NCBI RefSeq assembly: GCF_002286985.1
Contig: NZ_NSKC01000003.1
Location: 62,001 to 126,000 of the forward strand
Direction of reading: 5' to 3'
DNA from: Halorubrum salipaludis
Lineage (GTDB): Archaea > Halobacteriota > Halobacteria > Halobacteriales > Haloferacaceae
DNA: 64,000 nucleotides
Shown here: one piece after another, positions 1 through 64,000 of the stretch
How the letters are laid out: each line of letters opens with the position of its first letter
Numbering within the stretch: position 1 is the first letter of the stretch
The notes under the pieces: generated by a model
The model's input: only the letters and a program-made list of their open reading frames with translations
What the model was told of the DNA's origin: nothing
Databases searched by the model: none
Translations under genes and position numbers: made by a program

Positions 1-92
1 GGATCGGCTCCGATCCGGAGTTCGACGCGGCCGGCGCGAAGGGGGACGAGACGAAGGGAGACGCGGCCGGCGCGAAGGGGGACGACGCATGA
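1..92 (+). CDS. C-terminal tail of an upstream protein (partial)
   Basis: An open frame read from base 3 runs to a TGA at 90-92, which overlaps the ATG of the next gene in an ATGA junction, so the two are probably one operon. The visible tail is about 29 residues, Ala/Gly/Lys/Asp rich, and contains a repeated A-A-G-A-K-G-D segment encoded by a direct DNA repeat. No domain can be recognised from so short a tail. The translational coupling to a thiamine regulator hints at a vitamin-metabolism gene, but that is inference. Confidence 0.6.
   Translation, partial: IGSDPEFDAAGAKGDETKGDAAGAKGDDA
24..85 (+). repeat. 26-bp direct repeat inside the partial upstream gene
   Basis: Two identical 26-bp copies at 24-49 and 60-85 are spaced by 36 bp, a multiple of three, so the reading frame is kept. 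They encode a duplicated low-complexity tail, most simply explained by slippage or a local duplication. Confidence 0.8.
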
Positions 93-1027
93 AGTTCATC
101 GAGGAGGTCGTCGTCGACGAGTTCCTCCCGACGGTGCGCTCGATGCTGGCGGAGGACCTCCGCGACCGCGGGTTCACCCAGCGCGAGGTCGCCGACGCGC
201 TCGGCATCTCCCAGTCGGCCGTCTCGAAGTACGCCCACGGCGACGTGGCCCGCCACGACCGGATCGTCGCCGACGAGCGCGTCCGCGAGCTCGTCGAGCG
301 CGTGGGCGAGGGGCTCGCGGCGGGGGAGATGACCCCGGTCGCGGCGCTCGTCGAGATCGAGGTGCTGATCCGGCGGCTGGAGGAGGGAGACCTCCTCGCG
401 GACCTCCACGAGGAGGCGATGCCCGCGCTCGCCGACGCGGAGGTGGAGTTCTCGGTCCACGACCCCGACAGCGGGCTCCGCGAGCGCGAGCGCGTCCTCT
501 CCTCGGTCCGGCGCGGGCTCCGCACCCTGACGAACGCCTCCGGCTTCGCCGGGCTCATCCCGAACGTCGGCGCCAACGTCGCCGAGTGCCTCGACGGCGC
601 GCGGACGATCGACGACGTGGCGGCCGTGCCCGGGCGCCTCGTCGACGTGAAGGGGCAGGCGATGGTCCCGGGCGAGCCCGAGTTCGGCGTGAGCGAGCAC
701 GTCGCGACGGTCCTGCTCGCCGCGCGCGAGGCCGGCGCGACCGCTCGCGGCGCCGTGAACATCCGGTACGATCCCGACACCGTCGCGGCGCTCGCGGAGT
801 CGCATCCGACCGTGGAGTTCGACCCCGAGGCCCCGACCCGCGAGGCGGTCGCCGACGCGGTCTCCGAGGCGGGCGCGGCCGACCTCCGGGACGCGGAGCG
901 CTCGGGCGACGACGCCGACGGGACCCTCGTGCTCTACCAGACGGGCGCGGTCGGCGTCGAGCCGATCGTCTACGTGCTCGCGCCCACCGCGGCCGACGCG
1001 GCGCGGGTCGTCCGAGCGATCGTGTGA
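89..1027 (+). CDS. thiR: ThiN-domain transcriptional regulator of thiamine metabolism (ThiR-like)
   Basis: A 312-residue protein. Residues about 28-52 form a helix-turn-helix with TQREVADALGISQSAVSKYA, a typical recognition-helix signature. Residues about 130-312 match the ThiN (thiamine-phosphate synthase-type) domain, with blocks GLIPNVGANVAECL and VSEHVATVLLAA. HTH-ThiN proteins are known in archaea as ThiR, repressors of thiamine synthesis and transport genes that sense thiamine phosphates through the ThiN domain. The family also has true ThiN enzymes fused to ThiD, but there is no kinase domain here, so the regulator role is preferred. The start overlaps the stop of the preceding gene by an ATGA junction. 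Targets and ligand are inferred from the family, not from this sequence. Confidence 0.85.
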   Translation: MKFIEEVVVDEFLPTVRSMLAEDLRDRGFTQREVADALGISQSAVSKYAHGDVARHDRIVADERVRELVERVGEGLAAGEMTPVAALVEIEVLIRRLEEGDLLADLHEEAMPALADAEVEFSVHDPDSGLRERERVLSSVRRGLRTLTNASGFAGLIPNVGANVAECLDGARTIDDVAAVPGRLVDVKGQAMVPGEPEFGVSEHVATVLLAAREAGATARGAVNIRYDPDTVAALAESHPTVEFDPEAPTREAVADAVSEAGAADLRDAERSGDDADGTLVLYQTGAVGVEPIVYVLAPTAADAARVVRAIV

Positions 1028-1108
1028 GAGACGCGCCGGAGCGACGCGCTTCCCTTCCGCCCGCGGTCCGTGGCGGACCTTCATTATCGTGCCCGTCCAA
1101 TCGCGCGT

Positions 1109-1561
1109 ATGACTGGTCCCGACGCGGTTCGGATGGGAGACGACGAGCGCGACGAGTTCCTCGGGCGGTCGGGAACGGGAGTGCTCTCCCTGTCGACGGG
1201 CGCCGACGACTCACCGCACTCGGTCCCGGTTTCGTACGGGTACGACCCGGTCGAGGCGGTGTTTTACTTCCGACTCGCCGTCGGAGCCGGCAGCGAGAAG
1301 GCGGACCCCACGGATCGCGGCGTCACGTTCGTCACCTACGGGGAACGCGACGGCCGGTGGATGAGCGTTGTGGGGAGCGGTCGGCTGGTGTCGACGACGG
1401 ACGAGTCCATCTCCGCGGAGTCGCTCGCGGGGCTCGAACGGACGGGACGGATACCGATAGTCGACGTCTTCGGCGAGCCGACGAGCCAGGTGGAGTTCGA
1501 GCTCTACCGGCTCGATCCGGACCGGATCACCGGTCGCGTCGAACGACCGATGGACCCCTGA
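1109..1561 (+). CDS. Pyridoxamine 5'-phosphate oxidase-like FMN-binding protein
   Basis: The protein has 150 residues. The frame is open from a GTG at 1070, but the ATG at 1109 follows an AT-rich TTCATTAT stretch at a normal archaeal promoter distance and begins the conserved domain, so it is taken as the start. Sequence blocks such as EFLGRSGTGVLSLS near the N-terminus, then SVPVSYGYDP and the following beta strand ending in FYFRLAVG, match the split-barrel flavin-binding fold of small PPOX-family proteins. Members reduce or bind FMN/F420 or heme-related ligands, and the substrate cannot be told here. It is a monocistronic gene between thiR and metG. Confidence 0.8.
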   Translation: MTGPDAVRMGDDERDEFLGRSGTGVLSLSTGADDSPHSVPVSYGYDPVEAVFYFRLAVGAGSEKADPTDRGVTFVTYGERDGRWMSVVGSGRLVSTTDESISAESLAGLERTGRIPIVDVFGEPTSQVEFELYRLDPDRITGRVERPMDP

Positions 1562-1643
1562 GGGGCGCCTCGGCACCGTCGCCGAGGAGTCGCGTAGAAG
1601 ACCGCGTCGCTGATCGGCGGCGGTTTCCCGCAGGCCCGGCCGA

Positions 1644-1718
1644 CCCGTCTCGATCCGGCCCGTCTCGATCCGGCCCGTCTCGATCCGGCCCGTCTCGATC
1701 CGGCCCGTCTCGATCTCA
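1644..1718 (+). repeat. 15-bp tandem repeat upstream of metG
   Basis: Four exact copies of CCCGTCTCGATCCGG occupy 1644-1703, followed by a fifth copy that diverges after ten bases (1704-1718). The array lies in the gap before metG, ending about 55 bp before its ATG. It contains no start or hairpin of note. It may be a slippage microsatellite or a multi-site operator. Confidence 0.95.
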
Positions 1719-1772
1719 CCCGGAAATCAGGGGGCTTTAGACCCGATCGACCGACACACGACATACACACAC

Positions 1773-3929
1773 ATGAGCCACGACGACTTCCCCACCGACG
1801 ATCCGGCGGTGGTGACCTGTGGACTGCCGTACGCCAACGGCGACCTCCACATCGGTCACCTCCGCACCTACGTCGGCGGCGACGTGTACCGGCGCGCGCT
1901 CGAACGACTCGGTCAGGAGACCGCGTTCGTCTCCGGCTCGGACATGCACGGCACCCCCGTCGCGGTCAACGCCGAGCAGGAGGGGGTCTCCCCCGAAGAG
2001 TTCGCGCTCGACTGGCACGAGCGGTACGCCGCGACGTTCCCGAAGTTCAACGTCGAGTTCGACAACTACGGGCACACTCACGACGAGACGAACACGGAGC
2101 TCACTCAGGAGCTGGTGCGCGACCTCGACGAGGCCGGCCACCTCTACGAGAAGGAGATCATGGTCGCGTACGACCCCGTCGACGACCAGTACCTGCCGGA
2201 CCGGTACGTCGAGGGGACCTGCCCGTACTGCGGCGCGCACGCCCGCGGCGACGAGTGCGACGAGGGGTGTCAGCGCCACCTCGAACCCGGCGAGGTCGAG
2301 GACCCCGAGTCGACGATCACGGGCAACCCCGCGGAGTACCGCGAGCGCACCCACAAGTTCTTCGAGGTCTCGGCGTTCGCCGAGTACCTCTCCGACTTCC
2401 TCGACCGGCTGGAGGGGACCTCGAACGCCCGGAACCAGCCCCGCGAGTGGATCGAGCAGGGGCTCCAGGACTGGTGTATCACGCGGGACATGGACTGGGG
2501 CGTGGAGTACCCCGGCGAGAACCCGCAGGACCTCGTCTTATACGTCTGGGTCGACGCGCCGATCGAGTACATCGCCTCGACGAAGCAGTACTCCGAGCGC
2601 GTCGGCGCCGAGGCGTTCGACTGGGAGGCCGCGTGGAAGGAGGGCGCGAGCGACGCCCACCCCGAGGGCGGCGAGATCGTCCACGTGATCGGCCGCGACA
2701 TCATCCAGCACCACACGATCTTCTGGCCCGCAATGTTAGAGGCGACCGGCCACGCCGAGCCCCGCGCCGTGATGGCGAGCGGCTTCGTCACCCTCGGCGG
2801 CAAGGGGTTCTCGACGAGCCGCGACCGCGCGGTCTGGGCCGACGAGTACCTCGACGAGGGGTTCCACCCGGACCCGCTGCGCTACTACCTCGCGACCAAC
2901 GGCGGGTTCCAGCAGGACGTGGACTTCTCGTGGGAGAAGTTCCGCGACCGCGTCAACACCGAACTGGTGGGGACCGTCGGGAACTTCCTCTACCGATCCC
3001 TCCTCTTCGCCCACCGAAACTACGACGACGCGCCGATCTCGGACGCGACGAGCGAGGAGGTCGACGAGCGGATCGAGGAGGCGATCGCCGACTTCGAGGC
3101 CGCCGTCAACGACTACTCCGTGCGCGCGGTCGGCGACGCTGTCACCGACCTCGCCCGGTTCGGCAACGAGTACATCCAGCGGAGCGAGCCGTGGAACCTG
3201 GTGGACGACGACCCCGAGGAGGCCGAACAGGTCATCCACGACTGCGTCGCGATCGCGAAGGCGATCGCGGTCCTGTTCGAGCCGATCGCGCCCGAGAAGG
3301 CCGAGCGCCTCTGGGACCAGCTCGGCGAGGACGGTTCGGTCCACGAGGCCACCGTCGAGGCGGCCCGCGAGGGCCCCGACGGCGACCTCGCGGAGCCGAC
3401 GGAGCTGTTCGAGCAGATCGAAGACGAGCGCGTCGAGGCGCTCAACGAGAAGCTCGAAGCGCGCGTCGCCGACGCGGAGGCCGACGGCGAGAGCAGTGAG
3501 GACGGCGGTGAGAGCGGTGAGAATGGCGACGAGAGCGACGACACCGAGGACACCGCGGACGACACCGACACCGACACCGACGACATGACCGACATCGAAC
3601 CCCTCAGCGACGACCGAATCAGCTTCGACGACTTCCAGGAACTGGACATCCGGATCGGCCGGATCGAGGAGGCGGAGGGCATCGAGGGCGCCGACGACCT
3701 CCTGAAGCTCGGCGTCGACCTCGGCGCCGAGACCCGGACGATCGTCGCGGGGCTCAAGCAGCTCCACGATGTCGACGAGCTGCCCGGCACGAAGGTCGTC
3801 GTGCTCGCGAACATGGAGAAGGCCGAGCTGTTCGGCGTCGAGTCGAACGGGATGGTGCTGGCCGCCGGCGAGGAGGCCGACCTCCTCACGACCTACGAGG
3901 ACGCCGGGCCGGGCACGAAGGTGAAGTGA
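1773..3929 (+). CDS. metG: Methionine--tRNA ligase with C-terminal tRNA-binding domain
   Basis: A 718-residue class I synthetase that charges tRNA-Met in the cytoplasm. The HIGH signature is at residues 26-29 and the KMSKS-equivalent loop KGFSTSR at 344-350. A zinc knuckle uses Cys150, 153, 162 and 166. After the anticodon-binding helical domain there is a very acidic linker (about 560-605), then an OB-fold EMAP/Arc1p-type tRNA-binding domain (about 608-718), which in many organisms is a separate protein or the dimerisation tail. The ATG at 1773 precedes the first conserved strand by about 15 residues. The gene stands alone, preceded by a 15-bp tandem repeat. Confidence 0.97.
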   Translation: MSHDDFPTDDPAVVTCGLPYANGDLHIGHLRTYVGGDVYRRALERLGQETAFVSGSDMHGTPVAVNAEQEGVSPEEFALDWHERYAATFPKFNVEFDNYGHTHDETNTELTQELVRDLDEAGHLYEKEIMVAYDPVDDQYLPDRYVEGTCPYCGAHARGDECDEGCQRHLEPGEVEDPESTITGNPAEYRERTHKFFEVSAFAEYLSDFLDRLEGTSNARNQPREWIEQGLQDWCITRDMDWGVEYPGENPQDLVLYVWVDAPIEYIASTKQYSERVGAEAFDWEAAWKEGASDAHPEGGEIVHVIGRDIIQHHTIFWPAMLEATGHAEPRAVMASGFVTLGGKGFSTSRDRAVWADEYLDEGFHPDPLRYYLATNGGFQQDVDFSWEKFRDRVNTELVGTVGNFLYRSLLFAHRNYDDAPISDATSEEVDERIEEAIADFEAAVNDYSVRAVGDAVTDLARFGNEYIQRSEPWNLVDDDPEEAEQVIHDCVAIAKAIAVLFEPIAPEKAERLWDQLGEDGSVHEATVEAAREGPDGDLAEPTELFEQIEDERVEALNEKLEARVADAEADGESSEDGGESGENGDESDDTEDTADDTDTDTDDMTDIEPLSDDRISFDDFQELDIRIGRIEEAEGIEGADDLLKLGVDLGAETRTIVAGLKQLHDVDELPGTKVVVLANMEKAELFGVESNGMVLAAGEEADLLTTYEDAGPGTKVK

Positions 3930-3958
3930 GGCCGTAGTCGTCGCCGACTCCGCACCTC

Positions 3959-4378
3959 TCAGGCGTCGAGCACTTCGATCAGGTTCCCCTCCGGGTCCCT
4001 GACGAACAGGATCGTCGTCCCGCTCTCGGTGGTCCGCGGCGGGCTCAGCGTCTCCACCTCGTCGTCGAGGCCGTCGTAGAACGCCTCGACATCGTCGACC
4101 GACAGCCCGAGGTGCGTCGCGCCGGCGCGGTTCAGTTCCGGGTCGGCGTCCCCGTCGCCCGCGGGGTCGTATTCGACGAGCTCGACGCGGACGCCGTCGG
4201 CGTCGAGGTGCGCGAACGCGGCCGACGTGCCCTCGACGGCGACCGCTTCGGCGAAGGCCTCGCCGCCGACGGCAAACTCCGAGAGGAGGTCGAGGTCGAA
4301 CGTCTCGGTGTAGAAGTCGACGGCGCGGTCGAGGTCGGCGACGGTGATCCCGACGTGGTGCGCGGTTGGGTCGGACAC
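3959..4378 (-). CDS. VOC (glyoxalase/bleomycin-resistance) superfamily protein
   Basis: A 139-residue protein. The GTG at 4378 is chosen because the typical VOC opening HHVGITVADLDRAVDFYTE follows within ten residues. The same frame stays open to 4810, but that extension is arginine-rich noise lying over a structured repeat element. Two beta-alpha-beta-beta-beta modules are visible, the second with HLGLSVDDVEAFYDGL and ending in the common RDPEGNLIEVLD metal-ligand segment. Likely metal ligands are His7, a Glu in the VELVEYD strand, His in HLGLSV and Glu near the end. Such single-unit VOC proteins include methylmalonyl-CoA epimerase, glyoxalase I and dioxygenases, and which of these it is cannot be decided. 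Confidence 0.85.
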   Translation of the reverse strand: MSDPTAHHVGITVADLDRAVDFYTETFDLDLLSEFAVGGEAFAEAVAVEGTSAAFAHLDADGVRVELVEYDPAGDGDADPELNRAGATHLGLSVDDVEAFYDGLDDEVETLSPPRTTESGTTILFVRDPEGNLIEVLDA

Positions 4379-4458
4379 GCTCGGTGGATCGGCGGTCGGC
4401 GAGAAAACGGTGTCGACCCCGTACGTGAAGCGTACCCGCGTGGTCGATGGCCCGGCAG

Positions 4459-4709
4459 GGAACACCTCCAAAGCCCCAGCCGCGAGGACTCGATGCGCTC
4501 GTTGCGGTCCTCTGTCGGTCGCTAGCGCTCCCTCCCTGCGGTCCTTACGTCGCGCGTCTTCGTCCTCGCGACTGTCCCTTTGAGTCCCACCCGTACCGCA
4601 CCGCGCCTCACACCTCCCCAGCCTCGTCGCTGGCGCCTTATAAGGCGCCAGCGACTCCCTCGCGCGTGCGAGTCGCGCCCTCCGGGCGCTCCTCGGCACG
4701 CGCCACCGC
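4459..4709 (-). repeat. Dispersed structured element, copy A (candidate ncRNA)
   Basis: Read on the minus strand, it opens with GCGGTGGCGCGTGCC (4709-4695). A small hairpin GCGCCC/GGGCGC follows inside a GCGCGTGC/GCACGCGC stem, then GAGGGA and a 12-bp hairpin beginning GTCGCTGGCGCC with the sequence TTATAA at its top. Next come the invariant block GAGGCTGGGGAGGTGTGAGG, then GGGACTCAAAGGGACAG. The terminal long stem is closed by CGCGAGGAC/GTCCTCGCG, and the element ends with CTGGGGCTTTGGAGGTGTT. A TATA box, TTTATAAA, lies at 4715-4722 just upstream. It fills most of the 437-bp gap between the divergent VOC and MFS genes, and no protein frame in it looks real. Confidence 0.85.
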
Positions 4710-4784
4710 AGTGGTTTATAAAGAGCCCCCCGTCGCCGTCCCCTCGCCGATCGACGACCGGCACCATTCGGGCGGTTCCGTCCG

Positions 4785-4790
4785 TTTATA
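4785..4790 (+). promoter_or_regulatory. TATA box of the MFS gene
   Basis: TTTATA lies 26-31 nt before the ATG at 4816, the spacing of a leaderless haloarchaeal transcript. Confidence 0.6.
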
Positions 4791-4815
4791 CGCGTCACCG
4801 CGGAACCCATGGTCG

Positions 4816-6042
4816 ATGAACCTCGGCCGGGCCCAGGAGTACGACGTGCTCGTGCTCACGGCCCTGATCTGGTTCCTCGGGAAGTTCGTCCGGTACGCGT
4901 TCCCGCCGCTGTTCGAGCCCCTGCAGGCGAGCTACGGGGTGAGCAACGCCGCGGTCGGCGCGGCCTTTTCGGGCTTCATGGCCGTCTACGCCCTCCTCCA
5001 GTTCCCGAGCGGGGCGATCGCCGACCGGGTCGGCGCGGTTCGGGTGATCGCGGCGGGGGCGGCCGTGGCGGGCGTCGGCGCCCTCTCGCTGGTCGTCGAC
5101 ACCCCCTTCGCGGTGCTGGCGGGGGTGATGCTCGTGATCGGCGCGGGGACGGGCGCGCACAAGACGGTCGCGGTGCGGCTGCTCTCGCGGGTGTACCCGG
5201 TCCGGACCGGGCGCGCGCTCGGTGCCCACGACACCCTCGGCGCGCTGGGCGGGGTGGCCGCGCCGGCGGCGGTCACCCTCTTCGTCGCCGCGCCGCCCGC
5301 CCTCGCCGCGCTCCTCGCGCGGCTCCCGGGCGCGGCGTGGCGCGGCCTGTTCGTCGTCACGGGCGCCGCGGCGCTCGCGCTGGCGGCGGCGTTCTCGCTC
5401 CGCGTCCCGGAGCGACTCCCGGCCGACGCCGACCGCGGCCCGGAGCGCGACGGCCCGACGCCGGACGCGCGCGACTACCTCGCGCTGTTCGAGGACCGGC
5501 GGCTCGGTGCGTTCGTGTTCGCGACGGTCGCCGGCTCGTTCGCGTACAACGGGGCCGTCGCCTTCCTCCCGCTGTACCTCTCGCGGGCCGGCGGGCTGTC
5601 GAGCGCGACCGCGAACCTGCTGTACTCCGCGCTGTTCGCGGTCACCTTCGTCCAGCTCGTCTCCGGGGACCTCTCCGACCGCCTCGGCCGGTTCCCCGTG
5701 ATGGTCGCCGCGCTCGCGCTGGCGGCGTCGTCGCTCGTCGGCGTCGTCGCCTTCGCGGCGGCGGGACCGGTCGCCCTCGGGGGACTCGTCGTCGCGTTCG
5801 GGCTCGGCTCGCACGGGTTCCGCCCGGTCCGGGGCGCGTACCTGATCGAGGCGCTCCCCGACCGGCTGGCCGGCGGCGGGCTCGGCGTGGTCCGCACCCT
5901 GCTGATGGCGGCCGGCGCGCTCGCCCCCGCGACCGTGGGCGCCGTCGCCGACGCGTCCGGCTTCCGGCCCGCGTTCGGCCTGCTCGCCGGAGCCCTGGCG
6001 CTTGCGGCGGGTGTGACCGCGGGGCTGTGGGTCACCGAGTAG
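4816..6042 (+). CDS. MFS family transporter
   Basis: A 408-residue integral membrane protein with about 12 hydrophobic segments. The ATG at 4816 gives M-N-L-G-R-A-Q and a first membrane helix at about residues 10-30, and a TATA box sits at leaderless spacing. An earlier in-frame extension runs into the structured repeat and is rejected. The loop between helices 2 and 3 reads GAIADRVGAVRVIA, the canonical MFS G-x-x-x-D-R-x-G motif, and its counterpart in the second half is SGDLSDRLGRFPV. A charged cytoplasmic loop (about 200-225) separates the halves. The closest style is the small-solute or nitrate/sugar-phosphate MFS group, and the substrate is unknown. Confidence 0.9.
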   Translation: MNLGRAQEYDVLVLTALIWFLGKFVRYAFPPLFEPLQASYGVSNAAVGAAFSGFMAVYALLQFPSGAIADRVGAVRVIAAGAAVAGVGALSLVVDTPFAVLAGVMLVIGAGTGAHKTVAVRLLSRVYPVRTGRALGAHDTLGALGGVAAPAAVTLFVAAPPALAALLARLPGAAWRGLFVVTGAAALALAAAFSLRVPERLPADADRGPERDGPTPDARDYLALFEDRRLGAFVFATVAGSFAYNGAVAFLPLYLSRAGGLSSATANLLYSALFAVTFVQLVSGDLSDRLGRFPVMVAALALAASSLVGVVAFAAAGPVALGGLVVAFGLGSHGFRPVRGAYLIEALPDRLAGGGLGVVRTLLMAAGALAPATVGAVADASGFRPAFGLLAGALALAAGVTAGLWVTE

Positions 6043-6116
6043 GGCGGAGCGACCGACTCGCAGTCAGCCGAAACGCCGACCGAAACGACCATTCCCCGCC
6101 CGCGTGACCCTCGGGT

Positions 6117-6812
6117 ATGCACGTCGTCGTCAACGCGGCCCAGAGCGTCGACGGGAAGCTCGCGACCCGACGCCGGGAGCAGCTCCGGATATCCGGCCCG
6201 GAGGACTTCGACCGGGTCGACCGCGTCAGGGCGGCCGCGGACGCGGTATTGGTCGGGGTCGGGACCGTCCTCGCGGACGACCCGCACCTCACGCTCGACG
6301 AGGAGGACCGCCGCGTCGAGCGCCTCCGAAACGGCCGCCCCGGCAACCCCGCCCGCGTCGTCGTCGACTCGACCGGGCGGACGCCGACCGACGCCCGGAT
6401 CCTCGACGACGCGGCGACGACCTACCTGCTCGTCTCCCCGGCGACCCCCCAGGAGCGACGCGAGGCGCTCGATGCCGCCGGCGCCGAGGTCGTGGTGGTC
6501 GAGGGCGGAGCCGACGAATCCGACGGTGAAGCGGACCACGTCGACCTCGCCGCGGGGATCGACGCGCTGGCGGAGCGCGGGATCGACCGGCTGATGGTCG
6601 AGGGCGGCGGCGAGGTGATCTACTCGTGTTTCGAGGCCGGCGTCGTCGACGAGCTCCACGCCTACGTGGGGTCGATGGTGATCGGCGGCCGGGACGCGCC
6701 GACCCTCGCCGACGGCGAGGGGTTCACCGAGTCGTTTCCGCGGCTCGATCTGGTCGACACCGAGCGGCTCGACGACGGGATCGTGCTCTCGTACGAGGTC
6801 GGGGACGGCTGA
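6117..6812 (+). CDS. arfC: 2,5-diamino-6-(ribosylamino)pyrimidinone 5'-phosphate reductase
   Basis: A 231-residue RibD C-terminal/DHFR-like reductase. In archaea this enzyme (ArfC) reduces the ribosyl side chain early in riboflavin and F420 precursor synthesis, using NADPH. The N-terminal block VNAAQSVDGKLAT, then ADAVLVGVGTVLADDPHLT, and the glycine-rich LMVEGGGEVIYSCFEAGVVDE are family hallmarks for cofactor and substrate binding. The length is normal for the archaeal stand-alone reductase (about 220), with no deaminase domain fused. It is monocistronic, with its ATG 74 nt after the MFS stop. Confidence 0.93.
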   Translation: MHVVVNAAQSVDGKLATRRREQLRISGPEDFDRVDRVRAAADAVLVGVGTVLADDPHLTLDEEDRRVERLRNGRPGNPARVVVDSTGRTPTDARILDDAATTYLLVSPATPQERREALDAAGAEVVVVEGGADESDGEADHVDLAAGIDALAERGIDRLMVEGGGEVIYSCFEAGVVDELHAYVGSMVIGGRDAPTLADGEGFTESFPRLDLVDTERLDDGIVLSYEVGDG

Positions 6813-6897
6813 TACGGAGCGATAGGTGTGTGATCGTTAATCACGGATCCGGGAGTAGACGGTCCGTGCTACCGTCTTACACTCGATTCACCGAAGT

Positions 6898-6906
6898 CTT
6901 TATATG
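6898..6906 (+). promoter_or_regulatory. Putative TATA box of the coiled-coil gene
   Basis: TCTTTATAT is the only strong TATA-like element between arfC and the coiled-coil gene. It would start a transcript near 6925-6930, leaving an untranslated leader of about 120 nt, which is unusually long for this window. Confidence 0.5.
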
Positions 6907-6967
6907 TCGGCCCGTGGTAGGATCTGGTACCAGAACGCCTCCGGCGCTGGTGGGATCGCACGCTGAA

Positions 6968-7045
6968 ATGAACGGGAGCTCTTGTGAACGGCTCGACGCA
7001 CGACGGCGAGCGCTCGCCATCCCCGGAGCGGTGATGGAGAGATAA
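6968..7045 (+). other. Possible 25-codon upstream ORF in the leader of the coiled-coil gene
   Basis: An ATG at 6968 opens a 25-codon frame ending in TAA at 7043-7045, three bases before the ATG of the coiled-coil gene. It lies wholly inside the predicted leader. The peptide (M-N-G-S-S-C-E-R, then Arg-rich) resembles no known family, so it may be chance. The tight spacing to the next ATG would allow translational coupling. Confidence 0.25.
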
Positions 7046-7048
7046 AAA

Positions 7049-7972
7049 ATGGTAACGAAAGAAGAAGTCATCGAACAGTACGATATCGAGGCGATGGACG
7101 AGGCGGACAACGTGGACCTTTCTGAGGACGACCTTGAGAACGGGTCGAAGGGTCAGCTCATCAAACGCGCCGGTCAGCTGCGAGACCGACGCAACGAGCT
7201 GAACCAGATGGCCTCCGAGCGCGCCTCCAAGCGCGACGACCTCAACGCGAAGACGCGCGAGAAGGTCGACGAGGCCCAGGAACACCGCGAGAAGCGCGAC
7301 GAGCTCAACGAGCAGGTCCAGGAGCACAAGGACAAGCGCAACGAGCTCAACGCCGAGGCCAACGAGCTGTTCGACGAGGTCGAGGAGCTCAAATCGGACA
7401 TGGAGCTCGGCTCCGGCAAGTCCATCGAGGAGCTCAAAGAGGAGATCGAGGACCTCGAGTTCCGTCAGCAGACGGAGGTCCTCGACGCCGAGGACGAGCG
7501 CGAGCTCATCGAGAAGATCGACGAGAAGCGCGAGAAGCTCGCCGAGAAGAAGGAGAAGGTCGACGACACCAGCGAGCTCGACGAGCTCGTCGAGGAGGCC
7601 GAGGAGGTCCGCTCCGAGGCGTCCCAGCACCACCAGAAGGTGACGGAGCTCGCCGACAAGGCCCAGGAGCACCACAACCAGATGATCGAGGCCTACCGCG
7701 AGGCCGACGACATCCGGGACGAGGCCGACGAGATGCACGAGCTGTTCGTCGAGGCCCAGGAGGCCGCCGACCAGCACCACGAGGACTTCGTGCGCGTCCA
7801 GAAGCGCCTGCGCGAGCTCGACAAGGAAGAGGAGGAGGAGCGCAAGGACGAGCGCGCCGAGAAGCGCGAGGAGGAGAAGGAAGAGGCCGAGGAGATCTAC
7901 CAGAAGTTCAAGGAGGGCGAGACGCTCGACACCGAGGACCTGATGAAGCTGCAGAAGACCGGCCTGCTGTAG
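7049..7972 (+). CDS. COG1340-type archaeal coiled-coil protein
   Basis: A 307-residue protein, almost entirely charged heptad-like helix from about residue 30 to 285, dominated by Glu, Lys, Asp and Arg with regularly spaced Leu/Ala (for example KRDELNEQVQEHKDKRNELN). There are no membrane segments. It matches the conserved but uncharacterised archaeal coiled-coil family COG1340, whose members are predicted rod-like scaffolds, and no reaction is known. The ATG at 7049 follows GGAGAG, a usable Shine-Dalgarno. Codon use is more AT-containing (AAG) than its neighbours because of the Lys content. It has a long leader with its own TATA box, and no operon partner. Confidence 0.85.
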   Translation: MVTKEEVIEQYDIEAMDEADNVDLSEDDLENGSKGQLIKRAGQLRDRRNELNQMASERASKRDDLNAKTREKVDEAQEHREKRDELNEQVQEHKDKRNELNAEANELFDEVEELKSDMELGSGKSIEELKEEIEDLEFRQQTEVLDAEDERELIEKIDEKREKLAEKKEKVDDTSELDELVEEAEEVRSEASQHHQKVTELADKAQEHHNQMIEAYREADDIRDEADEMHELFVEAQEAADQHHEDFVRVQKRLRELDKEEEEERKDERAEKREEEKEEAEEIYQKFKEGETLDTEDLMKLQKTGLL

Positions 7973-8103
7973 TTCGGTCCAATCGATTTTCTGCGGTTCT
8001 TTCGAGAGGCCCCCAGCGACCGGCTCGCGGAAGAGCGGTCGGCTCAGGGCCCGCGGGTGCCCTTCGACGAACCGGACTCCGGCGAGGTCGTCGCGCTCGG
8101 TCG

Positions 8104-8148
8104 GGCTCGAGGAGGTCAGGTTCGAGGAGGTCGGGTTCGAGGAGGCCC
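8104..8148 (+). repeat. 15-bp tandem repeat, three copies
   Basis: Three copies of a unit close to GGTTCGAGGAGGTCG occupy 8104-8118, 8119-8133 and 8134-8148, with one to three changes each. They sit in the convergent gap between the coiled-coil gene and the permease. No function is apparent. Confidence 0.85.
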
Positions 8149-8183
8149 GCTTCGAACGACCTCAGCCCGCCCGGACCGGTTTC

Positions 8184-9689
8184 TCACCCGAAGAAGCGCT
8201 CGTAAGCGGAGTCGAAGTCGGCGTCGGATTCGGTCGCGTCCTCCCACGCGGCGAGGCCGCGCTCCGTGGCCGTCCCGTCGATGGTGTTGTCGAGGACGAG
8301 CGCGACGAGTCCCCCGACGGCCATCCCCGTCGTTCCGATGACGTAGACGGTGTTCGCGACGACGTCGGCCCCGAGGAGGGGGCCGACGAGGAAGCTTTCG
8401 GCCAGTCCCTGTTGTAAGGCGTTCGCGCTCCCGACGCTCCGCATGTACTCCGGAACGGCCAGTCCGGAGAAGAGCGAGATGCCGATGATGAAGATGTTCC
8501 GCGACGAGTCGAGGTCGACGTATTTGAGGTTCGAGACGCCGACGCCGATGATCTGACCGAACATCGCGACGTAGAGGCCGCCGATGATCGGGCCGGGGAT
8601 CGTGGCGACGAGCTGGCCGAAGTAGCCGACGAAGCCGACGAGTATCATGAGCGCGGCACCGATCTGGACGACGTAGCGCGAGGCCACGCCGGTGAGGCCG
8701 ATGGCGCCGATGTTCTCCGAGTAGGAGGTCGACCCGCCGGTGCCCATCAGCCCGGAGAAGACGTTCATGAGTCCCTCCATGCCGATGCCGTGACTCATGC
8801 GCTCGCTGCTTGGCGCCCCCATCCCGGAGAGGCGGGCGACGGCGTGGTAATCGCCGATGGACTCGACGATCGAGGCGGCGACGCCGGCGAGCATCCCGAT
8901 GACGAACGCCGGCGTCACGGTCGGGACGCCCCACTGGAGCGGATAGATGGGGTAGACCGGGTCGGCCGCGGCGACGCTCGCCAGGTCGATGTAGCCGGGC
9001 GCGTCGGGTGCGAAGACCCCGAGCGCCGAGAGGGCCGCGGCGATCGCCCACGCGACGACGATACCGAGCAGGACCGGGAACAGTCGGAAGATCGTGTGCG
9101 CGTCGCCGAGGTACTGCGAGAACCACACGATGGCGACCAGCGTCAGCCCGAGGAGCCACCAGTTCTGATCCGCCGTCGCGATGTCGGGGGAGTTGAACAG
9201 CGACAGTCCGATGAGCGCGATGACCGGCGCGATGACGACCGGTGAGAGGTACCTTCGCAGCCGGCCGACGAGTCCCAGATAGCCGATCGCGACCTCGGCG
9301 AGCGCGGCGACGATGATCGCGCCTTGGAGCTGGAGGAGCGCCGCCCGCCAAGCAACGATCCCCTCCGGCGGGTTCGCCGTCACGACGCCGATGACCGCCA
9401 GTGCGGGCGCGAGCATCGAGAACGGCGCCCCCTGCACGATCGGGTAGCGATTGCCGAACGTCGTCTGCGCGAGGGTCGCGATTCCCGACACGACGAAGAA
9501 CGTGCCGACGAAGCGGGGAATGACCGCGTCCGGCATCCCCATCGCGCCGGCGAGGATGAGGGGGACGGCGATGTTCGCGCCCACCATCGTGAGGTAGTGC
9601 TGGGCGCCCAGGAGGAGCGACTTCCCGAGCGGGGGTTTATCGTTGATACCGTACTCGACGAACGCGTTCTCGTCCTCGCTCTCTGCCAT
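8184..9689 (-). CDS. Uracil/xanthine permease family (NCS2) transporter
   Basis: A 501-residue integral membrane protein of the NCS2 nucleobase:cation symporter family. After a short polar N-terminus it has the family segment LLGAQHYLTMVGANIAVPLI (about 28-47) and about 14 hydrophobic helices. Family blocks include ESIGDYHAVARLSG, and GSTSYSENIGAIGLTGVASR around the second half-helix where substrate-binding residues lie. Members take up uracil, xanthine, urate or related bases, and the specificity is not readable here. The ATG at 9689 is divergent from sppA with about 170 bp between them. Confidence 0.92.
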   Translation of the reverse strand: MAESEDENAFVEYGINDKPPLGKSLLLGAQHYLTMVGANIAVPLILAGAMGMPDAVIPRFVGTFFVVSGIATLAQTTFGNRYPIVQGAPFSMLAPALAVIGVVTANPPEGIVAWRAALLQLQGAIIVAALAEVAIGYLGLVGRLRRYLSPVVIAPVIALIGLSLFNSPDIATADQNWWLLGLTLVAIVWFSQYLGDAHTIFRLFPVLLGIVVAWAIAAALSALGVFAPDAPGYIDLASVAAADPVYPIYPLQWGVPTVTPAFVIGMLAGVAASIVESIGDYHAVARLSGMGAPSSERMSHGIGMEGLMNVFSGLMGTGGSTSYSENIGAIGLTGVASRYVVQIGAALMILVGFVGYFGQLVATIPGPIIGGLYVAMFGQIIGVGVSNLKYVDLDSSRNIFIIGISLFSGLAVPEYMRSVGSANALQQGLAESFLVGPLLGADVVANTVYVIGTTGMAVGGLVALVLDNTIDGTATERGLAAWEDATESDADFDSAYERFFG

Positions 9690-9827
9690 CCTTGTGAGTC
9701 GGTCAGTACAGGGCTACAAAAACTCCGCTATGGAGCGCGGAGCGCCACCGGCCGCGTCGCGCTGGGTCGCCGCCGCGACGAGGCGGGTCTGCGACGCCGC
9801 CCGCGACGAGGCGCGCGCCGTCGACAG

Positions 9828-9836
9828 CTTATAAAC
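9828..9836 (+). promoter_or_regulatory. TATA box of sppA
   Basis: CTTATAAAC ends 23 nt before the ATG at 9859, consistent with a leaderless or nearly leaderless mRNA. Confidence 0.65.
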
Positions 9837-9858
9837 GGCCACGCGCGTAATCGGAGGC

Positions 9859-10794
9859 ATGGAAGGCAACCCCCGCTCGAACGGGAAGCGTCTCTTCGCG
9901 GCCGCCGTGGTGGGCGCGACCGCGACGATGGCCGGCAAGCGGCTCATCGCTCGACTCACCCGCGGTCGATTCGGCGACGCGGAGGAGTACAACGCGGCGA
10001 AGGTGAGGGTCTCGGGACCGATCACCCGCGACGCTGGCCGCCCGTCCCCCCTCTCGGGACCGGGCGGGACGACCGCGGACGACGTGGTCGAACAGATCGA
10101 GGCGGCCGACGAGGACGAGGACGTGGAGGCGCTCGTCGTCGAGCTCAACACCCCGGGCGGCGAGGTGCTCCCGAGCGACGACATCCGGCGCGCGGCGGCC
10201 GACTTCGACGGCCCCACGCTGGCGTACGCCACCGACACCTGCGCGTCCGGCGGCTACTGGATCGCGAGCGGCTGCGACGAGCTGTGGGCGCGCGACGCGA
10301 GCCTCGTCGGCTCGATCGGCGTCGTCGGCTCCCGGCCGAACGCGGCCGGGCTCGCCGACAAGCTCGGCATCTCCTACGAGCAGTTCACCGCCGGCGAGTA
10401 CAAGGACGCCGGCGTTCCCCTCCGGGAGATCGAGGAGGACGAGCGCGAGTACCTCCAGGGGATCATCGACGGCTACTACGAGCAGTTCGTCGAGACGGTC
10501 AGCGAGGGTCGGGACATGGACCCGGAGGCGATCCGGGAGACGGAAGCGCGGGTCTACCTCGGCAGCGACGCGGCCGAGATCGGCCTCGTCGACGAGCTCG
10601 GCACCGAGGACGACGTGGAGGACCGGCTCGAAGCGCTGATCGGCGCGGAGCCGGAGGTCCGCGAGTTCACGCCGGAGCGGGGGATCGCCGAGCGGCTCGG
10701 GATCGGCGCCGAGCGCGTCGCGTACGCGGCCGGGAGCGGCGTCGCGAGCGTGTTCGCGAGCGAGGGCGGCGACGTGGACGTCGAGCTGCGGTAA
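9859..10794 (+). CDS. sppA: Signal peptide peptidase SppA-type S49 serine protease
   Basis: A 311-residue membrane-anchored protease with a hydrophobic segment at about residues 11-28, after which the catalytic domain is probably extracellular. The catalytic Ser130 lies in CASGGYW and the general-base Lys182 in GEYKDAGVPLR, as in the Ser/Lys dyad of the short SppA/SppA36 group. The oxyanion-type loop ELNTPGGEV and the GSIGVVGSRPN block are also present. The family degrades leftover signal peptides in the membrane. The length is that of the single-domain form. It has its own TATA box and is followed by DUF373 with a separate promoter. Confidence 0.92.
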   Translation: MEGNPRSNGKRLFAAAVVGATATMAGKRLIARLTRGRFGDAEEYNAAKVRVSGPITRDAGRPSPLSGPGGTTADDVVEQIEAADEDEDVEALVVELNTPGGEVLPSDDIRRAAADFDGPTLAYATDTCASGGYWIASGCDELWARDASLVGSIGVVGSRPNAAGLADKLGISYEQFTAGEYKDAGVPLREIEEDEREYLQGIIDGYYEQFVETVSEGRDMDPEAIRETEARVYLGSDAAEIGLVDELGTEDDVEDRLEALIGAEPEVREFTPERGIAERLGIGAERVAYAAGSGVASVFASEGGDVDVELR

Positions 10795-10830
10795 CCCGAG
10801 TCGGTTCCCGCGATCCCCGCGACGGGGAGC

Positions 10831-10839
10831 TTTTTATCC
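10831..10839 (+). promoter_or_regulatory. TATA box of the DUF373 gene
   Basis: TTTTTATCC lies 22-30 nt before the GTG start at 10861. The spacing supports GTG as a leaderless start. Confidence 0.6.
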
Positions 10840-10860
10840 GGGCGGATAGAGGGTCGAAAC

Positions 10861-11988
10861 GTGACGACGCTGGTCATCTGTATCGACCGGTCCGGGGCGA
10901 TCGGGCGGGCCACCAACGTCCCGATGCCGGTCGCCGGCTGGGAGGCGGTCCGCTCGCTCGTCACGGACGCCGGGCTGAGCGACCCGGAGGACGCCAGCGT
11001 CAACTGCCTGCTCGAATCGCTGCGGGTCGCCCGCGACCTCCGCGACGAGCGCGAGGAGGCGGTCGTCGCGGTCGTGTCGGCCGAGAGCGACAGCGCGGTC
11101 GGCGCTGACCGCTCGATCGCGGCCCAGCTCGACGACCTCGTGGACCGCTACGACCCCCGGGCCGCGATCGCGGTCGTCGACTCCGCCGAGGACGAGCAGG
11201 TGCTCCCGATCGTCGAGTCGCGGATCCCGGTCGACTCCGTCGACCGCGTGGTGGTCCGACAGGCCCGCGACATCGAGTCGACCTACTACCTGCTCAAGCA
11301 GTTCCTCGCCGACGAGCAGCTCCGGTCGACGATCCTCGTCCCGTTCGGCGTGGCGCTGCTGCTGTTGCCGGCGCTGTTCTACCGGTTCTCCGCGGCCGAG
11401 GCGGTCGCGGGCGTCGCCGGGCTGCTCGGGGCCGCGCTCTTATACAAGGGGCTCGCGATCGACCGGTTCGTCGCGGGGATGCCGGAGCGTGTCCGCGAGG
11501 CGCTGTACGCCGGCCAGGTGTCGATCGTGACCTACGTGGTCGCCGGGGGGCTCGCGCTGGTCGGCGGCTTCTTCGGCGTGCTCTCCGCGTCGGACCTGGG
11601 CGACGCCCCGGGGCTCGTGGGGGCGGTCGAGTTCGTCTACGCGGCGGTCCCGTGGTTCGCGGTCGCGGGCGTGACCGCGGCGGTCGGGCGGCTGCTCGAC
11701 GAGCTGATCCGCGACGAGGGGATCCGGACGCCGTACCTCAACCTCCCCTTCGTCATCGCCGCGGTCGCCCTCGTCGTCCGAGGGTTCGCCGGCTACTTCC
11801 TCGCGCAGGAGGCGATCCTCGACCCGTTCGAGCTGGCCGGCGTCGCCGTCACCCCGGTCCAGCAGCTCGCGGCGTTCATCGTCGGCGGTATCGTGGTCTC
11901 GCTCGCGGGCGTCAAGGTCGCGAGCGACGTGGGCACGGAGACGCTGGAGGACGTGATCGACGCGGACCGCGAGACGGACGGGGAGTGA
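10861..11988 (+). CDS. DUF373 family membrane protein
   Basis: A 375-residue protein with a GTG start, chosen from TATA spacing and because the conserved N-terminus V-I-C-I-D-R-S-G begins at once. Residues 1-155 form a soluble alpha/beta domain with two Asp-rich strands (ICIDRSG and AIAVVDSAEDE). Residues about 160-365 hold six or so membrane helices, beginning with ILVPFGVALLLLPALFY. This architecture is DUF373, conserved across Euryarchaeota without a known function. The soluble domain carries a duplicated nucleotide-binding-like pattern, but no Walker motif is visible. It is monocistronic. Confidence 0.88.
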   Translation: MTTLVICIDRSGAIGRATNVPMPVAGWEAVRSLVTDAGLSDPEDASVNCLLESLRVARDLRDEREEAVVAVVSAESDSAVGADRSIAAQLDDLVDRYDPRAAIAVVDSAEDEQVLPIVESRIPVDSVDRVVVRQARDIESTYYLLKQFLADEQLRSTILVPFGVALLLLPALFYRFSAAEAVAGVAGLLGAALLYKGLAIDRFVAGMPERVREALYAGQVSIVTYVVAGGLALVGGFFGVLSASDLGDAPGLVGAVEFVYAAVPWFAVAGVTAAVGRLLDELIRDEGIRTPYLNLPFVIAAVALVVRGFAGYFLAQEAILDPFELAGVAVTPVQQLAAFIVGGIVVSLAGVKVASDVGTETLEDVIDADRETDGE

Positions 11989-12083
11989 GGCGCACGGCGT
12001 GGATGAGCCGACCGTGCCCCAGTTTCTCGGGGTCGCTCTGGGCGACCGCGCCTCTTTAGTCGGTCGCGGCCGCGTGGGCGGGC

Positions 12084-12908
12084 ATGGACGTGTACGGACT
12101 GATCGGGAACCCGGTCGGTCACTCGCTGTCGCCGCCGATGCACGAGGCCGGCTACGGGGCGCTCGGAATCGACGCGCGCTACGTGACGTTCGAACCGGAT
12201 CCCGACGACGCCGCCGCGGCGATCGAGGGCGCCGGCGCGCTCGGGGTCGCCGGGCTCAACGTCACGGTCCCGTTCAAGGAGGACGCGCTGGAGGCGGTCG
12301 ATCCCGCGCCGCTCGCCGAACGGATCGGGGCGGTCAACACGGTCGACTTCGCGCCGGTCCGCGACGGCGACGCCGACCGCCCGCGCGGCCACAACACGGA
12401 CGCCGCGGGCGTGAAACGCGCGTTCTCTCATCACGGCGTCGAGCTGGACGGGCGCGACGCGGTCGTCGTCGGGGCGGGCGGCGCCGGGCGGGCGGCCGCG
12501 TTCGCGCTGGCCGACGCGGGCGCGACGGTCCACGTCGCGAACCGCACCGCGGAGCGCGCGGTCGAGCTGGCCGAGGCGGTCCCCGGCGCGACCGGCGGCG
12601 GGCTCGACGACCTGGGCGACCGCGTCGCCGGCGCCGACGTGCTGGTCAACGCGACCAGCGTCGGGATGGACGAGCCCGAGGCGACGCCGGTGCCCGCAGA
12701 CCACCTCCACGGCGACCTCGCCGTGCTCGACGCGGTGTACGCGCCGATCGAGACCCGGCTCCTGCGGGAGGCGGCGGACGCGGGCGCGACGGCGATCGAC
12801 GGGGCGTGGATGCTGCTGTTCCAGGGCGTCGAGGCGTTCGAGATCTGGACCGGCGCCGACGCGCCGGTCGAGACGATGAACGCGGCGCTGCGGGCGGAGT
12901 TGGAGTAA
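12084..12908 (+). CDS. aroE: Shikimate dehydrogenase
   Basis: A 274-residue NADP-dependent enzyme of the shikimate pathway that reduces 3-dehydroshikimate. The substrate-binding opening [19 protein letters not shown] is at residues 5-23. The catalytic Lys is in [11 protein letters not shown] and the Asp partner in [12 protein letters not shown]. The NADP-binding glycine loop [13 protein letters not shown] is followed by the NRT basic motif. The C-terminal [15 protein letters not shown] is also typical. The ATG at 12084 has a TATA-like CTCTTTAGT about 27 nt upstream. aroD lies 26 kb away in this window, so the pathway genes are scattered. Confidence 0.96.
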
Positions 12909-12939
12909 TCGATCGGAAAACGAGCGGTCCGCGACCGCC

Positions 12940-13398
12940 TCAGAACAGCGTCGGGCTCGCGAGCAGGCCGGCCGCGACGATGAGCGCCACCGAGAGTCCG
13001 GCGGCGCCGTAGAGGAACGGTTTCGCGTCGCGGGCGGGCTCGCGGAGCTTCCCGGCGTCGATCCCGTCGAGGAGCTTCCCGCTGCCGACCTCGACGAGGC
13101 CGGTGATCAGGAACCACAGGACGATCATCGTCACCACGAGGTAGCCGCGGGCGCTCCCGGTGAGCGACTCGAAGGTGTACAGCGTGCCCGCCATGTGGCC
13201 GCCGGTGGCGATGAAGGCGAGCGCGGCGATCCGGCTGATCCACCGGAGCCGGCCGACGATCGATCCGAGGGCGCCGCCGTCGATCTCGCCGCGGAGCGCG
13301 GGCGGAAGCACCGCCAGCGCCACGAACAACACGCCGCCGGTCCACAGCACCGCGAAGGCGACGTGGACCGACCACATGACCGGGTTGAGAGCGTTCAT
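12940..13398 (-). CDS. CopD-like four-helix membrane protein
   Basis: A 152-residue protein with four hydrophobic helices (about 8-28, 52-72, 83-103 and 128-148). The first helix contains HVAFAVLWTGGVLFVALAV and the second RIAALAFIATGGHMAG. The conserved histidines and four-helix plan resemble the CopD/YcnJ copper-related or DUF2269-like membrane families. Metal transport is not proven by the sequence. A TATA box (TTATAAAC read on the plus strand at 13423-13430) lies about 25 nt upstream of the ATG, so the mRNA is probably leaderless. It is divergent from the next gene. Confidence 0.65.
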   Translation of the reverse strand: MNALNPVMWSVHVAFAVLWTGGVLFVALAVLPPALRGEIDGGALGSIVGRLRWISRIAALAFIATGGHMAGTLYTFESLTGSARGYLVVTMIVLWFLITGLVEVGSGKLLDGIDAGKLREPARDAKPFLYGAAGLSVALIVAAGLLASPTLF

Positions 13399-13422
13399 AC
13401 CACCCGTACGCGCCGGTGATCC

Positions 13423-13430
13423 TTATAAAC
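13423..13430 (-). promoter_or_regulatory. TATA box of the CopD-like gene
   Basis: On the minus strand the sequence reads GTTTATAA, 25-32 nt before the start codon at 13398. Confidence 0.65.
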
Positions 13431-13470
13431 CGGCGGGACGCGCTCGGTGAGCCGTTCCGGCGGCGACGGC

Positions 13471-13480
13471 TTTTAAATAT
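13471..13480 (+). promoter_or_regulatory. TATA box of the helix-hairpin-helix gene
   Basis: TTTTAAATAT ends 22 nt before the ATG at 13503, which fixes that ATG rather than an earlier in-frame one at 13416. Confidence 0.7.
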
Positions 13481-13502
13481 CCGACGTTCGTACCTGCCGA
13501 CG

Positions 13503-14042
13503 ATGGCCCTACTGCAGAAGCTCAAAGAGAAGCTCGGGTTCGGGAGCGGTCGCGCCGAACGCGAGGAGACGGACCCGGAAGTGACCGTCGAGCACGAACC
13601 GGAACCGGAGTCGGAGGTCGAGTCGGACGGAGAGTCGGAGCCGGAGGCGGAACCGGAACCGACGGACGACGCCGACGACGCGGCGGACGAGGAGTCGGAC
13701 GACGAACCGAGCGTCGACGAACCGGTCGCAACCGAGACGGAGGCGGCCGCCTCGACCGAGTCGATGGTCGACGAGGAAGCCGCCGAGGACCCGGCCGAGG
13801 CGGCCGAGCCGGCGGAGGCCGCGGAGACCGGCGAGGAGGAGGTCGCGGTCGACGGCGACGACGCGGGCGCCGACGTCGAGGAGCTGAAGGGGATCGGGCC
13901 GGCCTACGCGGAGCGGCTCGCCGAGATCGGGATCGAGACCGTCGCGGAGCTGGCGGCAGCCGACGCCGAGGCGGTCGCCGAGGGAGCGAGCGTCGGCGAG
14001 AAGCGGGCCGCGACGTGGATCGACCGCGCCAAGGAGTTCTGA
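13503..14042 (+). CDS. Acidic protein with C-terminal helix-hairpin-helix domain
   Basis: A 179-residue protein in three parts. A short basic N-terminus ([16 protein letters not shown]) could touch nucleic acid or membrane. A long, extremely acidic Glu/Asp/Pro-rich linker spans about 22-120. A C-terminal helix-hairpin-helix unit spans about 125-175, with the motif [20 protein letters not shown]. HhH units of this kind bind DNA without sequence specificity and are found in repair proteins and ribosomal S13-like folds. The start follows the TATA box at 13471-13480. It is not in an operon with pabB, which begins 83 nt later. The precise role is unknown. Confidence 0.75.
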
Positions 14043-14124
14043 CGCCGCGACCGCGACCGGTTCCGCGGTTGCCGCCGACACCGCCGACCGCAACTGTTTC
14101 GTCGGCGCCGCCGAACCGGAAGGC

Positions 14125-15837
14125 ATGCAGCGATCGGTACACACCGACCGGGACCGGTTCCGCGAGGTCGCCGCCGCGGCGCCCGCGGGCGCCCGCGTCC
14201 CAGTCGAGCGCCGGGTCGCCGTCGACGACCCCTTCGCGGCTTACCGACGCGCCCGCGACGGGCCGGGCGGGGTCTTCTACGAGACCACCGGCGGCCAGTC
14301 CGGCTGGGGGTACTTCGGCGTCGACCCGGTGGAGCGGCTCACCGTCTCCGCGGACGCGGCGGTCGCGGCGGGCGGGGCGGACGGGGAGGGCTCCGCCGGC
14401 GACTACCGGCGTCCGAGTCCCACCCTCGCGGCGCTGGAGGGCCTGATCGACGGCGAGACTCTGGCGCGCGGCGACTGCGACGTTCCCTATCCGTGCGGCG
14501 CGTTCGGGTGGCTCTCGTACGACGCCGCCCGCGAGCTGGAGTCGTTCCCGGAGCCGGCGCCGGCGGGTCCCGGCGCGGTCGACGACCGGGGGCTCCCGCG
14601 GCTCCAAGTCGCCCTCTTCGACCGGGTGGCGGCGTGGGAGTGTCCGGTATCCGCGGACGGCGACGACTCGGCCGACGCCGTCACCCTCCGCGTGACCGCC
14701 TGCCCGCGGGTCCCCGAGGGGCTCGACGACCCCGATGCGGACCGCGACGCGCTCGACGGCGTTTTCGACGAGGGGGCGTCCCGCGCGGCCGACCTGATCG
14801 ACCGGATCGAGTCGGGCGACCCCGCGGTCGGTCCGGCTCCCGACCCGGACGCGTCGACGGCGACCTTCGAGAGCGACGCGGGACGGGAGGGGTACGCCGA
14901 GGCGGTCCGGCGGGTGAAGGCGTACGTCCGCGACGGCGACACCTTTCAGGCGAACGTCTCCCAGCGGCTGCGCGCCCCGGCCGCGGTCCACCCGGTCGAG
15001 GCGTACGACGCGCTCCGGCGGGTGAACCCGGCGCCGTACTCCGGACTGATCGAGTTCTCGCGGGAGGGAGAGGCGGGCGAGGACGGCGAAGACAACGACA
15101 ACGAGGACGGCGAGGGCGACGGCAACGACGCCGCCGACGGCGACGATCCCCCGTCCGGCGTCGACCTCGTGAGCGCGAGTCCGGAGCTGCTCTTGGAGCG
15201 CGAGCCGAGCCCGGACCCCGACTCGGGCGCCCGCCTCGTCACGGAGCCCATCGCGGGCACCCGAGCGCGGGGCGACACGCCGGCGGCGGACGCCGACCTG
15301 GAGGCGGAGCTGACCGGCGACGCGAAGGAGCGCGCGGAACACGCCATGCTCGTGGACTTGGAGCGCAACGACCTCGGGAAGGTCTCGCGGTTCGGCACCG
15401 TCGACGTGGCGGAGTACCGCCGCGTGGACCGGTACAGCGAGGTGATGCACCTCGTGAGTCTGGTCGAGGGGGAGGCGCGGCCGGACGTGGGCCTCGCCGA
15501 CGCGATCGCGGCGTGTTTCCCCGGCGGGACGATCACGGGCGCGCCCAAGCCGCGGACGATGGAGATCATCGACGAGCTGGAGGCGACGCGGCGCGGTCCC
15601 TACACCGGCTCGATGCTCGCGGCCGGCTTCGACGGGCGGGCGACGCTCAACATTGTCATCCGCACGCTGGTGCGGCGGGCGGCCGAGTACCACCTCCGCG
15701 TCGGCGCGGGGATCGTCCACGACTCCGAGCCCGACGCGGAGTACGAGGAGACGCTCGCGAAGGCCCGGGCGCTCGTGACCGCGGTCGACGAGGCGCTCGC
15801 CGCGGGCGGGATGGCGGTCGAGGAGGGCAAGCGATGA
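14125..15837 (+). CDS. pabB: Aminodeoxychorismate synthase component I / anthranilate synthase component I family
   Basis: A 570-residue chorismate-binding enzyme. C-terminal blocks [33 protein letters not shown] and [19 protein letters not shown] hold the chorismate and Mg-binding residues shared by PabB and TrpE. An acidic insert of about 30 residues near 315-345 (Glu/Asp/Asn/Gly repeats) interrupts the fold at a surface loop and is a haloadaptation or slippage product. The assignment to PabB rather than TrpE rests on the neighbours: an amidotransferase and a class IV lyase overlap it directly, which together make p-aminobenzoate from chorismate. The ATG overlaps nothing upstream, and the stop overlaps pabA by ATGA. 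Confidence 0.88.
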
Positions 15838-16490
15838 CGGGCGGCGAGGCGGCGCGCGAGGTCGGCGAGGACCGCGCCGGCGACGGCTGGCGCTCCGGCG
15901 CGGGCGACGCCGAGGCCCGGATCCTCGTCGTCGACAACTACGACTCGTTCGCGTACAACCTCGTCCAGTACGTCGGCGAGGTCGCCGGCGCGGTCGCGGT
16001 GCGGCGCAACGACGCGGTCGACCTGGCCGGGATCCGGGCGCTCGATCCGGACGGCGTCGTCGTCTCTCCGGGTCCGGGCACCCCCGCGGAGGCCGGCGTC
16101 TCGATCGACGCCTTCGCGCTCGACCGCCCCGTGTTCGGGGTCTGTCTCGGCCACCAGGCGCTGTGCGCCAGCCGCGGGAGTCGGGTGGGTCACGCGCCCG
16201 AAGTCGTCCACGGGAAGCCGTCGACGATCGCCCACGACGGCGAGGGCGTGTTCGCCGGGCTCCCGGACCGGCTCCGAGTGGGGCGGTACCACTCGCTTTG
16301 CGTCGAGCGCGAGGACCTCCCCGACGAGCTGGTGGAGACCGCGCGCACGGAGGACGAACGCGAGGTCGTGATGGGCGTGCGCCACCGCGAGAAGCCCCAC
16401 GTCGGCGTCCAGTTCCACCCCGAGAGCATCCTGACGCCGCGCGGGAAGGCGATGGTGGAGAACTTCGTGGAGGCGTGCGGGGATGAGTGA
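15834..16490 (+). CDS. pabA: Aminodeoxychorismate/anthranilate synthase glutamine amidotransferase
   Basis: A 218-residue class I glutamine amidotransferase. The nucleophile Cys is in [11 protein letters not shown], and the His-Glu pair is in [31 protein letters not shown] marks the family N-terminus, after an unusual 30-residue hydrophilic extension between the ATG and that block. It supplies ammonia to PabB. The ATG at 15834 overlaps the pabB stop by four bases, and its own stop lies 8 bases inside pabC, so translation of the three is coupled. It could also serve anthranilate synthase, as in organisms with a shared subunit. Confidence 0.92.
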
Positions 16491-17418
16491 GGAACGAGGC
16501 GGTGCGGGGAGCGAGGGCGAGGAGCTTCGATACCACGTCGACGGAGAGATCGTGCCCGCCTCGGAGGCGACCGTCTCCGTCGAGGACCGCGGGTTCGCCT
16601 ACGGCGACGCCGCCTTCGAGACCCTGCGCGCGTACGGTGGGGAGGTCTTCCGGTGGGACGACCACGCCGCGCGGCTCGCGGACACCTGCGAGACGCTCGG
16701 GCTCGACCACGGCCTCTCGGACTCGGAGTTGAAGGCCCGGATCGACGAGACGCTCGCGGCCAACGACCTCGCCGACGCGTACGTGAAGCTCTCCGTCACC
16801 CGCGGGGTCCAGCCCGGCACCCTCGACCCGCGGCCCGAGGTCGACCCCACCGTCGTCGTGATCGCGAAGCCGCTCCCCCGCGGCGGCGTCGACTCGGAGC
16901 CGGTCCACGACGGCCCCGCCGCGCTCCAGACGACGAAGACCCGCAAACCCGACTCGCGGGCGCTCCCGGCCGACGCGAAGACGCACAACTACCTCAACGG
17001 AATCCTCGCGCGGCTGGAGCTGCGCGTGACCGGGGCCGACGAGGCGCTGATGCTCGACCCGGCGGGCAACGTCGCCGAGGGGGCGACCTCGAACCTCTTT
17101 TTCGTCGACGGCACCGCGCTCAAGACCCCCTCGCTGGACGGGCCGATCCTCCCGGGCGTGACGCGGCGCACCGTGATCGAGATCGCCGAGGAAGAGGAGA
17201 TCCCGGTCGAGGAGGGCACGTACGCCCCGGACGCGGTGCGCGAGGCCGACGAGGTCTTTCTCACCAACTCGACGTGGGAGATCCGGCCCGTCGAGACGGT
17301 CGACGGCATCGCGGTCGGCGGCGACGGCGAGGGCGTCGAGGGCCCTCTCACCGCGCTGTTCTCGCGGCTGTTCGACCGCCGCGTGGAAGCGCGGCACTAC
17401 GACGGCGAACGGTTGTGA
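16483..17418 (+). CDS. pabC: Aminodeoxychorismate lyase / class IV aminotransferase
   Basis: A 311-residue fold-type IV PLP enzyme. The opening [20 protein letters not shown] and [13 protein letters not shown] match the family, and the PLP Lys lies in [26 protein letters not shown] and [13 protein letters not shown] are the phosphate-binding loops. In context it most likely releases p-aminobenzoate and pyruvate from aminodeoxychorismate. Branched-chain or D-amino-acid aminotransferases share the fold, so the operon is the main evidence. p-Aminobenzoate here would feed folate or methanopterin-type cofactors. It ends the pab operon. Confidence 0.85.
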
Positions 17419-17526
17419 GGGGGCTCCGCGGCTCCGGTGGCGGGCTCGACGACGGTGTCGGCGTCGTTCCTCCGGTCGGCGACCCCCGACACCGCCCCGC
17501 GACGTCGCCCCGCCCGCGTTCCGACC

Positions 17527-17534
17527 CGTTTATG
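17527..17534 (+). promoter_or_regulatory. TATA box of pyrE
   Basis: CGTTTATG lies about 25-32 nt before the ATG at 17559, which indicates a leaderless mRNA independent of the pab operon. Confidence 0.55.
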
Positions 17535-17558
17535 GTCACCGACCCGCCCTGTCTCGGT

Positions 17559-18107
17559 ATGACCGACGACGAGCGACGGAGCGAGCTCATCGCCGCGCTG
17601 CGGGCGGCCGACGCCGTCCGGTTCGGCGAGTTCGAGCTCTCGCACGGCGGAACGAGCGACTACTACGTCGACAAGTACCTCTTCGAGACCGATCCGGACG
17701 CGCTCCGGCTCGTGAGCGAGGCGTTCGCGGCCCGGCTCGCCGACACGGACGCGAAGCTCGCGGGCGTCGCGCTCGGCGCGGTCCCCCTCGTGGCCGTCAC
17801 GGCCGCCGAGATGGGCCGCCCCTACGTCATCGCGCGCAAGCAGGCGAAGGAGTACGGCACGGGGAACCGCATCGAGGGCCGGCTCGACGAGGGCGAGGAG
17901 GTCGTCGTGTTAGAGGACATCGCCACGACCGGGCAGTCCGCGGTCGACGCCGTCGAGGCGCTCCGCGAGGCGGGCGCGACGGTGAACCGCGTGCTCGTGG
18001 TCGTCGACCGCGAGGAGGGCGCCGAGGAACTGCTGGCCGAGCACGACATCGAACTGGAGTCGCTGCTGACGGCGACGGAACTGCTGGCGGAGCGGGACGC
18101 GGAGTAA
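17559..18107 (+). CDS. pyrE: Orotate phosphoribosyltransferase
   Basis: A 182-residue enzyme that joins orotate to PRPP in pyrimidine synthesis. The PRPP-binding motif [20 protein letters not shown] is at about residues 108-127. The dimer-arm loop [17 protein letters not shown] supplies the catalytic Lys residues, and [16 protein letters not shown] is the orotate-side signature. The length is normal for the archaeal short form. The ATG at 17559 fits the upstream TATA box, and longer in-frame extensions run through pabC in another frame. Confidence 0.96.
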
Positions 18108-18126
18108 TCCGCGCCTTCTTTCTGGT

Positions 18127-19089
18127 TCACGCCTCGGCGGCGTCCACCGTCGGCACCGCGACCCGGTCGAGCACGTCGGCGATCACGTCGCGCTTGTCGG
18201 CGTCGTTGACGGCGGCGTCCGGCGTCAACACGAGCCGGTGGGCGAGCGTCGGCTCCGCGACGCGTTTCACGTCGTCCGGCGTGACGAACTCCCGGCCGGC
18301 GATCACCGCGGCCGCCCGCGCCGTCTCGAAGAGCCGCTGCGTGCCGCGGGGGGAGACGCCGACGTCGACGCGACGATCCGTCCGGGTCGCCCGGGCGACC
18401 GACGCCGCGTACTCCAGCAGGTCGTCGTCGACGCGGACCGTCTCGGGCACCTCGCGGAGGTCGGCCACGGCGTCCGGATCGAGCACGCGCTCGACCGTCG
18501 GGGCCTGCGCGACGCGGCCCGCCCGCCGACGGAGCAGCTCGACCTCTCCCTCGTCGTCGGGGTAGCCGATCGACGTCTTGATCGCGAACCGGTCGAGCTG
18601 GGCCTCTGGGAGGGGGAACGCGCCCTCGCTCTCGACGGGGTTCTGGGTCGCGATGACGTAGAACGGGTCCGGAAGGTCGTGGGTCTCGCCGTCGACGGTC
18701 ACCTGTCCCTCCTCCATCGCCTCCAGCAGGGCCGCCTGCGTCTTCGGCGGCGCGCGGTTGATCTCGTCGGCGAGCACGACGTTCGCGAAGATCGGCCCGG
18801 GGGAAAACGAGAAGGAGCCGTCGCGCTCGTCGAACACGTTGGTCCCGGTCACGTCGCTCGGGAGGAGGTCGGGCGTGAACTGGACCCGCGAGAACTCCAG
18901 TCCGAGCGCGGCCGCGAACGAGCGCGCCGAGAGGGTCTTTCCGGTGCCGGGCACGTCTTCCAGGAGGACGTGGCCGCGAGCGAGGATGCCGAGGGTGACG
19001 CGGTCGAGGAACTCGCGGTCGGCCACGACCGCGCCGCCGACCTCGTCGACGACGCGGGAGCAGGCCGCCGCGGCTTCGGGGACGTCCAT
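18127..19089 (-). CDS. MoxR family AAA+ ATPase
   Basis: A 320-residue ATPase. Walker A is at about residues 44-52 (EDVPGTGKT) and Walker B is LADEINRAPPKTQAALLEAM, with sensor-1 VIATQNPVESEGAFPLPEAQ. The C-terminal lid carries SPRGTQRLFETARAAA. MoxR ATPases act as chaperone-like activators, usually beside DUF58 or von Willebrand factor A proteins. No such partner is next to it here, so its client is unknown. The ATG at 19089 is preferred because the frame upstream of it runs into the tRNA region. It converges with pyrE, 19 bp apart. Confidence 0.93.
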   Translation of the reverse strand: MDVPEAAAACSRVVDEVGGAVVADREFLDRVTLGILARGHVLLEDVPGTGKTLSARSFAAALGLEFSRVQFTPDLLPSDVTGTNVFDERDGSFSFSPGPIFANVVLADEINRAPPKTQAALLEAMEEGQVTVDGETHDLPDPFYVIATQNPVESEGAFPLPEAQLDRFAIKTSIGYPDDEGEVELLRRRAGRVAQAPTVERVLDPDAVADLREVPETVRVDDDLLEYAASVARATRTDRRVDVGVSPRGTQRLFETARAAAVIAGREFVTPDDVKRVAEPTLAHRLVLTPDAAVNDADKRDVIADVLDRVAVPTVDAAEA

Positions 19090-19230
19090 ACCGCCACCAC
19101 GCGATCCGCGCCGAAAAGCGTTGCCGGCGGGTCGCCCCGTTGCCGGCGGGTACCCCGGTCGCGGGACGGCGCCGACACCGCCGTCGGCGATCGAAACGCA
19201 TAACAGCGGAACCGGCCAACCGATGAATGA

Positions 19231-19315
19231 GCCGAGGTAGCCTAGCCTGGCCAAGGCGGTAGATTCGAAATCTACTGTCCATTCGGACACCGGAGTTCAA
19301 ATCTCCGCCTCGGCG
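19231..19315 (+). tRNA. tRNA-Ser (anticodon CGA)
   Basis: An 85-nt cloverleaf. The acceptor stem GCCGAGG (19231-19237) pairs with CCTCGGC (19308-19314), with discriminator G at 19315. The D arm is GCCTAGCCTGGCCAAGGC. The anticodon stem TAGAT/ATCTA carries the loop TTCGAAA with anticodon CGA at 19266-19268, which reads UCG codons. The long variable arm TGTCC-ATTC-GGACA and the T arm GGAG-TTCAAAT-CTCC confirm a class II serine tRNA. CCA is not encoded and no intron is seen. It lies between moxR and a small gene, and both of those are on the minus strand. Confidence 0.97.
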
Positions 19316-19376
19316 CTTCTCTCCGGACGCTCAACCCGCGAGCGACGGCGCTCGTTCTGCCGATCGCGACGGCCGC

Positions 19377-19688
19377 CTACGGCTCCCCGCCCAGCGACTC
19401 CTGCTCGGGCGCGGTGTCGCCCCGGAGCCGCCGGCGGCGCTTGTCGTAGGCCGCTTCGAGCTTCGCGTTGGTCGCCCGCGAGACGAGGTAGAGGTCGGCG
19501 TCGTCGCCGTCGCGGGGGTGCGCGCTCGCGACCCAGACGTGGCCGTCGCCCGTCGAGAGGTCGTCGGCCCAGCGCTCGGCGGCCGCGCGGCTCTCGAACG
19601 CGTGGCGGGAGCCGTCCTCGAAGACGAGTCGGCCCACCTTCGCGTTGCGCTTGCGGGCTGAGGGTTTCACCGCGACGACGACGCTCAC
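19377..19688 (-). CDS. Small conserved-type haloarchaeal protein of unknown function
   Basis: A 103-residue protein, basic at the N-terminus (VAVKPSARKRNAKVGRLVFE) and C-terminus (AAYDKRRRRLRG), with a mixed alpha/beta middle that includes ESRAAAERWADDLS. There is no signal peptide, membrane helix or recognisable motif. The GC3 pattern is coding-like and the opposite frames do not look real. The basic ends suggest nucleic-acid contact, but that is a guess. It lies just downstream of citramalate synthase on the same strand (86 bp), so co-transcription is possible. Confidence 0.65.
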   Translation of the reverse strand: MSVVVAVKPSARKRNAKVGRLVFEDGSRHAFESRAAAERWADDLSTGDGHVWVASAHPRDGDDADLYLVSRATNAKLEAAYDKRRRRLRGDTAPEQESLGGEP

Positions 19689-19773
19689 GGACGCCGTTCG
19701 GGCGGCATCGCTTAAAAACCTCGTCAGACGGCGGCGGCCGGCGGGCCGGTCAGTCCCTGCGGCGTTGCCGCCG

Positions 19774-21456
19774 TCAGTCGTCCGCGACCGCGCCCGGATC
19801 CGCGTCCGCGGCGTCGGCGGCCGCCGCCAGCAGGCGGTCGAGCCCGTCGACCATCGCGACGACGCTGGCGCGGGTGATGTCGGCGTCGGTCGAGGAAACG
19901 CTCACGGACCGGTCGCCCCGCGAGAGGTCGACCTCGACGGTGACGACGGCGTCGGTGCCGCCCGTGATCGCGTCGACGTGGTAGGAGTCGAGCTCGAAGG
20001 AGACGCCCTCGCCGGCGCCGTCGCCGGCCAGCGCGGCCCGAACCGCCTCCAGTCCGGCGTCGACGGGGCCGGACCCGGTGCCGGAGGCGACGCGTTCCTC
20101 GTCGCCGACGCGGAGCCGGACCGAGGCCGTCGGGAGGTTCCCGCCGGAGGTGGCAGACAGGTCGACGAGCTCGACGTGTCGGTCGCGCTCGCGGCCCTGC
20201 ACGTCCTCGGTGATCGCGAGCAGGTCGGCGTCGGTGACGCGCTTCCCGCGGTCGCCGAGCTCCTTCACGCGGCTCACGACCTCGCTCAGCTCGTCGTCGT
20301 CGACCGCCACGTCGTGCTCCGCGAGGGCCGCCTTGACCCCCGCGCGCCCGGCGTGTTTGCCGAGGACGAGCCGCCGCTCGCGCCCCACCGTCTCGGGCGG
20401 GTACGGCTCGTACATCGTCCCGTCCTTCAGGGTTCCGTCGGTGTGGATCCCCGACTCGTGGGCGAAGGCGTTGGCGCCGCAGACCGCCTTGTTCGGCGGG
20501 AGCGCGACGCCGGTCGCCTCGCTCACGGTCCGGCAGAGCCGGTAGAGCCGCTCCAGTTCGACCGTGTCGACGTCGTACGACTGGTCGAGCGCGATGGCGA
20601 CTTCCTCTAGGGCGACGTTGCCGGCGCGCTCGCCGACGCCCATGACGGTTCCGTGGACGGTGTCGGCGCCCGCCTTCAGGCCGGCGTGGACGTTCGCCAC
20701 GCCGAAGCCGAGGTCGTCGTGCGTGTGGAGGCTCGTCGGGCCGCGGTCGGCGAGCCGGGAGACGACCTCCGCGGTGCGCTCCGGGTCGGCCGCGCCGACG
20801 GTGTCGCAGTAGCAGATCCGGTCGGCGCCGGCGTCGAGCCCCGCGCCGAGCAGGCGTTCGAGGTAGTCGAGGTCGGCGCGGGAGCCGTCCTCGCCGAGCA
20901 CCTCGACCCACAGCCCGTGGTCTTTGGCGTACTCGACGAGCTCGACCGTCGTTTCGACCACGTCGTCGCGGGTCGAGCCGACCTTCGTCTCGACGTGTTT
21001 GTCCGAGGCGGGGACGACGAGGTTGATCCCGTCGACGCCGCAGTCGAGCGCGTGGTCGATGTCTCGCTTCACGCCGCGGGCGAAACTCGTCACGGTCGCG
21101 TCGAGCCCCTCGTCGGCGACTCGGCGGATCGCCTCGCGTTCGCCCTCCGAGGTGCACGCCGAGCCGGCCTCGATCAGGTGCATCCCGGCCGCGTCGAGCT
21201 CGCGGGCGATGTCGACTTTCTCGGCCGGCGTCAGCGAGACGCCGGGCATCTGCTCGCCGTCGCGCAGGGTGGTGTCTAACAGCTGTACCTCGTCGAGTGC
21301 GGTGAGTTGTGTTCGGGTCAAAAGGGTGTCCGTCGGCTCGTCGGTGGGTTCGGGGCCGGTACCGCCGCGGGGCGGTCGCGCCCCGGAGTCGTTATCGTCG
21401 GAGAATTTCGCGGCCAGCCGCCGCGAGGCGACTTCCTCTATCCCCCGAACGATCAC
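19774..21456 (-). CDS. cimA: (R)-citramalate synthase / 2-isopropylmalate synthase family
   Basis: A 560-residue enzyme. The TIM-barrel opening VQLLDTTLRDGEQMPGVSLT starts near residue 57. HTHDDLGFGVANVHAGLKAG supplies the metal histidines, and a C-terminal LeuA-type allosteric domain (about 400-545) follows. In haloarchaea this family makes citramalate from pyruvate and acetyl-CoA for isoleucine. Isopropylmalate synthase is the alternative and cannot be excluded by eye. The start is uncertain. The GTG at 21456 gives about 45 hydrophilic residues before the barrel, and a TTG at 21321 would remove them. A TATA-like ACTTATCCG (21501-21509) lies 45-53 nt above the GTG and has a short leaderless frame between them. 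Confidence 0.88.
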   Translation of the reverse strand: MIVRGIEEVASRRLAAKFSDDNDSGARPPRGGTGPEPTDEPTDTLLTRTQLTALDEVQLLDTTLRDGEQMPGVSLTPAEKVDIARELDAAGMHLIEAGSACTSEGEREAIRRVADEGLDATVTSFARGVKRDIDHALDCGVDGINLVVPASDKHVETKVGSTRDDVVETTVELVEYAKDHGLWVEVLGEDGSRADLDYLERLLGAGLDAGADRICYCDTVGAADPERTAEVVSRLADRGPTSLHTHDDLGFGVANVHAGLKAGADTVHGTVMGVGERAGNVALEEVAIALDQSYDVDTVELERLYRLCRTVSEATGVALPPNKAVCGANAFAHESGIHTDGTLKDGTMYEPYPPETVGRERRLVLGKHAGRAGVKAALAEHDVAVDDDELSEVVSRVKELGDRGKRVTDADLLAITEDVQGRERDRHVELVDLSATSGGNLPTASVRLRVGDEERVASGTGSGPVDAGLEAVRAALAGDGAGEGVSFELDSYHVDAITGGTDAVVTVEVDLSRGDRSVSVSSTDADITRASVVAMVDGLDRLLAAAADAADADPGAVADD

Positions 21457-21472
21457 GATCGTCTCGTGTCAT
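21392..21472 (-). other. Possible 26-codon leader ORF upstream of and overlapping the cimA start
   Basis: On the minus strand an ATG at 21472 lies about 30 nt after a TATA-like element, the normal leaderless position. It opens a 26-codon frame ending in TAA at 21392-21394. The peptide is Arg-rich (M-T-R-D-D-R-D-R-S-G...) and reads a different frame from the proposed cimA GTG at 21456. Either the true cimA start lies downstream of it, or this frame is a regulatory leader, or it is chance. Confidence 0.3.
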
Positions 21473-21572
21473 TCGTGTCCGTGCCGACGAGTCTCACACG
21501 GATAAGTCGTCGGGTCGCGACAGCTTTGGCCGGGCAGAGGTCACGACGCGCTCGCTCTCCTGCCGGGGACAC

Positions 21573-21580
21573 GGTTATAC
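21573..21580 (+). promoter_or_regulatory. TATA box of the cupin gene
   Basis: GGTTATAC ends 22 nt before the ATG at 21603. The spacing selects this start over the long in-frame extension. Confidence 0.6.
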
Positions 21581-21602
21581 GGCCGCCCTCGGACGGATCG
21601 GT

Positions 21603-22091
21603 ATGCGGAAAACCGCGATCGACGACGTCGACGTCGTCACGAATCCGATGGGCGTCCACGACGTGCGGAAGCCGGTTTCCCGAGCGCTCGGGGCCGACCA
21701 CGTCGCGATGAACTACTTCGAGCTCGCCCCCGGCGACGCCTTCTCGGGCGGGCTCCACACGCACGGCGATCAGGAGGAGATCTTCTACGTGCTCTCTGGG
21801 ACCGCCACGTTCGAGGTGGGCCGCGAGCGCGAGCAGGTCGACGTGGAGGCCGGCGAGCTGATCCGGTTCGCGCCGGGTGAGTTCCAGTCCGGCTTCGTGC
21901 GCGAGGACGCGGACGAGGAGGTCGTCGCGTGGGCGTTCGGGGCGCCCGGCGCGCGCCACGACTGGGACCAGATCGAGTCGGTGATCGAGTGCCGCGAGTG
22001 CGGGGAGGAGCGCACACACGCCACCGAACTGACCGACGACGGACGGTTCCGGTTCACGTGCAACGAGTGCGGCACCTCCTTCTCGCCGTAG
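21603..22091 (+). CDS. Cupin-domain protein with C-terminal zinc ribbon
   Basis: A 162-residue protein. Residues about 35-105 are a single-domain cupin with metal-type histidines in SGGLHTHGDQEEIFYVLSG and the second motif GELIRFAPGEFQSGF. Residues about 128-160 form a zinc ribbon with CRECG and, some 22 residues on, CNECG. The combination is common in haloarchaea and has no assigned reaction. The ribbon suggests a protein or nucleic-acid partner. The ATG at 21603 is supported by a TATA box. It converges with the Cas4-like gene, only 6 bp apart. Confidence 0.85.
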   Translation: MRKTAIDDVDVVTNPMGVHDVRKPVSRALGADHVAMNYFELAPGDAFSGGLHTHGDQEEIFYVLSGTATFEVGREREQVDVEAGELIRFAPGEFQSGFVREDADEEVVAWAFGAPGARHDWDQIESVIECRECGEERTHATELTDDGRFRFTCNECGTSFSP

Positions 22092-22097
22092 GAGCGC

Positions 22098-22760
22098 TCA
22101 GCCCAACAGCGACCGGAACGACCGCCGACCGGTGCCGCATCGGTCCCGGTAGTCGCAGGCCGAACACCGGTCGTCGTCGACGCGCGACGGCGGGCCGTCG
22201 ATCGCGCGGGCGGCCCGCAGCGCCCGCCGGTAGGCGGCCTTCTTCCGGGTCGTGAGCCGGACCTCGCGGACGGTCCCGACGCTCGGGTACTCGACGAGCG
22301 CGCGCGGCACCTCGCGCCCGCGCTCCCACGCCACCGCCTTGGCGACGGCGACGGCCCTGACCGCCTGCGGCTCCCAGACGCCGTTCTTCGGCGGCTCGCC
22401 CGGTGAGACCACGGTGGGGACCGGCGGATCGGAGCCCGATTCTCCGGAGAGAATCTTGTGCACCGTCCCGTGGCAGTCCTTTCCGGACCGAAAGGGGCGT
22501 TCGCGCTCCGGCTCCGCGAGCTGTTCGTAGTCGTCGCGCTCGCGGAGCCGCGAGAGGTTCCGGCGGTACGCGGCGGGCGACCGGCGGATCGGGAGCCGCC
22601 GGAGCGTCGCGTCCGGCGCGCCGACGAGCGCCGGATACCGAAAGGCGAGATCGATGCGGGCGCGCGCGTCGTCCGGAACCTCCCGGCCGTCGTCGCGGCG
22701 CGCGTAGTAGAGCTGTCGCGGGCAGTAGGCGGCGCGGGCGAGGTCGCTGAAGGGGATCAC
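22098..22760 (-). CDS. Solo Cas4-like (RecB/DUF83) nuclease
   Basis: A 220-residue protein with the Cas4 Fe-S pattern: one Cys at residue 13 (AAYCPRQLYYA) and three near the end, at 199, 202 and 208 (RCSACDYRDRCG). A QxxxY-like helix reads RKKAAYRRALRAAR, and a possible catalytic Glu is in ALVEYPSVG. The middle is long and Arg-rich, and the standard catalytic Asp is hard to place, so activity is uncertain. No other cas gene or CRISPR array lies in the window, so this is a stand-alone Cas4 homologue that may act in DNA repair. The first residues MIPFSDLARA agree with the family start. Confidence 0.75.
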   Translation of the reverse strand: MIPFSDLARAAYCPRQLYYARRDDGREVPDDARARIDLAFRYPALVGAPDATLRRLPIRRSPAAYRRNLSRLRERDDYEQLAEPERERPFRSGKDCHGTVHKILSGESGSDPPVPTVVSPGEPPKNGVWEPQAVRAVAVAKAVAWERGREVPRALVEYPSVGTVREVRLTTRKKAAYRRALRAARAIDGPPSRVDDDRCSACDYRDRCGTGRRSFRSLLG

Positions 22761-22981
22761 GGCGGGGATGGCCGCGGTTCGGGTGAAAAGGGTCGGGACG
22801 ACGGTGACTCCGATCCCTTATCCGGGATACCGGAACCAACCCCCTCGTGATCTGACCCCCGTCCCGGCGCGGTCGAGGCGGTCGCGCGGCGAGCCGCCCG
22901 GGACCGACGAGCGCCGCCTGTTCGCCATATCGACCGCGCCGCCGAGCGGTTCCCCGTCGGCCACCGCACCGCCCCCGCCGA

Positions 22982-24049
22982 TCACTCCCGGATCCGATCG
23001 AGGTCCGCCACGAACGCCCGGAGCGCCTCCCGCGTCACGTGGGGCATACAGACGACGCGGAGTTCGCCGCGGCCCGTCCGCGAGACCTTCCAGCCCGCCT
23101 CCCGCAGCGCGTCGAACTCCGACTCGGGGAGCGCCGCGGCGACGAGCGGCAGCTCCGGGTCGACCACGTCGTACCCGCGATCGCCGAGCGCTGCCGCGAG
23201 CCACTCGGCGTTGGCGGTCGCGCGCTCGACCGCGTCGAGGTAGCCGTCCGGCCACAGCGCCTCCATCGCGGCGACCGCTCCGGCGACGCCAGCGCCGCTC
23301 CGGGTCCCGGTCAGGGTCGCCTGCGATCGCGTCTCGAGGTAGGGCGTGTCGACCGCGAGCGCGTCCAGCGCGGCGTCGTCGCGGGCGAGGAGCCCGCCGG
23401 CCGGCACCGCCGCCTGCCCGAACTTGTGGGGGTCGATCGTCAGCGTGTCGACGGCGGCGTCGCCGAACGACCACTCGGCGTCTGCGAAGGGGAGCACGAA
23501 CCCGCCCCACGCCGCGTCGACGTGCATCCGCGCGCCCGCCTCGTGTGCGATTCTGGCGAGCTCCGGAATCGGGTCCACTCGGCCGTACTCGGTGCTCCCG
23601 GCGACGCCGACGACCAGCGCCGTCGCGTCGTCGACGGCCGCCTCGACGGCGTCGGTTCGGGCCCGGAAGTCGTCGTCGACGGGGACCGTTCGCAGCTCGA
23701 CGTCGAGCAGCTCCGCGGCCTTGTGAAACGAGAAGTGGCCGCTCTCGGGGACGACGACGTTAACGTCACCCGCGTCGTGGCGGTTCCGCGCCGACCGGAC
23801 CGCCTGTACGTTCGCCTCGGTGCCGCCGGAGGTGACGTAGCCCGCGGCATCGGTGGGGGTCGGGTGGTCCGCGAGCGTCGCGAGCAGTTCGACCGCGCGC
23901 TCCTCCAGCGACGCCACTGCCTCGTACGTGGCCGGATCTCCCGGGTTCGTCGCGAGAAAGCGCTCGGCCGCCTCCCGGGCCGCGGGATGCGGCTCGGTGC
24001 ACATCGAGGAGAGCACCCGGTCGAACGACTGCGGCTCGGGCTGCTGCAT
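22982..24049 (-). CDS. mfnA: Tyrosine/aspartate decarboxylase MfnA-type PLP enzyme
   Basis: A 355-residue group II PLP decarboxylase. The PLP Lys is in [16 protein letters not shown], and [20 protein letters not shown] and [13 protein letters not shown] are the family cofactor-binding blocks. Archaeal members decarboxylate L-tyrosine (methanofuran) or L-aspartate to beta-alanine. Haloarchaea do not make methanofuran, so beta-alanine for coenzyme A is the more likely role, by inference. The ATG at 24049 begins at the conserved [15 protein letters not shown] segment. The in-frame extension to 24310 is low-complexity and rejected. It lies 80 bp after ppsA on the same strand. Confidence 0.9.
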
Positions 24050-24129
24050 TCGACCGAACGTTGCCGCGGAGGGTCTTACCCGTTCCGCTCCGGGCGCCCC
24101 CGCTCGGACGGCTCGCCCCCGCGACGGCG

Positions 24130-26451
24130 TCAGCGGACCGAGTCGAGGAGGAGCCGCTGTTCGGTCCGCTTCACCTCGTGTTGCACGTCTCGCACCGCGT
24201 CGATGTTCGCCGAGATGGAGGAGACGCCCTCCTCGACGAGGAAGTCGACCATCTCCGGCTTCGACCCGGCCTGTCCGCAGATGCTGGTGTCGACGCCGAG
24301 TTCCCGGCACGTCTCGATCGTGTCGCCGATGAGCTGTAACACCGCGGGGTGCAGCTCGTCGAACCGGTCGGCGACGTGCTCGTTGTTGCGGTCGACCGCC
24401 AGCGTGTACTGCGTGAGGTCGTTCGTCCCGAAGGAGGCGAAGTCGATCCCGGCGGCCGCCAGCTCATCGATCTGCAGCGCACTCGCGGGCGTCTCGATCA
24501 TCACGCCCCACCGGTGCGTCTCGGGGTCGATCCCGGCCTCGCGCATGTGGCGTTTGATCCCCTCGATGTCCTTCGCGTCGTTGACGAGGGGGAACATCAC
24601 CTCCAGGTTGTCGTATCCCATCTCGTAGAGCCGGGCGAACGCGGCCAGCTCCTGGCGGAACGGCTCGGGCTTGTCGAGACTCCGGCGGATCCCGCGCCAC
24701 CCGAGCATCGGGTTGTGTTCGGCGGGCTCGCCTTCGCCCCCCTCCAGCTCTCGGAACTCGTCGGTCGGGGCGTCGATGGTCCGGACCCTGACCGGTCGGG
24801 GATAGAACTCGTCGGCGACCCGCCGAACGCCCTCGATGAGCTCGTCCTGATACGCGCGGGCGCCGTGGTCGGCGATGTACTTCTCGGGGGTCTTGCCGAG
24901 CGACAGCACCATGTGTTCGATCCGGAGCAGCCCGACGCCGTCGGCGCCCGTCGCCGCGGCGCGCTCGGCGGCCTCCGGGATCGAGACGTTCACCTTCACT
25001 TCCGTCGCCGTCATCGGCTTGACGGGGGTCTCCGGCCGCGCGGCCTCGACCGGCTCGAACTCCTCGCCGGACTCGGCGTCCTCGTCGGCGCCGGCGCGGA
25101 CGGTGCCCTTGTCGCCGTCGATCGTGACGTTCTGCCCGTCGCTCAGGAGTCGGGTCCCGTTTCCGGTGCCGACGACGGCCGGGACGCCGAGCTCCCGCGA
25201 GATGATCGCGGCGTGGCTCGTCATCCCGCCCTCGTCCGTGACGATCCCGGCGGCCCGTTTCATCGCGGGGACCATGTCCGGCATCGTCATCTCGGTCACC
25301 ATCACGTCTCCCTCCTGCACCTGGTCGAGGTGGTCGAGCTTGTGCACGATCCGGACGGTCCCGGAGACGACGCCCGGACTGGCACCGAGGCCGTCGACGA
25401 GCACGTCGGCGTCGTCGCCGTCCGCGTCACCCGCGCCCCGGTCGTCGGAAGCGTCCGTCCTCCTCCCGGCCGCGTCGCTCTCGTCGTCGCCCTCGTCGTC
25501 AGCCCGGATCGTCGTGATCGGACGCGACTGCAGCATGTACACCTCGCCGTCGTAGATCGCCCACTCCACGTCCTGTGGCGTCCCGTAGTGGTCCTCGACG
25601 CGCTTGCCGAGTTCGACGAGTTCCCCGATCTCCGCGTCCGAGAGCACCCGACTGTTCCGGCGGTCGTCGTCGACGTCCAGCGTGACGGTCTCGCCCGTCT
25701 CGTCGTCTTTGACCATCTCCACCTTCTTGTCCGCGACCGTCACCTCGTCGACGACGCCGCGTTCGCGGTCGTACACGTAGTTGTCGGGCGAGACCGTTCC
25801 GGAGACGACCGCCTCGCCGAGCCCCCACGCCGCCTCGATCGTGATCTGCGGATCGCCGGTCGAGGGGTGGCTAGTGAACATCACGCCGGACTTCTCGGCG
25901 TCGACCATCCGCTGAACGACGACCGCGATGTCGACCTCCGCGTGCGGGAACCCCCGCTGCTGGCGGTAGTAGATCGCGCGCTGGGTGAAAAGCGAGGCCC
26001 AACACTCCTTCACCCGCCGGATCAGGTCCTGCTCTCGGACGTTGAGAAAGGTCTCCTGCTGGCCGGCGAACGAGGAGTCGGGGAGGTCCTCGGCGGTCGC
26101 GGAGGAACGAACGGCGACGAACGCCTCCTCGCCGTCGTCGCCCATCGCCCGGTACCGCTCGATGATCTCCTCGCGGACGTCGTCTGGGAGCGGCGTCTCC
26201 AAGATCAGCTCCGCCGCGGTCTCCTCGGCCTCCCGGAGCGCGGCGGAGTCCTCTGGGTCGACGTCGACCGCGGCGAACAGCTCCTCGTCGATTTCCGCCT
26301 CCTCGATGAAGGTGCGGTACGTGCCCGCCGTGACGGTGAACCCCGGGGGAACCGGGAGTCCCGCGCCGATGAGTTCGCCGAGCGAAGCCGCCTTCCCGCC
26401 GACGGTTCCCACGTCGTCGGCGTCGACATCCTCGAGCCAGAGTACTGCCAT
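24130..26451 (-). CDS. ppsA: Phosphoenolpyruvate synthase
   Basis: A 773-residue enzyme that makes PEP from pyruvate and ATP for gluconeogenesis. The N-terminal ATP-grasp-like domain starts [20 protein letters not shown]. The phosphohistidine domain carries the catalytic His in [20 protein letters not shown]. The C-terminal TIM barrel has [19 protein letters not shown] and [13 protein letters not shown] with the catalytic Cys. An acidic Asp-rich linker (about 318-352) joins the first two domains and is longer than in bacteria. A TATA element (CTTTTATT on the minus strand, 26510-26517) lies about 60 nt upstream, leaving a leader of about 35 nt. Confidence 0.97.
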
Positions 26452-26773
26452 TCGTGTGCTCGGAGGATCCGCGAGCCGACGTATGAAGCTTCCGGACTGC
26501 GCAACTGTGAATAAAAGATTACTCGCGGTCGAGTGATCGCCGCCACCCGGACGCGTCTCCGATACGATCGCTCCGAGCCGACGCGCTCCCCCGGCCGGGA
26601 AGCCGCGCCGTTCCGCCGGCCGACCGGTTGTCCGTCACCGAGATGTTCAAAGCCATGCCGCGAAATCCGTCTATACTCCCGTTCCATCCGAGTGAAAACG
26701 CCGTATTCACTCAATAATCATATTCTAATCGTGCTATTTGTTCGCTACCTCCGACAGCGGAGGCGACCCATCG
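26452..26773. promoter_or_regulatory. Divergent promoter region between ppsA and the subtilisin gene
   Basis: A 322-bp gap with no gene. On the minus side CTTTTATT (26510-26517) is the ppsA TATA box. On the plus side an AT-rich stretch, TCAATAATCATATTCTAATC (26711-26730), is the best promoter for the secreted protease, leaving a leader of about 20-25 nt. This stretch is far more AT-rich than the surrounding DNA. Confidence 0.6.
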
Positions 26774-29700
26774 ATGACACACACCACGAAACGAGTCTTT
26801 GCCACCCTCTTCGCGGCCGTGATGGTCGCGTCCATGTTCGCGCCGACAGCGGGTGCGGCGGCGGTCATGGACCAGGACGGCGGCGACGTGCTCGACGCCG
26901 GACCGTCCGCTATCGACGCAGACGTACAGCCACAGACAGAAACCACACCGGCGACGAACCAGAGCGAGCGAGCCGAGCGGAAGGCCGAGGCGTTCGACCG
27001 CGGGACGCGGCTCGCACCCGGGTCGGACCGGTCGGGAATCCATCCAGCCCTCCGGTCGGCCAGCGGCGAGACGGTGGTCGTGATCACCGTCGAGCGGGGT
27101 CTCGATCCGCGGACGCTGTCGGCCGACGAGTCGGCGGCGCTCGACCGGATCAAGGCCGATTCACGGGCGACCCAACGACCGGTCGTGGACGCGCTGAACA
27201 CCCTCGGCGCCGACGTCCGGAACCAGTTCTGGGCGGGGAACGTCGTCACCGCCGAGGTCGACTTCGACGCGACCGACGCCGAGCGATTAACGGCCATCGA
27301 GGGCGTCAAAGCTGTGTCGCCGAACGTCAGATACGTGCGGCCCGATCCGCCGGCCGGCGCGGAGGGCGGTGTCGACGCCGCGAGCCACGACGACGAGGTC
27401 ACCTACGGCCTCGATCAGATCGAGGTCCCCGAGTTCGAAGACGAGTTCGGCGTCCAGGGCGAGGGCGCCACCGTCATGATCGGCGACGACGGGATCAGCA
27501 ACCCCGAGGAGGGGCATCCCGATCTCGAGTTCGCCGAGGAGGCGATCGTCGCGAACGGGACCGTCGACGAGGGGACCCTCGTCGGCGGCACCGAGGGCGC
27601 GCACGGCGAACACACCGCGGGCACCGCGACCGGCGCGGCGCATCCGGCCGGCGACGTGCCGCGGTACGGCGTCGCGCCCGAGGCCGACCTGCTGATGGCC
27701 GACGTGTTCGCGGGCGGCGGCGCGTACACCGAGGACATCATCGCGTCGATGGAGTGGGCGGCCGAAAACGACGCCGACGCCGCGAGCTTCAGCCTCGGCC
27801 TCCCCTCCTCGACCGGGCAGTCGACGTTCCAGCCCGCCTACGTCGAGACGATCGAGGACGTGAACGCGGCCGGAACGGTCGCGGTCGTCTCGGCGGGCAA
27901 CTCCGGCAGCGGCGACGCCGGCGGGCCGGTCACCTCGCCGGCCACGAACTTCCGGTCGGCCACGGTCGGCGCTTCGACCGCCGCGGGCGACATCGCGGCG
28001 TTCTCAAGCGGCGCCGTCGTCACCGACGACCGCGTCGAGGTCGTCGGCGAGGGGGAGCTCCCTGACACCTTCCCGCACGAGTACGTCAAGCCGGACGTTT
28101 CGGCCCCCGGACAGGACGTGTTGAGCTCCGGGCCGCTCGGCGGCGACATCGGCGACCCGAACGCGACGTACTCCACCGCCAGCGGCACGTCGATGGCGGC
28201 CCCCCACTACGCGGGCGCCGTCGCGCTGCTGCAGTCGGCCACGGACGAGGACCTCTCGCCCGGGGTGATACAGGCGGCGCTCGCGGAGACCGCAGAGAAG
28301 CCCGACAACGAGTTCCCGAGCGCCGACGGACGCGACATCCGGTACGGAACCGGCGTCGTGGACGTGCACGCGGCCGCGCAGGCGCTGAACGAGACGCAGA
28401 CGGTCGCGGGGACCGTCACCGACAACGCGACCGGCGAGCCGATCGTCGGCGCGACCGTCGGCACCGACGCCGGCGCCCTGACGACGACGGACGAGAACGG
28501 CTCGTACGTCCTCGAAACCACCGAAGAGCCGGCGACGGTCACGGTCGACCAGTTCGGCTACGCCGCGCAGACGACCGAGGCGAGCGGGGGCGCGACGACC
28601 GATGTCGCGCTCGAGCCCGAACTCGCCGTCGACCTGATCGAGGGACAACCGGCGTTCGCGGAGACCGGCGGATCGGTCGAACTCGTCGTCGACGTGCGCA
28701 ACCTCGACTCGCTGACGATCGATCTCTCCGACGACTCCGGGCTCAACGAGTCCGACCTGACGGTCTCGGTCGCTGGCGACGAGGTCGATCTGGGCAACGA
28801 GACGGAACTCGGCGGGCTCTCCGCCGACGCCGTTCCGGTCACGGTCGAGATCGCGGACGACGCGCCGACCGGCGAGACGTTCGCGCTCGAACACACCTTC
28901 GCCGGCCTCGGCGACGAGGTGACGGTTCAGACCGGTCCCACGGAGACGGTCGACGAACTGCAGGGGCCGGAGTTCGAGGTCACGTCGATCGACGTTCAGG
29001 ACGCGGTCACGCCCGAGGAGTCGATCCTCATCACGGCGACCGTCGAGAACGTCGGCGACCAGACCGGCTCGACGCAGACGCTGACGGCGATTCAGGACGC
29101 CGAGACCGGCGGCGACGAGAACTTCGTCTTCTTCCCGCCGAGCGACGTCTCGGACCTCGCGCCGGGTGAGACGCAGACGTTCGAGACCAACTTCGGCTCG
29201 ATCGCGGCCATCAACGCCGCGCTCGGTACGGAGTTCGGTCCGGGCGACGAGCTGGAGGCGGTCCAGCAGGTCGGCGAGAGCCTCGACCCGACGGCGCCTC
29301 CGGACCCGGTCGTCGAGGACGAGGCGACCGCTCCGTTCGCGGTCGTCGCGGAGGGAACGTCCTTCCGGGTCAGTAACCTCACGGCGCCCGAGAGCGCCGA
29401 CGCCGGCGCCTCGATCGACGTGAGCGCCGACGTGACGAACGTCGGTGAGGCGAGCGGTGAGCAGTCCGTCGACTTCGTGTTCGACGGCGCCGTCGCCGCG
29501 AGCCGGAACGTCTCGCTCGACTCGCAGGAGACCCGGACGGTCACCTTCGAAGACGTGGGGCTGCCGGACACCGACGGGACGTTCGAACACGGCGTGTTCA
29601 CCGCGGACGACGGGCAGACCGCACCGATCGTCGTCGGCGACGTGCCGACGCGGACCGTCGCCGTCGTCGACGACGCGGGCGAGTTCGGCGACGGCGTCGC

Positions 29701-30931
29701 CGGCACGCTCGACGACCGGCTTCCGGCGAACTACGACGTCTCGACGACGACGGCGGACGCGGTCGCGAACGGCGACGCCGACGCCGACGTGGTCGTGGTC
29801 CAGAACGTCGCGCCGACGTCCGCGCCCGCCCTCGTCGACGCGGTCGAGGGGAGCGGCGTCGGCGCCGTCTGGCTCGACCAGTGGGGCGGCGAAAGCAACG
29901 GCGTCCCCGCGCGGTCGTCCGTCACGGGCGACCCGGCCGAGACGTTCGAGGGCGACGGCGTGCCGACGCCGATCGCCTACACCGTCCAGGCTGACCACCC
30001 GATCTTCGACGGCGTCGCCGAGCCGGGCGAGTCGGTTCCGATCCACACCGGGTCGTTCGGCGACCACACGTGGTTCAACGGCACCGACGCCGACGTGCTC
30101 GCGTCGGTCGCCGCCGACGGCGGCGCGACGGTCGCCGGCGACGCGTTCGCCGTCGACGAGGCGAACAACACGGTGCTCGCCTCCTCGCTCGGCTACTCGA
30201 CGTTCGCCGGCGACGCGGAGTACACGGGCGCCGCCGACGCGATCCTCGCGAACTCGGTCCGGCACGCCGCCCCCGAGGGCGACGGAACGGTCCGGTTCGG
30301 AGAGGACGAGTACGTGGTCGGTCCCGAGGAGACGACCACGCTGACCGTCGAGGCAGACGCGGAAGACGTGGCCGGCTACGAGCTCCAACTCGAGTTCGAT
30401 CCGGCGAAGATCGAGGTCGAGAGCGCCGAGAGCGCGAACCTCTCCGGATCGATCTCGCGGAACATCGACAACGAGAACGGCACCGTCACCGTCGCGGAAG
30501 CGGCGGCGAACGGCGTCTCCGAGCCGGTCCTCTTCGAACTCGACGTCACCTACGTGGGCGACGAGGGCGAATCGGCCGAGCTCGCGTTCGACGGCGAGGA
30601 CTCCGAGGTGCTGAACGCCGACACCGAGACGCTGGACGTCGATTACAGCGACGGCACGGTCACGAGCGGCGAACTCGGCGATGTCAACCTCGACGGGGAG
30701 ATCACCGTCGCCGACGCCATCCTGACGCAGCAGTACCTCGCCGACCAGGAGCCGGCCGGCGACTTCAACGCGGCGCTGGCCGACGTCAACGGCGACGGCT
30801 CGGTCGACATCGCCGACGTGATCGCCATCCTCGACGAAGTCACCGCCGGCAACGACTCGACCTCGCCGGGAGCGGCCGGAACGGGGGTGAACGGTACCGG
30901 CGCGGCCTCGCTGGCCGCCTCGCCGGCGTAA
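26774..30931 (+). CDS. Secreted subtilisin-family (S8) protease with CARDB-like, cohesin-like and dockerin modules
   Basis: A 1385-residue exported protease. The signal segment is about residues 5-35 (RVFATLFAAVMVASMFAPTA). An I9-like propeptide follows. The S8 catalytic triad is Asp238 or 239 (MIGDDGIS), His280 (GEHTAGTATG) and Ser473 (SGTSMAAPHYAG), with oxyanion Asn376 (VSAGNSGSG). A carboxypeptidase-like regulatory fold lies at about 545-610, and two CARDB-like beta-sandwich units lie between about 730 and 960. A further domain (about 965-1165) has a ThuA/glutamine-amidotransferase-like pattern. A cohesin-like domain (about 1175-1290; VAGYELQLEFDPAKIEVES) precedes a dockerin with two calcium loops (about 1300-1356; GDVNLDGEITVADAIL and DVNGDGSVDIADVIAIL). 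The ATG at 26774 is set by the signal peptide. The downstream gene encodes another cohesin. Confidence 0.9.
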   Translation: MTHTTKRVFATLFAAVMVASMFAPTAGAAAVMDQDGGDVLDAGPSAIDADVQPQTETTPATNQSERAERKAEAFDRGTRLAPGSDRSGIHPALRSASGETVVVITVERGLDPRTLSADESAALDRIKADSRATQRPVVDALNTLGADVRNQFWAGNVVTAEVDFDATDAERLTAIEGVKAVSPNVRYVRPDPPAGAEGGVDAASHDDEVTYGLDQIEVPEFEDEFGVQGEGATVMIGDDGISNPEEGHPDLEFAEEAIVANGTVDEGTLVGGTEGAHGEHTAGTATGAAHPAGDVPRYGVAPEADLLMADVFAGGGAYTEDIIASMEWAAENDADAASFSLGLPSSTGQSTFQPAYVETIEDVNAAGTVAVVSAGNSGSGDAGGPVTSPATNFRSATVGASTAAGDIAAFSSGAVVTDDRVEVVGEGELPDTFPHEYVKPDVSAPGQDVLSSGPLGGDIGDPNATYSTASGTSMAAPHYAGAVALLQSATDEDLSPGVIQAALAETAEKPDNEFPSADGRDIRYGTGVVDVHAAAQALNETQTVAGTVTDNATGEPIVGATVGTDAGALTTTDENGSYVLETTEEPATVTVDQFGYAAQTTEASGGATTDVALEPELAVDLIEGQPAFAETGGSVELVVDVRNLDSLTIDLSDDSGLNESDLTVSVAGDEVDLGNETELGGLSADAVPVTVEIADDAPTGETFALEHTFAGLGDEVTVQTGPTETVDELQGPEFEVTSIDVQDAVTPEESILITATVENVGDQTGSTQTLTAIQDAETGGDENFVFFPPSDVSDLAPGETQTFETNFGSIAAINAALGTEFGPGDELEAVQQVGESLDPTAPPDPVVEDEATAPFAVVAEGTSFRVSNLTAPESADAGASIDVSADVTNVGEASGEQSVDFVFDGAVAASRNVSLDSQETRTVTFEDVGLPDTDGTFEHGVFTADDGQTAPIVVGDVPTRTVAVVDDAGEFGDGVAGTLDDRLPANYDVSTTTADAVANGDADADVVVVQNVAPTSAPALVDAVEGSGVGAVWLDQWGGESNGVPARSSVTGDPAETFEGDGVPTPIAYTVQADHPIFDGVAEPGESVPIHTGSFGDHTWFNGTDADVLASVAADGGATVAGDAFAVDEANNTVLASSLGYSTFAGDAEYTGAADAILANSVRHAAPEGDGTVRFGEDEYVVGPEETTTLTVEADAEDVAGYELQLEFDPAKIEVESAESANLSGSISRNIDNENGTVTVAEAAANGVSEPVLFELDVTYVGDEGESAELAFDGEDSEVLNADTETLDVDYSDGTVTSGELGDVNLDGEITVADAILTQQYLADQEPAGDFNAALADVNGDGSVDIADVIAILDEVTAGNDSTSPGAAGTGVNGTGAASLAASPA

Positions 30932-31114
30932 CGGGGCTCGCGATCCGCGTGACCGCCTCGTAGCGCGGTCGCACGCTCCGCGCTTCGGTACCGCACGCTA
31001 CCGCGCACCCGTCGCCGCTCGCGCGGCGATTTTCGTACGGCGGTAGCCGAAACGGCTTTTCGACGCCGCGGACCCGGTCCGGGTTCCGCCCCGGACGCCG
31101 ACACACACCAACGA

Positions 31115-32455
31115 ATGACGCCACACACGCCACTCGAACGCCCGGTCGCCTGTCTCGTCGTCGCGGCGGTCGCGATGGCCGCGCTCACTGCCGGTCCCGC
31201 CGCGGCCGCGACGGGCTCGACGACGGTCGAACAGGCGGATCCGGCGGGCGAACTGACCTTGGACGTAACGAACGAGACCGACGACACGGTGACCCTGACG
31301 CTCTCGACGACGGCCGAGAACGTCGCGGGGTATCAGGCGCACCTCCAGTTCGACCCCGAGGCGACCGCCGTCCAGAGCGTCTCCGGCGGCGAACCCCCCT
31401 TCTCGGCCGATCCGGTCGCCACCGTCGACAACGAGAACGGCTCCGTGCACCTCAATCAGGTCGCCGACGACAGCTCCGTCGGCACGGACGCGCCGACGAT
31501 GGCGACGATCACCTTCGAGGCGGCCGACGCCCCGACCAACGTGACGTTCGTCGCGGCGGACTCGCTCGTCGCGACCAGCGAGGCCGAGGCCGTCACCGAT
31601 CTCCGACGGGACGGCGTCACGCTCGACGGCGGGGGAGACGGCGGCGACGGCGGCGACGCCGGAGGTCCCGGTGGCGGGACCGGCGGCGCTGACGGCGGCG
31701 ACGGCGGGACCGGCGGCGCGCCGTCCGGCGACGACGCGGCGCCGTCGGTTGAGGCCGACGTGACCGCGACGGCCGCCGGCGCCAGCCTCTCGGCGACCGA
31801 CGTCGCCGCGGGCGCGACCGTCGAGGCGGACTTCGGCGACGCGGTCGGCGACGACGCCGTCACCGTCGACGGCCTCTCGATAGAGACGGCGAGCGACCTC
31901 GACTCGGTGACTGTCGACGCCCGCGCGCTCGACGCGGCCGACCTCCCGGACGGAACGCCGGCGCTCGACGGCGCCGGCTCCGTCTCGTACGTCGAGTTCG
32001 AGACGGCCGGCTTCGACAGCGAGGACGTTTCCTCGGCGACCGTCGCGTTCACCGCCGACGCGGAGGCGATCGGCGCCGCCCCGGAGGACGTGACGCTGTT
32101 CCGGTTCGCCGACGGCGAGTGGAACGAGCTGGAGACGACCGCGGAGGATGACGGGACGTACACCGCCGCGACGCCCGGGTTCTCCGTGTTCGCGGTCGGG
32201 TCGGGGTCCGACGGCGCGACGAACCAGGACGGCGCCGCGTCCGGCGACGACGGGACCGATGGGGACGACGGAGCGAACGCCGACGCGGACGGTACTGACG
32301 GAGGAGAGGACGGCTCTGCGGCGTCCGATCAGACCGTCGGGAGCACCAGCGGCGAGGCCGTCGTCGAGCAGTTCGGCGGGAGCCTCGTCGCGCTCGCCGG
32401 GCTCTTCGCTCTCGTCGTGCTCGCGGTCGCAGGGGTCGCGCTCGGGCGCCGCTGA
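31115..32455 (+). CDS. Membrane-anchored cohesin-domain surface protein with PGF-pre-PGF-like domain
   Basis: A 446-residue cell-surface protein. It has a signal peptide at about 1-32, then a cohesin-like domain at about 38-165 with VAGYQAHLQFDPEATAVQSV, very close to the cohesin-like block in the preceding protease. A Gly/Asp-rich linker (about 168-205) leads to a beta-sandwich with FRFADGEWNELETT and YTAATPGFSVFAVG, the PGF-pre-PGF pattern. An acidic Asp/Gly linker ends in one membrane helix (about 418-443) and an R-R tail. No PGF sorting tripeptide is visible before the helix, so archaeosortase processing is doubtful. It is separated from the protease by 184 bp and probably docks dockerin-bearing proteins at the surface (inference). 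Confidence 0.82.
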   Translation: MTPHTPLERPVACLVVAAVAMAALTAGPAAAATGSTTVEQADPAGELTLDVTNETDDTVTLTLSTTAENVAGYQAHLQFDPEATAVQSVSGGEPPFSADPVATVDNENGSVHLNQVADDSSVGTDAPTMATITFEAADAPTNVTFVAADSLVATSEAEAVTDLRRDGVTLDGGGDGGDGGDAGGPGGGTGGADGGDGGTGGAPSGDDAAPSVEADVTATAAGASLSATDVAAGATVEADFGDAVGDDAVTVDGLSIETASDLDSVTVDARALDAADLPDGTPALDGAGSVSYVEFETAGFDSEDVSSATVAFTADAEAIGAAPEDVTLFRFADGEWNELETTAEDDGTYTAATPGFSVFAVGSGSDGATNQDGAASGDDGTDGDDGANADADGTDGGEDGSAASDQTVGSTSGEAVVEQFGGSLVALAGLFALVVLAVAGVALGRR

Positions 32456-32609
32456 GCGGCGTCCGTCTCCGTTTCCGACGCGGCGGTCCGAAACGTGGTA
32501 GAGGGCCGAAGCGTCTCGGGGAACGACGAACCGGTCGACGGCTCGTACATCTCTTCACGGGTCACTCACTGGAATACTTACCTCCCGATCGAACAACACC
32601 ACCGACAAC

Positions 32610-32630
32610 GTGTTACAGGGCCTGTAACAC
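32610..32630. repeat. Perfect inverted repeat in a convergent gap
   Basis: Arms GTGTTACAGG and CCTGTAACAC (10 bp each) are separated by one base. They lie in the 263-bp gap between the surface cohesin gene and the minus-strand gene ending at 32719. A TATA-like GGAATACTTACC sits about 35 bp before it on the plus strand, yet no credible coding frame follows. It could be an operator or a transcript-end hairpin, though no T-run follows. Confidence 0.75.
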
Positions 32631-32718
32631 CACCTCTCGACCGCGAGGCGGTCGCGTTCGCCCGGCACAAACCAGGGGATCTCGTCGACGGGCGCCGATC
32701 TCCGGGTCTCGACCGCCG

Positions 32719-33348
32719 TCACGCCGGCGCGAGCCGCTCTCGCTCCGCGCGGAGGATCCGCTCCCAGAGGCCGAACAGGCTGCTGTCCAGTCCGTAGTCC
32801 TCGTCCACTCGTCGGACCCAGGCGTCGTCGGCGAACAGCAGCCGCTGGAACCGCCGCACCGGCTCGGAGAGCCGCTCGCGGTCGCCGCCGTAATACGACA
32901 GCGACTCCGCTCGGGTCCGCTCGACGAGCGCCGTCGGGACCTCGATGCCGTCCGCGGCCGCGACGTGCTCGAACCACTCCAGGTGCAACAGCGCGTCGGC
33001 GAGCAGGAACCGCTCCCCGAAGCCGGAGACGCGTGCGAGCGCCGGCTCGCCGTCGACGGTCACGTCCCGCGGCCGGGAGAAGCGCGGCGCGGTCACGGTC
33101 ACGCTCGCGGCCTCCGCGACCGCGCCGGCGACGCGCCGGAGCCGCCACTCCCCGTACCGGACCGGCGCGATCAGGGCGAGCTCGTACCACGTCGGAAGCC
33201 ACTCGCAGTACGGCTCGGAGAACCGGCCGTCGGCGAGCAGCGTCGCTGCCACGGAGCGGGCCGCCGCCGGCGACAGCGCCGACGGGCCCTCGCGGAGGTC
33301 GGCGACGACCCGCGTCCCGTCGAGGGCGTCGGTCCCCGCGAACCCCAT
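32719..33348 (-). CDS. Uncharacterised haloarchaeal protein, start codon uncertain
   Basis: A 209-residue protein from the first ATG. There is no recognisable domain. It is mostly helical with blocks such as LPTWYELALIAPVRYGEW and HLEWFEHVAAADGIE, ending FGLWERILRAERERLAPA. The frame stays open 40 codons upstream to 33468, and that stretch reads like real protein (LRLLRLTAPNDFADWYAASR) but contains no ATG, GTG or TTG. So either translation starts at an unusual codon near an ATC at about 33446, or the natural start has been lost, or the short form is the true one. It follows the MinD operon on the same strand, and the extended frame begins 17 nt after the preceding stop. Confidence 0.65.
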   Translation of the reverse strand: MGFAGTDALDGTRVVADLREGPSALSPAAARSVAATLLADGRFSEPYCEWLPTWYELALIAPVRYGEWRLRRVAGAVAEAASVTVTAPRFSRPRDVTVDGEPALARVSGFGERFLLADALLHLEWFEHVAAADGIEVPTALVERTRAESLSYYGGDRERLSEPVRRFQRLLFADDAWVRRVDEDYGLDSSLFGLWERILRAERERLAPA

Positions 33349-33485
33349 GCCCTCGGCGACGTGGCGGGTGTACGCGCGGCTCGCGGCGTACCAGTCGGCG
33401 AAGTCGTTCGGCGCCGTCAGGCGGAGGAGGCGGAGGACGGTGATGACAGCGGTACGGGGCGGAGCGACCTAACTGCTGTGGCGGT

Positions 33486-34097
33486 TCAGCTGTCGAAGTT
33501 GTCGAGCCGGCTTTTCCCCGCCTCGCTCCCGTCCGCCAGCGCGTCGTCGAGTCCCCACTTCGACGCGCGCTCGGCCGCCTCGGAGCGCGCCTGTTCGCGG
33601 ATCGCCTCGATCCGCTCGTCGTCCTCGAGGAACGCGGCGACCGCGTCGCCGTCGTCGTCGCCCGCGTCCAGCCGCTCCTCGGGCGCCGCCTCGCGGGTGC
33701 GGTCGGCGAGCGCCTGGTCGTCCGCGAGCTCGGTCGCCGCGGCGCCGGGCGCGACGCGGAGCGCCGCCTCCTCGTGGGCGGTCTCGAGCGCACCGTCCGC
33801 GACCGCGTACAGCTCGACCCGGTAGGGGCCGGGGACCGCGAGCTCGGCGAGTGCGTCCGGACCGCCGCTGTCGCTCACCGTGTTGTACGCGAGCACGGGG
33901 ACGCCGTCCGCGAAGGTGACGACGCCGCGGGCGTCGCCCTCCAGCAGGAGCGTCTCTTGGGGGACGAGCGTCGCGTAGCCGGTCAGCTCCCGGTCGAGCG
34001 CCCGGGCGAGCGTCGTGCCCACGTCCGAGACGACGCGCGAGCGCAGCAGGTCCCCGCGGGGGATCCGCAGCTCCGGGGGCTCCGCGGTCCCGGTCAT
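33486..34097 (-). CDS. Uncharacterised acidic protein coupled to a MinD-like ATPase
   Basis: A 203-residue protein. The first 100 residues form a compact alpha/beta domain (PRGDLLRSRVVSDVGTTLAR, then GVVTFADGVPVLAYN). The rest is an acidic helical tail with Ala/Glu/Arg ending SKWGLDDALADGSEAGKS. No known domain is recognised. Its ATG (34097) overlaps the stop of the MinD-like gene by ATGA, which indicates translational coupling and a probable physical or functional partnership, perhaps as an effector or regulator of the ATPase cycle (inference). Confidence 0.75.
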   Translation of the reverse strand: MTGTAEPPELRIPRGDLLRSRVVSDVGTTLARALDRELTGYATLVPQETLLLEGDARGVVTFADGVPVLAYNTVSDSGGPDALAELAVPGPYRVELYAVADGALETAHEEAALRVAPGAAATELADDQALADRTREAAPEERLDAGDDDGDAVAAFLEDDERIEAIREQARSEAAERASKWGLDDALADGSEAGKSRLDNFDS

Positions 34098-34861
34098 GGC
34101 GTGTCGGGGACGACCGCGCTCCGGAAGCGGTCGGCGACGGCCCCCTCGTCGCCGTCGCGCACGTCGAGCCGGGCCGCGGCCCGCCTGTAGCTGGCGGCCG
34201 GCTCGCTCTCCGGGGCGTGCGCGAGCAGGGGCTTCCCGGCGCGCCTCGCGCCCCTGACGGCGTCGCTGTCGGGGACGTTGGCGAGGACGGGACCGCCGAA
34301 GCGACGCTCCGCCTGCTCGGCCACGTCGGCGGCGTCGTCGCGGACCTTGTTGAACAGCACGCCGGCGGTCTCCGTGCCGTACGAGCGCGCGTACTCCTGG
34401 ACTTTCAGCCCGTCGGAGAGCGCGGGGATCGTCGGCTCGACGACGACCACGACGCGGTCGGCGAGGACGACCGGGAGCACCGCCGACTTCGAGCCGAGCG
34501 CGGCCGGCGAGTCCAGCAGCAGCACGTCCGTGTCGCTCGCGAGCTCGGCGACGACCTCGCGGAGGCGACCCGGTTCGGCCGCCTCGAACCCCGCGAGCGA
34601 CGTGCCGCAGGGGACGACGGAGAGCCCGAACCGGTCGTACGTCGCCTCGGAGACGGCCGTCGCGGTCCCCCCGACGAGGAGGTCGTGGAGGGTGACCGCG
34701 GCGTCGTCGAGCCCGGCGTGAAAGAGGAGGTTCGCCATCCCCGTGTCGGCGTCGACGACGGTGACGTCGTGCTCCTCGGCGAGCGCCATTCCCAGCGCGA
34801 GCGTGCTCGTCGTCTTCCCCGTGCCGCCCTTCCCGCTGGCGACCGCGAACGCCTCGACCAT
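34094..34861 (-). CDS. MinD/ParA-like P-loop ATPase
   Basis: A 255-residue deviant-Walker ATPase. The motif VASGKGGTGKTTSTLALGMA at residues 8-27 has the signature Lys of the KGGxGKTT type. The switch region VVDADTGMANLLFHAGL and DVLLLDSPAALGSKS complete the site. A C-terminal amphipathic membrane-targeting helix is not obvious, and the end is Arg/Asp-rich instead. Haloarchaea carry several MinD paralogues that position surface structures rather than the division ring. The role of this one is unknown. The ATG is close to the divergent rhodanese gene (136 bp). Confidence 0.9.
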   Translation of the reverse strand: MVEAFAVASGKGGTGKTTSTLALGMALAEEHDVTVVDADTGMANLLFHAGLDDAAVTLHDLLVGGTATAVSEATYDRFGLSVVPCGTSLAGFEAAEPGRLREVVAELASDTDVLLLDSPAALGSKSAVLPVVLADRVVVVVEPTIPALSDGLKVQEYARSYGTETAGVLFNKVRDDAADVAEQAERRFGGPVLANVPDSDAVRGARRAGKPLLAHAPESEPAASYRRAAARLDVRDGDEGAVADRFRSAVVPDTP

Positions 34862-34997
34862 GCGCCGACGTGTCCGGTCGCCGGGCTAAAAGCTGTCCAT
34901 CGCGGGCGGGCCGGGGGACGCCACCCCGGAACGGGCCGCGCGACCCGGACCCGATCCCACCGAACAGCGTTTTGCCCCTCGGTTCCAACTATCGGCC

Positions 34998-36329
34998 ATG
35001 CCGACCGTCATCGACGCGGACGCGCTCCGCGACAGGATCGACGAGCGCCGCCGCGGCGACCGGTCGTTCGCCCTCGTCGACACGCGCCCTCGCGAGAGCT
35101 ACGAGAGCTGGCGGATCGCGGACTCGATCCACTACTTCTACAAGCCGGTTCACGAGTTCGATGTCGACGACTTCGAGGCTGCGACCGGGCTCTCCGCGGA
35201 CGACGCGATCGTCACGACGTGCGCGAAGGGGAAGTCCTCGCTCGCCTTCGCCGAGGCGCTCGAAGCGGCGGGCTACGACGACGTGGCGGTCGTCGCCGAC
35301 GGAATGCGCGGCTGGTCGGGCGTGTACGATCGGACCGCGGTCTCGCTCCCCGACGCGGTCGACGAACCGCTCGATATCGTCCAGATCCAGCGGCGCGCGA
35401 AGGGGTGTCTCGGGTACCTCGTGGTCGGCGGGCGGGCGTCCGAGGAGCGAACCGATTCCGACGGCTCCGACCGCGTCGCCGTCGCCAATTCCGACGGCTC
35501 CGACCGCGTCGCCATCGCCGTCGACGTCTCCCGTCACGGCGACGAGTGGCGGGAGGCGGCCGCCGCGCACGACGCGTCGATCGCGGCGGTCCTCGACACC
35601 CACGTCCACGCCGACCACCTCTCCGGCGGGAGGGACCTCGCCGACGAGCTCGGGGTTCCCTACTTCCTCCCGGCGGCGGCCGCCGAGCGAGACGTGGCGT
35701 ACGCGTTCGAGCCGCTCGCCCGCAACGAGGCGCTTGACGTCGGCGGGATCAGTGTGAAGGCGCTCGCGACGCCCGGCCACACCGACGACGGCGCGAGCTA
35801 CCTCGTCGGGCGGTCGGCGCTGCTCACCGGCGACACGCTGTTCACCGACAGCGTCGGTCGAACGGAGCTGCAGTTCGAGGCGGGCGGCGACGCGAGCGGC
35901 GGTGACGCTACCGACGGCGACGCGACCGACCCAGAGGCCGAACCCGCCGGCGCCGCGGCGGGCGCCGAGCGGCTCTACGAGTCGCTCCACGGGACGCTGC
36001 TCGCGGAGCCCGACGACCTCGTCGTCTGCCCCGGTCACTTCGCGGTCGCGAACGACGGGACGACCGGGGAGGTCGTTCCCGGGGAACCGGTGACGACGAC
36101 GGTGGGCGCGGCGCGCCGGGGGCTCGACGTGCTCGGACTCGACCGCGAGTCGTTCGTGGAGAAGATTACGGCGACGCTGCCGGAGAAGCCGCCGAACTAC
36201 GAGTCGGTCATCGTGGCGAACCGCGGCGTCGAGTCGCCGCCGGACGAGACGGCGGCGATCGAGTTAGAGCTCGGACCGAACCGGTGCGCCGCCGACGCCG
36301 GGACCGAATCGACGGCCGACGACGACTGA
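34998..36329 (+). CDS. Rhodanese / metallo-beta-lactamase fusion (persulfide dioxygenase-like)
   Basis: A 443-residue cytoplasmic protein. Residues 1-120 form a rhodanese domain with the active Cys in TTCAKGKSSLAF. Residues about 130-390 form a metallo-beta-lactamase fold with the metal motif DTHVHADHLSGG, then TPGHTDDGASYL, TGDTLFTDSVGR and CPGHF. Domain order is reversed relative to many bacterial ETHE1-rhodanese fusions, which put the hydrolase first. Family members oxidise glutathione or other low-molecular-weight persulfides, and haloarchaea would use a different thiol. An 11-codon in-frame duplication lies between the two domains. It is divergent from the MinD-like gene. Confidence 0.85.
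   Translation: MPTVIDADALRDRIDERRRGDRSFALVDTRPRESYESWRIADSIHYFYKPVHEFDVDDFEAATGLSADDAIVTTCAKGKSSLAFAEALEAAGYDDVAVVADGMRGWSGVYDRTAVSLPDAVDEPLDIVQIQRRAKGCLGYLVVGGRASEERTDSDGSDRVAVANSDGSDRVAIAVDVSRHGDEWREAAAAHDASIAAVLDTHVHADHLSGGRDLADELGVPYFLPAAAAERDVAYAFEPLARNEALDVGGISVKALATPGHTDDGASYLVGRSALLTGDTLFTDSVGRTELQFEAGGDASGGDATDGDATDPEAEPAGAAAGAERLYESLHGTLLAEPDDLVVCPGHFAVANDGTTGEVVPGEPVTTTVGAARRGLDVLGLDRESFVEKITATLPEKPPNYESVIVANRGVESPPDETAAIELELGPNRCAADAGTESTADDD
35455..35520 (+). repeat. 33-bp in-frame tandem duplication
   Basis: Two copies (35455-35487 and 35488-35520) differ at only a few positions and encode SDGSDRVAVAN followed by SDGSDRVAIAV, in the linker of the rhodanese fusion protein. The near-identity points to a recent slippage event. 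Confidence 0.85.
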
Positions 36330-36395
36330 GCGGACTCCCGGTCGGCCTAGGCCTCCCTCCGGAGCCGTTGGATCGCTCGTCGACGGGACGGGCGG

Positions 36396-36668
36396 CTACT
36401 CGTCGTGGATGAAGACGAGCCGCTTCGACTCGGTGTTACAGAGGCAGAGATCGATCCCGTCGCGGGTCGCACCGATCTGCTGCCAGCCGTGGTCGCTGAC
36501 GAACAGCGTCTGAAAGACGCCGCGGTCGCAGTCCGGGTTCGGACAGCCGACCCCCGCGGCGTTCTTGTACACGGTGGTCCCGCCGCCGGAGCTCTGTCGA
36601 ACCAGTCCGTCCGTCAGCGAGCGGAACTCCTCGGCAGTCATCGGGCCCTCGGTCTCCTCGTCTCCCAT
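36396..36668 (-). CDS. Small Cys-containing haloarchaeal protein
   Basis: A 90-residue protein with a C-x-x-x-x-C pair in GVGCPNPDCDRGVF and a C-L-C-N segment near the end (IDLCLCNTESKRLVFIHDE). The pairs may bind zinc, and the whole resembles a single zinc-bead fold. No enzyme motif is seen. The TATA box at 36691-36700 fits the ATG at 36668 for a leaderless mRNA. It is downstream of endonuclease V on the same strand but has its own promoter. Function unknown. Confidence 0.75.
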   Translation of the reverse strand: MGDEETEGPMTAEEFRSLTDGLVRQSSGGGTTVYKNAAGVGCPNPDCDRGVFQTLFVSDHGWQQIGATRDGIDLCLCNTESKRLVFIHDE

Positions 36669-36690
36669 GCGTTCGGATTCGCGGCGGACC

Positions 36691-36700
36691 GTATAAAAAC
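36691..36700 (-). promoter_or_regulatory. TATA box of the small Cys-containing protein gene
   Basis: On the minus strand it reads GTTTTTATAC, 23-32 nt before the ATG at 36668. Confidence 0.7.
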
Positions 36701-36754
36701 CGCGTGTCTGTGGCAACTGATGGCACGCACGGGATCGGGTCGGGACGACTCGCT

Positions 36755-37678
36755 TCACTCGGCGTCCCGCTTCGCGACGTCCGCGTAGGCGTCCGCGATC
36801 CGGGTCGGCTCCGGGAGCTTGTAGCCCGCACACAGCGCCGCGACGAACTCGACGGTCGTCGCGGCCGACACGCGGTGGCCGGGGCTCACGTACAGGGGGT
36901 TCACGCGCCGGCTGTTCGGGTACTGGCGGGACTGATAGGCGTGGCCGATGACGGCGGCGGGGGTGTCGCCGTCGGCGGCGTCGGCGGCGTCGCCGGCCCC
37001 GCCGCCCGCACTCGCCGTCTCCACCGACTCGTCCGCGCGGATCGGGGTCCGCCAGCCCTCTGGCCGCCCGTCGGTGGACTCGTCGGGCGTCCCGCACAGC
37101 AGGCTCTTTGCGACGCCGACGCTCGGCACGTCGAGCAGGACGCCGACGTGGGTCGCGACGCCGGCCTCCCGAAAGTGGATCCGGCCGGAGCCGTCACAGA
37201 CCAGCAGGTCGGGCTCGGCGTCGAGGGCCTCGAGCGCCGCGAGCATCGGCTCCCCCTCTCGGAACGCGAGCAGGCCCGGGACGTACGGGATCGAGAGGGG
37301 CGTGACGGCGCTCGCGTACTCGATCACGTCGCCGCCGCGGATCGCGACCGCGGCGGAGACGGCGCGGTCCTCGCCGTCGTCGGGCGTCAGGAACGCCTGA
37401 TCGATCCCGACGACGACCGGCGCGTCGGAGTTGCCGGCGGCCGACCCGCCTGCGTCCGAGGTGCCCGGAAGCGTCTCCTGACGCGGGTCCGGAACCCCGT
37501 CGGTCAGGTCCGCGGGCTCGTCGATCGCGACCGCTCTCGGGTCGAGGTCGTGGTCGTCCGCGAACGTCGCCGTCGCCGCCAGCTCGCGCTGGAGCGATTC
37601 CATCTCCGCGCGCGAGAGTGCGGGGTCCGGGAGGAACTTCGGGCGAGCGACTGCGTCCGGATCGACCGCCGGCGACAT
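36755..37678 (-). CDS. nfi: Endonuclease V
   Basis: A 307-residue nuclease that cuts near deoxyinosine (or inosine in RNA). The catalytic Asp lies in VVVGIDQAFL. YVPGLLAFREGEPMLAAL is the family PYIPGxLxFRE signature, and LLVCDGSGRIHFREAGVATH supplies the second Asp and the wedge residues. GHRVSAATTVEFV near the end is also typical. An Ala/Gly/Asp-rich insert (about 223-245) and a longer N-terminus make it larger than the usual 220-260 residues. Its ATG directly abuts the stop of the rhomboid gene, so the two are an operon. Confidence 0.93.
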   Translation of the reverse strand: MSPAVDPDAVARPKFLPDPALSRAEMESLQRELAATATFADDHDLDPRAVAIDEPADLTDGVPDPRQETLPGTSDAGGSAAGNSDAPVVVGIDQAFLTPDDGEDRAVSAAVAIRGGDVIEYASAVTPLSIPYVPGLLAFREGEPMLAALEALDAEPDLLVCDGSGRIHFREAGVATHVGVLLDVPSVGVAKSLLCGTPDESTDGRPEGWRTPIRADESVETASAGGGAGDAADAADGDTPAAVIGHAYQSRQYPNSRRVNPLYVSPGHRVSAATTVEFVAALCAGYKLPEPTRIADAYADVAKRDAE

Positions 37679-38653
37679 TTAAAACCGCCCGCCGGGACCG
37701 CCCGGCCCGCCGGGTCCGCGGGGCCCGCGCGCGCCCCCCATCGAGACGCCGCCCGCCCCGCCGGCGGACCGCGCGAGGCCCTCGTTGCGCTTGCCGAACG
37801 CGAGCCCGATCGCGAAGCCGATCAGGTGCGCGAGGTGCGCGATCCCGCCGACGCCGCCGGTGCCGCTCTGGATCACGAGCACCGCCGAGACGAGCGCGAT
37901 CCCCCACGTCAGGTACTTGATCTTCATCGGGATGACGAAGAAGAGGAGCACCTGCATGTTCGGCCGCCAGACGGTGAGCACGCCGAGGATCGCGAACCCG
38001 GCGCCGCTGGCCCCGAGCACGCCGGTCGTCGGCGCGCCGGTCCCGATCGCGAAGAGGACGTGGCCGAGCCCGGCGAGGATCCCTGCCCCGAAGAAGAATC
38101 CGACGAAGCGCTTCGAGCCGACCGCGCGCTCGACGAGCGGGCCGAAGAACAGGATGACGATGCTGTTCCCGATGATGTGGAACAGCTGGATCCGGGAGTG
38201 CGAGAGCACCGACGTGCCCCACGTCCAGACCCGACCGATCGCGTCAGACCGGAGGACGAAGATCTGGCTGTGGACGGCCTCGCCGAAGAGGATGGTCACG
38301 GCCCACTGCGCGAGGAAGGTGACCCACATCGCGAGCAGGATCGCGTACGTCGCGTTGTTGCGGAAATAGCTCACCAGCCCGCCGGTGCTCGTCTCGCGGT
38401 CGATCCGACGCTTGACGCGGCCCGCGACGCCGGCGGACGCGCCGGCGTTCCCGCTTCCCGAGCCACCCGCGCCGCCGCCCTCGACGCTCTCGTCGAACCC
38501 GCTGTCGAAGACGCCGCCGGGGTCGTTCCACTCGGCGAGCCCCGGACAGTCGTGGTTCTCGGGCAGGCGGTGCTCGGCGCAGAACGTCTTGCCGCACCGT
38601 TTACACTGGTACGGGAGGTTCTCGTACTCCCCACACACGTCGCACGTCGCCAT
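37679..38653 (-). CDS. Rhomboid intramembrane protease with N-terminal AN1-type zinc finger
   Basis: A 324-residue membrane protein. Residues 1-40 hold an AN1-like zinc finger with Cys4, 7, 17, 20, 25, His28, His34 and Cys36. An Ala/Gly-rich linker (about 55-80) leads to a six-helix rhomboid domain (about 95-290). The nucleophile Ser is in GASGAGFAILG and the catalytic His in HLAHLIGFAIGLAFG. HIIGNSIVILFFGPLVE is the family loop-helix region. The C-terminus is Gly/Pro/Arg-rich. AN1 fingers are mostly eukaryotic ubiquitin-linked modules, and haloarchaea are known to fuse them to rhomboids, which may recognise damaged or tagged substrates (inference). It is co-transcribed with nfi. Confidence 0.93.
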   Translation of the reverse strand: MATCDVCGEYENLPYQCKRCGKTFCAEHRLPENHDCPGLAEWNDPGGVFDSGFDESVEGGGAGGSGSGNAGASAGVAGRVKRRIDRETSTGGLVSYFRNNATYAILLAMWVTFLAQWAVTILFGEAVHSQIFVLRSDAIGRVWTWGTSVLSHSRIQLFHIIGNSIVILFFGPLVERAVGSKRFVGFFFGAGILAGLGHVLFAIGTGAPTTGVLGASGAGFAILGVLTVWRPNMQVLLFFVIPMKIKYLTWGIALVSAVLVIQSGTGGVGGIAHLAHLIGFAIGLAFGKRNEGLARSAGGAGGVSMGGARGPRGPGGPGGPGGRF

Positions 38654-38783
38654 TGGCGGCTCTTACGGCGGCGGTCGTAAAGCGGTTTGGCTCTTTACGC
38701 GATCGGGTTCCTTGCGGTGGCCCTCGACGACCTCGGAGTCGGACGGGCCCCGATCGCTGACCGTGACATCGGCTTTGACCAGA

Positions 38784-38804
38784 ACACCACCGAAGCCCCA
38801 GTCG
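38784..38804 (-). repeat. Isolated 3' module of the dispersed structured element
   Basis: On the minus strand it carries CGACTGGGGCTTCGGTGGTG, the same terminal motif that ends copy B, which lies only about 45 bp away in the same orientation. A TTATAAG sequence sits between the two modules (38823-38829). The rest of an element is missing, so this is either a duplicated end or the relic of a second copy. The flanking 38654-38783 holds the rhomboid promoter and nothing else recognised. Confidence 0.7.
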
Positions 38805-38845
38805 CTCGGCGATACGTTGCCGCTTATAAGCAGTCGATCGGTACG

Positions 38846-39105
38846 GACACCACCGAAGCCCCAGTCGCGAGGCGGGCGCACGCTCGCTGCGGTCCTCACT
38901 CGGTCGCTCACTGCGTTCGCTCTCTCGTTGCGGTCCTTGCTTCGCCTGCGCTCGCCTCGCGACTGCCCCTTCGAGTCCCGCCCCGTACCGCACAGCGACC
39001 GCACCTCACGCCTCCCCAGCCTCGTCGCTGGCGGCAATAGCCGCCAGCGACTCCCTCGCGCGTGCGACTCGCGCCCTGCGGGCGCTCGTCGGCACGCGCC
39101 ACCGC
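38846..39105 (-). repeat. Dispersed structured element, copy B (candidate ncRNA)
   Basis: Minus strand, 5' to 3': GCGGTGGCGCGTGCC (39105-39091), then hairpin GCGCCC/GGGCGC inside a GCGCGTGC/GCACGCGC stem, then GAGGGA. A hairpin GTCGCTGGCGGC-TATT-GCCGCCAGCGAC follows, its top two pairs changed relative to copy A but still paired. Next are the invariant GAGGCTGGGGAGGCGTGAGG, GGGACTCGAAGGGGCAG, and a long terminal stem closed by GTCGCGAGG/CCTCGCGAC. It ends with TGGGGCTTCGGTGGTGT. Upstream TATA-like GTTTATAAG is at 39116-39124. It lies between the rhomboid start and the aroD end, both on the minus strand. Confidence 0.87.
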
Positions 39106-39160
39106 ACCGTATTCACTTATAAACAGTCACCGCATCCGAGGGAAACGACTTATAAATGGA

Positions 39161-39871
39161 TCACTCGTCCGCTTCGCCGTCGCCGCGCAGCCCGTCCACG
39201 AGCCGTCGGAGCGTCGCGAGCGGGTACTGGCCGGGCGCGGTCGCGTTCGCGGGATCGACGGGGGCGTAGCCGATCTTCGAGCCGTAGACGGGCGCGACCG
39301 CGCGGGTGTGGCGCCCGGGCTCGCCCATGCACATCGTCGCGACGCGGTGGCCGGCCGCGGTCGCCTCGTGGGTGGCCTCCAGCATCGCGAGCGCGTCGGC
39401 CGGGGCGGTCGCCGTCGTCGCCAGCTTCCCCACGTCGCCCTCGCTCGCCGCGTCCGCGAGCAGGTCGACGAGGGCCCCCGGCTCCGGCGTCGACTCGAAG
39501 TCGTGGACGGACGCGACCACCGACACGCCCGCCTCGCGGGCGGTCTCTCGCAGCGCGGTCGCGTGCGACTCCTCGGCGCCGTCGGGGTGCGTCCCGCGCA
39601 GCGCCGCGAGCTCGACGTCGACGGCGGCGACCGCCTCGTGGCTGACCGCGGTCGAGAGCGCGTCGTACCGCCCGATCCCCTCGGCCTCGCCCCCCTCCCA
39701 CGACGCGCGGTTCGTGACGAGCAGCGGGAGCTCGCCCCCGTAGTCGTCGATCTGGTCGAGCGGGTCGCTCGCCAGGTCCATCCGGAACTCCACCGCGTCG
39801 GCGTGCTCGCGGGCGGCCGGCTCCTCCGAGAGGTCGGCCGTGCTCGCAGTCAGGACGAACTCCTCGAACAT
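39161..39871 (-). CDS. aroD: 3-dehydroquinate dehydratase, type I
   Basis: A 236-residue enzyme of the shikimate pathway. The type I barrel opens with FVLTASTADLSEEP. The sequence EFRMDLASDPLDQID fits the substrate-binding E-x-R-x-D motif, and the region VASVHDFESTPEP contains the catalytic His. The Schiff-base Lys is most likely in the following VGKLATTATAP strand. The ending RLVDGLRGDGEADE is acidic. A TATA element (ACATAAGTT on the minus strand, about 39892-39900) precedes the ATG at 39871 by about 22 nt. Confidence 0.9.
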   Translation of the reverse strand: MFEEFVLTASTADLSEEPAAREHADAVEFRMDLASDPLDQIDDYGGELPLLVTNRASWEGGEAEGIGRYDALSTAVSHEAVAAVDVELAALRGTHPDGAEESHATALRETAREAGVSVVASVHDFESTPEPGALVDLLADAASEGDVGKLATTATAPADALAMLEATHEATAAGHRVATMCMGEPGRHTRAVAPVYGSKIGYAPVDPANATAPGQYPLATLRRLVDGLRGDGEADE

Positions 39872-39943
39872 ACGCGGGGCTTCCGCGGGCGGGAACTTAT
39901 GTGTGTGCGTCCGGCGGGAACGGACCTGCGAAAAACGAGGCGC

Positions 39944-40918
39944 TTACGCGACGAGGCCGTCCTCGGCTTCGAGCAGCTCGTGGTAGCGGTTCCGGATGGT
40001 GACCTCGGAGATGTCGGCGACCTCGGAGACCGCGGCCTGCGTCGTCTTCTCGTTGGTGAGGAGCGCGGCGGCGTAGACGGCGGCGGCCGCGAGGCCCACG
40101 GGCGACTTGCCGGAGTGGACGCCCTTCTCCTTGGCGTTTCGCAGGAGGCTCTTCGCGCGCATCTCGGACTCCTCGGAGAGTTCGAGGTCCGAGGCGAACC
40201 GGGGGACATACTGCTCGGGGTCGGCCGGCTTCACTTCGAGCTTGAGCTCGCGGACGACGTAGCGGTACGTCCGCGCGATCTCGGCCTTCTCGACGCGCGA
40301 CACGTCGGCGATCTCGTCGAGGCTGCGCGGGACGCCGGCCATCCGGGCGGCGGCGTACACGCAGGAGGTGGAGACGCCCTCGATGGAGCGCCCGGGGAGG
40401 AGGTCCTCGTCGAGCGCGCGGCGGTAGATGACGGAGGCGGTCTCGCGGACGTTGTCCGGGAGCCCCTGTGCCGACGCCATCCGGTCGATCTCGCCGAGTG
40501 CCTGCTTGAGGTTCCGCTCCTTGGAGTCGCGGGTGCGGAAGCGCTCGTTCCACTTGCGGAGCCGCTGCATCTTCTGGCGCTGGCGCGCGCCGAGCGACCG
40601 GCCGTACGCGTCCTTGTCGCGCCAGTCGATGTTCGTCGAGAGCCCCTTGTCGTGCATCGTGTTGGTCGTCGGGGCGCCGACGCGGCTCTTCTCGTCCTTC
40701 TCGCGGGAGTCGAACGCGCGCCACTCCGGCCCGCGGTCGACCGAGTCCGCCTCGACGACGAGCCCGCAGTCCGCACAGACGCTCTCCCCGTGCTCCTCGT
40801 CGTTGATGACGTTCCCGCCGCACTCCGGACAGTTCAGCGTCTCGTCGGTCTGTTCCGATTCCGTCTCGTCCGTCTCCGTTCGGGAGCGACTCCCCCGCGT
40901 GTGTAATCGTTCACTCAT
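39944..40918 (-). CDS. tfb: Transcription initiation factor IIB (TFB)
   Basis: A 324-residue basal factor that bridges TBP-DNA and RNA polymerase. After an acidic N-terminal tail, the zinc ribbon uses Cys30, 33, 48 and 51. The B-finger/linker reads VGAPTTNTMHDKGLSTNIDW. Two cyclin repeats (about 120-215 and 220-320) end with the HTH that reads the BRE, SEVADISEVTIRNRYHEL. Haloarchaea have many TFB paralogues, and this one looks complete. The leader is about 50 nt, with a TATA-like GTTTTAAGT upstream (about 40988-40996 in plus coordinates). Confidence 0.97.
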   Translation of the reverse strand: MSERLHTRGSRSRTETDETESEQTDETLNCPECGGNVINDEEHGESVCADCGLVVEADSVDRGPEWRAFDSREKDEKSRVGAPTTNTMHDKGLSTNIDWRDKDAYGRSLGARQRQKMQRLRKWNERFRTRDSKERNLKQALGEIDRMASAQGLPDNVRETASVIYRRALDEDLLPGRSIEGVSTSCVYAAARMAGVPRSLDEIADVSRVEKAEIARTYRYVVRELKLEVKPADPEQYVPRFASDLELSEESEMRAKSLLRNAKEKGVHSGKSPVGLAAAAVYAAALLTNEKTTQAAVSEVADISEVTIRNRYHELLEAEDGLVA

Positions 40919-41119
40919 GGCTAAACCCCCTCTCGGTAACTGAACACGGCCCGAGAGCGATCTTGTCCGATAGACGGCGGAACCGAACTTAAAACGACCG
41001 GAACGTGTCGCTCGAATCCCGACGAAAGAACACGATCTATCACGTGTTTTCGGCGACCGGCCCGATCGCCCGCCCGCCGACCGAAACGCTTGGCACGGTG
41101 GCGCTCCGATCGGTTCGCG

Positions 41120-41896
41120 ATGAACGCCCCTCGCGTCGTCTCGCTCGCGCCGAGCGCGACGGCGACCGTGACGGCCCTCGGCGCCGCCGAGACCCTCGTC
41201 GGCGTCACGCACCACTGCGATCTCCCGGCGGACGCCGGCGCGGCCCACGAGGCCGACGCTCCCGTCGCCGTCGGCGGCTGGCTGAACCCGGACCTCGACC
41301 GCGTCGCCGACCTCGCGCCCGACATCGTCCTCACGAGCGACGGGCTGCAGTCGGAGCTCGCGGCCGACTGCCGCGACCGCGGGTTCGACGTGGCCCACCG
41401 CGAGCCGTCGACCCTCGACGAGGCGATTTCGGCCTTCGCCGCCCGCGGCGCCGACGTGGGGCGCCCCGACGCCGGCGAGCGCCTCGCGGCCGACGCGCGA
41501 GCCCGCCTCGACGCGGTCGCCGACGCGGTCGCGGACCGCCCCCGCCCGACCGTCTACTGCGAGGAGTGGTCGGACCCCCCGATGGCCGCCGGCAATTGGG
41601 TCCCCGACGCCGTGCGCGCCGCCGGCGGCCGGTATCCCTTCGTCGACCCGGGCGAGCGCTCCCGCGAGGTCGACCTCGCGAGCGTCGAGCGAGCCGATCC
41701 CGACCACGTGATCGTCCACGTCTGCGGGCACGGGGACCGGATCGATCCGGCGACCGTCGAGGGACGCGACTGGGCCGTCGATGCCCCCGTCCACGTGATC
41801 GACGACTCCCTCCTCAACCAGCCGAGCCCCGCCCTGATCGACGGCGTCGAGCGGCTGGCCGGACTGTTCTATCCCGATATCGAGAGCTATTCGTAG
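41120..41896 (+). CDS. BtuF-like cobalamin-binding periplasmic-type protein without a signal peptide
   Basis: A 258-residue class III substrate-binding fold. RVVSLAPSATATVTALGAAE opens the first lobe, and VGGWLNPDLDRVADLAPDIVL is the family strand-helix. The segment CEEWSDPPMAAGNWVPDAVRAAGG is the interlobe signature of cobalamin/corrinoid binders. It starts almost directly at the fold, with no hydrophobic export or lipobox segment in front, so it is probably cytoplasmic. The ATG at 41120 is 30 bases inside a longer frame. No ABC permease or ATPase is adjacent. Confidence 0.8.
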   Translation: MNAPRVVSLAPSATATVTALGAAETLVGVTHHCDLPADAGAAHEADAPVAVGGWLNPDLDRVADLAPDIVLTSDGLQSELAADCRDRGFDVAHREPSTLDEAISAFAARGADVGRPDAGERLAADARARLDAVADAVADRPRPTVYCEEWSDPPMAAGNWVPDAVRAAGGRYPFVDPGERSREVDLASVERADPDHVIVHVCGHGDRIDPATVEGRDWAVDAPVHVIDDSLLNQPSPALIDGVERLAGLFYPDIESYS

Positions 41897-41916
41897 CCCG
41901 TCGCTCGATGGTCGGT

Positions 41917-42489
41917 ATGCGAGTCGGCGTCGGCAGCGGCAACCCGGTGAAGCGGCGCGCGGTCGAACAGGCGCTCGGCGTCGCCGCGGAACATGACTCC
42001 GAGCCCTCGCTCGTCGACGGGCTCCCCGGCGACCCGGAGGCGGTCGCGGTCGAAGCGGTCCCCGTCCCCTCGGGGGTGAGCGAACAGCCGACCGGCCACG
42101 CCGAGACGGTCGCCGGCGCAGAGAATCGGGCCGCGGCCGTTCTCGACGCGGCGGGAGACGAGTACGACCTCGGAATCGGCATCGAGGGCGGCGTCGCCCG
42201 ATTCGATGGTACAGACGGACTCTTCCTCGTCATGTGGGCCGCCGTCTCCGACGGCTCGCGGGTCGGTCGCAGCGCGGGCCCGAGCCTCGAACTCCCCGCC
42301 GCCGTCGCCGACCGGATCGACGACGGCGAGGAGCTCGGCCCGGTGATGGACCACGTCCTCGACACGAACGGGGTCGCGAAACGCGGCGGCGCCGCGGGCG
42401 CGCTCACGAACGGCCGCGTCGACCGCGCCGACGCCCTCGCGACGGCGGTCGCCGGCGCGCTGGGCCCGTTCGTCTCCGACCTGTACTGA
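41917..42489 (+). CDS. Inosine/xanthosine triphosphatase (DUF84/YjjX family)
   Basis: A 190-residue house-cleaning phosphatase that hydrolyses non-canonical ITP and XTP. The opening VGVGSGNPVKRRAVEQALG is the family nucleotide-binding start. SEQPTGHAETVAGAENRAAA and YDLGIGIEGGVARFDG are the other signatures. The ATG at 41917 gives MRVGVGSGNP. An in-frame ATG at 41908 adds only three residues. It lies 20 nt after the BtuF-like stop, so it is probably in one transcript with it, perhaps with no functional link. Confidence 0.9.
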   Translation: MRVGVGSGNPVKRRAVEQALGVAAEHDSEPSLVDGLPGDPEAVAVEAVPVPSGVSEQPTGHAETVAGAENRAAAVLDAAGDEYDLGIGIEGGVARFDGTDGLFLVMWAAVSDGSRVGRSAGPSLELPAAVADRIDDGEELGPVMDHVLDTNGVAKRGGAAGALTNGRVDRADALATAVAGALGPFVSDLY

Positions 42490-42679
42490 TCGGGACGGCC
42501 CGGAACGGATCTGTTCGGGGAACGGATCCGTCCGGTCCCGACTGGGGCGTTCGAGGATCGTACCGAAACGCGGGGATCGCTCCGTCTCCACGCTCCCTCT
42601 CACCGAGAAAACCGCACGACTGCGGCGTGTTAACCCGACCTACCAACCGCCTTATGTGGTGATACGACTTGTGTCCCGT

Positions 42680-42934
42680 ATGAGCACGGTCCAACCCGAC
42701 GCGGTCGCCGTCGAGTCAGCCGGCCTCTCCGCGAAACAGGCGCGTATCCTGCGGTACCTCCGCGAGAACGCCGCCGATCAGACCTACTTCAAGTCGCGAC
42801 TGATCGCCGACGAGCTCGACCTCTCGGCGAAGGAGGTCGGCGCGAACATGAGCGCGGTCGCCGACGCGGCGGCCGACATCGACGTCGAGAAGTGGGGGTA
42901 CTCGTCGGGGACGACGTGGATGGTCACGGCCTGA
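42680..42934 (+). CDS. Small winged-helix-like haloarchaeal protein (probably DUF7123)
   Basis: An 84-residue protein. AKQARILRYLRENAADQTYFK and SRLIADELDLSAKEVGANMS form a plausible winged-helix with two helices of an HTH, ending in a wing-like GYSSGTTWMVTA. It probably binds DNA or a partner protein, and no ligand site is seen. The ATG at 42680 is preferred over 42656 because it follows a TATA-like CCTTATGTG by about 25 nt. Conserved small proteins of this form are common in haloarchaea and uncharacterised. Confidence 0.75.
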   Translation: MSTVQPDAVAVESAGLSAKQARILRYLRENAADQTYFKSRLIADELDLSAKEVGANMSAVADAAADIDVEKWGYSSGTTWMVTA

Positions 42935-42975
42935 CCGGATCGTACTGACTCTCTTACCCCACAATAGGCGAGCGG

Positions 42976-43593
42976 TTACGGGTCGTACGCCACCAGCGAC
43001 GCCGCGTCGTCGGCGAGGGCCACGGCGTCGGCGTCGAAGGAGTCGGCGTACCGGATCGCGAGCGTGAGCAGGCGCTCCGGCTCGGTCAGCGCGTACCCGT
43101 CGGACCGGTCGAGGAGTCCGGCCGCTTCGAGGTCGGCGGCGGCGGTGCTCACGGTCGGTCGAGAGACGTCGAGCTCGGCGGCCAGCTCCGCGCCGGTCGC
43201 CGTCGGGTCGCGCAACAGCGCGAGGATCATCCCCCGGGGCGTGTCGCGCCGGAGGTACCCGAGCGCGCGCTTGTCGAGATCGTCGAACCGGCCGGCCGGG
43301 AAGTACCGCCGGTAGTCGGCGTCCTTCGCCGACTCGATCTCGCCGGCCTCCTCCAGCTTCCGGAGGTGGTGCTGCGCCTCGCCGGTTCCGAGCCGGAGGT
43401 CGTCGCGGAGCTTGGAGAAGTGGGCGCCGGGCGTCGTCGGCACGTACCCGCGGATCGCCTCGCGGGTCTCGTTCGCGTCGCCCCCGGCGTCCCCGGAGTC
43501 GGCGCTCGCGGTCCCGACGAACGGCGCGGCGGCCCCGATGGCGGCGAACCGTCGGAGCGTCTCGCGTTTCCGTCCGTCGATCTCGTCGGTCAC
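42976..43593 (-). CDS. Two-winged-helix transcriptional regulator
   Basis: A 205-residue protein. Two winged-helix units follow an N-terminal segment: the first at about 55-100 (LRDDLRLGTGEAQHHLRKLEEAG, with a wing ending DADYRRYFP), and the second at about 115-175 (GAELAAELDVSRPTVSTAAADL). This is the arrangement of haloarchaeal membrane-linked or MarR/ArsR-like regulators. The N-terminus has TLRRFAAIGAAAPFVGTASA, which resembles a short twin-arginine signal or a weak membrane segment and is odd for a DNA-binding protein. The GTG at 43593 suits a TATA-like GCTTTTGTC about 25 nt upstream. A GTG at 43626 is an alternative start. Confidence 0.72.
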   Translation of the reverse strand: MTDEIDGRKRETLRRFAAIGAAAPFVGTASADSGDAGGDANETREAIRGYVPTTPGAHFSKLRDDLRLGTGEAQHHLRKLEEAGEIESAKDADYRRYFPAGRFDDLDKRALGYLRRDTPRGMILALLRDPTATGAELAAELDVSRPTVSTAAADLEAAGLLDRSDGYALTEPERLLTLAIRYADSFDADAVALADDAASLVAYDP

Positions 43594-43770
43594 GAACCGA
43601 AGTAGTTGTCGCCCCGACAAAAGCACTTCGTTCGGGGCGGTATCGGACCGTTTCGGGGACGCGTACCGACCGCGAGGCCGCGGACAGCGACTACTCGGGC
43701 ACTCGCGCGGGACCGGAGCGGCCGCCGGCGCCGCGCCGGGGTATGGAACCCTGCCGTCCCGGTCCGCCGA

Positions 43771-44907
43771 TCACCCCTCGCGCTCGGTCTCCACGTCGCC
43801 GTCGACCGCTTCCTCGTCCATCTCCTGGATGACTTCGTCGGCCGACTTGATGTCGGCGCCGGCGCCGCCGGCCTTGACTGCTTCGGCCTCCTTCTCTAAC
43901 TCCTCGACGTCCATCTCCGCCGACTCCTCGATCTGGCCGAGGATCTCGTCGATGTCGTCGAGTCCGAGCATCTTCCGGGTGTCGTCGTCGAACTCTTTGC
44001 CGTCGAGCCCCTCCATCTGTTGCACGTCGGAGCCGGACAGCGCCTTGCCGTAGCGGCCGACCAGACTCGTCAGCTCCTGCGGGAGGACGAAGGTCGTGGA
44101 CTCGCCCTTGCCGATCTCTTCTAAGGTCTCCATGCCGCGCTCGATGATGGCGCGTTCGCCCATCGACTCGGCCGAGCGGGCGCGGAGGACGGTCGAGATC
44201 GCGTCCCCCTGCGCTTCGAGGATCTGGCTCTGCTTTTCCCCCTGCGCGCGGATGATGTTCGACTGCTTGTCACCCTCCGCCTGCTCGACCGCGGAGCGGC
44301 GTTCCCCCTGCGCTTCGAGGATCATCGCGCGGCGCCGGCGCTCGGCGGAGGTCTGCTGTTCCATCGCCTGCTGGACGTCCTTCGAGGGGTTGACCTCGCG
44401 GACCTCGACGCTCTCGACGCGGATCCCCCACTCGTCGGTCGGCTCGTCGAGCTCCTTGCGGATCTTCGCGTTGATCTCCTGTCGCTTGTTCAGCGTGTCG
44501 TCGAGCTCCATGTCGCCGAGGACGGCGCGGAGGGTCGTCTGCGCGAGGTTCGAGACGGCCTTCTTGTAGTCGTCCACTTCGAGGAAGGCCTTCTTGGCGT
44601 CCATCACCTTGATGTAGACGACCGCGTCCGCCGTCACCGGCGAGTTGTCCCGCGTGATCGCCTCCTGGCGGGGAACGTCCAGCGTCTGGGTCCGCATGTC
44701 GAACGGGTAGGTGCGGGAGACGAACGGCGGGATGAGGTTGATCCCGGGTTCGAGCAGCTTCCGGTACTCGCCGAACACCGTGAGCGTCTTCTTCTCGTAG
44801 GCGTCGACGATCTCGAACGACTGCCAGAGCGTGACGACCACGAGCAACAGGAAGAGCAGCCCGACGCTCACCAGGCCGAAACCGAGTTGGAGGGTAATTG
44901 GGTCCAT
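43771..44907 (-). CDS. SPFH/Band-7 (stomatin-like) membrane protein
   Basis: A 378-residue protein with one N-terminal membrane helix (about 8-28) and an SPFH domain (about 30-190). TLTVFGEYRKLLEPGINLIPPF, EAITRDNSPVTADAVVYIKV and WGIRVESVEVREVNPS are typical. A coiled-coil (about 195-270) has repeats such as AEGDKQSNIIRAQGEKQSQI, and a Glu/Asp-rich tail ends the protein. SPFH proteins assemble into ring-like membrane cages and often govern membrane proteases. No NfeD partner is next to it. The ATG at 44907 is preferred over one 18 nt upstream because the TATA-like GTATTAAC would be only 13 nt from the latter. Confidence 0.92.
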   Translation of the reverse strand: MDPITLQLGFGLVSVGLLFLLLVVVTLWQSFEIVDAYEKKTLTVFGEYRKLLEPGINLIPPFVSRTYPFDMRTQTLDVPRQEAITRDNSPVTADAVVYIKVMDAKKAFLEVDDYKKAVSNLAQTTLRAVLGDMELDDTLNKRQEINAKIRKELDEPTDEWGIRVESVEVREVNPSKDVQQAMEQQTSAERRRRAMILEAQGERRSAVEQAEGDKQSNIIRAQGEKQSQILEAQGDAISTVLRARSAESMGERAIIERGMETLEEIGKGESTTFVLPQELTSLVGRYGKALSGSDVQQMEGLDGKEFDDDTRKMLGLDDIDEILGQIEESAEMDVEELEKEAEAVKAGGAGADIKSADEVIQEMDEEAVDGDVETEREG

Positions 44908-45043
44908 GCACCAACCTTGGGCCATCCCGTTGTTAATACTTCGCCCGACGAGGGAAACCCCGCGAACGGCGCGGCCTCGGCCGCCCCCGGTCGATGCTCC
45001 GCAGATAACAAACCCTAAAACCCGGCTCGGAGACCGATCCCGT

Positions 45044-45838
45044 ATGCATTTGCGGTTCGTCGGGCGGCTCGGGCTCGCCGACGCGGTGACCGTGGCGAAC
45101 GCCGCGGTCGGCTTCCTCGCGGTCGTCGCCGCCGCTGTCGACGTCCGGCTCGCGGCCCGCCTCATCCTGCTCGCCGCGGTCGCGGACGGGCTCGACGGCG
45201 TCGTGGCGCGCCACCGCGGCTCCACCGACGCCGGGCCGTACCTCGACTCGCTGGCCGACGTGGCGTCGTTCGGCGTCGCGCCCGCCGCGCTCGTGGCGTT
45301 CGTCGTCCTCGACGCGCGGTCGTTCGCGGCCGATCCGGTCTTCGTCGCGGCGGCCGTCGGCGTCGCGGCCCTGTTCGTCTCCATGGCGGTCGCCCGGCTC
45401 GGGATGTACACGGCCTACGACACCGACGAGCGGGTGACGGTGGGCGTGCCGACGACGCTGGCGGCCACGGTGCTCGCGGCAGCGGTCATCGCCGGCTACA
45501 CCGCTCCCGCGCTGCTCGTCGCGGGGACCGCCGCGTTCGCCCTGCTGATGGGATCGACGGTCACGTACCCCGACCTCCACGCGCAGGACGCGCTCGTGAT
45601 GGGCGTCGTCCAGGCCGCCGTCATCCTGACGCCGGTCGGCCACATGGCCACCTCGATCCTCCCGGCGTGGATCGGCGAGGGGTTCGCGTTCGCGCTGCTG
45701 TTCCTCTCCGTCGGCTACCTCGTCCTCGGCCCGCGGTTCTACTGGGGCGACGGGATCCGGTCGCCGACGGACGTGAGGGACGCGAAGGAGGGGACCGACG
45801 CGAAAGACGCCGACGCTGTCGAGGATCGCGGTGCCTGA
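45044..45838 (+). CDS. pssA: CDP-alcohol phosphatidyltransferase (archaetidylserine synthase type)
   Basis: A 264-residue membrane enzyme. The catalytic CDP-OH-P motif spans residues 48-72: Asp48, Asp51-Gly52, Ala55-Arg56, Gly64, Asp68 and Asp72. The gap between Arg56 and Gly64 is seven residues, not the common eight. About seven hydrophobic helices follow. The context-free best call is CDP-archaeol serine transfer (archaetidylserine), the usual haloarchaeal assignment. Glycerol or inositol transfer is possible. The C-terminus is acidic. It is divergent from the SPFH gene, 136 bp apart, so both membrane genes may share a control region. Confidence 0.85.
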   Translation: MHLRFVGRLGLADAVTVANAAVGFLAVVAAAVDVRLAARLILLAAVADGLDGVVARHRGSTDAGPYLDSLADVASFGVAPAALVAFVVLDARSFAADPVFVAAAVGVAALFVSMAVARLGMYTAYDTDERVTVGVPTTLAATVLAAAVIAGYTAPALLVAGTAAFALLMGSTVTYPDLHAQDALVMGVVQAAVILTPVGHMATSILPAWIGEGFAFALLFLSVGYLVLGPRFYWGDGIRSPTDVRDAKEGTDAKDADAVEDRGA

Positions 45839-45963
45839 GTCGTCGGGTCGACCGGTCGTCCGGTCGGTTCGATCGGTCCGGTCGGCTCTAACGATGAGGA
45901 CCGAAACGGGGAAAAAGGCCGACAGAAGCGGAATCGGCGTCGATCGCGACCGGATGACCGCGT

Positions 45964-46695
45964 TTAAAGCAGGTCGTCGAAGTCTTTGTAGCGGGTGATG
46001 TCGACGCCCTCGTCGGTGACGACGGCGACGTTGATCCCGTTACCGGACGCGAGGTCGCGTTCGACCGCGGACTGGATCGCCTTCGCGGCGATCTCGGTCG
46101 CCTCGTCGACGGTCACGTCGTCGTGGTACTCCTGCTCTAAGACACCGAGTGCGTACTGCGAGCCGGAGCCGGTGACGGTGTACTCCTCCTCGGTGGTGCC
46201 GCCGAGAGCGTCGATGGAGTAGATGTGGGCGCCCTCGTCGTCGACGCCGCCGAGGATCGGCTGGACGATGTAGAACGCGCCGGAACGGAGGAGGTTCCCG
46301 GTGAGCGTCGACAGCGCCTCCATGGACATGTCCTTGCCGCGGCGGGTCTCGTAGAGGCTCGTCTCGGCTTTCAGCGTCGAGATGAGGTTCTGAGCGGCGG
46401 AGACGGAGCCGGCGATGGTCAGGGCGCCGCGCGGGTGGACTTCCTCGACCTTCTGGACGTCCTTCGAGGAGACCATGCCGCCGAGAGAGGCGCGCATGTC
46501 GGTCGCCATCACGACGCCGTCGGCGGTCTTGATGCCGACGGTCGTGGTGCCGGTCTTCATCTCGCCCTCGCCGTCGGCCTGCGCCGCGCGGCGTTCGCTG
46601 TGTTCGAACTCGCCGATCTCGGGTCCGAAGACGGGCTGGTCGCGGCCGAGCTCCTGGGCCGGTCCGTCGGAGAGGTCGCCAGTCGGTGTTCGCAT
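45964..46695 (-). CDS. psmB: Proteasome beta subunit
   Basis: A 243-residue Ntn-hydrolase precursor of the 20S core. A 49-residue propeptide ends in K-T-G, and autocleavage at Gly49-Thr50 would expose Thr50 as the nucleophile (TTTVGIKTADGVVMATDMRA). GSGSQYALGVLEQEY is a family signature, and the acidic propeptide is typical of halophiles. The alpha subunit is not nearby. The ATG at 46695 has a TATA-like CCTTTATCA about 28-36 nt upstream (46722-46730 in plus coordinates). An earlier in-frame start is rejected. Confidence 0.97.
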   Translation of the reverse strand: MRTPTGDLSDGPAQELGRDQPVFGPEIGEFEHSERRAAQADGEGEMKTGTTTVGIKTADGVVMATDMRASLGGMVSSKDVQKVEEVHPRGALTIAGSVSAAQNLISTLKAETSLYETRRGKDMSMEALSTLTGNLLRSGAFYIVQPILGGVDDEGAHIYSIDALGGTTEEEYTVTGSGSQYALGVLEQEYHDDVTVDEATEIAAKAIQSAVERDLASGNGINVAVVTDEGVDITRYKDFDDLL

Positions 46696-46774
46696 TACGC
46701 CTCCGTTGGCTCGGCGCGCTGATAAAGGCAACCCTTCGGGGACCGACCGCCGGTTCCGACGGGTCTATTCGTCG

Positions 46775-46822
46775 TCGCGGTCGGGCCGCTGAAAGCCATC
46801 GCAGTCGGGCCGTTGGAAGCCC
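46775..46822 (+). repeat. 24-bp direct repeat, two copies
   Basis: Two adjacent near-identical units (46775-46798 and 46799-46822), based on TCGCGGTCGGGCCGCTGAAA, differ at four or so positions. They sit in the 247-bp gap between psmB and the 57-residue membrane protein gene. On the minus strand they would encode a G-F-Q-R-P-D repeat in a doubtful frame. Confidence 0.75.
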
Positions 46823-46942
46823 TCGCTCTGTCGGGAGCTCGGCTGTCGCGCCGATCGCTCTCCGGCGGCGACGCGCTCGAAGCGGGCGCTCTCGAAAAGG
46901 GACGCGGTCGAAAACGAGACCGTCACGACGGTGCCGGCGCGC

Positions 46943-47116
46943 TCACTCCTCGGTGGCCTCGTACGCCTCGCCGGTGGTCTCGACGAGCCGGCCGATGGGG
47001 ACGTTGATACCGAGTCGCTGGCGGGCGAAGACGGCCACCGGGAACAGCGAGATCCCGACGGCGACGGTCGCCTGGTGCAGCCCGAAGAGGGCCGCCGTAC
47101 GGATGCGGTCGAACAT
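46943..47116 (-). CDS. 57-residue predicted membrane protein
   Basis: A short gene with good coding character: MFDRIRTAALFGLHQATVAV, then a hydrophobic helix (about residues 15-33), then an amphipathic segment R-Q-R-L-G-I-N-V-P and an acidic tail ending EATEE. It fits a single-pass membrane protein conserved among haloarchaea, function unknown. The ATG at 47116 is about 29 nt after a strong TATA box. The stop is TGA at 46943-46945. Its size hides it from length-filtered gene calls. Confidence 0.7.
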   Translation of the reverse strand: MFDRIRTAALFGLHQATVAVGISLFPVAVFARQRLGINVPIGRLVETTGEAYEATEE

Positions 47117-47144
47117 GGGTCTTCGAACGACCCGAGCGGAGGTG

Positions 47145-47153
47145 TGTATAAAT
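47145..47153 (-). promoter_or_regulatory. TATA box of the 57-residue protein gene
   Basis: On the minus strand it reads TATTTATAC, 29-37 nt before the ATG at 47116, one of the best TATA boxes in the window. Confidence 0.75.
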
Positions 47154-47471
47154 ACTTTCCGGGGCTACCGGCTCGCCGACCCCGGCGCAGTAATGCGGTT
47201 TCGGGTCGTAGATTAACGATTATGAAATATAACCGGGCGGCCGTCGCGTTCGGGATATCCACGGCGGTGCGAATCCGACTCTTTTCCATAAGTTATGCGT
47301 ATCCATCGCGCCTCGTGCGCCTCGCATCCGTGCGGTCCCCGCGGGCCTCGGCGGCGTTCCGATCGGTATCTCGGGGTTCCCCGGAACCGCGTCCGGAGTT
47401 CGGGGTGAAACCCGACCGGGTCCCGCCGCGGACCGAACGGGATTTAACCGGTCCGTCGCCTACCTCGCGGC

Positions 47472-48149
47472 GTGCAGAACGTCACGGACAGGACGCGGAA
47501 CCCGTTCGGGATGCGCCCGGACTGCGAGTCGTTCGTCCCCGGCTACGGCGACGCCAACGCCGACTTCCACGTGATCGGCGATCACCCCGGGGCCCACGGC
47601 GGCGCCGACGCCGGCGTCCCGTTCACCGGCGAGCCGTGGTCGGACGCGTTCCTCTCGGCGCTGGTCGATGGCGGGCTGATCGCCGGGTTCGACGAGGGGC
47701 CGGCGGCCGACGACGACCTGATAGACGACACCCGGGCGGCGGACCCGATCGCCGCCGACCGGACGTTCTTCTCGTACCTCCACATGTGCGTCGCCGACGG
47801 CGTCCCGGACGAGGCGGCGTACGACGACATGGAGCGGTTCTTCGACGCGGAGCTCCGGGCGATCGCCGCTCACGTCCTCCTCCCCGTCGGCGCCCGCGCC
47901 ACCGACCACGTCCTCCGGGAGTACACCTCGCGGGCGCACAAGACGGAGCTCGACATGGACGCGCTCCACGCCGAGGAGCTGCTCGGGTCCGGGTGGCTCG
48001 TCCTCCCGATCAAGGACCCCGCCGAGTGGGTCGCGGGCGACGGCGACCGGCTCGCCGACGCGCTCCGCGAGCTCCGATCGACGGACTTCCGCCGCGAGAG
48101 CGACCTCGGGCGCTTCATCGCCGGCAGCGATCCGTACTTCGTCAGGTGA
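47472..48149 (+). CDS. Uracil-DNA glycosylase superfamily protein
   Basis: A 225-residue protein with the UDG-like opening DFHVIGDHPGAHGGADAGVP followed by FTGEPWSDAFLSAL, which corresponds to the G-E-x-P-G and R-P-F-x-G-x-A blocks of family 4/5 enzymes. PVGARATDHVLREYT is the second active-site strand. The four Fe-S cysteines of family 4 are absent, so it is a distinct subgroup whose glycosylase activity is not assured. The GTG at 47472 is preceded by GGATTTAACC at a leaderless distance, which supports that start. Confidence 0.75.
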   Translation: MQNVTDRTRNPFGMRPDCESFVPGYGDANADFHVIGDHPGAHGGADAGVPFTGEPWSDAFLSALVDGGLIAGFDEGPAADDDLIDDTRAADPIAADRTFFSYLHMCVADGVPDEAAYDDMERFFDAELRAIAAHVLLPVGARATDHVLREYTSRAHKTELDMDALHAEELLGSGWLVLPIKDPAEWVAGDGDRLADALRELRSTDFRRESDLGRFIAGSDPYFVR

Positions 48150-48313
48150 CGCGACGCCCGCCCTCCCGTCTCGATTCCCCCGTCGGATGGATGTGCGGTT
48201 CCGGCGACTCTTGGCGGCCCCGATCGGATCGTTCGGGTCGAATCCGTGAAATTACTGTTCGATCGTCATTCATTCGCGGGATGACGATGTCATATTTGTC
48301 ACTACTACCTGAA

Positions 48314-48320
48314 TTTTATA
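48314..48320 (+). promoter_or_regulatory. TATA box of the candidate small RNA
   Basis: TTTTATA lies in an AT-rich stretch about 20-26 nt before 48340, where a short structured region begins. No coding frame follows. Confidence 0.5.
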
Positions 48321-48339
48321 TCGCTCCCCGTTATCCGTC

Positions 48340-48427
48340 AGTAGGCGCCCGACCGATCGGGCGTCGGCCGTAGGACTGGTACTCCATACGGCGGCTTGGT
48401 CAGCATCGGCCCTCACGGGCCGTTTTT
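48340..48427 (+). ncRNA. Candidate small non-coding RNA
   Basis: Starting about 20-26 nt after a TATA box, the sequence forms a perfect 7-bp hairpin CGCCCGA-CCGA-TCGGGCG (48346-48363). A single-stranded middle of about 43 nt follows. A second hairpin CGGCCC-TCAC-GGGCCG (48407-48422) is directly followed by five Ts (48423-48427). A TATA box plus a hairpin/T-run end over about 88 nt, with no start codon frame of note, is the pattern of a small RNA. It lies in the 300-bp gap between the UDG-family gene and the end of the asparagine-synthase-like gene. Box C/D or H/ACA motifs are not evident. Confidence 0.5.
48407..48427 (+). terminator. Hairpin plus T-run terminator
   Basis: A 6-bp GC stem with a TCAC loop is followed by TTTTT on the plus strand. 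It would end the candidate small RNA, or readthrough from the UDG-family gene. Confidence 0.55.
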
Positions 48428-48449
48428 CGTGCGGATCGGTCCCCGCCTC

Positions 48450-49628
48450 TCACTCGGACAGCAGCGCGTCGAGGTACTGCCCGACGTGGTCGTCCATGCG
48501 CCGCTTGAACCCCGCCCGCCGCGCGAGCCGGTCGAGCTCCCGAGAGACGTACGTCCCGTACTGGACCGCCTTCTTGTCGGCCGTCCGGACCGACTCGGGG
48601 ACGCGCTCGGCCGCCGCCCGCCGCAGCGCGATCTTGCGGTCCCCGTCGCTCGCGAGCAGTTCGCCCGGCAGCGCGAGCGCGGCGGCGACGATCCGGTCGT
48701 CGAGCAGGGGCGCGACCGGCTCGACCCCGGCGGCCCGGAGCGCAAGCGCGTCGCGTTCGAGCTGGTCCGGGAGGGAGCGGACCGTCTCGGTCCGCGCGCC
48801 GCGAACCGTCTCCGCCGCGACGCGGTCGTCGCCGACCGGGTCGGCGACCTTGCTGTAGCCGCCGAACAGCTCGTCGGCCCCCTGCCCCACCGCGAGGCGG
48901 TCGATCCCGTCGGCCGCGGCCGCCTCCGCCGCGAGGTACAGCGGGACCGCGATCGCGACGTCCATCGGGTTCCGCCGCCCGGTCGCCGCGGCGACCTCGC
49001 GGACCGCGCGCACGAGGTCGTCGTGGGTGATCTCGACGACGCGGAGGTCCAGCTCCATCGCCGCGGCGGCCTCGCGGGCGGCCGCGACGTCGTGACACCC
49101 ATCGAAGCCGGCGACGTAACACGGCGCGTCCGGGACCGCGGCGGCGACGACGCCGGAGTCGACGCCGCCGGAGAAGGCGACCGCGAGGGCGTTTTCACCG
49201 CCTTCCGCGTCGAGGTCCCCGAGCGCGGCGTCGAGCGCCTCGTCGACCGCGGCCTGCCCCGGACCCGGATCGACTGGCCCGTCGTCCGGAAGCGACCAGG
49301 CGCGCTCGGTCCCCGTGCTCGACGCGAGGGAGCCGGCCGGAACGGATTCCGGATCGTCGAGGTCGGTCCGGTCGAAGCTCCACGCGCCGGGGTCGGTTGG
49401 ATCGAGTCCGGTCGCGGGATCCCCGGCCTCCCGCTCGACGAACAGCGGCTGGCGACCGAGCACGTCCCTGACGAGCACCGGTCCCTCGCGGTCCGGCGGG
49501 TCGCGCAGGAGTCCGGCGAAGCCGCGTCCGCCGGGAAGGGGGTCGCCGTCGCGGAGGGCGTCGCGGACGCGGTCGGGCGACGCGCCGCGCAGATCGGGAT
49601 CGGGATCGGAGGGGAAAGCGTCCGCCAT
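48450..49628 (-). CDS. Asparagine synthase-like ATP-pyrophosphatase protein lacking the glutaminase Cys
   Basis: A 392-residue protein. The PP-loop ALAVAFSGGVDSGVVAAAV lies near residue 165, and VGQGADELFGGYSKVAD is the asparagine-synthase signature for adenylating the acceptor carboxylate. The region before it (about 1-145) is short and Pro/Asp-rich, with LLRDPPDREGPVLVRDVLG, a remnant of the glutaminase fold. There is no Cys at position 2, so it cannot use glutamine in the usual way and may use ammonia or another amine. The ATG at 49628 is 5 nt after the PHP gene stop. It could make asparagine, but a different amide product cannot be excluded. Confidence 0.78.
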   Translation of the reverse strand: MADAFPSDPDPDLRGASPDRVRDALRDGDPLPGGRGFAGLLRDPPDREGPVLVRDVLGRQPLFVEREAGDPATGLDPTDPGAWSFDRTDLDDPESVPAGSLASSTGTERAWSLPDDGPVDPGPGQAAVDEALDAALGDLDAEGGENALAVAFSGGVDSGVVAAAVPDAPCYVAGFDGCHDVAAAREAAAAMELDLRVVEITHDDLVRAVREVAAATGRRNPMDVAIAVPLYLAAEAAAADGIDRLAVGQGADELFGGYSKVADPVGDDRVAAETVRGARTETVRSLPDQLERDALALRAAGVEPVAPLLDDRIVAAALALPGELLASDGDRKIALRRAAAERVPESVRTADKKAVQYGTYVSRELDRLARRAGFKRRMDDHVGQYLDALLSE

Positions 49629-49633
49629 CGCGG

Positions 49634-50317
49634 TCAGCGGAGCGCGTCCAGCGCCCGGAGCGCGCGGCGCTTGGCGCCGCCGCCGAACTGGCGGAGCGAG
49701 ACGCGCCACGGGGTCCGCTTCCCGACGACGCTGGTCCGGCCCTCGGCGATCCCGTCGAGGATCGCCTCGGCCGAGCGCTCGTCGGCGCCGACCTCGGTCA
49801 CGGCCTGTCCGACCATCTCCGAGATGTGAGCGTCGCTGCCGGCGGTCATCGGCATCCGGTTCCGGATCGCGAACTTCTCGGCCTGCCGGTTCGAGCGCCC
49901 GGTGAACAGCCGGGAGTTGTACACTTCGAGGGCGTCCGCGCTCGCCAGCTGCTCGTCGCTGATGTGCGCGGCGACGCCGTGGCGGGACTTCTGGAAGGGG
50001 TGGGGAACGACCGCGATCCCGCCCTGATCGCGGATCCGGTCGAGGGTCTCGTCGAAGGGGAGCCCGCTCTCGACGCGCTCCTCGATGCCGAACGCGAGGA
50101 CGTGGCCGACCGCGCTCGTCACCTCCATGCCGACGATGCCGACGAGCCCGTAGTCGGGGGCCTTCTCGGCCGCCTCGATGCTGGCGTCGATCTCGTCGTG
50201 GTCCGTGACGGCGAGCGCGTCCAGCCCGACCCCCGCCGCCTGCTCCAAGAGGAGGTCGACCGGATCGCGCCCGTCGTAGGACAGCGCGGAGTGCGCGTGC
50301 AGCTCGACCGATAACAC
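49634..50317 (-). CDS. PHP-domain metal-dependent phosphoesterase
   Basis: A 227-residue PHP protein. Metal ligands are in VELHAHSALSYDGRDPVD and the paired ALAVTDHDEIDASIEAA, with VVPHPFQKSRHG further on and the final GSDAHISEMVGQAVTEV. The C-terminal 35 residues are basic. Stand-alone PHP proteins hydrolyse small phosphates such as histidinol phosphate, AMP or 3',5'-bisphosphates, and the substrate is unknown. The GTG at 50317 is chosen since the fold begins at once and a TATA-like TTTTTATT lies about 22-29 nt upstream. It forms an operon with the asparagine-synthase-like gene. Confidence 0.82.
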   Translation of the reverse strand: MLSVELHAHSALSYDGRDPVDLLLEQAAGVGLDALAVTDHDEIDASIEAAEKAPDYGLVGIVGMEVTSAVGHVLAFGIEERVESGLPFDETLDRIRDQGGIAVVPHPFQKSRHGVAAHISDEQLASADALEVYNSRLFTGRSNRQAEKFAIRNRMPMTAGSDAHISEMVGQAVTEVGADERSAEAILDGIAEGRTSVVGKRTPWRVSLRQFGGGAKRRALRALDALR

Positions 50318-50429
50318 GCCTCTACGTTCGGCGGTCGGAATAAAAAGCGCCCCGGTCTGTGGCGGCTCCACCATCTGCGCAGGCGCCTGCCACGCTGTCA
50401 CCAGCGACGAGATATTTAAGCGAACACGA

Positions 50430-50628
50430 GCGGTGGCGCGCCGCCGAGCGGCCGCCCCCGGCGGCCGCGAGGTGCCCGCGAGGGAGGTCGGCGGCGGCCG
50501 CGCTGCGGTGCGGTTCCGCGGCCGCCGCCGGCCGAGGTTGGGGAGGTGTGAGGTGCGGAGCGGTGCGGAGCGGGACCGAAGGATCAGTCGCCGGCGGCAA
50601 GCCGCCGGCTGGGACTTTGCAGGCCTTC
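50430..50628 (+). repeat. Dispersed structured element, copy D (divergent, candidate ncRNA)
   Basis: Plus strand: GCGGTGGCGCG (50430-50440), then hairpin GCGGCCGCC-CCC-GGCGGCCGC and GCGAGGGAG. An enlarged hairpin GGCGGCGGCCGCG/CGCGGCCGCCGCC takes the place of the TCGCTGGCG stem. Next come the conserved GAGGTTGGGGAGGTGTGAGG, GGGACCGAAGGATCAGTCG, and a short terminal hairpin CCGGCGGC-AA-GCCGCCGG instead of the long one. It ends in CTGGGACTTTGCAGGCC. TATA-like ATATTTAAG lies at 50412-50420. It sits in the 399-bp gap between the PHP start and the TRAM gene end. The rest of that gap has only TATA-like sites. Confidence 0.75.
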
Positions 50629-50716
50629 ACCGCAGTATCGTCGATCACCTATAAACAGCAGACGGCAACGCCACCACTCGACTTATCGGTATAAAAACGA
50701 CTCCGCGAGAGTCGAT

Positions 50717-50986
50717 CTAGAACGCGCTCTCGCCGACCGTCTTCCGGTACGTTCCGACTCCGCGGTGGGCGCTCTCGTCCCAGGAGTCGACGTCGACGAG
50801 CACGCGGGTGTTCACGGCGTCGGCCGGCGCGCCCTCGATCCGGAGCGTCGAGTCGCCGATGCGGGCGACTGCGGTTCCGCCGTCCTCCGCCCCGGTCACC
50901 ATCACTTCGAGCGTGTCCCCGGGCTCGTAGTCGGGGGTCGACCCCCGGAACGAGAACCCGGCGAAGAACTTGTCGAAGCGGCTCAT
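50717..50986 (-). CDS. Small TRAM-domain protein
   Basis: An 89-residue protein. A short N-terminal helix (MSRFDKFFAGFSFRGS) precedes a single beta-barrel with YEPGDTLEVMVTGAEDGGTA, VARIGDSTLRIEGAPADAVN and TRVLVDVDSWD, the TRAM fold. TRAM proteins of archaea bind RNA and act as chaperones or translation helpers. The basic patch expected for RNA binding is weak here. Its ATG overlaps the stop of nhaC by ATGA, so it is translated with the antiporter, which is an unexpected partner. Confidence 0.82.
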   Translation of the reverse strand: MSRFDKFFAGFSFRGSTPDYEPGDTLEVMVTGAEDGGTAVARIGDSTLRIEGAPADAVNTRVLVDVDSWDESAHRGVGTYRKTVGESAF

Positions 50987-52557
50987 GCGCGCGACACCTC
51001 CTCGGAGGTGCGGTCGGGAATGTACTCCCGCCCGAAGCCGGTGATCGCGGCCAGCAGGAAGACGATCACCAGGAACCAGCCGTGGAACACGTACGGCACC
51101 ACGTCGATGGGGTTAACCACCATCTCGGGGCCGTACTCCGCGCCGAGCCCGCCGGGCCCGACCATCACCTGGTAGCCGACGAGGACCCCGCCGGCCCACG
51201 GGAAGATGTACCCGAGCGCCGACGTGTTGGCGTCGAGGATGTTCGCCCGACGGTAGCCGTTGATGTTGAACTTCTCGCCGATCCGGGCGATGTACGGCGC
51301 GATCGCGATCTCCGCCGCGGTGTTGATCGTGATCATCCCGTTGATCGTCGCCGTGCCCATGACCATCGTCAGCTCGGCCCGGCGGACGTTGGTCGCGACG
51401 GTGTTGAGGAGGAACTCCTGGATGGCCGCGAACCCGCCGCCGCGGATCATGATCTGCGCCATCGAGACGATGAGCAGGGTGAGGACGATGAGCGGGAAGA
51501 AGCCGATCGCGCCGGAGTAGAGGCTCCCGCCGACGCCAGCGCTCTCACCGACCACGACGAACGGCAGCGCGGTGAAGGTCCCGGACTCGGTCACGGTAAA
51601 GGCGAGGATGTCGCTCACCGACGAGAGCCCGAACGCGAGGTTGAACGCGACGGCGACGACGATCCCCCACGAGATCGCCTCAACGATGTGGCGTCCCGCG
51701 ACCGCCGTCACGATGACGACGCCCATCGAGATCAGGTGGACGAGTCCGGCCGCGGTCGCCGTGTCGCGGAGGGCGGCGGACCCCTCTAAGCTCACGCCGG
51801 CCATGGCGGAGCCCGCGATCAGGTACGCGACGAACGCCGGGATCGCCGCCGCGATCGCGTACTTGAACCGCGAGGCGACGACGCCGCCGATGTCGGCGTC
51901 CTGCGTCACCGCGCTCACGATCGTCGTGTCGCTCACGGGCGCGAGGTTGTCGCCGAAGACGGCGCCCGAGAGGATCGCCGCGAACAGCAGCACGGGGTTC
52001 GCGCCGATGAGCACGCCGGCCGGGAAGAAGAGCGTCACGAACGCGACGGTGGCGCCGTAGCCCGTCCCGATCCCGGTCGCGAGCAGGCCGCAAAGGACGA
52101 ACGCGGCGGCCGGGAACGTCGCCGCGCCGACGTTCAGCGCGTCGGCGGCGAAGATGAGCCCCTCGACGAACCCGCCGACCTGCAGCGTGTCGGCGAACAT
52201 GCCCGCCCACAGCCACGCGACGATCGCGGTCGCGGCGACGCGCTGGGTCATCCCCTCGAAGATGGTGTCGGCGTACGCCTTCCAGTCCCCGCGTACGAAG
52301 AACATCCCCAAGATTGTCCCGATCAACGCCCCGATCACCAGCCCGTTCGTGTCGCCGATGCCGAGGACGCCGCTCTGGAAGATGGCCCAGAGGATGAAGA
52401 AGGCGAGCGGGATCGTGCTCGCCCACTTCCCGCCGTAGAAGTCGATTCGCGGGGAGTCGTCCCCGTCGTCCGTGCCGTCACCAACGCCGAACTCGCTGCC
52501 GTCCGGTGGCTCCCCGCCGTCAGTCGCCGACAGGTCGCCGTCTACTGTTTCGGTCAT
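50983..52557 (-). CDS. nhaC: NhaC-family Na+/H+ antiporter
   Basis: A 524-residue membrane protein with about 12 helices after a 45-residue acidic Asp/Gly-rich N-terminus. GTGYGATVAFVTLFFPAGVL and GAVFGDNLAPVSDTTIVSAV are the family ion-site signatures with conserved Asp/Ser residues. NTAAEIAIAPYIARIGEKFN and NILDANTSALGYIFPWAGG are C-terminal signatures. It exports sodium, essential in hypersaline media, although some members exchange malate/lactate with protons. The ATG at 52557 is chosen by the acidic start, with a TATA-like GATTTACGT about 40 nt upstream. It is co-transcribed with the TRAM gene. Confidence 0.88.
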   Translation of the reverse strand: MTETVDGDLSATDGGEPPDGSEFGVGDGTDDGDDSPRIDFYGGKWASTIPLAFFILWAIFQSGVLGIGDTNGLVIGALIGTILGMFFVRGDWKAYADTIFEGMTQRVAATAIVAWLWAGMFADTLQVGGFVEGLIFAADALNVGAATFPAAAFVLCGLLATGIGTGYGATVAFVTLFFPAGVLIGANPVLLFAAILSGAVFGDNLAPVSDTTIVSAVTQDADIGGVVASRFKYAIAAAIPAFVAYLIAGSAMAGVSLEGSAALRDTATAAGLVHLISMGVVIVTAVAGRHIVEAISWGIVVAVAFNLAFGLSSVSDILAFTVTESGTFTALPFVVVGESAGVGGSLYSGAIGFFPLIVLTLLIVSMAQIMIRGGGFAAIQEFLLNTVATNVRRAELTMVMGTATINGMITINTAAEIAIAPYIARIGEKFNINGYRRANILDANTSALGYIFPWAGGVLVGYQVMVGPGGLGAEYGPEMVVNPIDVVPYVFHGWFLVIVFLLAAITGFGREYIPDRTSEEVSRA

Positions 52558-52748
52558 CAGTCTCTCACACGCCCTCGGTCGCCAACCACCCACGTAAATC
52601 CTCGTGTCTCCCCCTCGATCGAAAAGATCCGTCCGACTGATCGGCTCGCGGGGCTCGCGGTCCGCGTTCGTCCGCCGGCGACCGCGATCGTCCGCCGTTC
52701 TCCACGAACCCGTGGCGCGACGGCCGACGCGGGCCCACAAGAACACCC

Positions 52749-52986
52749 TTAAGAGGGGCGCCGACGAGGCCTCACACGGGAACAGCACAGCTGCAGATCC
52801 GACGCGCCGGGGTCTTTTCGCCCACGGCTTGGGAATGTAGCAGTGCGCCGACGCCTCCGGCGTCGCGGTCGGACGCCCGCGTTCGCGGGCCGTCCGGTCG
52901 GACCGCTCGGTCCGCGAGCCGTCCGTCAGCCGCGTCGCGCGGAGCCGCGGTCACGTTGCGGTTGTGCCGTTCCAACCAGATACACA
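52749..52986 (+). promoter_or_regulatory. Promoter and structured leader of rps15
   Basis: The TATA-like TTAAGA at 52749-52754 would start a transcript near 52778, leaving a leader of about 210 nt. That leader can form at least four hairpins: CGACGCC/GGCGTCG (52849-52865), GGAC-GCCCGC/GCGGGC-C-GTCC (52871-52895), GGACC/GGTCC (52900-52913) and CCGCG/CGCGG (52930-52942). Such a leader is unusual where most genes are leaderless. The region 52558-52748 holds only the nhaC promoter. Confidence 0.5.
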
Positions 52987-53457
52987 ATGGCACGAATGCA
53001 CACGCGCCGTCGCGGTTCGTCCGGTTCGGACAAGCCGGCGACGGACGAGAACCCGGAGTGGAGCGACGTCGACGCCGAGGACATCGAGTCCCGCGTCGTC
53101 GAACTGGCAGAGCAGGGCCACGACCCCAGCGTCATCGGACTCAAGCTCCGTGACGAGGGCGTCAAGGGCGTTCCGGTGCCCGACGTGAAGCTGGCCACCG
53201 GCAAGAAGGTCACCGAGATTCTCGAGGAGCACGACGCGGATTCCGAGTTCCCCGAGGACCTCCGCAACCTGATGTCTCAGGCCGTCCGCCTGCGCGAGCA
53301 CATGGCGGAGAACGGACAGGACCACCAGAACAAGCGCGCGCTCCAGAACACGGAGTCGAAGATCCGCCGCCTCGCGGACTACTACCGCGGCGACGAGATC
53401 GACGAGGAGTTCACGTACACCTACGAGTACGCCGCCGAGCTCCTCGGCGACGAGTAA
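52987..53457 (+). CDS. rps15: 30S ribosomal protein S15
   Basis: A 156-residue archaeal S15 (uS15). It starts MARMHTRRRGSSGSDKPA, and the conserved helices are VVELAEQGHDPSVIGLKLRD, then AVRLREHMAENGQDHQNKRA and KIRRLADYYRG, which bind the 16S rRNA three-way junction. The archaeal N-terminal extension replaces nothing essential. The ATG at 52987 precedes the arginine-rich start, and upstream in-frame residues are not conserved. It begins a gene cluster continued by the DHH protein, pcc1 and rps3ae. Confidence 0.97.
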   Translation: MARMHTRRRGSSGSDKPATDENPEWSDVDAEDIESRVVELAEQGHDPSVIGLKLRDEGVKGVPVPDVKLATGKKVTEILEEHDADSEFPEDLRNLMSQAVRLREHMAENGQDHQNKRALQNTESKIRRLADYYRGDEIDEEFTYTYEYAAELLGDE

Positions 53458-53628
53458 CGACGCAGACGAACGCGACACGAACGAACGCGGCTCCGACGGA
53501 GACCGGCTCCGAGGAGTGAGCGACGCGACGCAACGACGCACGACGTGGCGATCACGACGCGACCGACGCACTGATCGTGACACCACGGACGCACCGACAC
53601 ACGACCGCACCCACACCACACCCACCCA

Positions 53629-54909
53629 ATGACCGAGGCCACAGCCGCCACGCCCGCCCCCGACGCCCTCGCCGACGTCCTCGCGGACGCGCCGTTCGTC
53701 CGGCTCGTCGCGACCGACGACGGCGACGCGGTCGCGGCCACCGGGCTGCTCGCGCGAGCGCTGCGGACGGTCGGCACGCCGTTCCAGGCCCGCGTGTCTC
53801 GCGATCCCGTCCCCGACGCCGGCGACGACGCCGTCGCCGTGACCGTCGGGGCGAATCGCGGTCCGCACGCGATCCCCGGTTCGGGACGCCCGGCGAGCAC
53901 GACCGCGTTCGAGATCGCGCGCGCCCTCGGCGACGACCCCGACCCGGTCGTCGCCCTCGCGGGCGTCGTCGCGGCCGGCTCCGTGCCCGGCACGGACGGC
54001 TCCGGCGACGCGCTGGAGGCGGCCGAGCGCGCGGAGCTCGTCCGGCGACGCCCCGGCGTCGCGCTCCCGACCGCCGACCTGGCGGACGGGCTCGCGTCCT
54101 CGACGCTCGTCCGGACGCCGTACTCCGGCGACACCGAGGCCGCGCGGGCCGCGCTCGCCGAGCTCGGACTTCCGGCCGACCTCGACGACGACGCGCACCG
54201 GCGACTCGCGTCGCTGGTCGCCGTCGACGTCGCGGACGCGGACGGCGCGAGCGAGCGGGCGGCCTCGGCGGTCGAGCGCGCGCTCCGCCCGTACGCGACG
54301 GTCGGGGACGCGGCGCCGTTCGAGACGGTCGGCGGCTACGCCGACGCCCTCGACGCGCTCTCCCGCGCGGCCCCCGGAACGGGGATCGCGATGGCGCTCG
54401 ACGCCGACCCGAGCGACGGGCTCCGGACCGCCGCGCTCGACGCGTGGCGGACTCACGGCCTCGCCGCGCACCGCGCGCTCGACGCCGCGACGACCGGCCG
54501 GTACGACGGCTGCTTCGTCGCGCGCGTCGACCTCGCGGGGAGCGACCACCCGGGGGAGGGCGACGCCGCGGCGGACGCCGACGCCGCGCCCGACGCGGCC
54601 GCCGTCCTCCCGACGATCGCCCGGATCGCCCGGGACTTCCGGTCGCCGGAGCCGGTCGCGGTCGCGGTCGACGAGGCCGCGCGGCTGCTGGCCGCGTCCG
54701 CCACCGAGTCGATCGGGCTCGGCGACGCCTGCCGCTCGGCGGCGGGCGAGGTCGGCGGCGACGGCTGGGGGACCGCCGACCGCGGCGGGATCGCGGTCGG
54801 GCCGGGGATCGAGGCCGCCGACGAGGCGGACGAAGCGAACCGGAACGGCCCCGAGGAAACCGACGGCGACATCACGGGCGCGCTCGCCGCGCTCAGGGAG
54901 GCGCTATGA
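53629..54909 (+). CDS. Degenerate DHH-family (RecJ-like) protein
   Basis: A 426-residue protein often labelled RecJ-like in haloarchaea. The N-terminal strand VRLVATDDGDAVAATGLLAR aligns with the first DHH motif (D-x-D), but the following strand VAVTVGANRGPHAIPGSGRP has no D-H-H. ALAGVVAAGSVPGTDGSGDA aligns with motif III, and the C-terminal domain holds an Asp/Ala-rich insert. Without the DHH metal site it is probably not a nuclease, like the inactive Cdc45-type members of the family. The ATG at 53629 begins after a 171-bp gap. The stop overlaps pcc1 (ATGA), which places it in a ribosome/KEOPS operon. Confidence 0.72.
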   Translation: MTEATAATPAPDALADVLADAPFVRLVATDDGDAVAATGLLARALRTVGTPFQARVSRDPVPDAGDDAVAVTVGANRGPHAIPGSGRPASTTAFEIARALGDDPDPVVALAGVVAAGSVPGTDGSGDALEAAERAELVRRRPGVALPTADLADGLASSTLVRTPYSGDTEAARAALAELGLPADLDDDAHRRLASLVAVDVADADGASERAASAVERALRPYATVGDAAPFETVGGYADALDALSRAAPGTGIAMALDADPSDGLRTAALDAWRTHGLAAHRALDAATTGRYDGCFVARVDLAGSDHPGEGDAAADADAAPDAAAVLPTIARIARDFRSPEPVAVAVDEAARLLAASATESIGLGDACRSAAGEVGGDGWGTADRGGIAVGPGIEAADEADEANRNGPEETDGDITGALAALREAL

Positions 54910-55238
54910 GCGGGGAACCCGCTCGAGGCGGAGAGTCCGCCCGCGGCGACGGGGCGACCCGGACGGCCACCGTCCGGACGACCCACGCCGACGCCGCCCT
55001 CGTCGCCGCTGCGCTCGCCCCGGACGAGACCGACTCGATGGCGACTCGCGTCAACGGCGACGCGATCGAGTGCGTCGTCGAGCGGCCCGCCACCGGCGGA
55101 CTGCGGTCGACCGTGGATGACCACGTCGTAAACCTGCGCGTCGCGGACCGACTCGTCGAGCGCGCGAGGGCTCACCTCGCGGCCGACGACGGAGCGCGCC
55201 GCTCCGACACCAACGGCGACACAGACACCAACACATGA
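54906..55238 (+). CDS. pcc1: KEOPS complex subunit Pcc1
   Basis: A 110-residue protein. The core TVRTTHADAALVAAALAPDE and VVERPATGGLRSTVDDHVVN match the small Pcc1 fold, the dimerising subunit that links two Kae1 units in the complex making t6A on tRNAs. The N- and C-terminal ends are hydrophilic and variable. The ATG overlaps the DHH stop by ATGA, and its own stop overlaps the rps3ae start in the same way, so the three are translationally coupled. Confidence 0.88.
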   Translation: MSGEPARGGESARGDGATRTATVRTTHADAALVAAALAPDETDSMATRVNGDAIECVVERPATGGLRSTVDDHVVNLRVADRLVERARAHLAADDGARRSDTNGDTDTNT

Positions 55239-55882
55239 GCGAACGATCCGTATCCAAGAGCAGAGAACAGAAGCGCTGGTACTCCGTGCTGGCGCCCGAA
55301 CAGTTCGACCGGCAGGAGCTCGGCGAGACCCTCGCCGAGGAGCCCGACCAGGTCGTCGGCCGTACGATCACGACGACGCTGGGCGAGTTGACCGGCGACT
55401 CCGGCGCGAACAACACGAAGCTCACGTTCAAGATCACCGACGTGGGCAGCGACACGGCCTACACCGAGTTCATCAAGTACGAGCTCACGCGGGACTACCT
55501 GCGCTCGCTCGTCCGCCGCGGCGCCTCGAAGGTCGAGGCGTCGATCACGGTGCTGACGACGGACGACTACCGCATCCGCGTCCAGCCCGTCGCGCTGACG
55601 ACGAAGAAGGCCGACCGCTCGCAGGAGAAGGCCATCCGCCGCGTCATGATCGACAAGGTCCACGCGGCCGCCGAGGACCGCACCTTCGAGTCGTTCGTCG
55701 ACGCCATCGTCGAGGGGAACCTCTCGTCGGCGATCTACGGCGACGCGAAGCTCATCTACCCGCTCCGCCGCGTCGAGGTCCAGAAGCTGACGCTCGAGGC
55801 GCGCCCGTCCGAGGTCGCCGCCGAGGAGGAGACCGCCGTCGATGTCGACGCCGACGAAGTGGCCGTCGACGCCGACGAGTAA
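55235..55882 (+). CDS. rps3ae: 30S ribosomal protein S3Ae (eS1)
   Basis: A 215-residue archaeal/eukaryotic ribosomal protein near the mRNA exit channel. It begins SERSVSKSREQKRWYSVLAP, and FKITDVGSDTAYTEFIKYEL, TRDYLRSLVRRGASKVEASI and AIYGDAKLIYPLRRVEVQKL are conserved. The C-terminus is acidic (VDVDADEVAVDADE), as usual in haloarchaea. The start overlaps pcc1 by ATGA. It ends the cluster, and copy C of the dispersed element follows. Confidence 0.97.
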   Translation: MSERSVSKSREQKRWYSVLAPEQFDRQELGETLAEEPDQVVGRTITTTLGELTGDSGANNTKLTFKITDVGSDTAYTEFIKYELTRDYLRSLVRRGASKVEASITVLTTDDYRIRVQPVALTTKKADRSQEKAIRRVMIDKVHAAAEDRTFESFVDAIVEGNLSSAIYGDAKLIYPLRRVEVQKLTLEARPSEVAAEEETAVDVDADEVAVDADE

Positions 55883-55968
55883 CGCCGCTCCGAGCGAACC
55901 CGCAGTTTTCCCGTTTATAAACCGCATAGCGGCGGCGCTGACTGAGGATGGTTGTAATGGGGTCGGAT

Positions 55969-56226
55969 GCGGTGGCGCGTGCCTGCGAGCGGCGCGGAAG
56001 CGCCGCGAGCCAGCACGCGCGAGGGACGCGGTGAGCGCTCGAAGAGCGCGAACCGCGAGGCTGGGGAGGCGTGAGGCTGCGGTGCTGTGCGGGACGGGTG
56101 GGATTCAAAGGGGCAGCCGTGAGGCGGGCGCAGGTGACGTAAGCACCGCAAGGAGCGAGCACTGCGAGCGACTGAGGAGCGCAGCGAGCGTGCGCCCGCC
56201 TCACGGCTGGGGCTTCGGAAGTGTTC
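55969..56226 (+). repeat. Dispersed structured element, copy C (candidate ncRNA)
   Basis: Plus strand: GCGGTGGCGCGTGCC (55969-55983), then hairpin GCGGCGC-GGAA-GCGCCGC inside GCGCGTGC/GCACGCGC, then GAGGGA. A hairpin CGCGGT...GCGCTC-GAA-GAGCGC...ACCGCG is unrelated in sequence to that of A and B but in the same place. Next come GAGGCTGGGGAGGCGTGAGG, GGGATTCAAAGGGGCAG and a terminal stem CAGCCGTGAGGCGGGCG/CGCCCGCCTCACGGCTG, where C-G pairs of A and B have become T-A type pairs. It ends with GGGGCTTCGGAAGTGTTC. The TATA box TTTATAAA is at 55914-55921. It lies in the convergent gap between rps3ae and the GNAT gene. Confidence 0.85.
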
Positions 56227-56257
56227 ACCGTCGATTCGACAGTAGTGACTTATAAGT

Positions 56258-56301
56258 TAACGGCTGCGGATTTGGAGGTGCTTTCTCCCAAACCGCCGTT
56301 A
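56258..56301. repeat. 44-bp interrupted inverted repeat next to copy C
   Basis: Outer arms TAACGGC (56258-56264) and GCCGTTA (56295-56301) enclose inner arms GG-A-TTTGG and CCAAA-CC. The loop contains GGAGGTG, as in the 3' motif of copy A. TTATAA-type sequences flank it on both sides. It lies 17 bp from the GNAT gene end and could end that minus-strand transcript. Confidence 0.65.
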
Positions 56302-56318
56302 GATGTTTATAAACCCAC

Positions 56319-56891
56319 TCACACCACCTCCCGCGTCAGCTGCTTGCGGTACGACTCGAACCCCGCGTTCTCGTAGAACGCGATCGCCCGCTCGTTGTCG
56401 ACGTCGACGTCGAGCCGGAGCTGGCCGCAGTCCTCCTCGCGCGCATCGATCACGGCCCGCCCCATCAATCGGCTCGCGATCCCGGTTCCCCGATACGACT
56501 CGGCGACGTAGATGTCGCCGACGACGAGCCGATCGGGCCGGTCGAACACGGTGGGACACTCGTCGACGCTCGTCGAGACGAACGCGACGAGATCCCTGTC
56601 CGGGCCGGGAACGCCGACCGGCGCCGGATCGGTCGGATCGAGGTCGTCGACGGCGGCCTCGCTCGGGTCGGCGTCCGGACCGACCGCGACGACCCACAGG
56701 CGGCGGTCCGCGTCCTCCCGGAGCAGATCGAGCCGGAACTCCGTCTCGGCGGCGATCAGCTCCTGGTCGGGTCGGTCCGCGAGCGCGTGTGCGTCCACGC
56801 TCGCTTCGAGGTCGCGGTGATACGGCAGCCACAGGGCCGCCGCGTAGCGCTCCGCGGCGGCCTCGGTGGCCGGCAGGCGTCGGATCTCCAT
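56319..56891 (-). CDS. GNAT family N-acetyltransferase
   Basis: A 190-residue protein. The C-terminal half has the acetyl-CoA pyrophosphate loop in [19 protein letters not shown] (R-G-x-G-I-A pattern) and the final strand-helix [20 protein letters not shown]. The N-terminal half carries helices with [17 protein letters not shown]. Substrates of this broad family range from amines to protein N-termini, and none can be assigned. The ATG at 56891 precedes the first conserved strand [10 protein letters not shown]. It is divergent from rpoL by 114 bp. Confidence 0.9.
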
Positions 56892-57005
56892 ACGGCGGGC
56901 CACCGGGGCCGACGGCATACGCTTTCGGGTCGCGTGCGGTCCCTCCCCATCCCCGGATATCCGGGAGACGAAAGCTTGAAACGCCGCTCGCCCGACCTCA
57001 CGAAC

Positions 57006-57284
57006 ATGGAACTGCGGGTCATCGAGAAGACCGACACGGAACTCCGCATCGAGATCGCCGGCGAGGACCACACGTTCATGAACGTGCTGAAGGGCGTCCT
57101 GCTTGAGACCGACGACGTCGCGGCCGCGACCTACGACATGAACCCCGAGCAGTCCGGCGGCCAGACCGAGCCGGTGCTGACGGTGAAATCCGAGTCCGGC
57201 GACCCGCTCGACGTGCTCGCCGACGCCGCCGAGTCGATCACCGACCGCACGGACGCGCTGCGCGACGCCGTGAAGGCGGCCTGA
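57006..57284 (+). CDS. rpoL: DNA-directed RNA polymerase subunit L
   Basis: A 92-residue subunit that pairs with RpoD in the polymerase assembly platform. [20 protein letters not shown] and [20 protein letters not shown] are the family core. The conserved Y-x-M/P-x-x-x-x strand reads [12 protein letters not shown], and the C-terminal helix is [18 protein letters not shown]. Length is normal. The ATG at 57006 is the only sensible start. It is monocistronic. Confidence 0.95.
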
Positions 57285-57437
57285 ACCGGGATCGAAACTG
57301 AACCCGAGTCGGGATCGACCCCGAGCCGGGACGGACGGGAGTTCCCGAGCGTCTTTTCGCACACCTCCGCTCCCTCGAGCCGTTCGCCCGGACGAACGAG
57401 GGGCATACCTAAGTGCCGACTCCCGAAACGGGGAGGT

Positions 57438-58484
57438 ATGCCGCCGAGCGTACTCATGCTGGGATGGGGGTATCCGCCGAACATCACCGGCGGGCTCGAC
57501 GTCCACGTCGGCGAACTGTTCTCCGGGCTCCGCGACGACCTCGGGGTGGACGCCACCCTCGTGTTGCCCGCGGAGTTCGCGCCGGACGACGAGCCGGGGA
57601 TCGAAGCGGTCGAGACGGGAGAGGGCGACGTGGCGGCCCGCGTCGACCGGCTCAGCGACCGGTTCGCTGAGCTCGCCCCCGACCACGACGTGATCCACAC
57701 GCACGACTGGTTCGGCTACGGCCCCGGTCGGCAGGCCGCCCGCGCGTCGGACGCGACGTGGGTGTCCTCGTTCCACTCGCTGGCGAGCGACCGCAACATC
57801 GACCCGCCGACCCGCGAGGTCGAGACCGAGCGCCGCCTCGCGAACGCGGCGGACACCAACATCGCGGTCAGCGAGATCGTCCGCGAGGACATCACGGAAC
57901 TGTACGACGCCGACTCGCGCGTCGTGTACAACGGCTTCTCGACCCCGAAGTTCTCCGGGAAAGACGTCCGCGCGGACCTCGGGATCGACGGCGAGATGCT
58001 GTTTTTCGTCGGCCGACACACCGACCAGAAGGGGATCTCGCATCTGCTGTACGCGGTGCGGAAGCTCCACCGCCCCGGCGTGACCCTCGTCGTCGGGGGG
58101 TCGGGCCACCAGACCGACCAGCTGAAGCGGTTCGCCGAGCTGCTCGGGATCGAGGACCGCGTCGAGTTCGTCGGCTACGTCCCGGAGGCGGAGCTCGGCG
58201 ACTACTACGCCGCCGCCGACGCGTTCGTCTCCCCCTCGTACGCGGAGCCGTTCGGGATCACGATCACGGAGGCCCTCGAAGCCGGGACGCAGGTCGTCGC
58301 CACTCGGTCGGGCGTCGCAGAGGTGCTTCCCGACGACTGCCTCGTCGAGGTCGAGGTCGATTCGGAGTCGATCGTCGACGGGATCGCGACCGCGCTCGAC
58401 CGCGAGTCCCCGCCGGAGTACGAGCGCCGCGAGTGGTCGGCGGTCGTCGAGGACACGCTGGCCGTGTACGAAGACGTGGCGTAG
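57438..58484 (+). CDS. GT4-family glycosyltransferase
   Basis: A 348-residue GT-B enzyme. LMLGWGYPPNITGGLDVHVG at the start is the acceptor/nucleotide loop (GG motif), with DVIHTHDWFGYG in the first domain. The second domain has FFVGRHTDQKGISHLLYAVR, where the Arg and Lys bind the donor diphosphate, and SPSYAEPFGITITEALEAGT, the E-x7-E motif. Starch/glycogen synthases and surface-glycan transferases share these features, and the first block resembles the glycogen-synthase type. No polysaccharide genes lie nearby. A TATA-like ACCTAAGTG is about 25-30 nt upstream. Confidence 0.9.
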   Translation: MPPSVLMLGWGYPPNITGGLDVHVGELFSGLRDDLGVDATLVLPAEFAPDDEPGIEAVETGEGDVAARVDRLSDRFAELAPDHDVIHTHDWFGYGPGRQAARASDATWVSSFHSLASDRNIDPPTREVETERRLANAADTNIAVSEIVREDITELYDADSRVVYNGFSTPKFSGKDVRADLGIDGEMLFFVGRHTDQKGISHLLYAVRKLHRPGVTLVVGGSGHQTDQLKRFAELLGIEDRVEFVGYVPEAELGDYYAAADAFVSPSYAEPFGITITEALEAGTQVVATRSGVAEVLPDDCLVEVEVDSESIVDGIATALDRESPPEYERREWSAVVEDTLAVYEDVA

Positions 58485-58575
58485 ACGCCCTCCGTCCGCC
58501 GCTTTTCGATCCCCTTTCCGTCGGCGCTATTCGTTTTCGGCCGCACCGTCGCTTTCGCCGTCAGGCGCGCCGATG

Positions 58576-58923
58576 CTATTCGCCGTCGTCTGCGTCGTCG
58601 TCCGCGTCGCCGTCGCCGCGGTACACGTCGAACTCGGTGGCCGTCTCCGGGTGAGTGATCCGGAACCCCTCCGCGGTCTCGATCACGCCGCGCGTGCTCC
58701 CGGATCCGCCGCCGTACGGGCTTTCCTCGCCGTCGACGCCGCTCCCGCCCTGATACGGCGAGGTGTACGGCGACTCCGAAACGGGCTCGTCGAAGCCCGC
58801 CGGCGGGAGGTAGATCCGCTCGCCGCTCGCGGAGCGAACGACGACCGCGACGTCGCGGGTCCCGGTCACGTCGATGACGGTCCGCTCCCCCGTGACGCGC
58901 GCGTCGATGTCGATCTCGTCCAT
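58576..58923 (-). CDS. Uncharacterised acidic haloarchaeal protein
   Basis: A 115-residue protein. The first 40 residues give a beta-rich start (DARVTGERTVIDVTGTRDVA, VVVRSASGERIYLPPAGF). A Ser/Gly/Tyr-rich low-complexity middle with two S-P-Y-x-x-G/S motifs (about 52-78) follows, then a short strand and an acidic Asp/Gly tail. There is no signal peptide or domain. The start M-D-E-I-D at 58923 is 121 bp from the divergent rpa gene, so they may share a control region. Function unknown. Confidence 0.65.
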   Translation of the reverse strand: MDEIDIDARVTGERTVIDVTGTRDVAVVVRSASGERIYLPPAGFDEPVSESPYTSPYQGGSGVDGEESPYGGGSGSTRGVIETAEGFRITHPETATEFDVYRGDGDADDDADDGE

Positions 58924-59044
58924 ACACCACGGTGCGGACGCGGGCGGTTTAGCCCTACCGGCCGTCGCGGCGGGCCACCCCTCTACGGGGAGCCGCGCGA
59001 GGGGTGGTGAACCCTTTTGTGCGGTCGCGTCGAAGCCCGACCCG

Positions 59045-60319
59045 ATGGACGTCAACAGCCATGCCGAGGAGCTCGCCTCCGACCTCGGCGTCGACAAAGA
59101 GGAGGTCAAAGAGGACCTGCAGAACCTACTGGAGTACAGCGTCCCGATCGACGAGGCCAAACAGAGCGTCCGCCGGAAGCACGGCGGCGGAGGCGGCGGC
59201 TCGTCGCCGACACCGGACGCCGTCGACGTGGGCGAGATCACCACCGACCACGACGGGGTGACGGTCACCGTCCGCGTGCTCACCCAGGGGACCCGCACGA
59301 TCCGGTATCAAGGCGACGACCTCACGATCCGCGAGGGGGAGGTCGCCGACGAGACCGGCGTCATCTCCTACACCGCGTGGCAGGACTTCGGGTTCGAACC
59401 GGGCGACTCGCTGACGATCGGCAACGCCGGCGTCCGCGAGTGGGAAGGGGCACCGGAGCTCAACCTCAACGACTCCACCACCGTCGCCATCGCCGACGAG
59501 CCGGTCGAAGTCGACCAGGAGGTCGGCGGCGACCGGAGCCTCGTCGACATCAATGCAGGCGACCGCGGCCGGAACGTGGAAGTCCGCGTGCTGGAGGTCG
59601 ACGAGAAGACGATCTCCGGCCGCGACGGCGAGACGGAGATCTTAGAGGGCGTCGTCGGCGACGCCACCGCGAAGCTCCCCTTCACCGACTGGCAGCCCCG
59701 GTCGGAACTGACGCCGGGTGCCGACCTCCGGATCGAGGACGTGTACGTCCGGGAGTTCCGGGGGGTCCCGTCGATCAACCTCACCGAGTTCTCGACGGTG
59801 ACGCCGCTCCCCGACCCGGTCGAGGTCGCCGAGGACGCGCCCCGCCTGTCGGTCGCCGAGGCGGTCGGGTCCGGCGGGATGTTCGACGTGGAGATCGTCG
59901 GCAACGTCCTCGAAATCCGTGACGGCTCCGGGCTCATCGAGCGGTGTCCGGAGTGCGGCCGCGTGGTTCAGAACGGGCAGTGCCGGAGCCACGGCGACGT
60001 GGACAGTGAGGACGACCTCCGCGTGAAGGCGATCGTCGACGACGGCACCGACACCGTCACCGTCGTCCTCGACGACGAGCTCACCGCCGAGGTGTACGGC
60101 GGCGGGCTCGAGGACGCCCTCGAGGCCGCGAAGGACGCGATGGACAAGGAGGTCGTCGCCGAGGCGATCGCCGACTCCCTCGTCGGGCGCGCGTACCGCG
60201 TCCGCGGGAACCTCTCGGTCGACGACTACGGCGCCAACCTCGACGCGGCCGAGTTCGAGCTCGCGGACGACGACCCGGCCGACCGCGCCCGCGCCGCGCT
60301 CGCGGAGGTGGGCGAATGA
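59045..60319 (+). CDS. rpa: Replication protein A (ssDNA-binding protein), three OB folds plus zinc finger
   Basis: A 424-residue single-stranded-DNA-binding protein. A short N-terminal helical part (residues 1-45) precedes OB folds at about 60-150, 165-260 and 275-400, with repeated T-x-x-W-Q/D-x blocks (SYTAWQDFGFEPGDSLTIGN and PFTDWQPRSELTPGADLRIE). A zinc finger with CPECGRVVQNGQC then SHG lies at about 301-318, inside the third fold. It coats ssDNA in replication and repair. The ATG at 59045 lies about 25 nt after a weak TATA-like CCTTTTGTG. It opens the rpa-rpap-phosphoesterase operon. Confidence 0.94.
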   Translation: MDVNSHAEELASDLGVDKEEVKEDLQNLLEYSVPIDEAKQSVRRKHGGGGGGSSPTPDAVDVGEITTDHDGVTVTVRVLTQGTRTIRYQGDDLTIREGEVADETGVISYTAWQDFGFEPGDSLTIGNAGVREWEGAPELNLNDSTTVAIADEPVEVDQEVGGDRSLVDINAGDRGRNVEVRVLEVDEKTISGRDGETEILEGVVGDATAKLPFTDWQPRSELTPGADLRIEDVYVREFRGVPSINLTEFSTVTPLPDPVEVAEDAPRLSVAEAVGSGGMFDVEIVGNVLEIRDGSGLIERCPECGRVVQNGQCRSHGDVDSEDDLRVKAIVDDGTDTVTVVLDDELTAEVYGGGLEDALEAAKDAMDKEVVAEAIADSLVGRAYRVRGNLSVDDYGANLDAAEFELADDDPADRARAALAEVGE

Positions 60320-61944
60320 GCGACGACGGACCGGGCGCCCGGGAGGTCGCGCACCGCCTGTTCGCCGCCGAGTTCGACGACGCCTCCCTCTCGTACTCCG
60401 AGAGCGACGAGGAGCGCGCCCCGAACTACGTGGTCTCCCCCACGGGGGCCCGCGTGAACCGACTGTTCGTCGCCGGCGTGCTCACCGAGGTCGAGCGCGT
60501 GAACGACGAGACGCGCCGCGGGCGGGTCGTCGACCCCTCCGGCGCGTTCGTCACCTACGCCGGCCAGTACCAGCCGGAGGCACAGACCTTCTTGGAGCGC
60601 GCCGAACCGCCGGCGTTCGTCGCCCTCACCGGGAAGGCGCGAACCTTCGAGCCGGAGGACTCCGACCGCGTGTTCACTTCTGTCCGCCCGGAGAGCCTCA
60701 ACGCGGTCGACGCCGACACCCGCGACCGCTGGGTGGTCTCCGCGGCGGAGGCCACGCTCGACCGGCTCGCCGTCTTCGCGAAGGCCCTCGACTCCGACCT
60801 CCGGGGCGAGGAACTCCGCGCGGCCCTCGAATCGGGCGGCGCGCCGGCGTCGCTGGCGGCCGGGATCCCGAAGGCGATCGCCCACTACGACACCTCGACC
60901 GCCTACGTCGAGGCGCTCCGTCGGCTCGCCGTCGACGCCTTAGAGCTGATCGCCGGCGACCGCGACGAGGTCCGCTCGCCCGAGATCGCGCCCGATGAGG
61001 GCGGCGAAGCGGCGATCGGTACGCTCCCGGCGACGGACGTGACGATCGAGGCGCCGGCGGGGTCGGTCGGTGGCGGGGAAACGGCGGAGTCGGACTCCGA
61101 ACCGGACGTTTCCGAATCAGACGAACCGGCCGGAGAGCCGGAATCGACCGATTCCGACTCGATCGGTTCCGAACCCGCCGACACCGCAGCCGACGCAGAC
61201 ACCACCGACGCCGCCGCCGAATCCACTGACACCGCGGACGCCGCGGACGCCGCGGACGCCGCCGACGTCACCGGCGCCGCCGACGCCGCGCCCGCCGACT
61301 CCGGGTCCTCCGGGATCGAGGCCGAATCCGACGACGCCGCGTCCGAGTCCGCCGACCGCGCCGTGGACGAACCGTCGGCCGATCCGGGTGACGAGAGCGA
61401 CGGACTCGGCGACTTCGACGCCGGGACTGACGACGCCGACTCCGGCGAATCCGGCGACGACGCCGAGGCCGACTTCGACGAGCCGTCGGCCGACCCCGCC
61501 TCCGACGAGATGTACGAGCTCGACGAGGCGGAGCGCGAGGAGATCGAGTCGGAGTTCGGGACCGACTTCTCGACCGGGAGCGAGGTCGACGAGCCCGGCG
61601 AGGCCGATATCGACGTGCCGGAGCCCGAGGAGATGGACGAGCCCCCGGCCGAAGACGCCGCGGAGCCCGCCGCCGACTCGGAACCGGAGAGCCGGGAACC
61701 GGCGACCGATGACGCCGAGACGACCGACGACTCCGTGGAGAGCGACGACGTCGACCTCGAAGCCGCGGTCATCGACGCGATGGGCGCGCTCGACGACGGC
61801 GACGGGGCCGACCGCGAGGCCGTCGTCGAGGCGGTCGTCGACGACCTCGGCGTCGCCGCCGAGTCGGTCGAGGACGCGATCCAGGACGCGCTGATGAGCG
61901 GGAAGTGCTACGAGCCCGGTGACGGCACGCTGAAGCCGATCTGA
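60316..61944 (+). CDS. RPA-associated protein (RPAP, COG3390)
   Basis: A 542-residue protein. Residues 1-220 form the conserved OB-type RPAP domain (REVAHRLFAAEFDDASLSYS, VVSPTGARVNRLFVAGVLTE and DPSGAFVTYAGQYQPEAQTF). Residues about 235-470 are a very long Asp/Glu/Ser/Ala-rich disordered linker. Residues about 475-542 form a winged-helix-like end with AVVEAVVDDLGVAAESVEDA, ALMSGKCYEPGDGTLKPI. In Haloferax such proteins are co-transcribed with and bind their RPA partner. The start overlaps the rpa stop by ATGA. The linker is much longer than the rest of the family would need. Confidence 0.9.
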   Translation: MSDDGPGAREVAHRLFAAEFDDASLSYSESDEERAPNYVVSPTGARVNRLFVAGVLTEVERVNDETRRGRVVDPSGAFVTYAGQYQPEAQTFLERAEPPAFVALTGKARTFEPEDSDRVFTSVRPESLNAVDADTRDRWVVSAAEATLDRLAVFAKALDSDLRGEELRAALESGGAPASLAAGIPKAIAHYDTSTAYVEALRRLAVDALELIAGDRDEVRSPEIAPDEGGEAAIGTLPATDVTIEAPAGSVGGGETAESDSEPDVSESDEPAGEPESTDSDSIGSEPADTAADADTTDAAAESTDTADAADAADAADVTGAADAAPADSGSSGIEAESDDAASESADRAVDEPSADPGDESDGLGDFDAGTDDADSGESGDDAEADFDEPSADPASDEMYELDEAEREEIESEFGTDFSTGSEVDEPGEADIDVPEPEEMDEPPAEDAAEPAADSEPESREPATDDAETTDDSVESDDVDLEAAVIDAMGALDDGDGADREAVVEAVVDDLGVAAESVEDAIQDALMSGKCYEPGDGTLKPI

Positions 61945-62753
61945 TGGCCCCCGCCGCGTCGCCCGCCGTCGAACCGGTGGTCGGCGAACCCGCGGCCGTG
62001 GCCGACCTCGAGGACGAGCGCGCGCTGCTGGTCGCCGACGTGCACGCCGGTATCGAGGTCGGGCTCCGATACGAGCGCGGCGTCGAACTCGACAGCCGCG
62101 CTGACGAGCGTCGCGAGCGTCTCTGTGGCCTCATTACCGAGACCGACGCCGACCGACTCGTGGTCCTCGGCGACCTCGCACACCGGATCGCGGCGCCGGA
62201 GGGCGACGAGCGCGAGGAGCTGGTCGAGCTGATCCGGGCGGTCACGGACCGCGTCCCGATGACGCTCGTCGAGGGGAACCACGACGCCGGGGTCGCCGAG
62301 GCGTTCGCCGGCGACATCGACGTGATCGGTCCCGGCGGCGGGATTCTCGGAGACAGCGACAGGGATAACTCGACCGCGGACGCCGGCGTCGGCGTTCTCC
62401 ACGGCCACACGTGGCCCGATCCCTCGCTCCTCGACGCAGACGTGATCTGCATGGGTCACGAGCACCCCCAAGTGCGACTGGAGGACGCGGTCGGCGGCTC
62501 GCGCGTGGAGCGCGCGTGGCTCCGCGGCGAACTTGACCCGGCGGCGTTCGTGGAGAGCGGCGAAGCCGGCCCGCTACCCGAGGCGGACCCGCCCGAACTT
62601 GTCGTCTTCCCCGCGTTCAACGAGCGCTCGGGCGGCACGTGGGTGAACGTCGACGGCCAGTCGTTCCTCGCGCCGTTCCTCCCGGACGCGCTACCGGCCG
62701 GCGACGCGTACCTGCTTGACGGGACGCGGCTCGGAGACTACCGACGGGTGTGA
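61944..62753 (+). CDS. Metallophosphoesterase associated with the RPA operon
   Basis: A 269-residue calcineurin-like phosphoesterase. LLVADVHAGIEVGL has the D-x-H pair, VVLGDLAHR the G-D-x-x pair, and LVEGNHDAGVAEAF the G-N-H-D motif. LHGHTWPDP and CMGHEHP supply the C-terminal histidines. The ATG shares its first base with the last base of the rpap stop. Phosphoesterases are a fixed third member of haloarchaeal rpa operons, which suggests a role in DNA repair, but the substrate is unknown. The C-terminal extension (about 220-269) is family-specific. Confidence 0.9.
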   Translation: MAPAASPAVEPVVGEPAAVADLEDERALLVADVHAGIEVGLRYERGVELDSRADERRERLCGLITETDADRLVVLGDLAHRIAAPEGDEREELVELIRAVTDRVPMTLVEGNHDAGVAEAFAGDIDVIGPGGGILGDSDRDNSTADAGVGVLHGHTWPDPSLLDADVICMGHEHPQVRLEDAVGGSRVERAWLRGELDPAAFVESGEAGPLPEADPPELVVFPAFNERSGGTWVNVDGQSFLAPFLPDALPAGDAYLLDGTRLGDYRRV

Positions 62754-63087
62754 GGCGTCGCCGTTGGCCGCGGCCCGATTTTAGCCCGCGACGGATCGAT
62801 AACGTGTGTGTTCGGCGCTCGCACACGCTGCCTCGGCCCGCTCTCTCGCTCGTCGCCGGTGGTCGAATAGGGGGCGCTTTCACAGGATGTTCTGGTAATT
62901 CTCACGAGACAAGAACGGCGTATCGGATCTCGATAGTCGTGAGGGCGGGCGGTGAAACTCTGTTATAGGATGTGTGGGTCAGTTTTTCTGTCCAATGGCG
63001 GCGTCGAACGCGAATCAGATAGGGCCATATTACCACGACTGAGAACATGTCCATATATTTATCTGCCGAGGGTGAATTCGACCTCAT
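62754..63087 (+). promoter_or_regulatory. AT-rich intergenic region and promoter of the sensor kinase gene
   Basis: A 334-bp gap with no gene. Its AT content rises towards the kinase. The TATA box TATATTTAT at 63054-63062 ends 25 nt before the ATG at 63088, the leaderless distance. No repeat or hairpin of note was seen in the first 250 bp. Confidence 0.65.
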
Positions 63088-64000
63088 ATGGGGTTTTCAC
63101 CCGGTATCGTCTCTTGGGTCCTGTTCGGTATCTCCGGGCTGAACCTCGGCATCGCCGCCGTCGCGGTCCGGCGCAGAGAGGTGCGCGGCGCGGTCGCGTT
63201 CTCGCTGGTGATGATCTGCGTGTCTCTCTACTCGCTGGGCACCGGAATCCGCGCCGGGAGCACGACGCTCTCGCTGTATCAGGTCGGGACGGTGGTCAAA
63301 TTCGCCGGGATCCTCGGACTCGGGCCGACCCAACTCCGCTTCGGACTCATATACACCGGCCGGGAGTCCCTCCTCACTCGTCGCCGCTGGGCGCTCCTGC
63401 TCGCGTGGCCAGCCGCCGTCCTCGCGCTCGTCGCGACCGCACCGGCACACGACCTGCTCTGGACTGTTCACGGGTTCAGCAGCGCCGCTCCGCTGGCTGC
63501 GGTCGACCGAGCGAACGGGCCGCTGTTTTGGCTGGCGCTGGCGTACACCTACACCCTGATACTCACCACGTACTCGTTGCTGCTCGTCTTCGGGGTCAGG
63601 CGCGGCGGACAATACCGCACGCAGGTCCTGTTGATGCTCTCCGGCGGAATCATCCCGGTCATCGGCAGTTTCCTCCTCCTGTACAGCGGTAACCTGTCGA
63701 CGGCCTTCGACCCGACCGCGTTCGCCAACACGGCCACCGGCGTCGTGTTCGCCGTCGCGCTCTTCGGGTTCGGCTTCCTCGACCTGGCTCCCATCGCGAG
63801 GCATACCCTCGTCGACGAGATGGTCGACCCGGTGTACGTCGTCGACATCGACGATCGCGTCGTCGACGTGAACGTGGCCGGTATGGAACTTCTCGACGAG
63901 GGTGTGGATAAGCCAGTCGGGCGACCGGCGGCCGAGGTCGTTCCGCTGTACGACTCGTTCCACGGGAACACCGACGACGCCGACTCGGACGTGACTGTCG
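63088..64000 (+). CDS. Sensor protein with 7TM N-terminus and PAS domain (probable histidine kinase, partial)
   Basis: The frame is open from the ATG at 63088 to the window end (304 codons). Residues 1-235 hold seven hydrophobic helices (for example IVSWVLFGISGLNLGIAAVA, then LLLAWPAAVLALVATAPAHD and LALAYTYTLILTTYSLLLVF), the layout of the HisKA-7TM sensor domain. A short F-L-D-L-A-P-I linker follows, then a PAS domain from about 242 (DEMVDPVYVVDIDDRVVDVN). The HisKA and ATPase domains expected in such proteins would lie beyond the window. The leaderless TATA box supports the start. The stimulus is unknown. Confidence 0.87.
   Translation, partial: MGFSPGIVSWVLFGISGLNLGIAAVAVRRREVRGAVAFSLVMICVSLYSLGTGIRAGSTTLSLYQVGTVVKFAGILGLGPTQLRFGLIYTGRESLLTRRRWALLLAWPAAVLALVATAPAHDLLWTVHGFSSAAPLAAVDRANGPLFWLALAYTYTLILTTYSLLLVFGVRRGGQYRTQVLLMLSGGIIPVIGSFLLLYSGNLSTAFDPTAFANTATGVVFAVALFGFGFLDLAPIARHTLVDEMVDPVYVVDIDDRVVDVNVAGMELLDEGVDKPVGRPAAEVVPLYDSFHGNTDDADSDVTV

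Follow-up and report, generated by a model that had tools for sequence, protein, structure and literature searches.

The stretch of Halorubrum salipaludis DNA analysed here (hereafter the window; 64,000 nt) contains three copies of an intergenic element, of which copies A (4466–4710) and B (38851–39106) lie on the reverse strand and copy C (55968–56220) on the forward strand; the core motif has three matches in the window against 0.02 expected by chance. On its 5′ side copy C is preceded by a gene ending at 55882 that, from its protein sequence, we take to be ribosomal protein S3ae, and on its 3′ side it is followed by a gene on the opposite strand, presumably a GNAT acetyltransferase by the same kind of naming. 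The window also holds the known Rfam leaders S15-Halobacteria (52776–52846, forward) and leuA-Halobacteria (21400–21452, reverse). Alignment of the family copies divides copy C into module X (55968–56098) and module Y (56099–56220), and its predicted fold has an energy of −143.3 kcal/mol (z −4.1). Within X, all on the forward strand, the covarying helix P1 plus HP1 spans 55975–56020 and encloses a G.A/G.A step (55987–55988 and 56007–56008) below the HP1 arms GCGGCGC (55989–55995) and GCGCCGC (56000–56006). The linker GAGGGA (56021–56026) forms the 5′ flank of HP2 (56027–56057), whose arms read CGCGGT-GA-GCGCTC (56027–56040) and GAGCGC-GA-ACCGCG (56044–56057), and the linker GAGGCTGGGGAGG (56057–56069) leads from HP2 towards Y. 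Module Y comprises GGGATTCAAAGGGGCAG, the long helix HP3 and CTGGGGCTTCGGAA, and matches the covariance model R1 with 134.9 bits. A 3′ tail at 56221–56309, assigned from the tail repeats of the family and the spacing of TTATAA, contains TTATAA (56250–56255) and one degenerate repeat of ~57 nt.

Copies A, B and C are paralogues in a large dispersed family. The element is ~250 nt long, intergenic and non-coding, and is present in ~110–125 copies in the source genome, where a DNA search recovered at least 40 copies and model R1, which covers the 3′ part (Y), gave 130 matches at E ≤ 0.01, including a few that overlap one another on the two strands. The 110 copies read from the whole source genome for comparison have a common architecture: module X begins with TGCGGTGGCGCG and continues through P1-HP1, GAGGGA, HP2 and GAGGCTGGGGAGG, while module Y consists of GGGACTCAAAGGGGCAG, the HP3 helix with several mismatched steps, and CTGGGGCTTTGGAG, with HP3 flanked by conserved G-rich strands. 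X lies 5′ of Y in the same orientation in 108 of the 110. The tail can carry up to four more repeats of the Y 3′ strand (~57 nt each); at loci L004, L026 and L030 such repeats stand in tandem after the element, and every one contains both TTATAA and a copy of the Y 3′ strand. The same hexamer occurs within 35 nt upstream of module X, mostly near −16, in 69 of 99 copies (0.34% in control windows), a position too near for an ordinary promoter if the RNA includes P1. Two-hairpin inserts of variable hairpin sequence, e.g., GAGGGACCTTCGGTCCCTC-TGACA-GCCGGCGGCGAAGCCGCCGGC, were noted within element helices and within a non-coding locus of the plasmid pNRC100 (L010, L014, L032, L034, L273 and L414).

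Of the 292 genomes of the class Halobacteria, 211 have a match to the Y model at E ≤ 1e-5, and these represent 61 of the 77 genera. Hosts include Haloarcula, Halorussus, Haladaptatus, Natronorubrum and Halonotius, and individual genomes from different genera hold 77, 72, 51 and 48 matches. In genera other than Halorubrum, Y stands by itself, forms head-to-head pairs or accompanies an inverted X. Comparison with Rfam 15 gave no match at or above the gathering score, and a literature search for the core sequence returned nothing relevant; the family is undescribed, class-wide and old. A plasmid search with copy C (7 records) had suggested that the element is confined to chromosomes, which was withdrawn when the class-wide Y query returned 42 plasmid records, usually with Y at one or two places each.

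Comparison of the copies gives good support to selection on structure. Base-pair covariation, the comparative criterion for structured RNA, exceeds both shuffled and slid controls. Among 34 source-genome copies of Y, in an alignment that was not fitted to the model, both sides have changed in 26 of 41 pairs, 96.0% of cells pair (84.5% in shuffles) and covariation scores 0.334 (0.137 shuffled, sd 0.008; 0.02–0.06 in slid controls). For 62 distinct sequences from many genera, both sides have changed in 36 of 41 pairs, with 89.9% paired (66.1% shuffled) and a score of 0.555 (0.150 shuffled; at most 0.063 when slid), in an alignment (A3) that was fitted to the model and leans towards structure. 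In both comparisons the shuffles ignore relatedness and the exchange of cassettes makes copies non-independent, such that the counts overstate the number of independent events. Dozens of different hairpins occupy the same places as HP1 and HP2, and nearly all of them pair. Across 57 distinct HP2 sequences, the two arms of one hairpin pair at a mean of 8.0 of 9 positions, compared to 6.3 when arms are swapped between copies and 4.8 when shuffled; most forms pairing below 8 have the two G.A mismatches of copy C. At least 59 of the 75 distinct HP1 forms retain the two G.A mismatches while the flanking pairs on either side alternate among C-G, G-C, U-A and A-U, and G.A steps recur in HP3 and in the HP2 of copy C while adjacent pairs swap. 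The linker GAGGCTGGGGAGG is nearly invariant among 28 aligned copies.

The same comparisons bear on which strand is selected. Helices that matter only as DNA palindromes should carry G.T and A.C mismatches equally often. With Watson-Crick pairs as the sole guide, the ungapped HP3 stems give G.T:A.C ratios of 17:3 for the source genome (p 0.001), 2:1 for the rest of Halorubrum and 27:10 (p 0.004) for genera beyond it. A count of G.U in the MAFFT alignment of the source-genome copies was neutral (23:24), which is probably due to misaligned outer stems of differing length, and predicted folding of both strands did not distinguish between them. The excess of G.T over A.C, together with the fixed G.A steps, suggests that the selected form is the sense single-stranded nucleic acid, which would most likely be RNA.

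The first-pass annotation of the window had observed that copy C carries different hairpins at the same places as copies A and B (GCGCCC/GGGCGC for the first and GTCGCTGGCG.../...CGCCAGCGAC for the second in both A and B), still pairing and with unchanged neighbours, and this description agrees with the present analysis in sequence and position, including the GAGGGA and GAGGCTGGGGAGG segments that flank HP2. Its interpretation as a compensatory replacement in C relative to A and B did not survive comparison with the wider family. The HP2 type of copy C is found in ~7 other copies of the source genome, and the types of HP1, HP2 and HP3 are not significantly associated with one another (p 0.18–0.59), even for HP1 and HP2, which are only some 20 nt apart. 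Of the 29 further Halorubrum loci examined for the site of copy C itself, 11 carry an element at the same place and in the same orientation, several of them sharing the left junction, and the hairpins differ one by one between these orthologues. In L032 the HP2 is letter for letter that of copy C while the HP1 is different, and at L042 the element that follows the S3ae gene carries HP3 in inverted orientation at its usual place. Paralogues elsewhere are more similar to copy C than its orthologues, which take only ranks 14 to 147. The recurrence of the HP2 type, the unlinked types and the differences between orthologues thus indicate that whole hairpins move between copies as cassettes, and the likeliest route would be gene conversion or a template switch that runs through the conserved linkers. 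Moves of this kind keep pairing without base-by-base compensation, and therefore the exchange of arms, which the annotation had considered the hallmark of selection on structure, is no proof of selection on its own; the selection itself is upheld by the covariation and the ~110 copies. The single-pair covariation, the retained G.A mismatches and the G.U excess argue more strongly than the exchange.

The preferred reading, to which we assign a probability of about 60%, is that copy C is one of more than 100 dispersed copies of a structured element built from exchangeable hairpin cassettes, selected as sense RNA, with a fold that serves the cell or a plasmid system. What the copies have in common are invariant unpaired G-rich segments, connected through helices that are free in sequence and keep their pairing. 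Whole-hairpin cassettes would move when recombination or template switching takes hold in the conserved segments that separate the hairpins, and the helices would act as a scaffold for the G-rich strands and G.A steps as the putative recognised parts. If the selected single strand is RNA, the sense transcript would end near GGGGCUUU. Most copies may have dispersed long ago while some still travel in a mobile carrier, and the resident fold may be kept for the cell or for a plasmid-related RNA-protein system, and not only for its own spread. Should this reading be correct, a structured element that ranks among the commonest in an entire archaeal class has so far escaped description. The family would also provide a clear example of paralogues trading entire helices as cassettes without losing the fold, which bears on the use of covariation as evidence of selection.

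A competing explanation, doubtful but with a real chance of being correct, is that of a non-autonomous mobile element whose fold serves only a single-stranded transposition intermediate handled by an unrecognised enzyme, with resident copies devoid of host function. The high copy number is consistent with this explanation, as is the differing order of X and Y in other genera. Further, ~8 copies are 94–99% identical and lie inside 430–490-bp units with inverted ends at unrelated places, which implies that a mobile carrier moved some copies recently. This putative carrier is MITE-like and recently active, and is without a known transposase. The units, with inverted ends TGATCGAY..CGGGAGTG, occur in the source genome at L301, L302, L303, L305, L282 and L283 and are up to 98–99% identical over the element; no target duplication was seen. 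Inverted ends are found on a subset of copies only, and A, B, C and most other copies are without them. Conversely, most copies are old (the median identity to the nearest copy in the source genome is 86%, and a neighbor more than 94% identical exists for only nine copies), yet 96% of cells pair in the aligned sample. No fitting transposase was found, with both Y1 and TnpB absent from a genome (G244) that has 77 copies, and the element was absent from the viral contigs searched.

Two further explanations would dispense with a selected fold or tie it to the adjacent genes. Template switching during replication could copy one arm onto the other and create complementarity without selection on structure; among the HP2 forms are several perfect DNA palindromes of 30 bp (e.g., GTCGGCCGGCGCTTATAAGCGCCGGCCGAC), and the inversion of HP3 in L042 shows that such events occur. 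An artefact of this nature is very improbable, as arm copying should erase the G.A/G.A steps, which HP1 retains and which recur in HP3 and in the HP2 of copy C, a strand-symmetric process predicts equal G.T and A.C where G.T is in excess, and the invariant unpaired segments are left unexplained. It is likewise very improbable that the element is a cis-acting signal for the genes beside it, for example a two-way transcription terminator where genes converge. Gaps between convergent genes are indeed favoured (53 of 108 copies, compared to 10 of 76 background gaps, with genes called by a simple codon score that missed some), but mere insertion tolerance also predicts this enrichment. The copies have no orientation preference (17 co-sense, 22 co-antisense), 16 lie between divergent genes, and many species do not have the element at the same locus.

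Several known systems resemble the family in part. The PATEs and IS605-type elements of haloarchaea, described in Haloquadratum (PMC3119063), are likewise dispersed, non-coding and palindrome-rich, with many copies per genome and no target duplication seen, but the X-Y element differs in its class-wide covarying fold, and this assignment was rejected since G244, with its 77 Y copies, has neither TnpB (PF07282) nor Y1 (PF01797). The absence of TnpB genes from G244, and the presence of Y close by at only 1 of 30 TnpB loci, also led to rejection of a TnpB omega-RNA. A PATE is described in the virus HRTV-DL1 (PMC10544981) and was considered as a relative, but the phage records searched gave no match to copy C. 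Bacterial REP/BIME elements with RAYT similarly have more than 100 intergenic palindromic copies, mostly old and sometimes in inverted pairs, whereas the X-Y element is far longer with an elaborate fold; REP-RAYT was rejected as the Y1-type transposase is absent from the copy-carrying genomes G244, G045, G016, G006 and G013. The inverted-end units recall MITEs, but most X-Y copies have no such ends, no target duplication was seen and the fold outlasts the ends. ROOL, GOLLD and OLE are large structured RNAs whose complex conserved folds were found by comparison and whose function is unknown. The X-Y fold is complex and conserved and was found in the same manner, but unlike these RNAs the element has many dispersed copies per genome, without a match in Rfam.

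On plasmids, Y can have distinctive neighbors. In six of eight plasmid loci inspected, Y lies ~470–560 nt from the start of a divergent gene for a ~290-aa OB-fold protein (at one of the six, L381, the gene is annotated as hypothetical only and aligns with the others), and at several plasmid loci the next gene encodes an HNH nuclease that has both zinc finger and HNH_repeat domains. The OB-fold gene is present in 176 of 292 genomes and on 154 plasmid records, including pNRC100 of Halobacterium salinarum. At 30 further loci the strip before the OB-fold gene is highly conserved, and most such strips end in a Y-like domain, often of a divergent form that the model scores weakly. This arrangement is similar to HEARO/OMEGA (IscB), in that the plasmid Y ends a long conserved non-coding locus with the OB-fold gene adjoining and often an HNH gene. 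The HNH protein scores only 17–20 bits against the IscB model (cut-off 175), however, and the chromosomal copies have no such genes adjoining; with the HNH gene found in plasmid loci only and no IscB-type nuclease, membership of OMEGA/HEARO was rejected. The plasmid loci had no match in Rfam 15. An OB-fold protein as a required partner is not supported: several Halorubrum genomes rich in Y copies are without the OB-fold gene, which is thus not needed to keep Y copies. It is conceivable, if rather unlikely, that Y is a domain of an undescribed RNA-protein system with the OB-fold protein and the HNH nuclease, and that the chromosomal relatives act in trans and diversify by hairpin swapping; such a system would combine a plasmid RNA of ~500–600 nt with tens to more than 100 dispersed relatives on the chromosomes, in roles such as decoys, guides or regulators. 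The related plasmid locus is present in the laboratory species H. salinarum (strain NRC-1, upstream of VNG_RS12910 on pNRC100) and Haloferax mediterranei (pHME132), making it directly testable. A highly conserved non-coding locus of ~500–600 nt was observed at L375, L376, L378, L383, L414 (pNRC100) and, in the source genome itself, L416 (G000:C2:105235).
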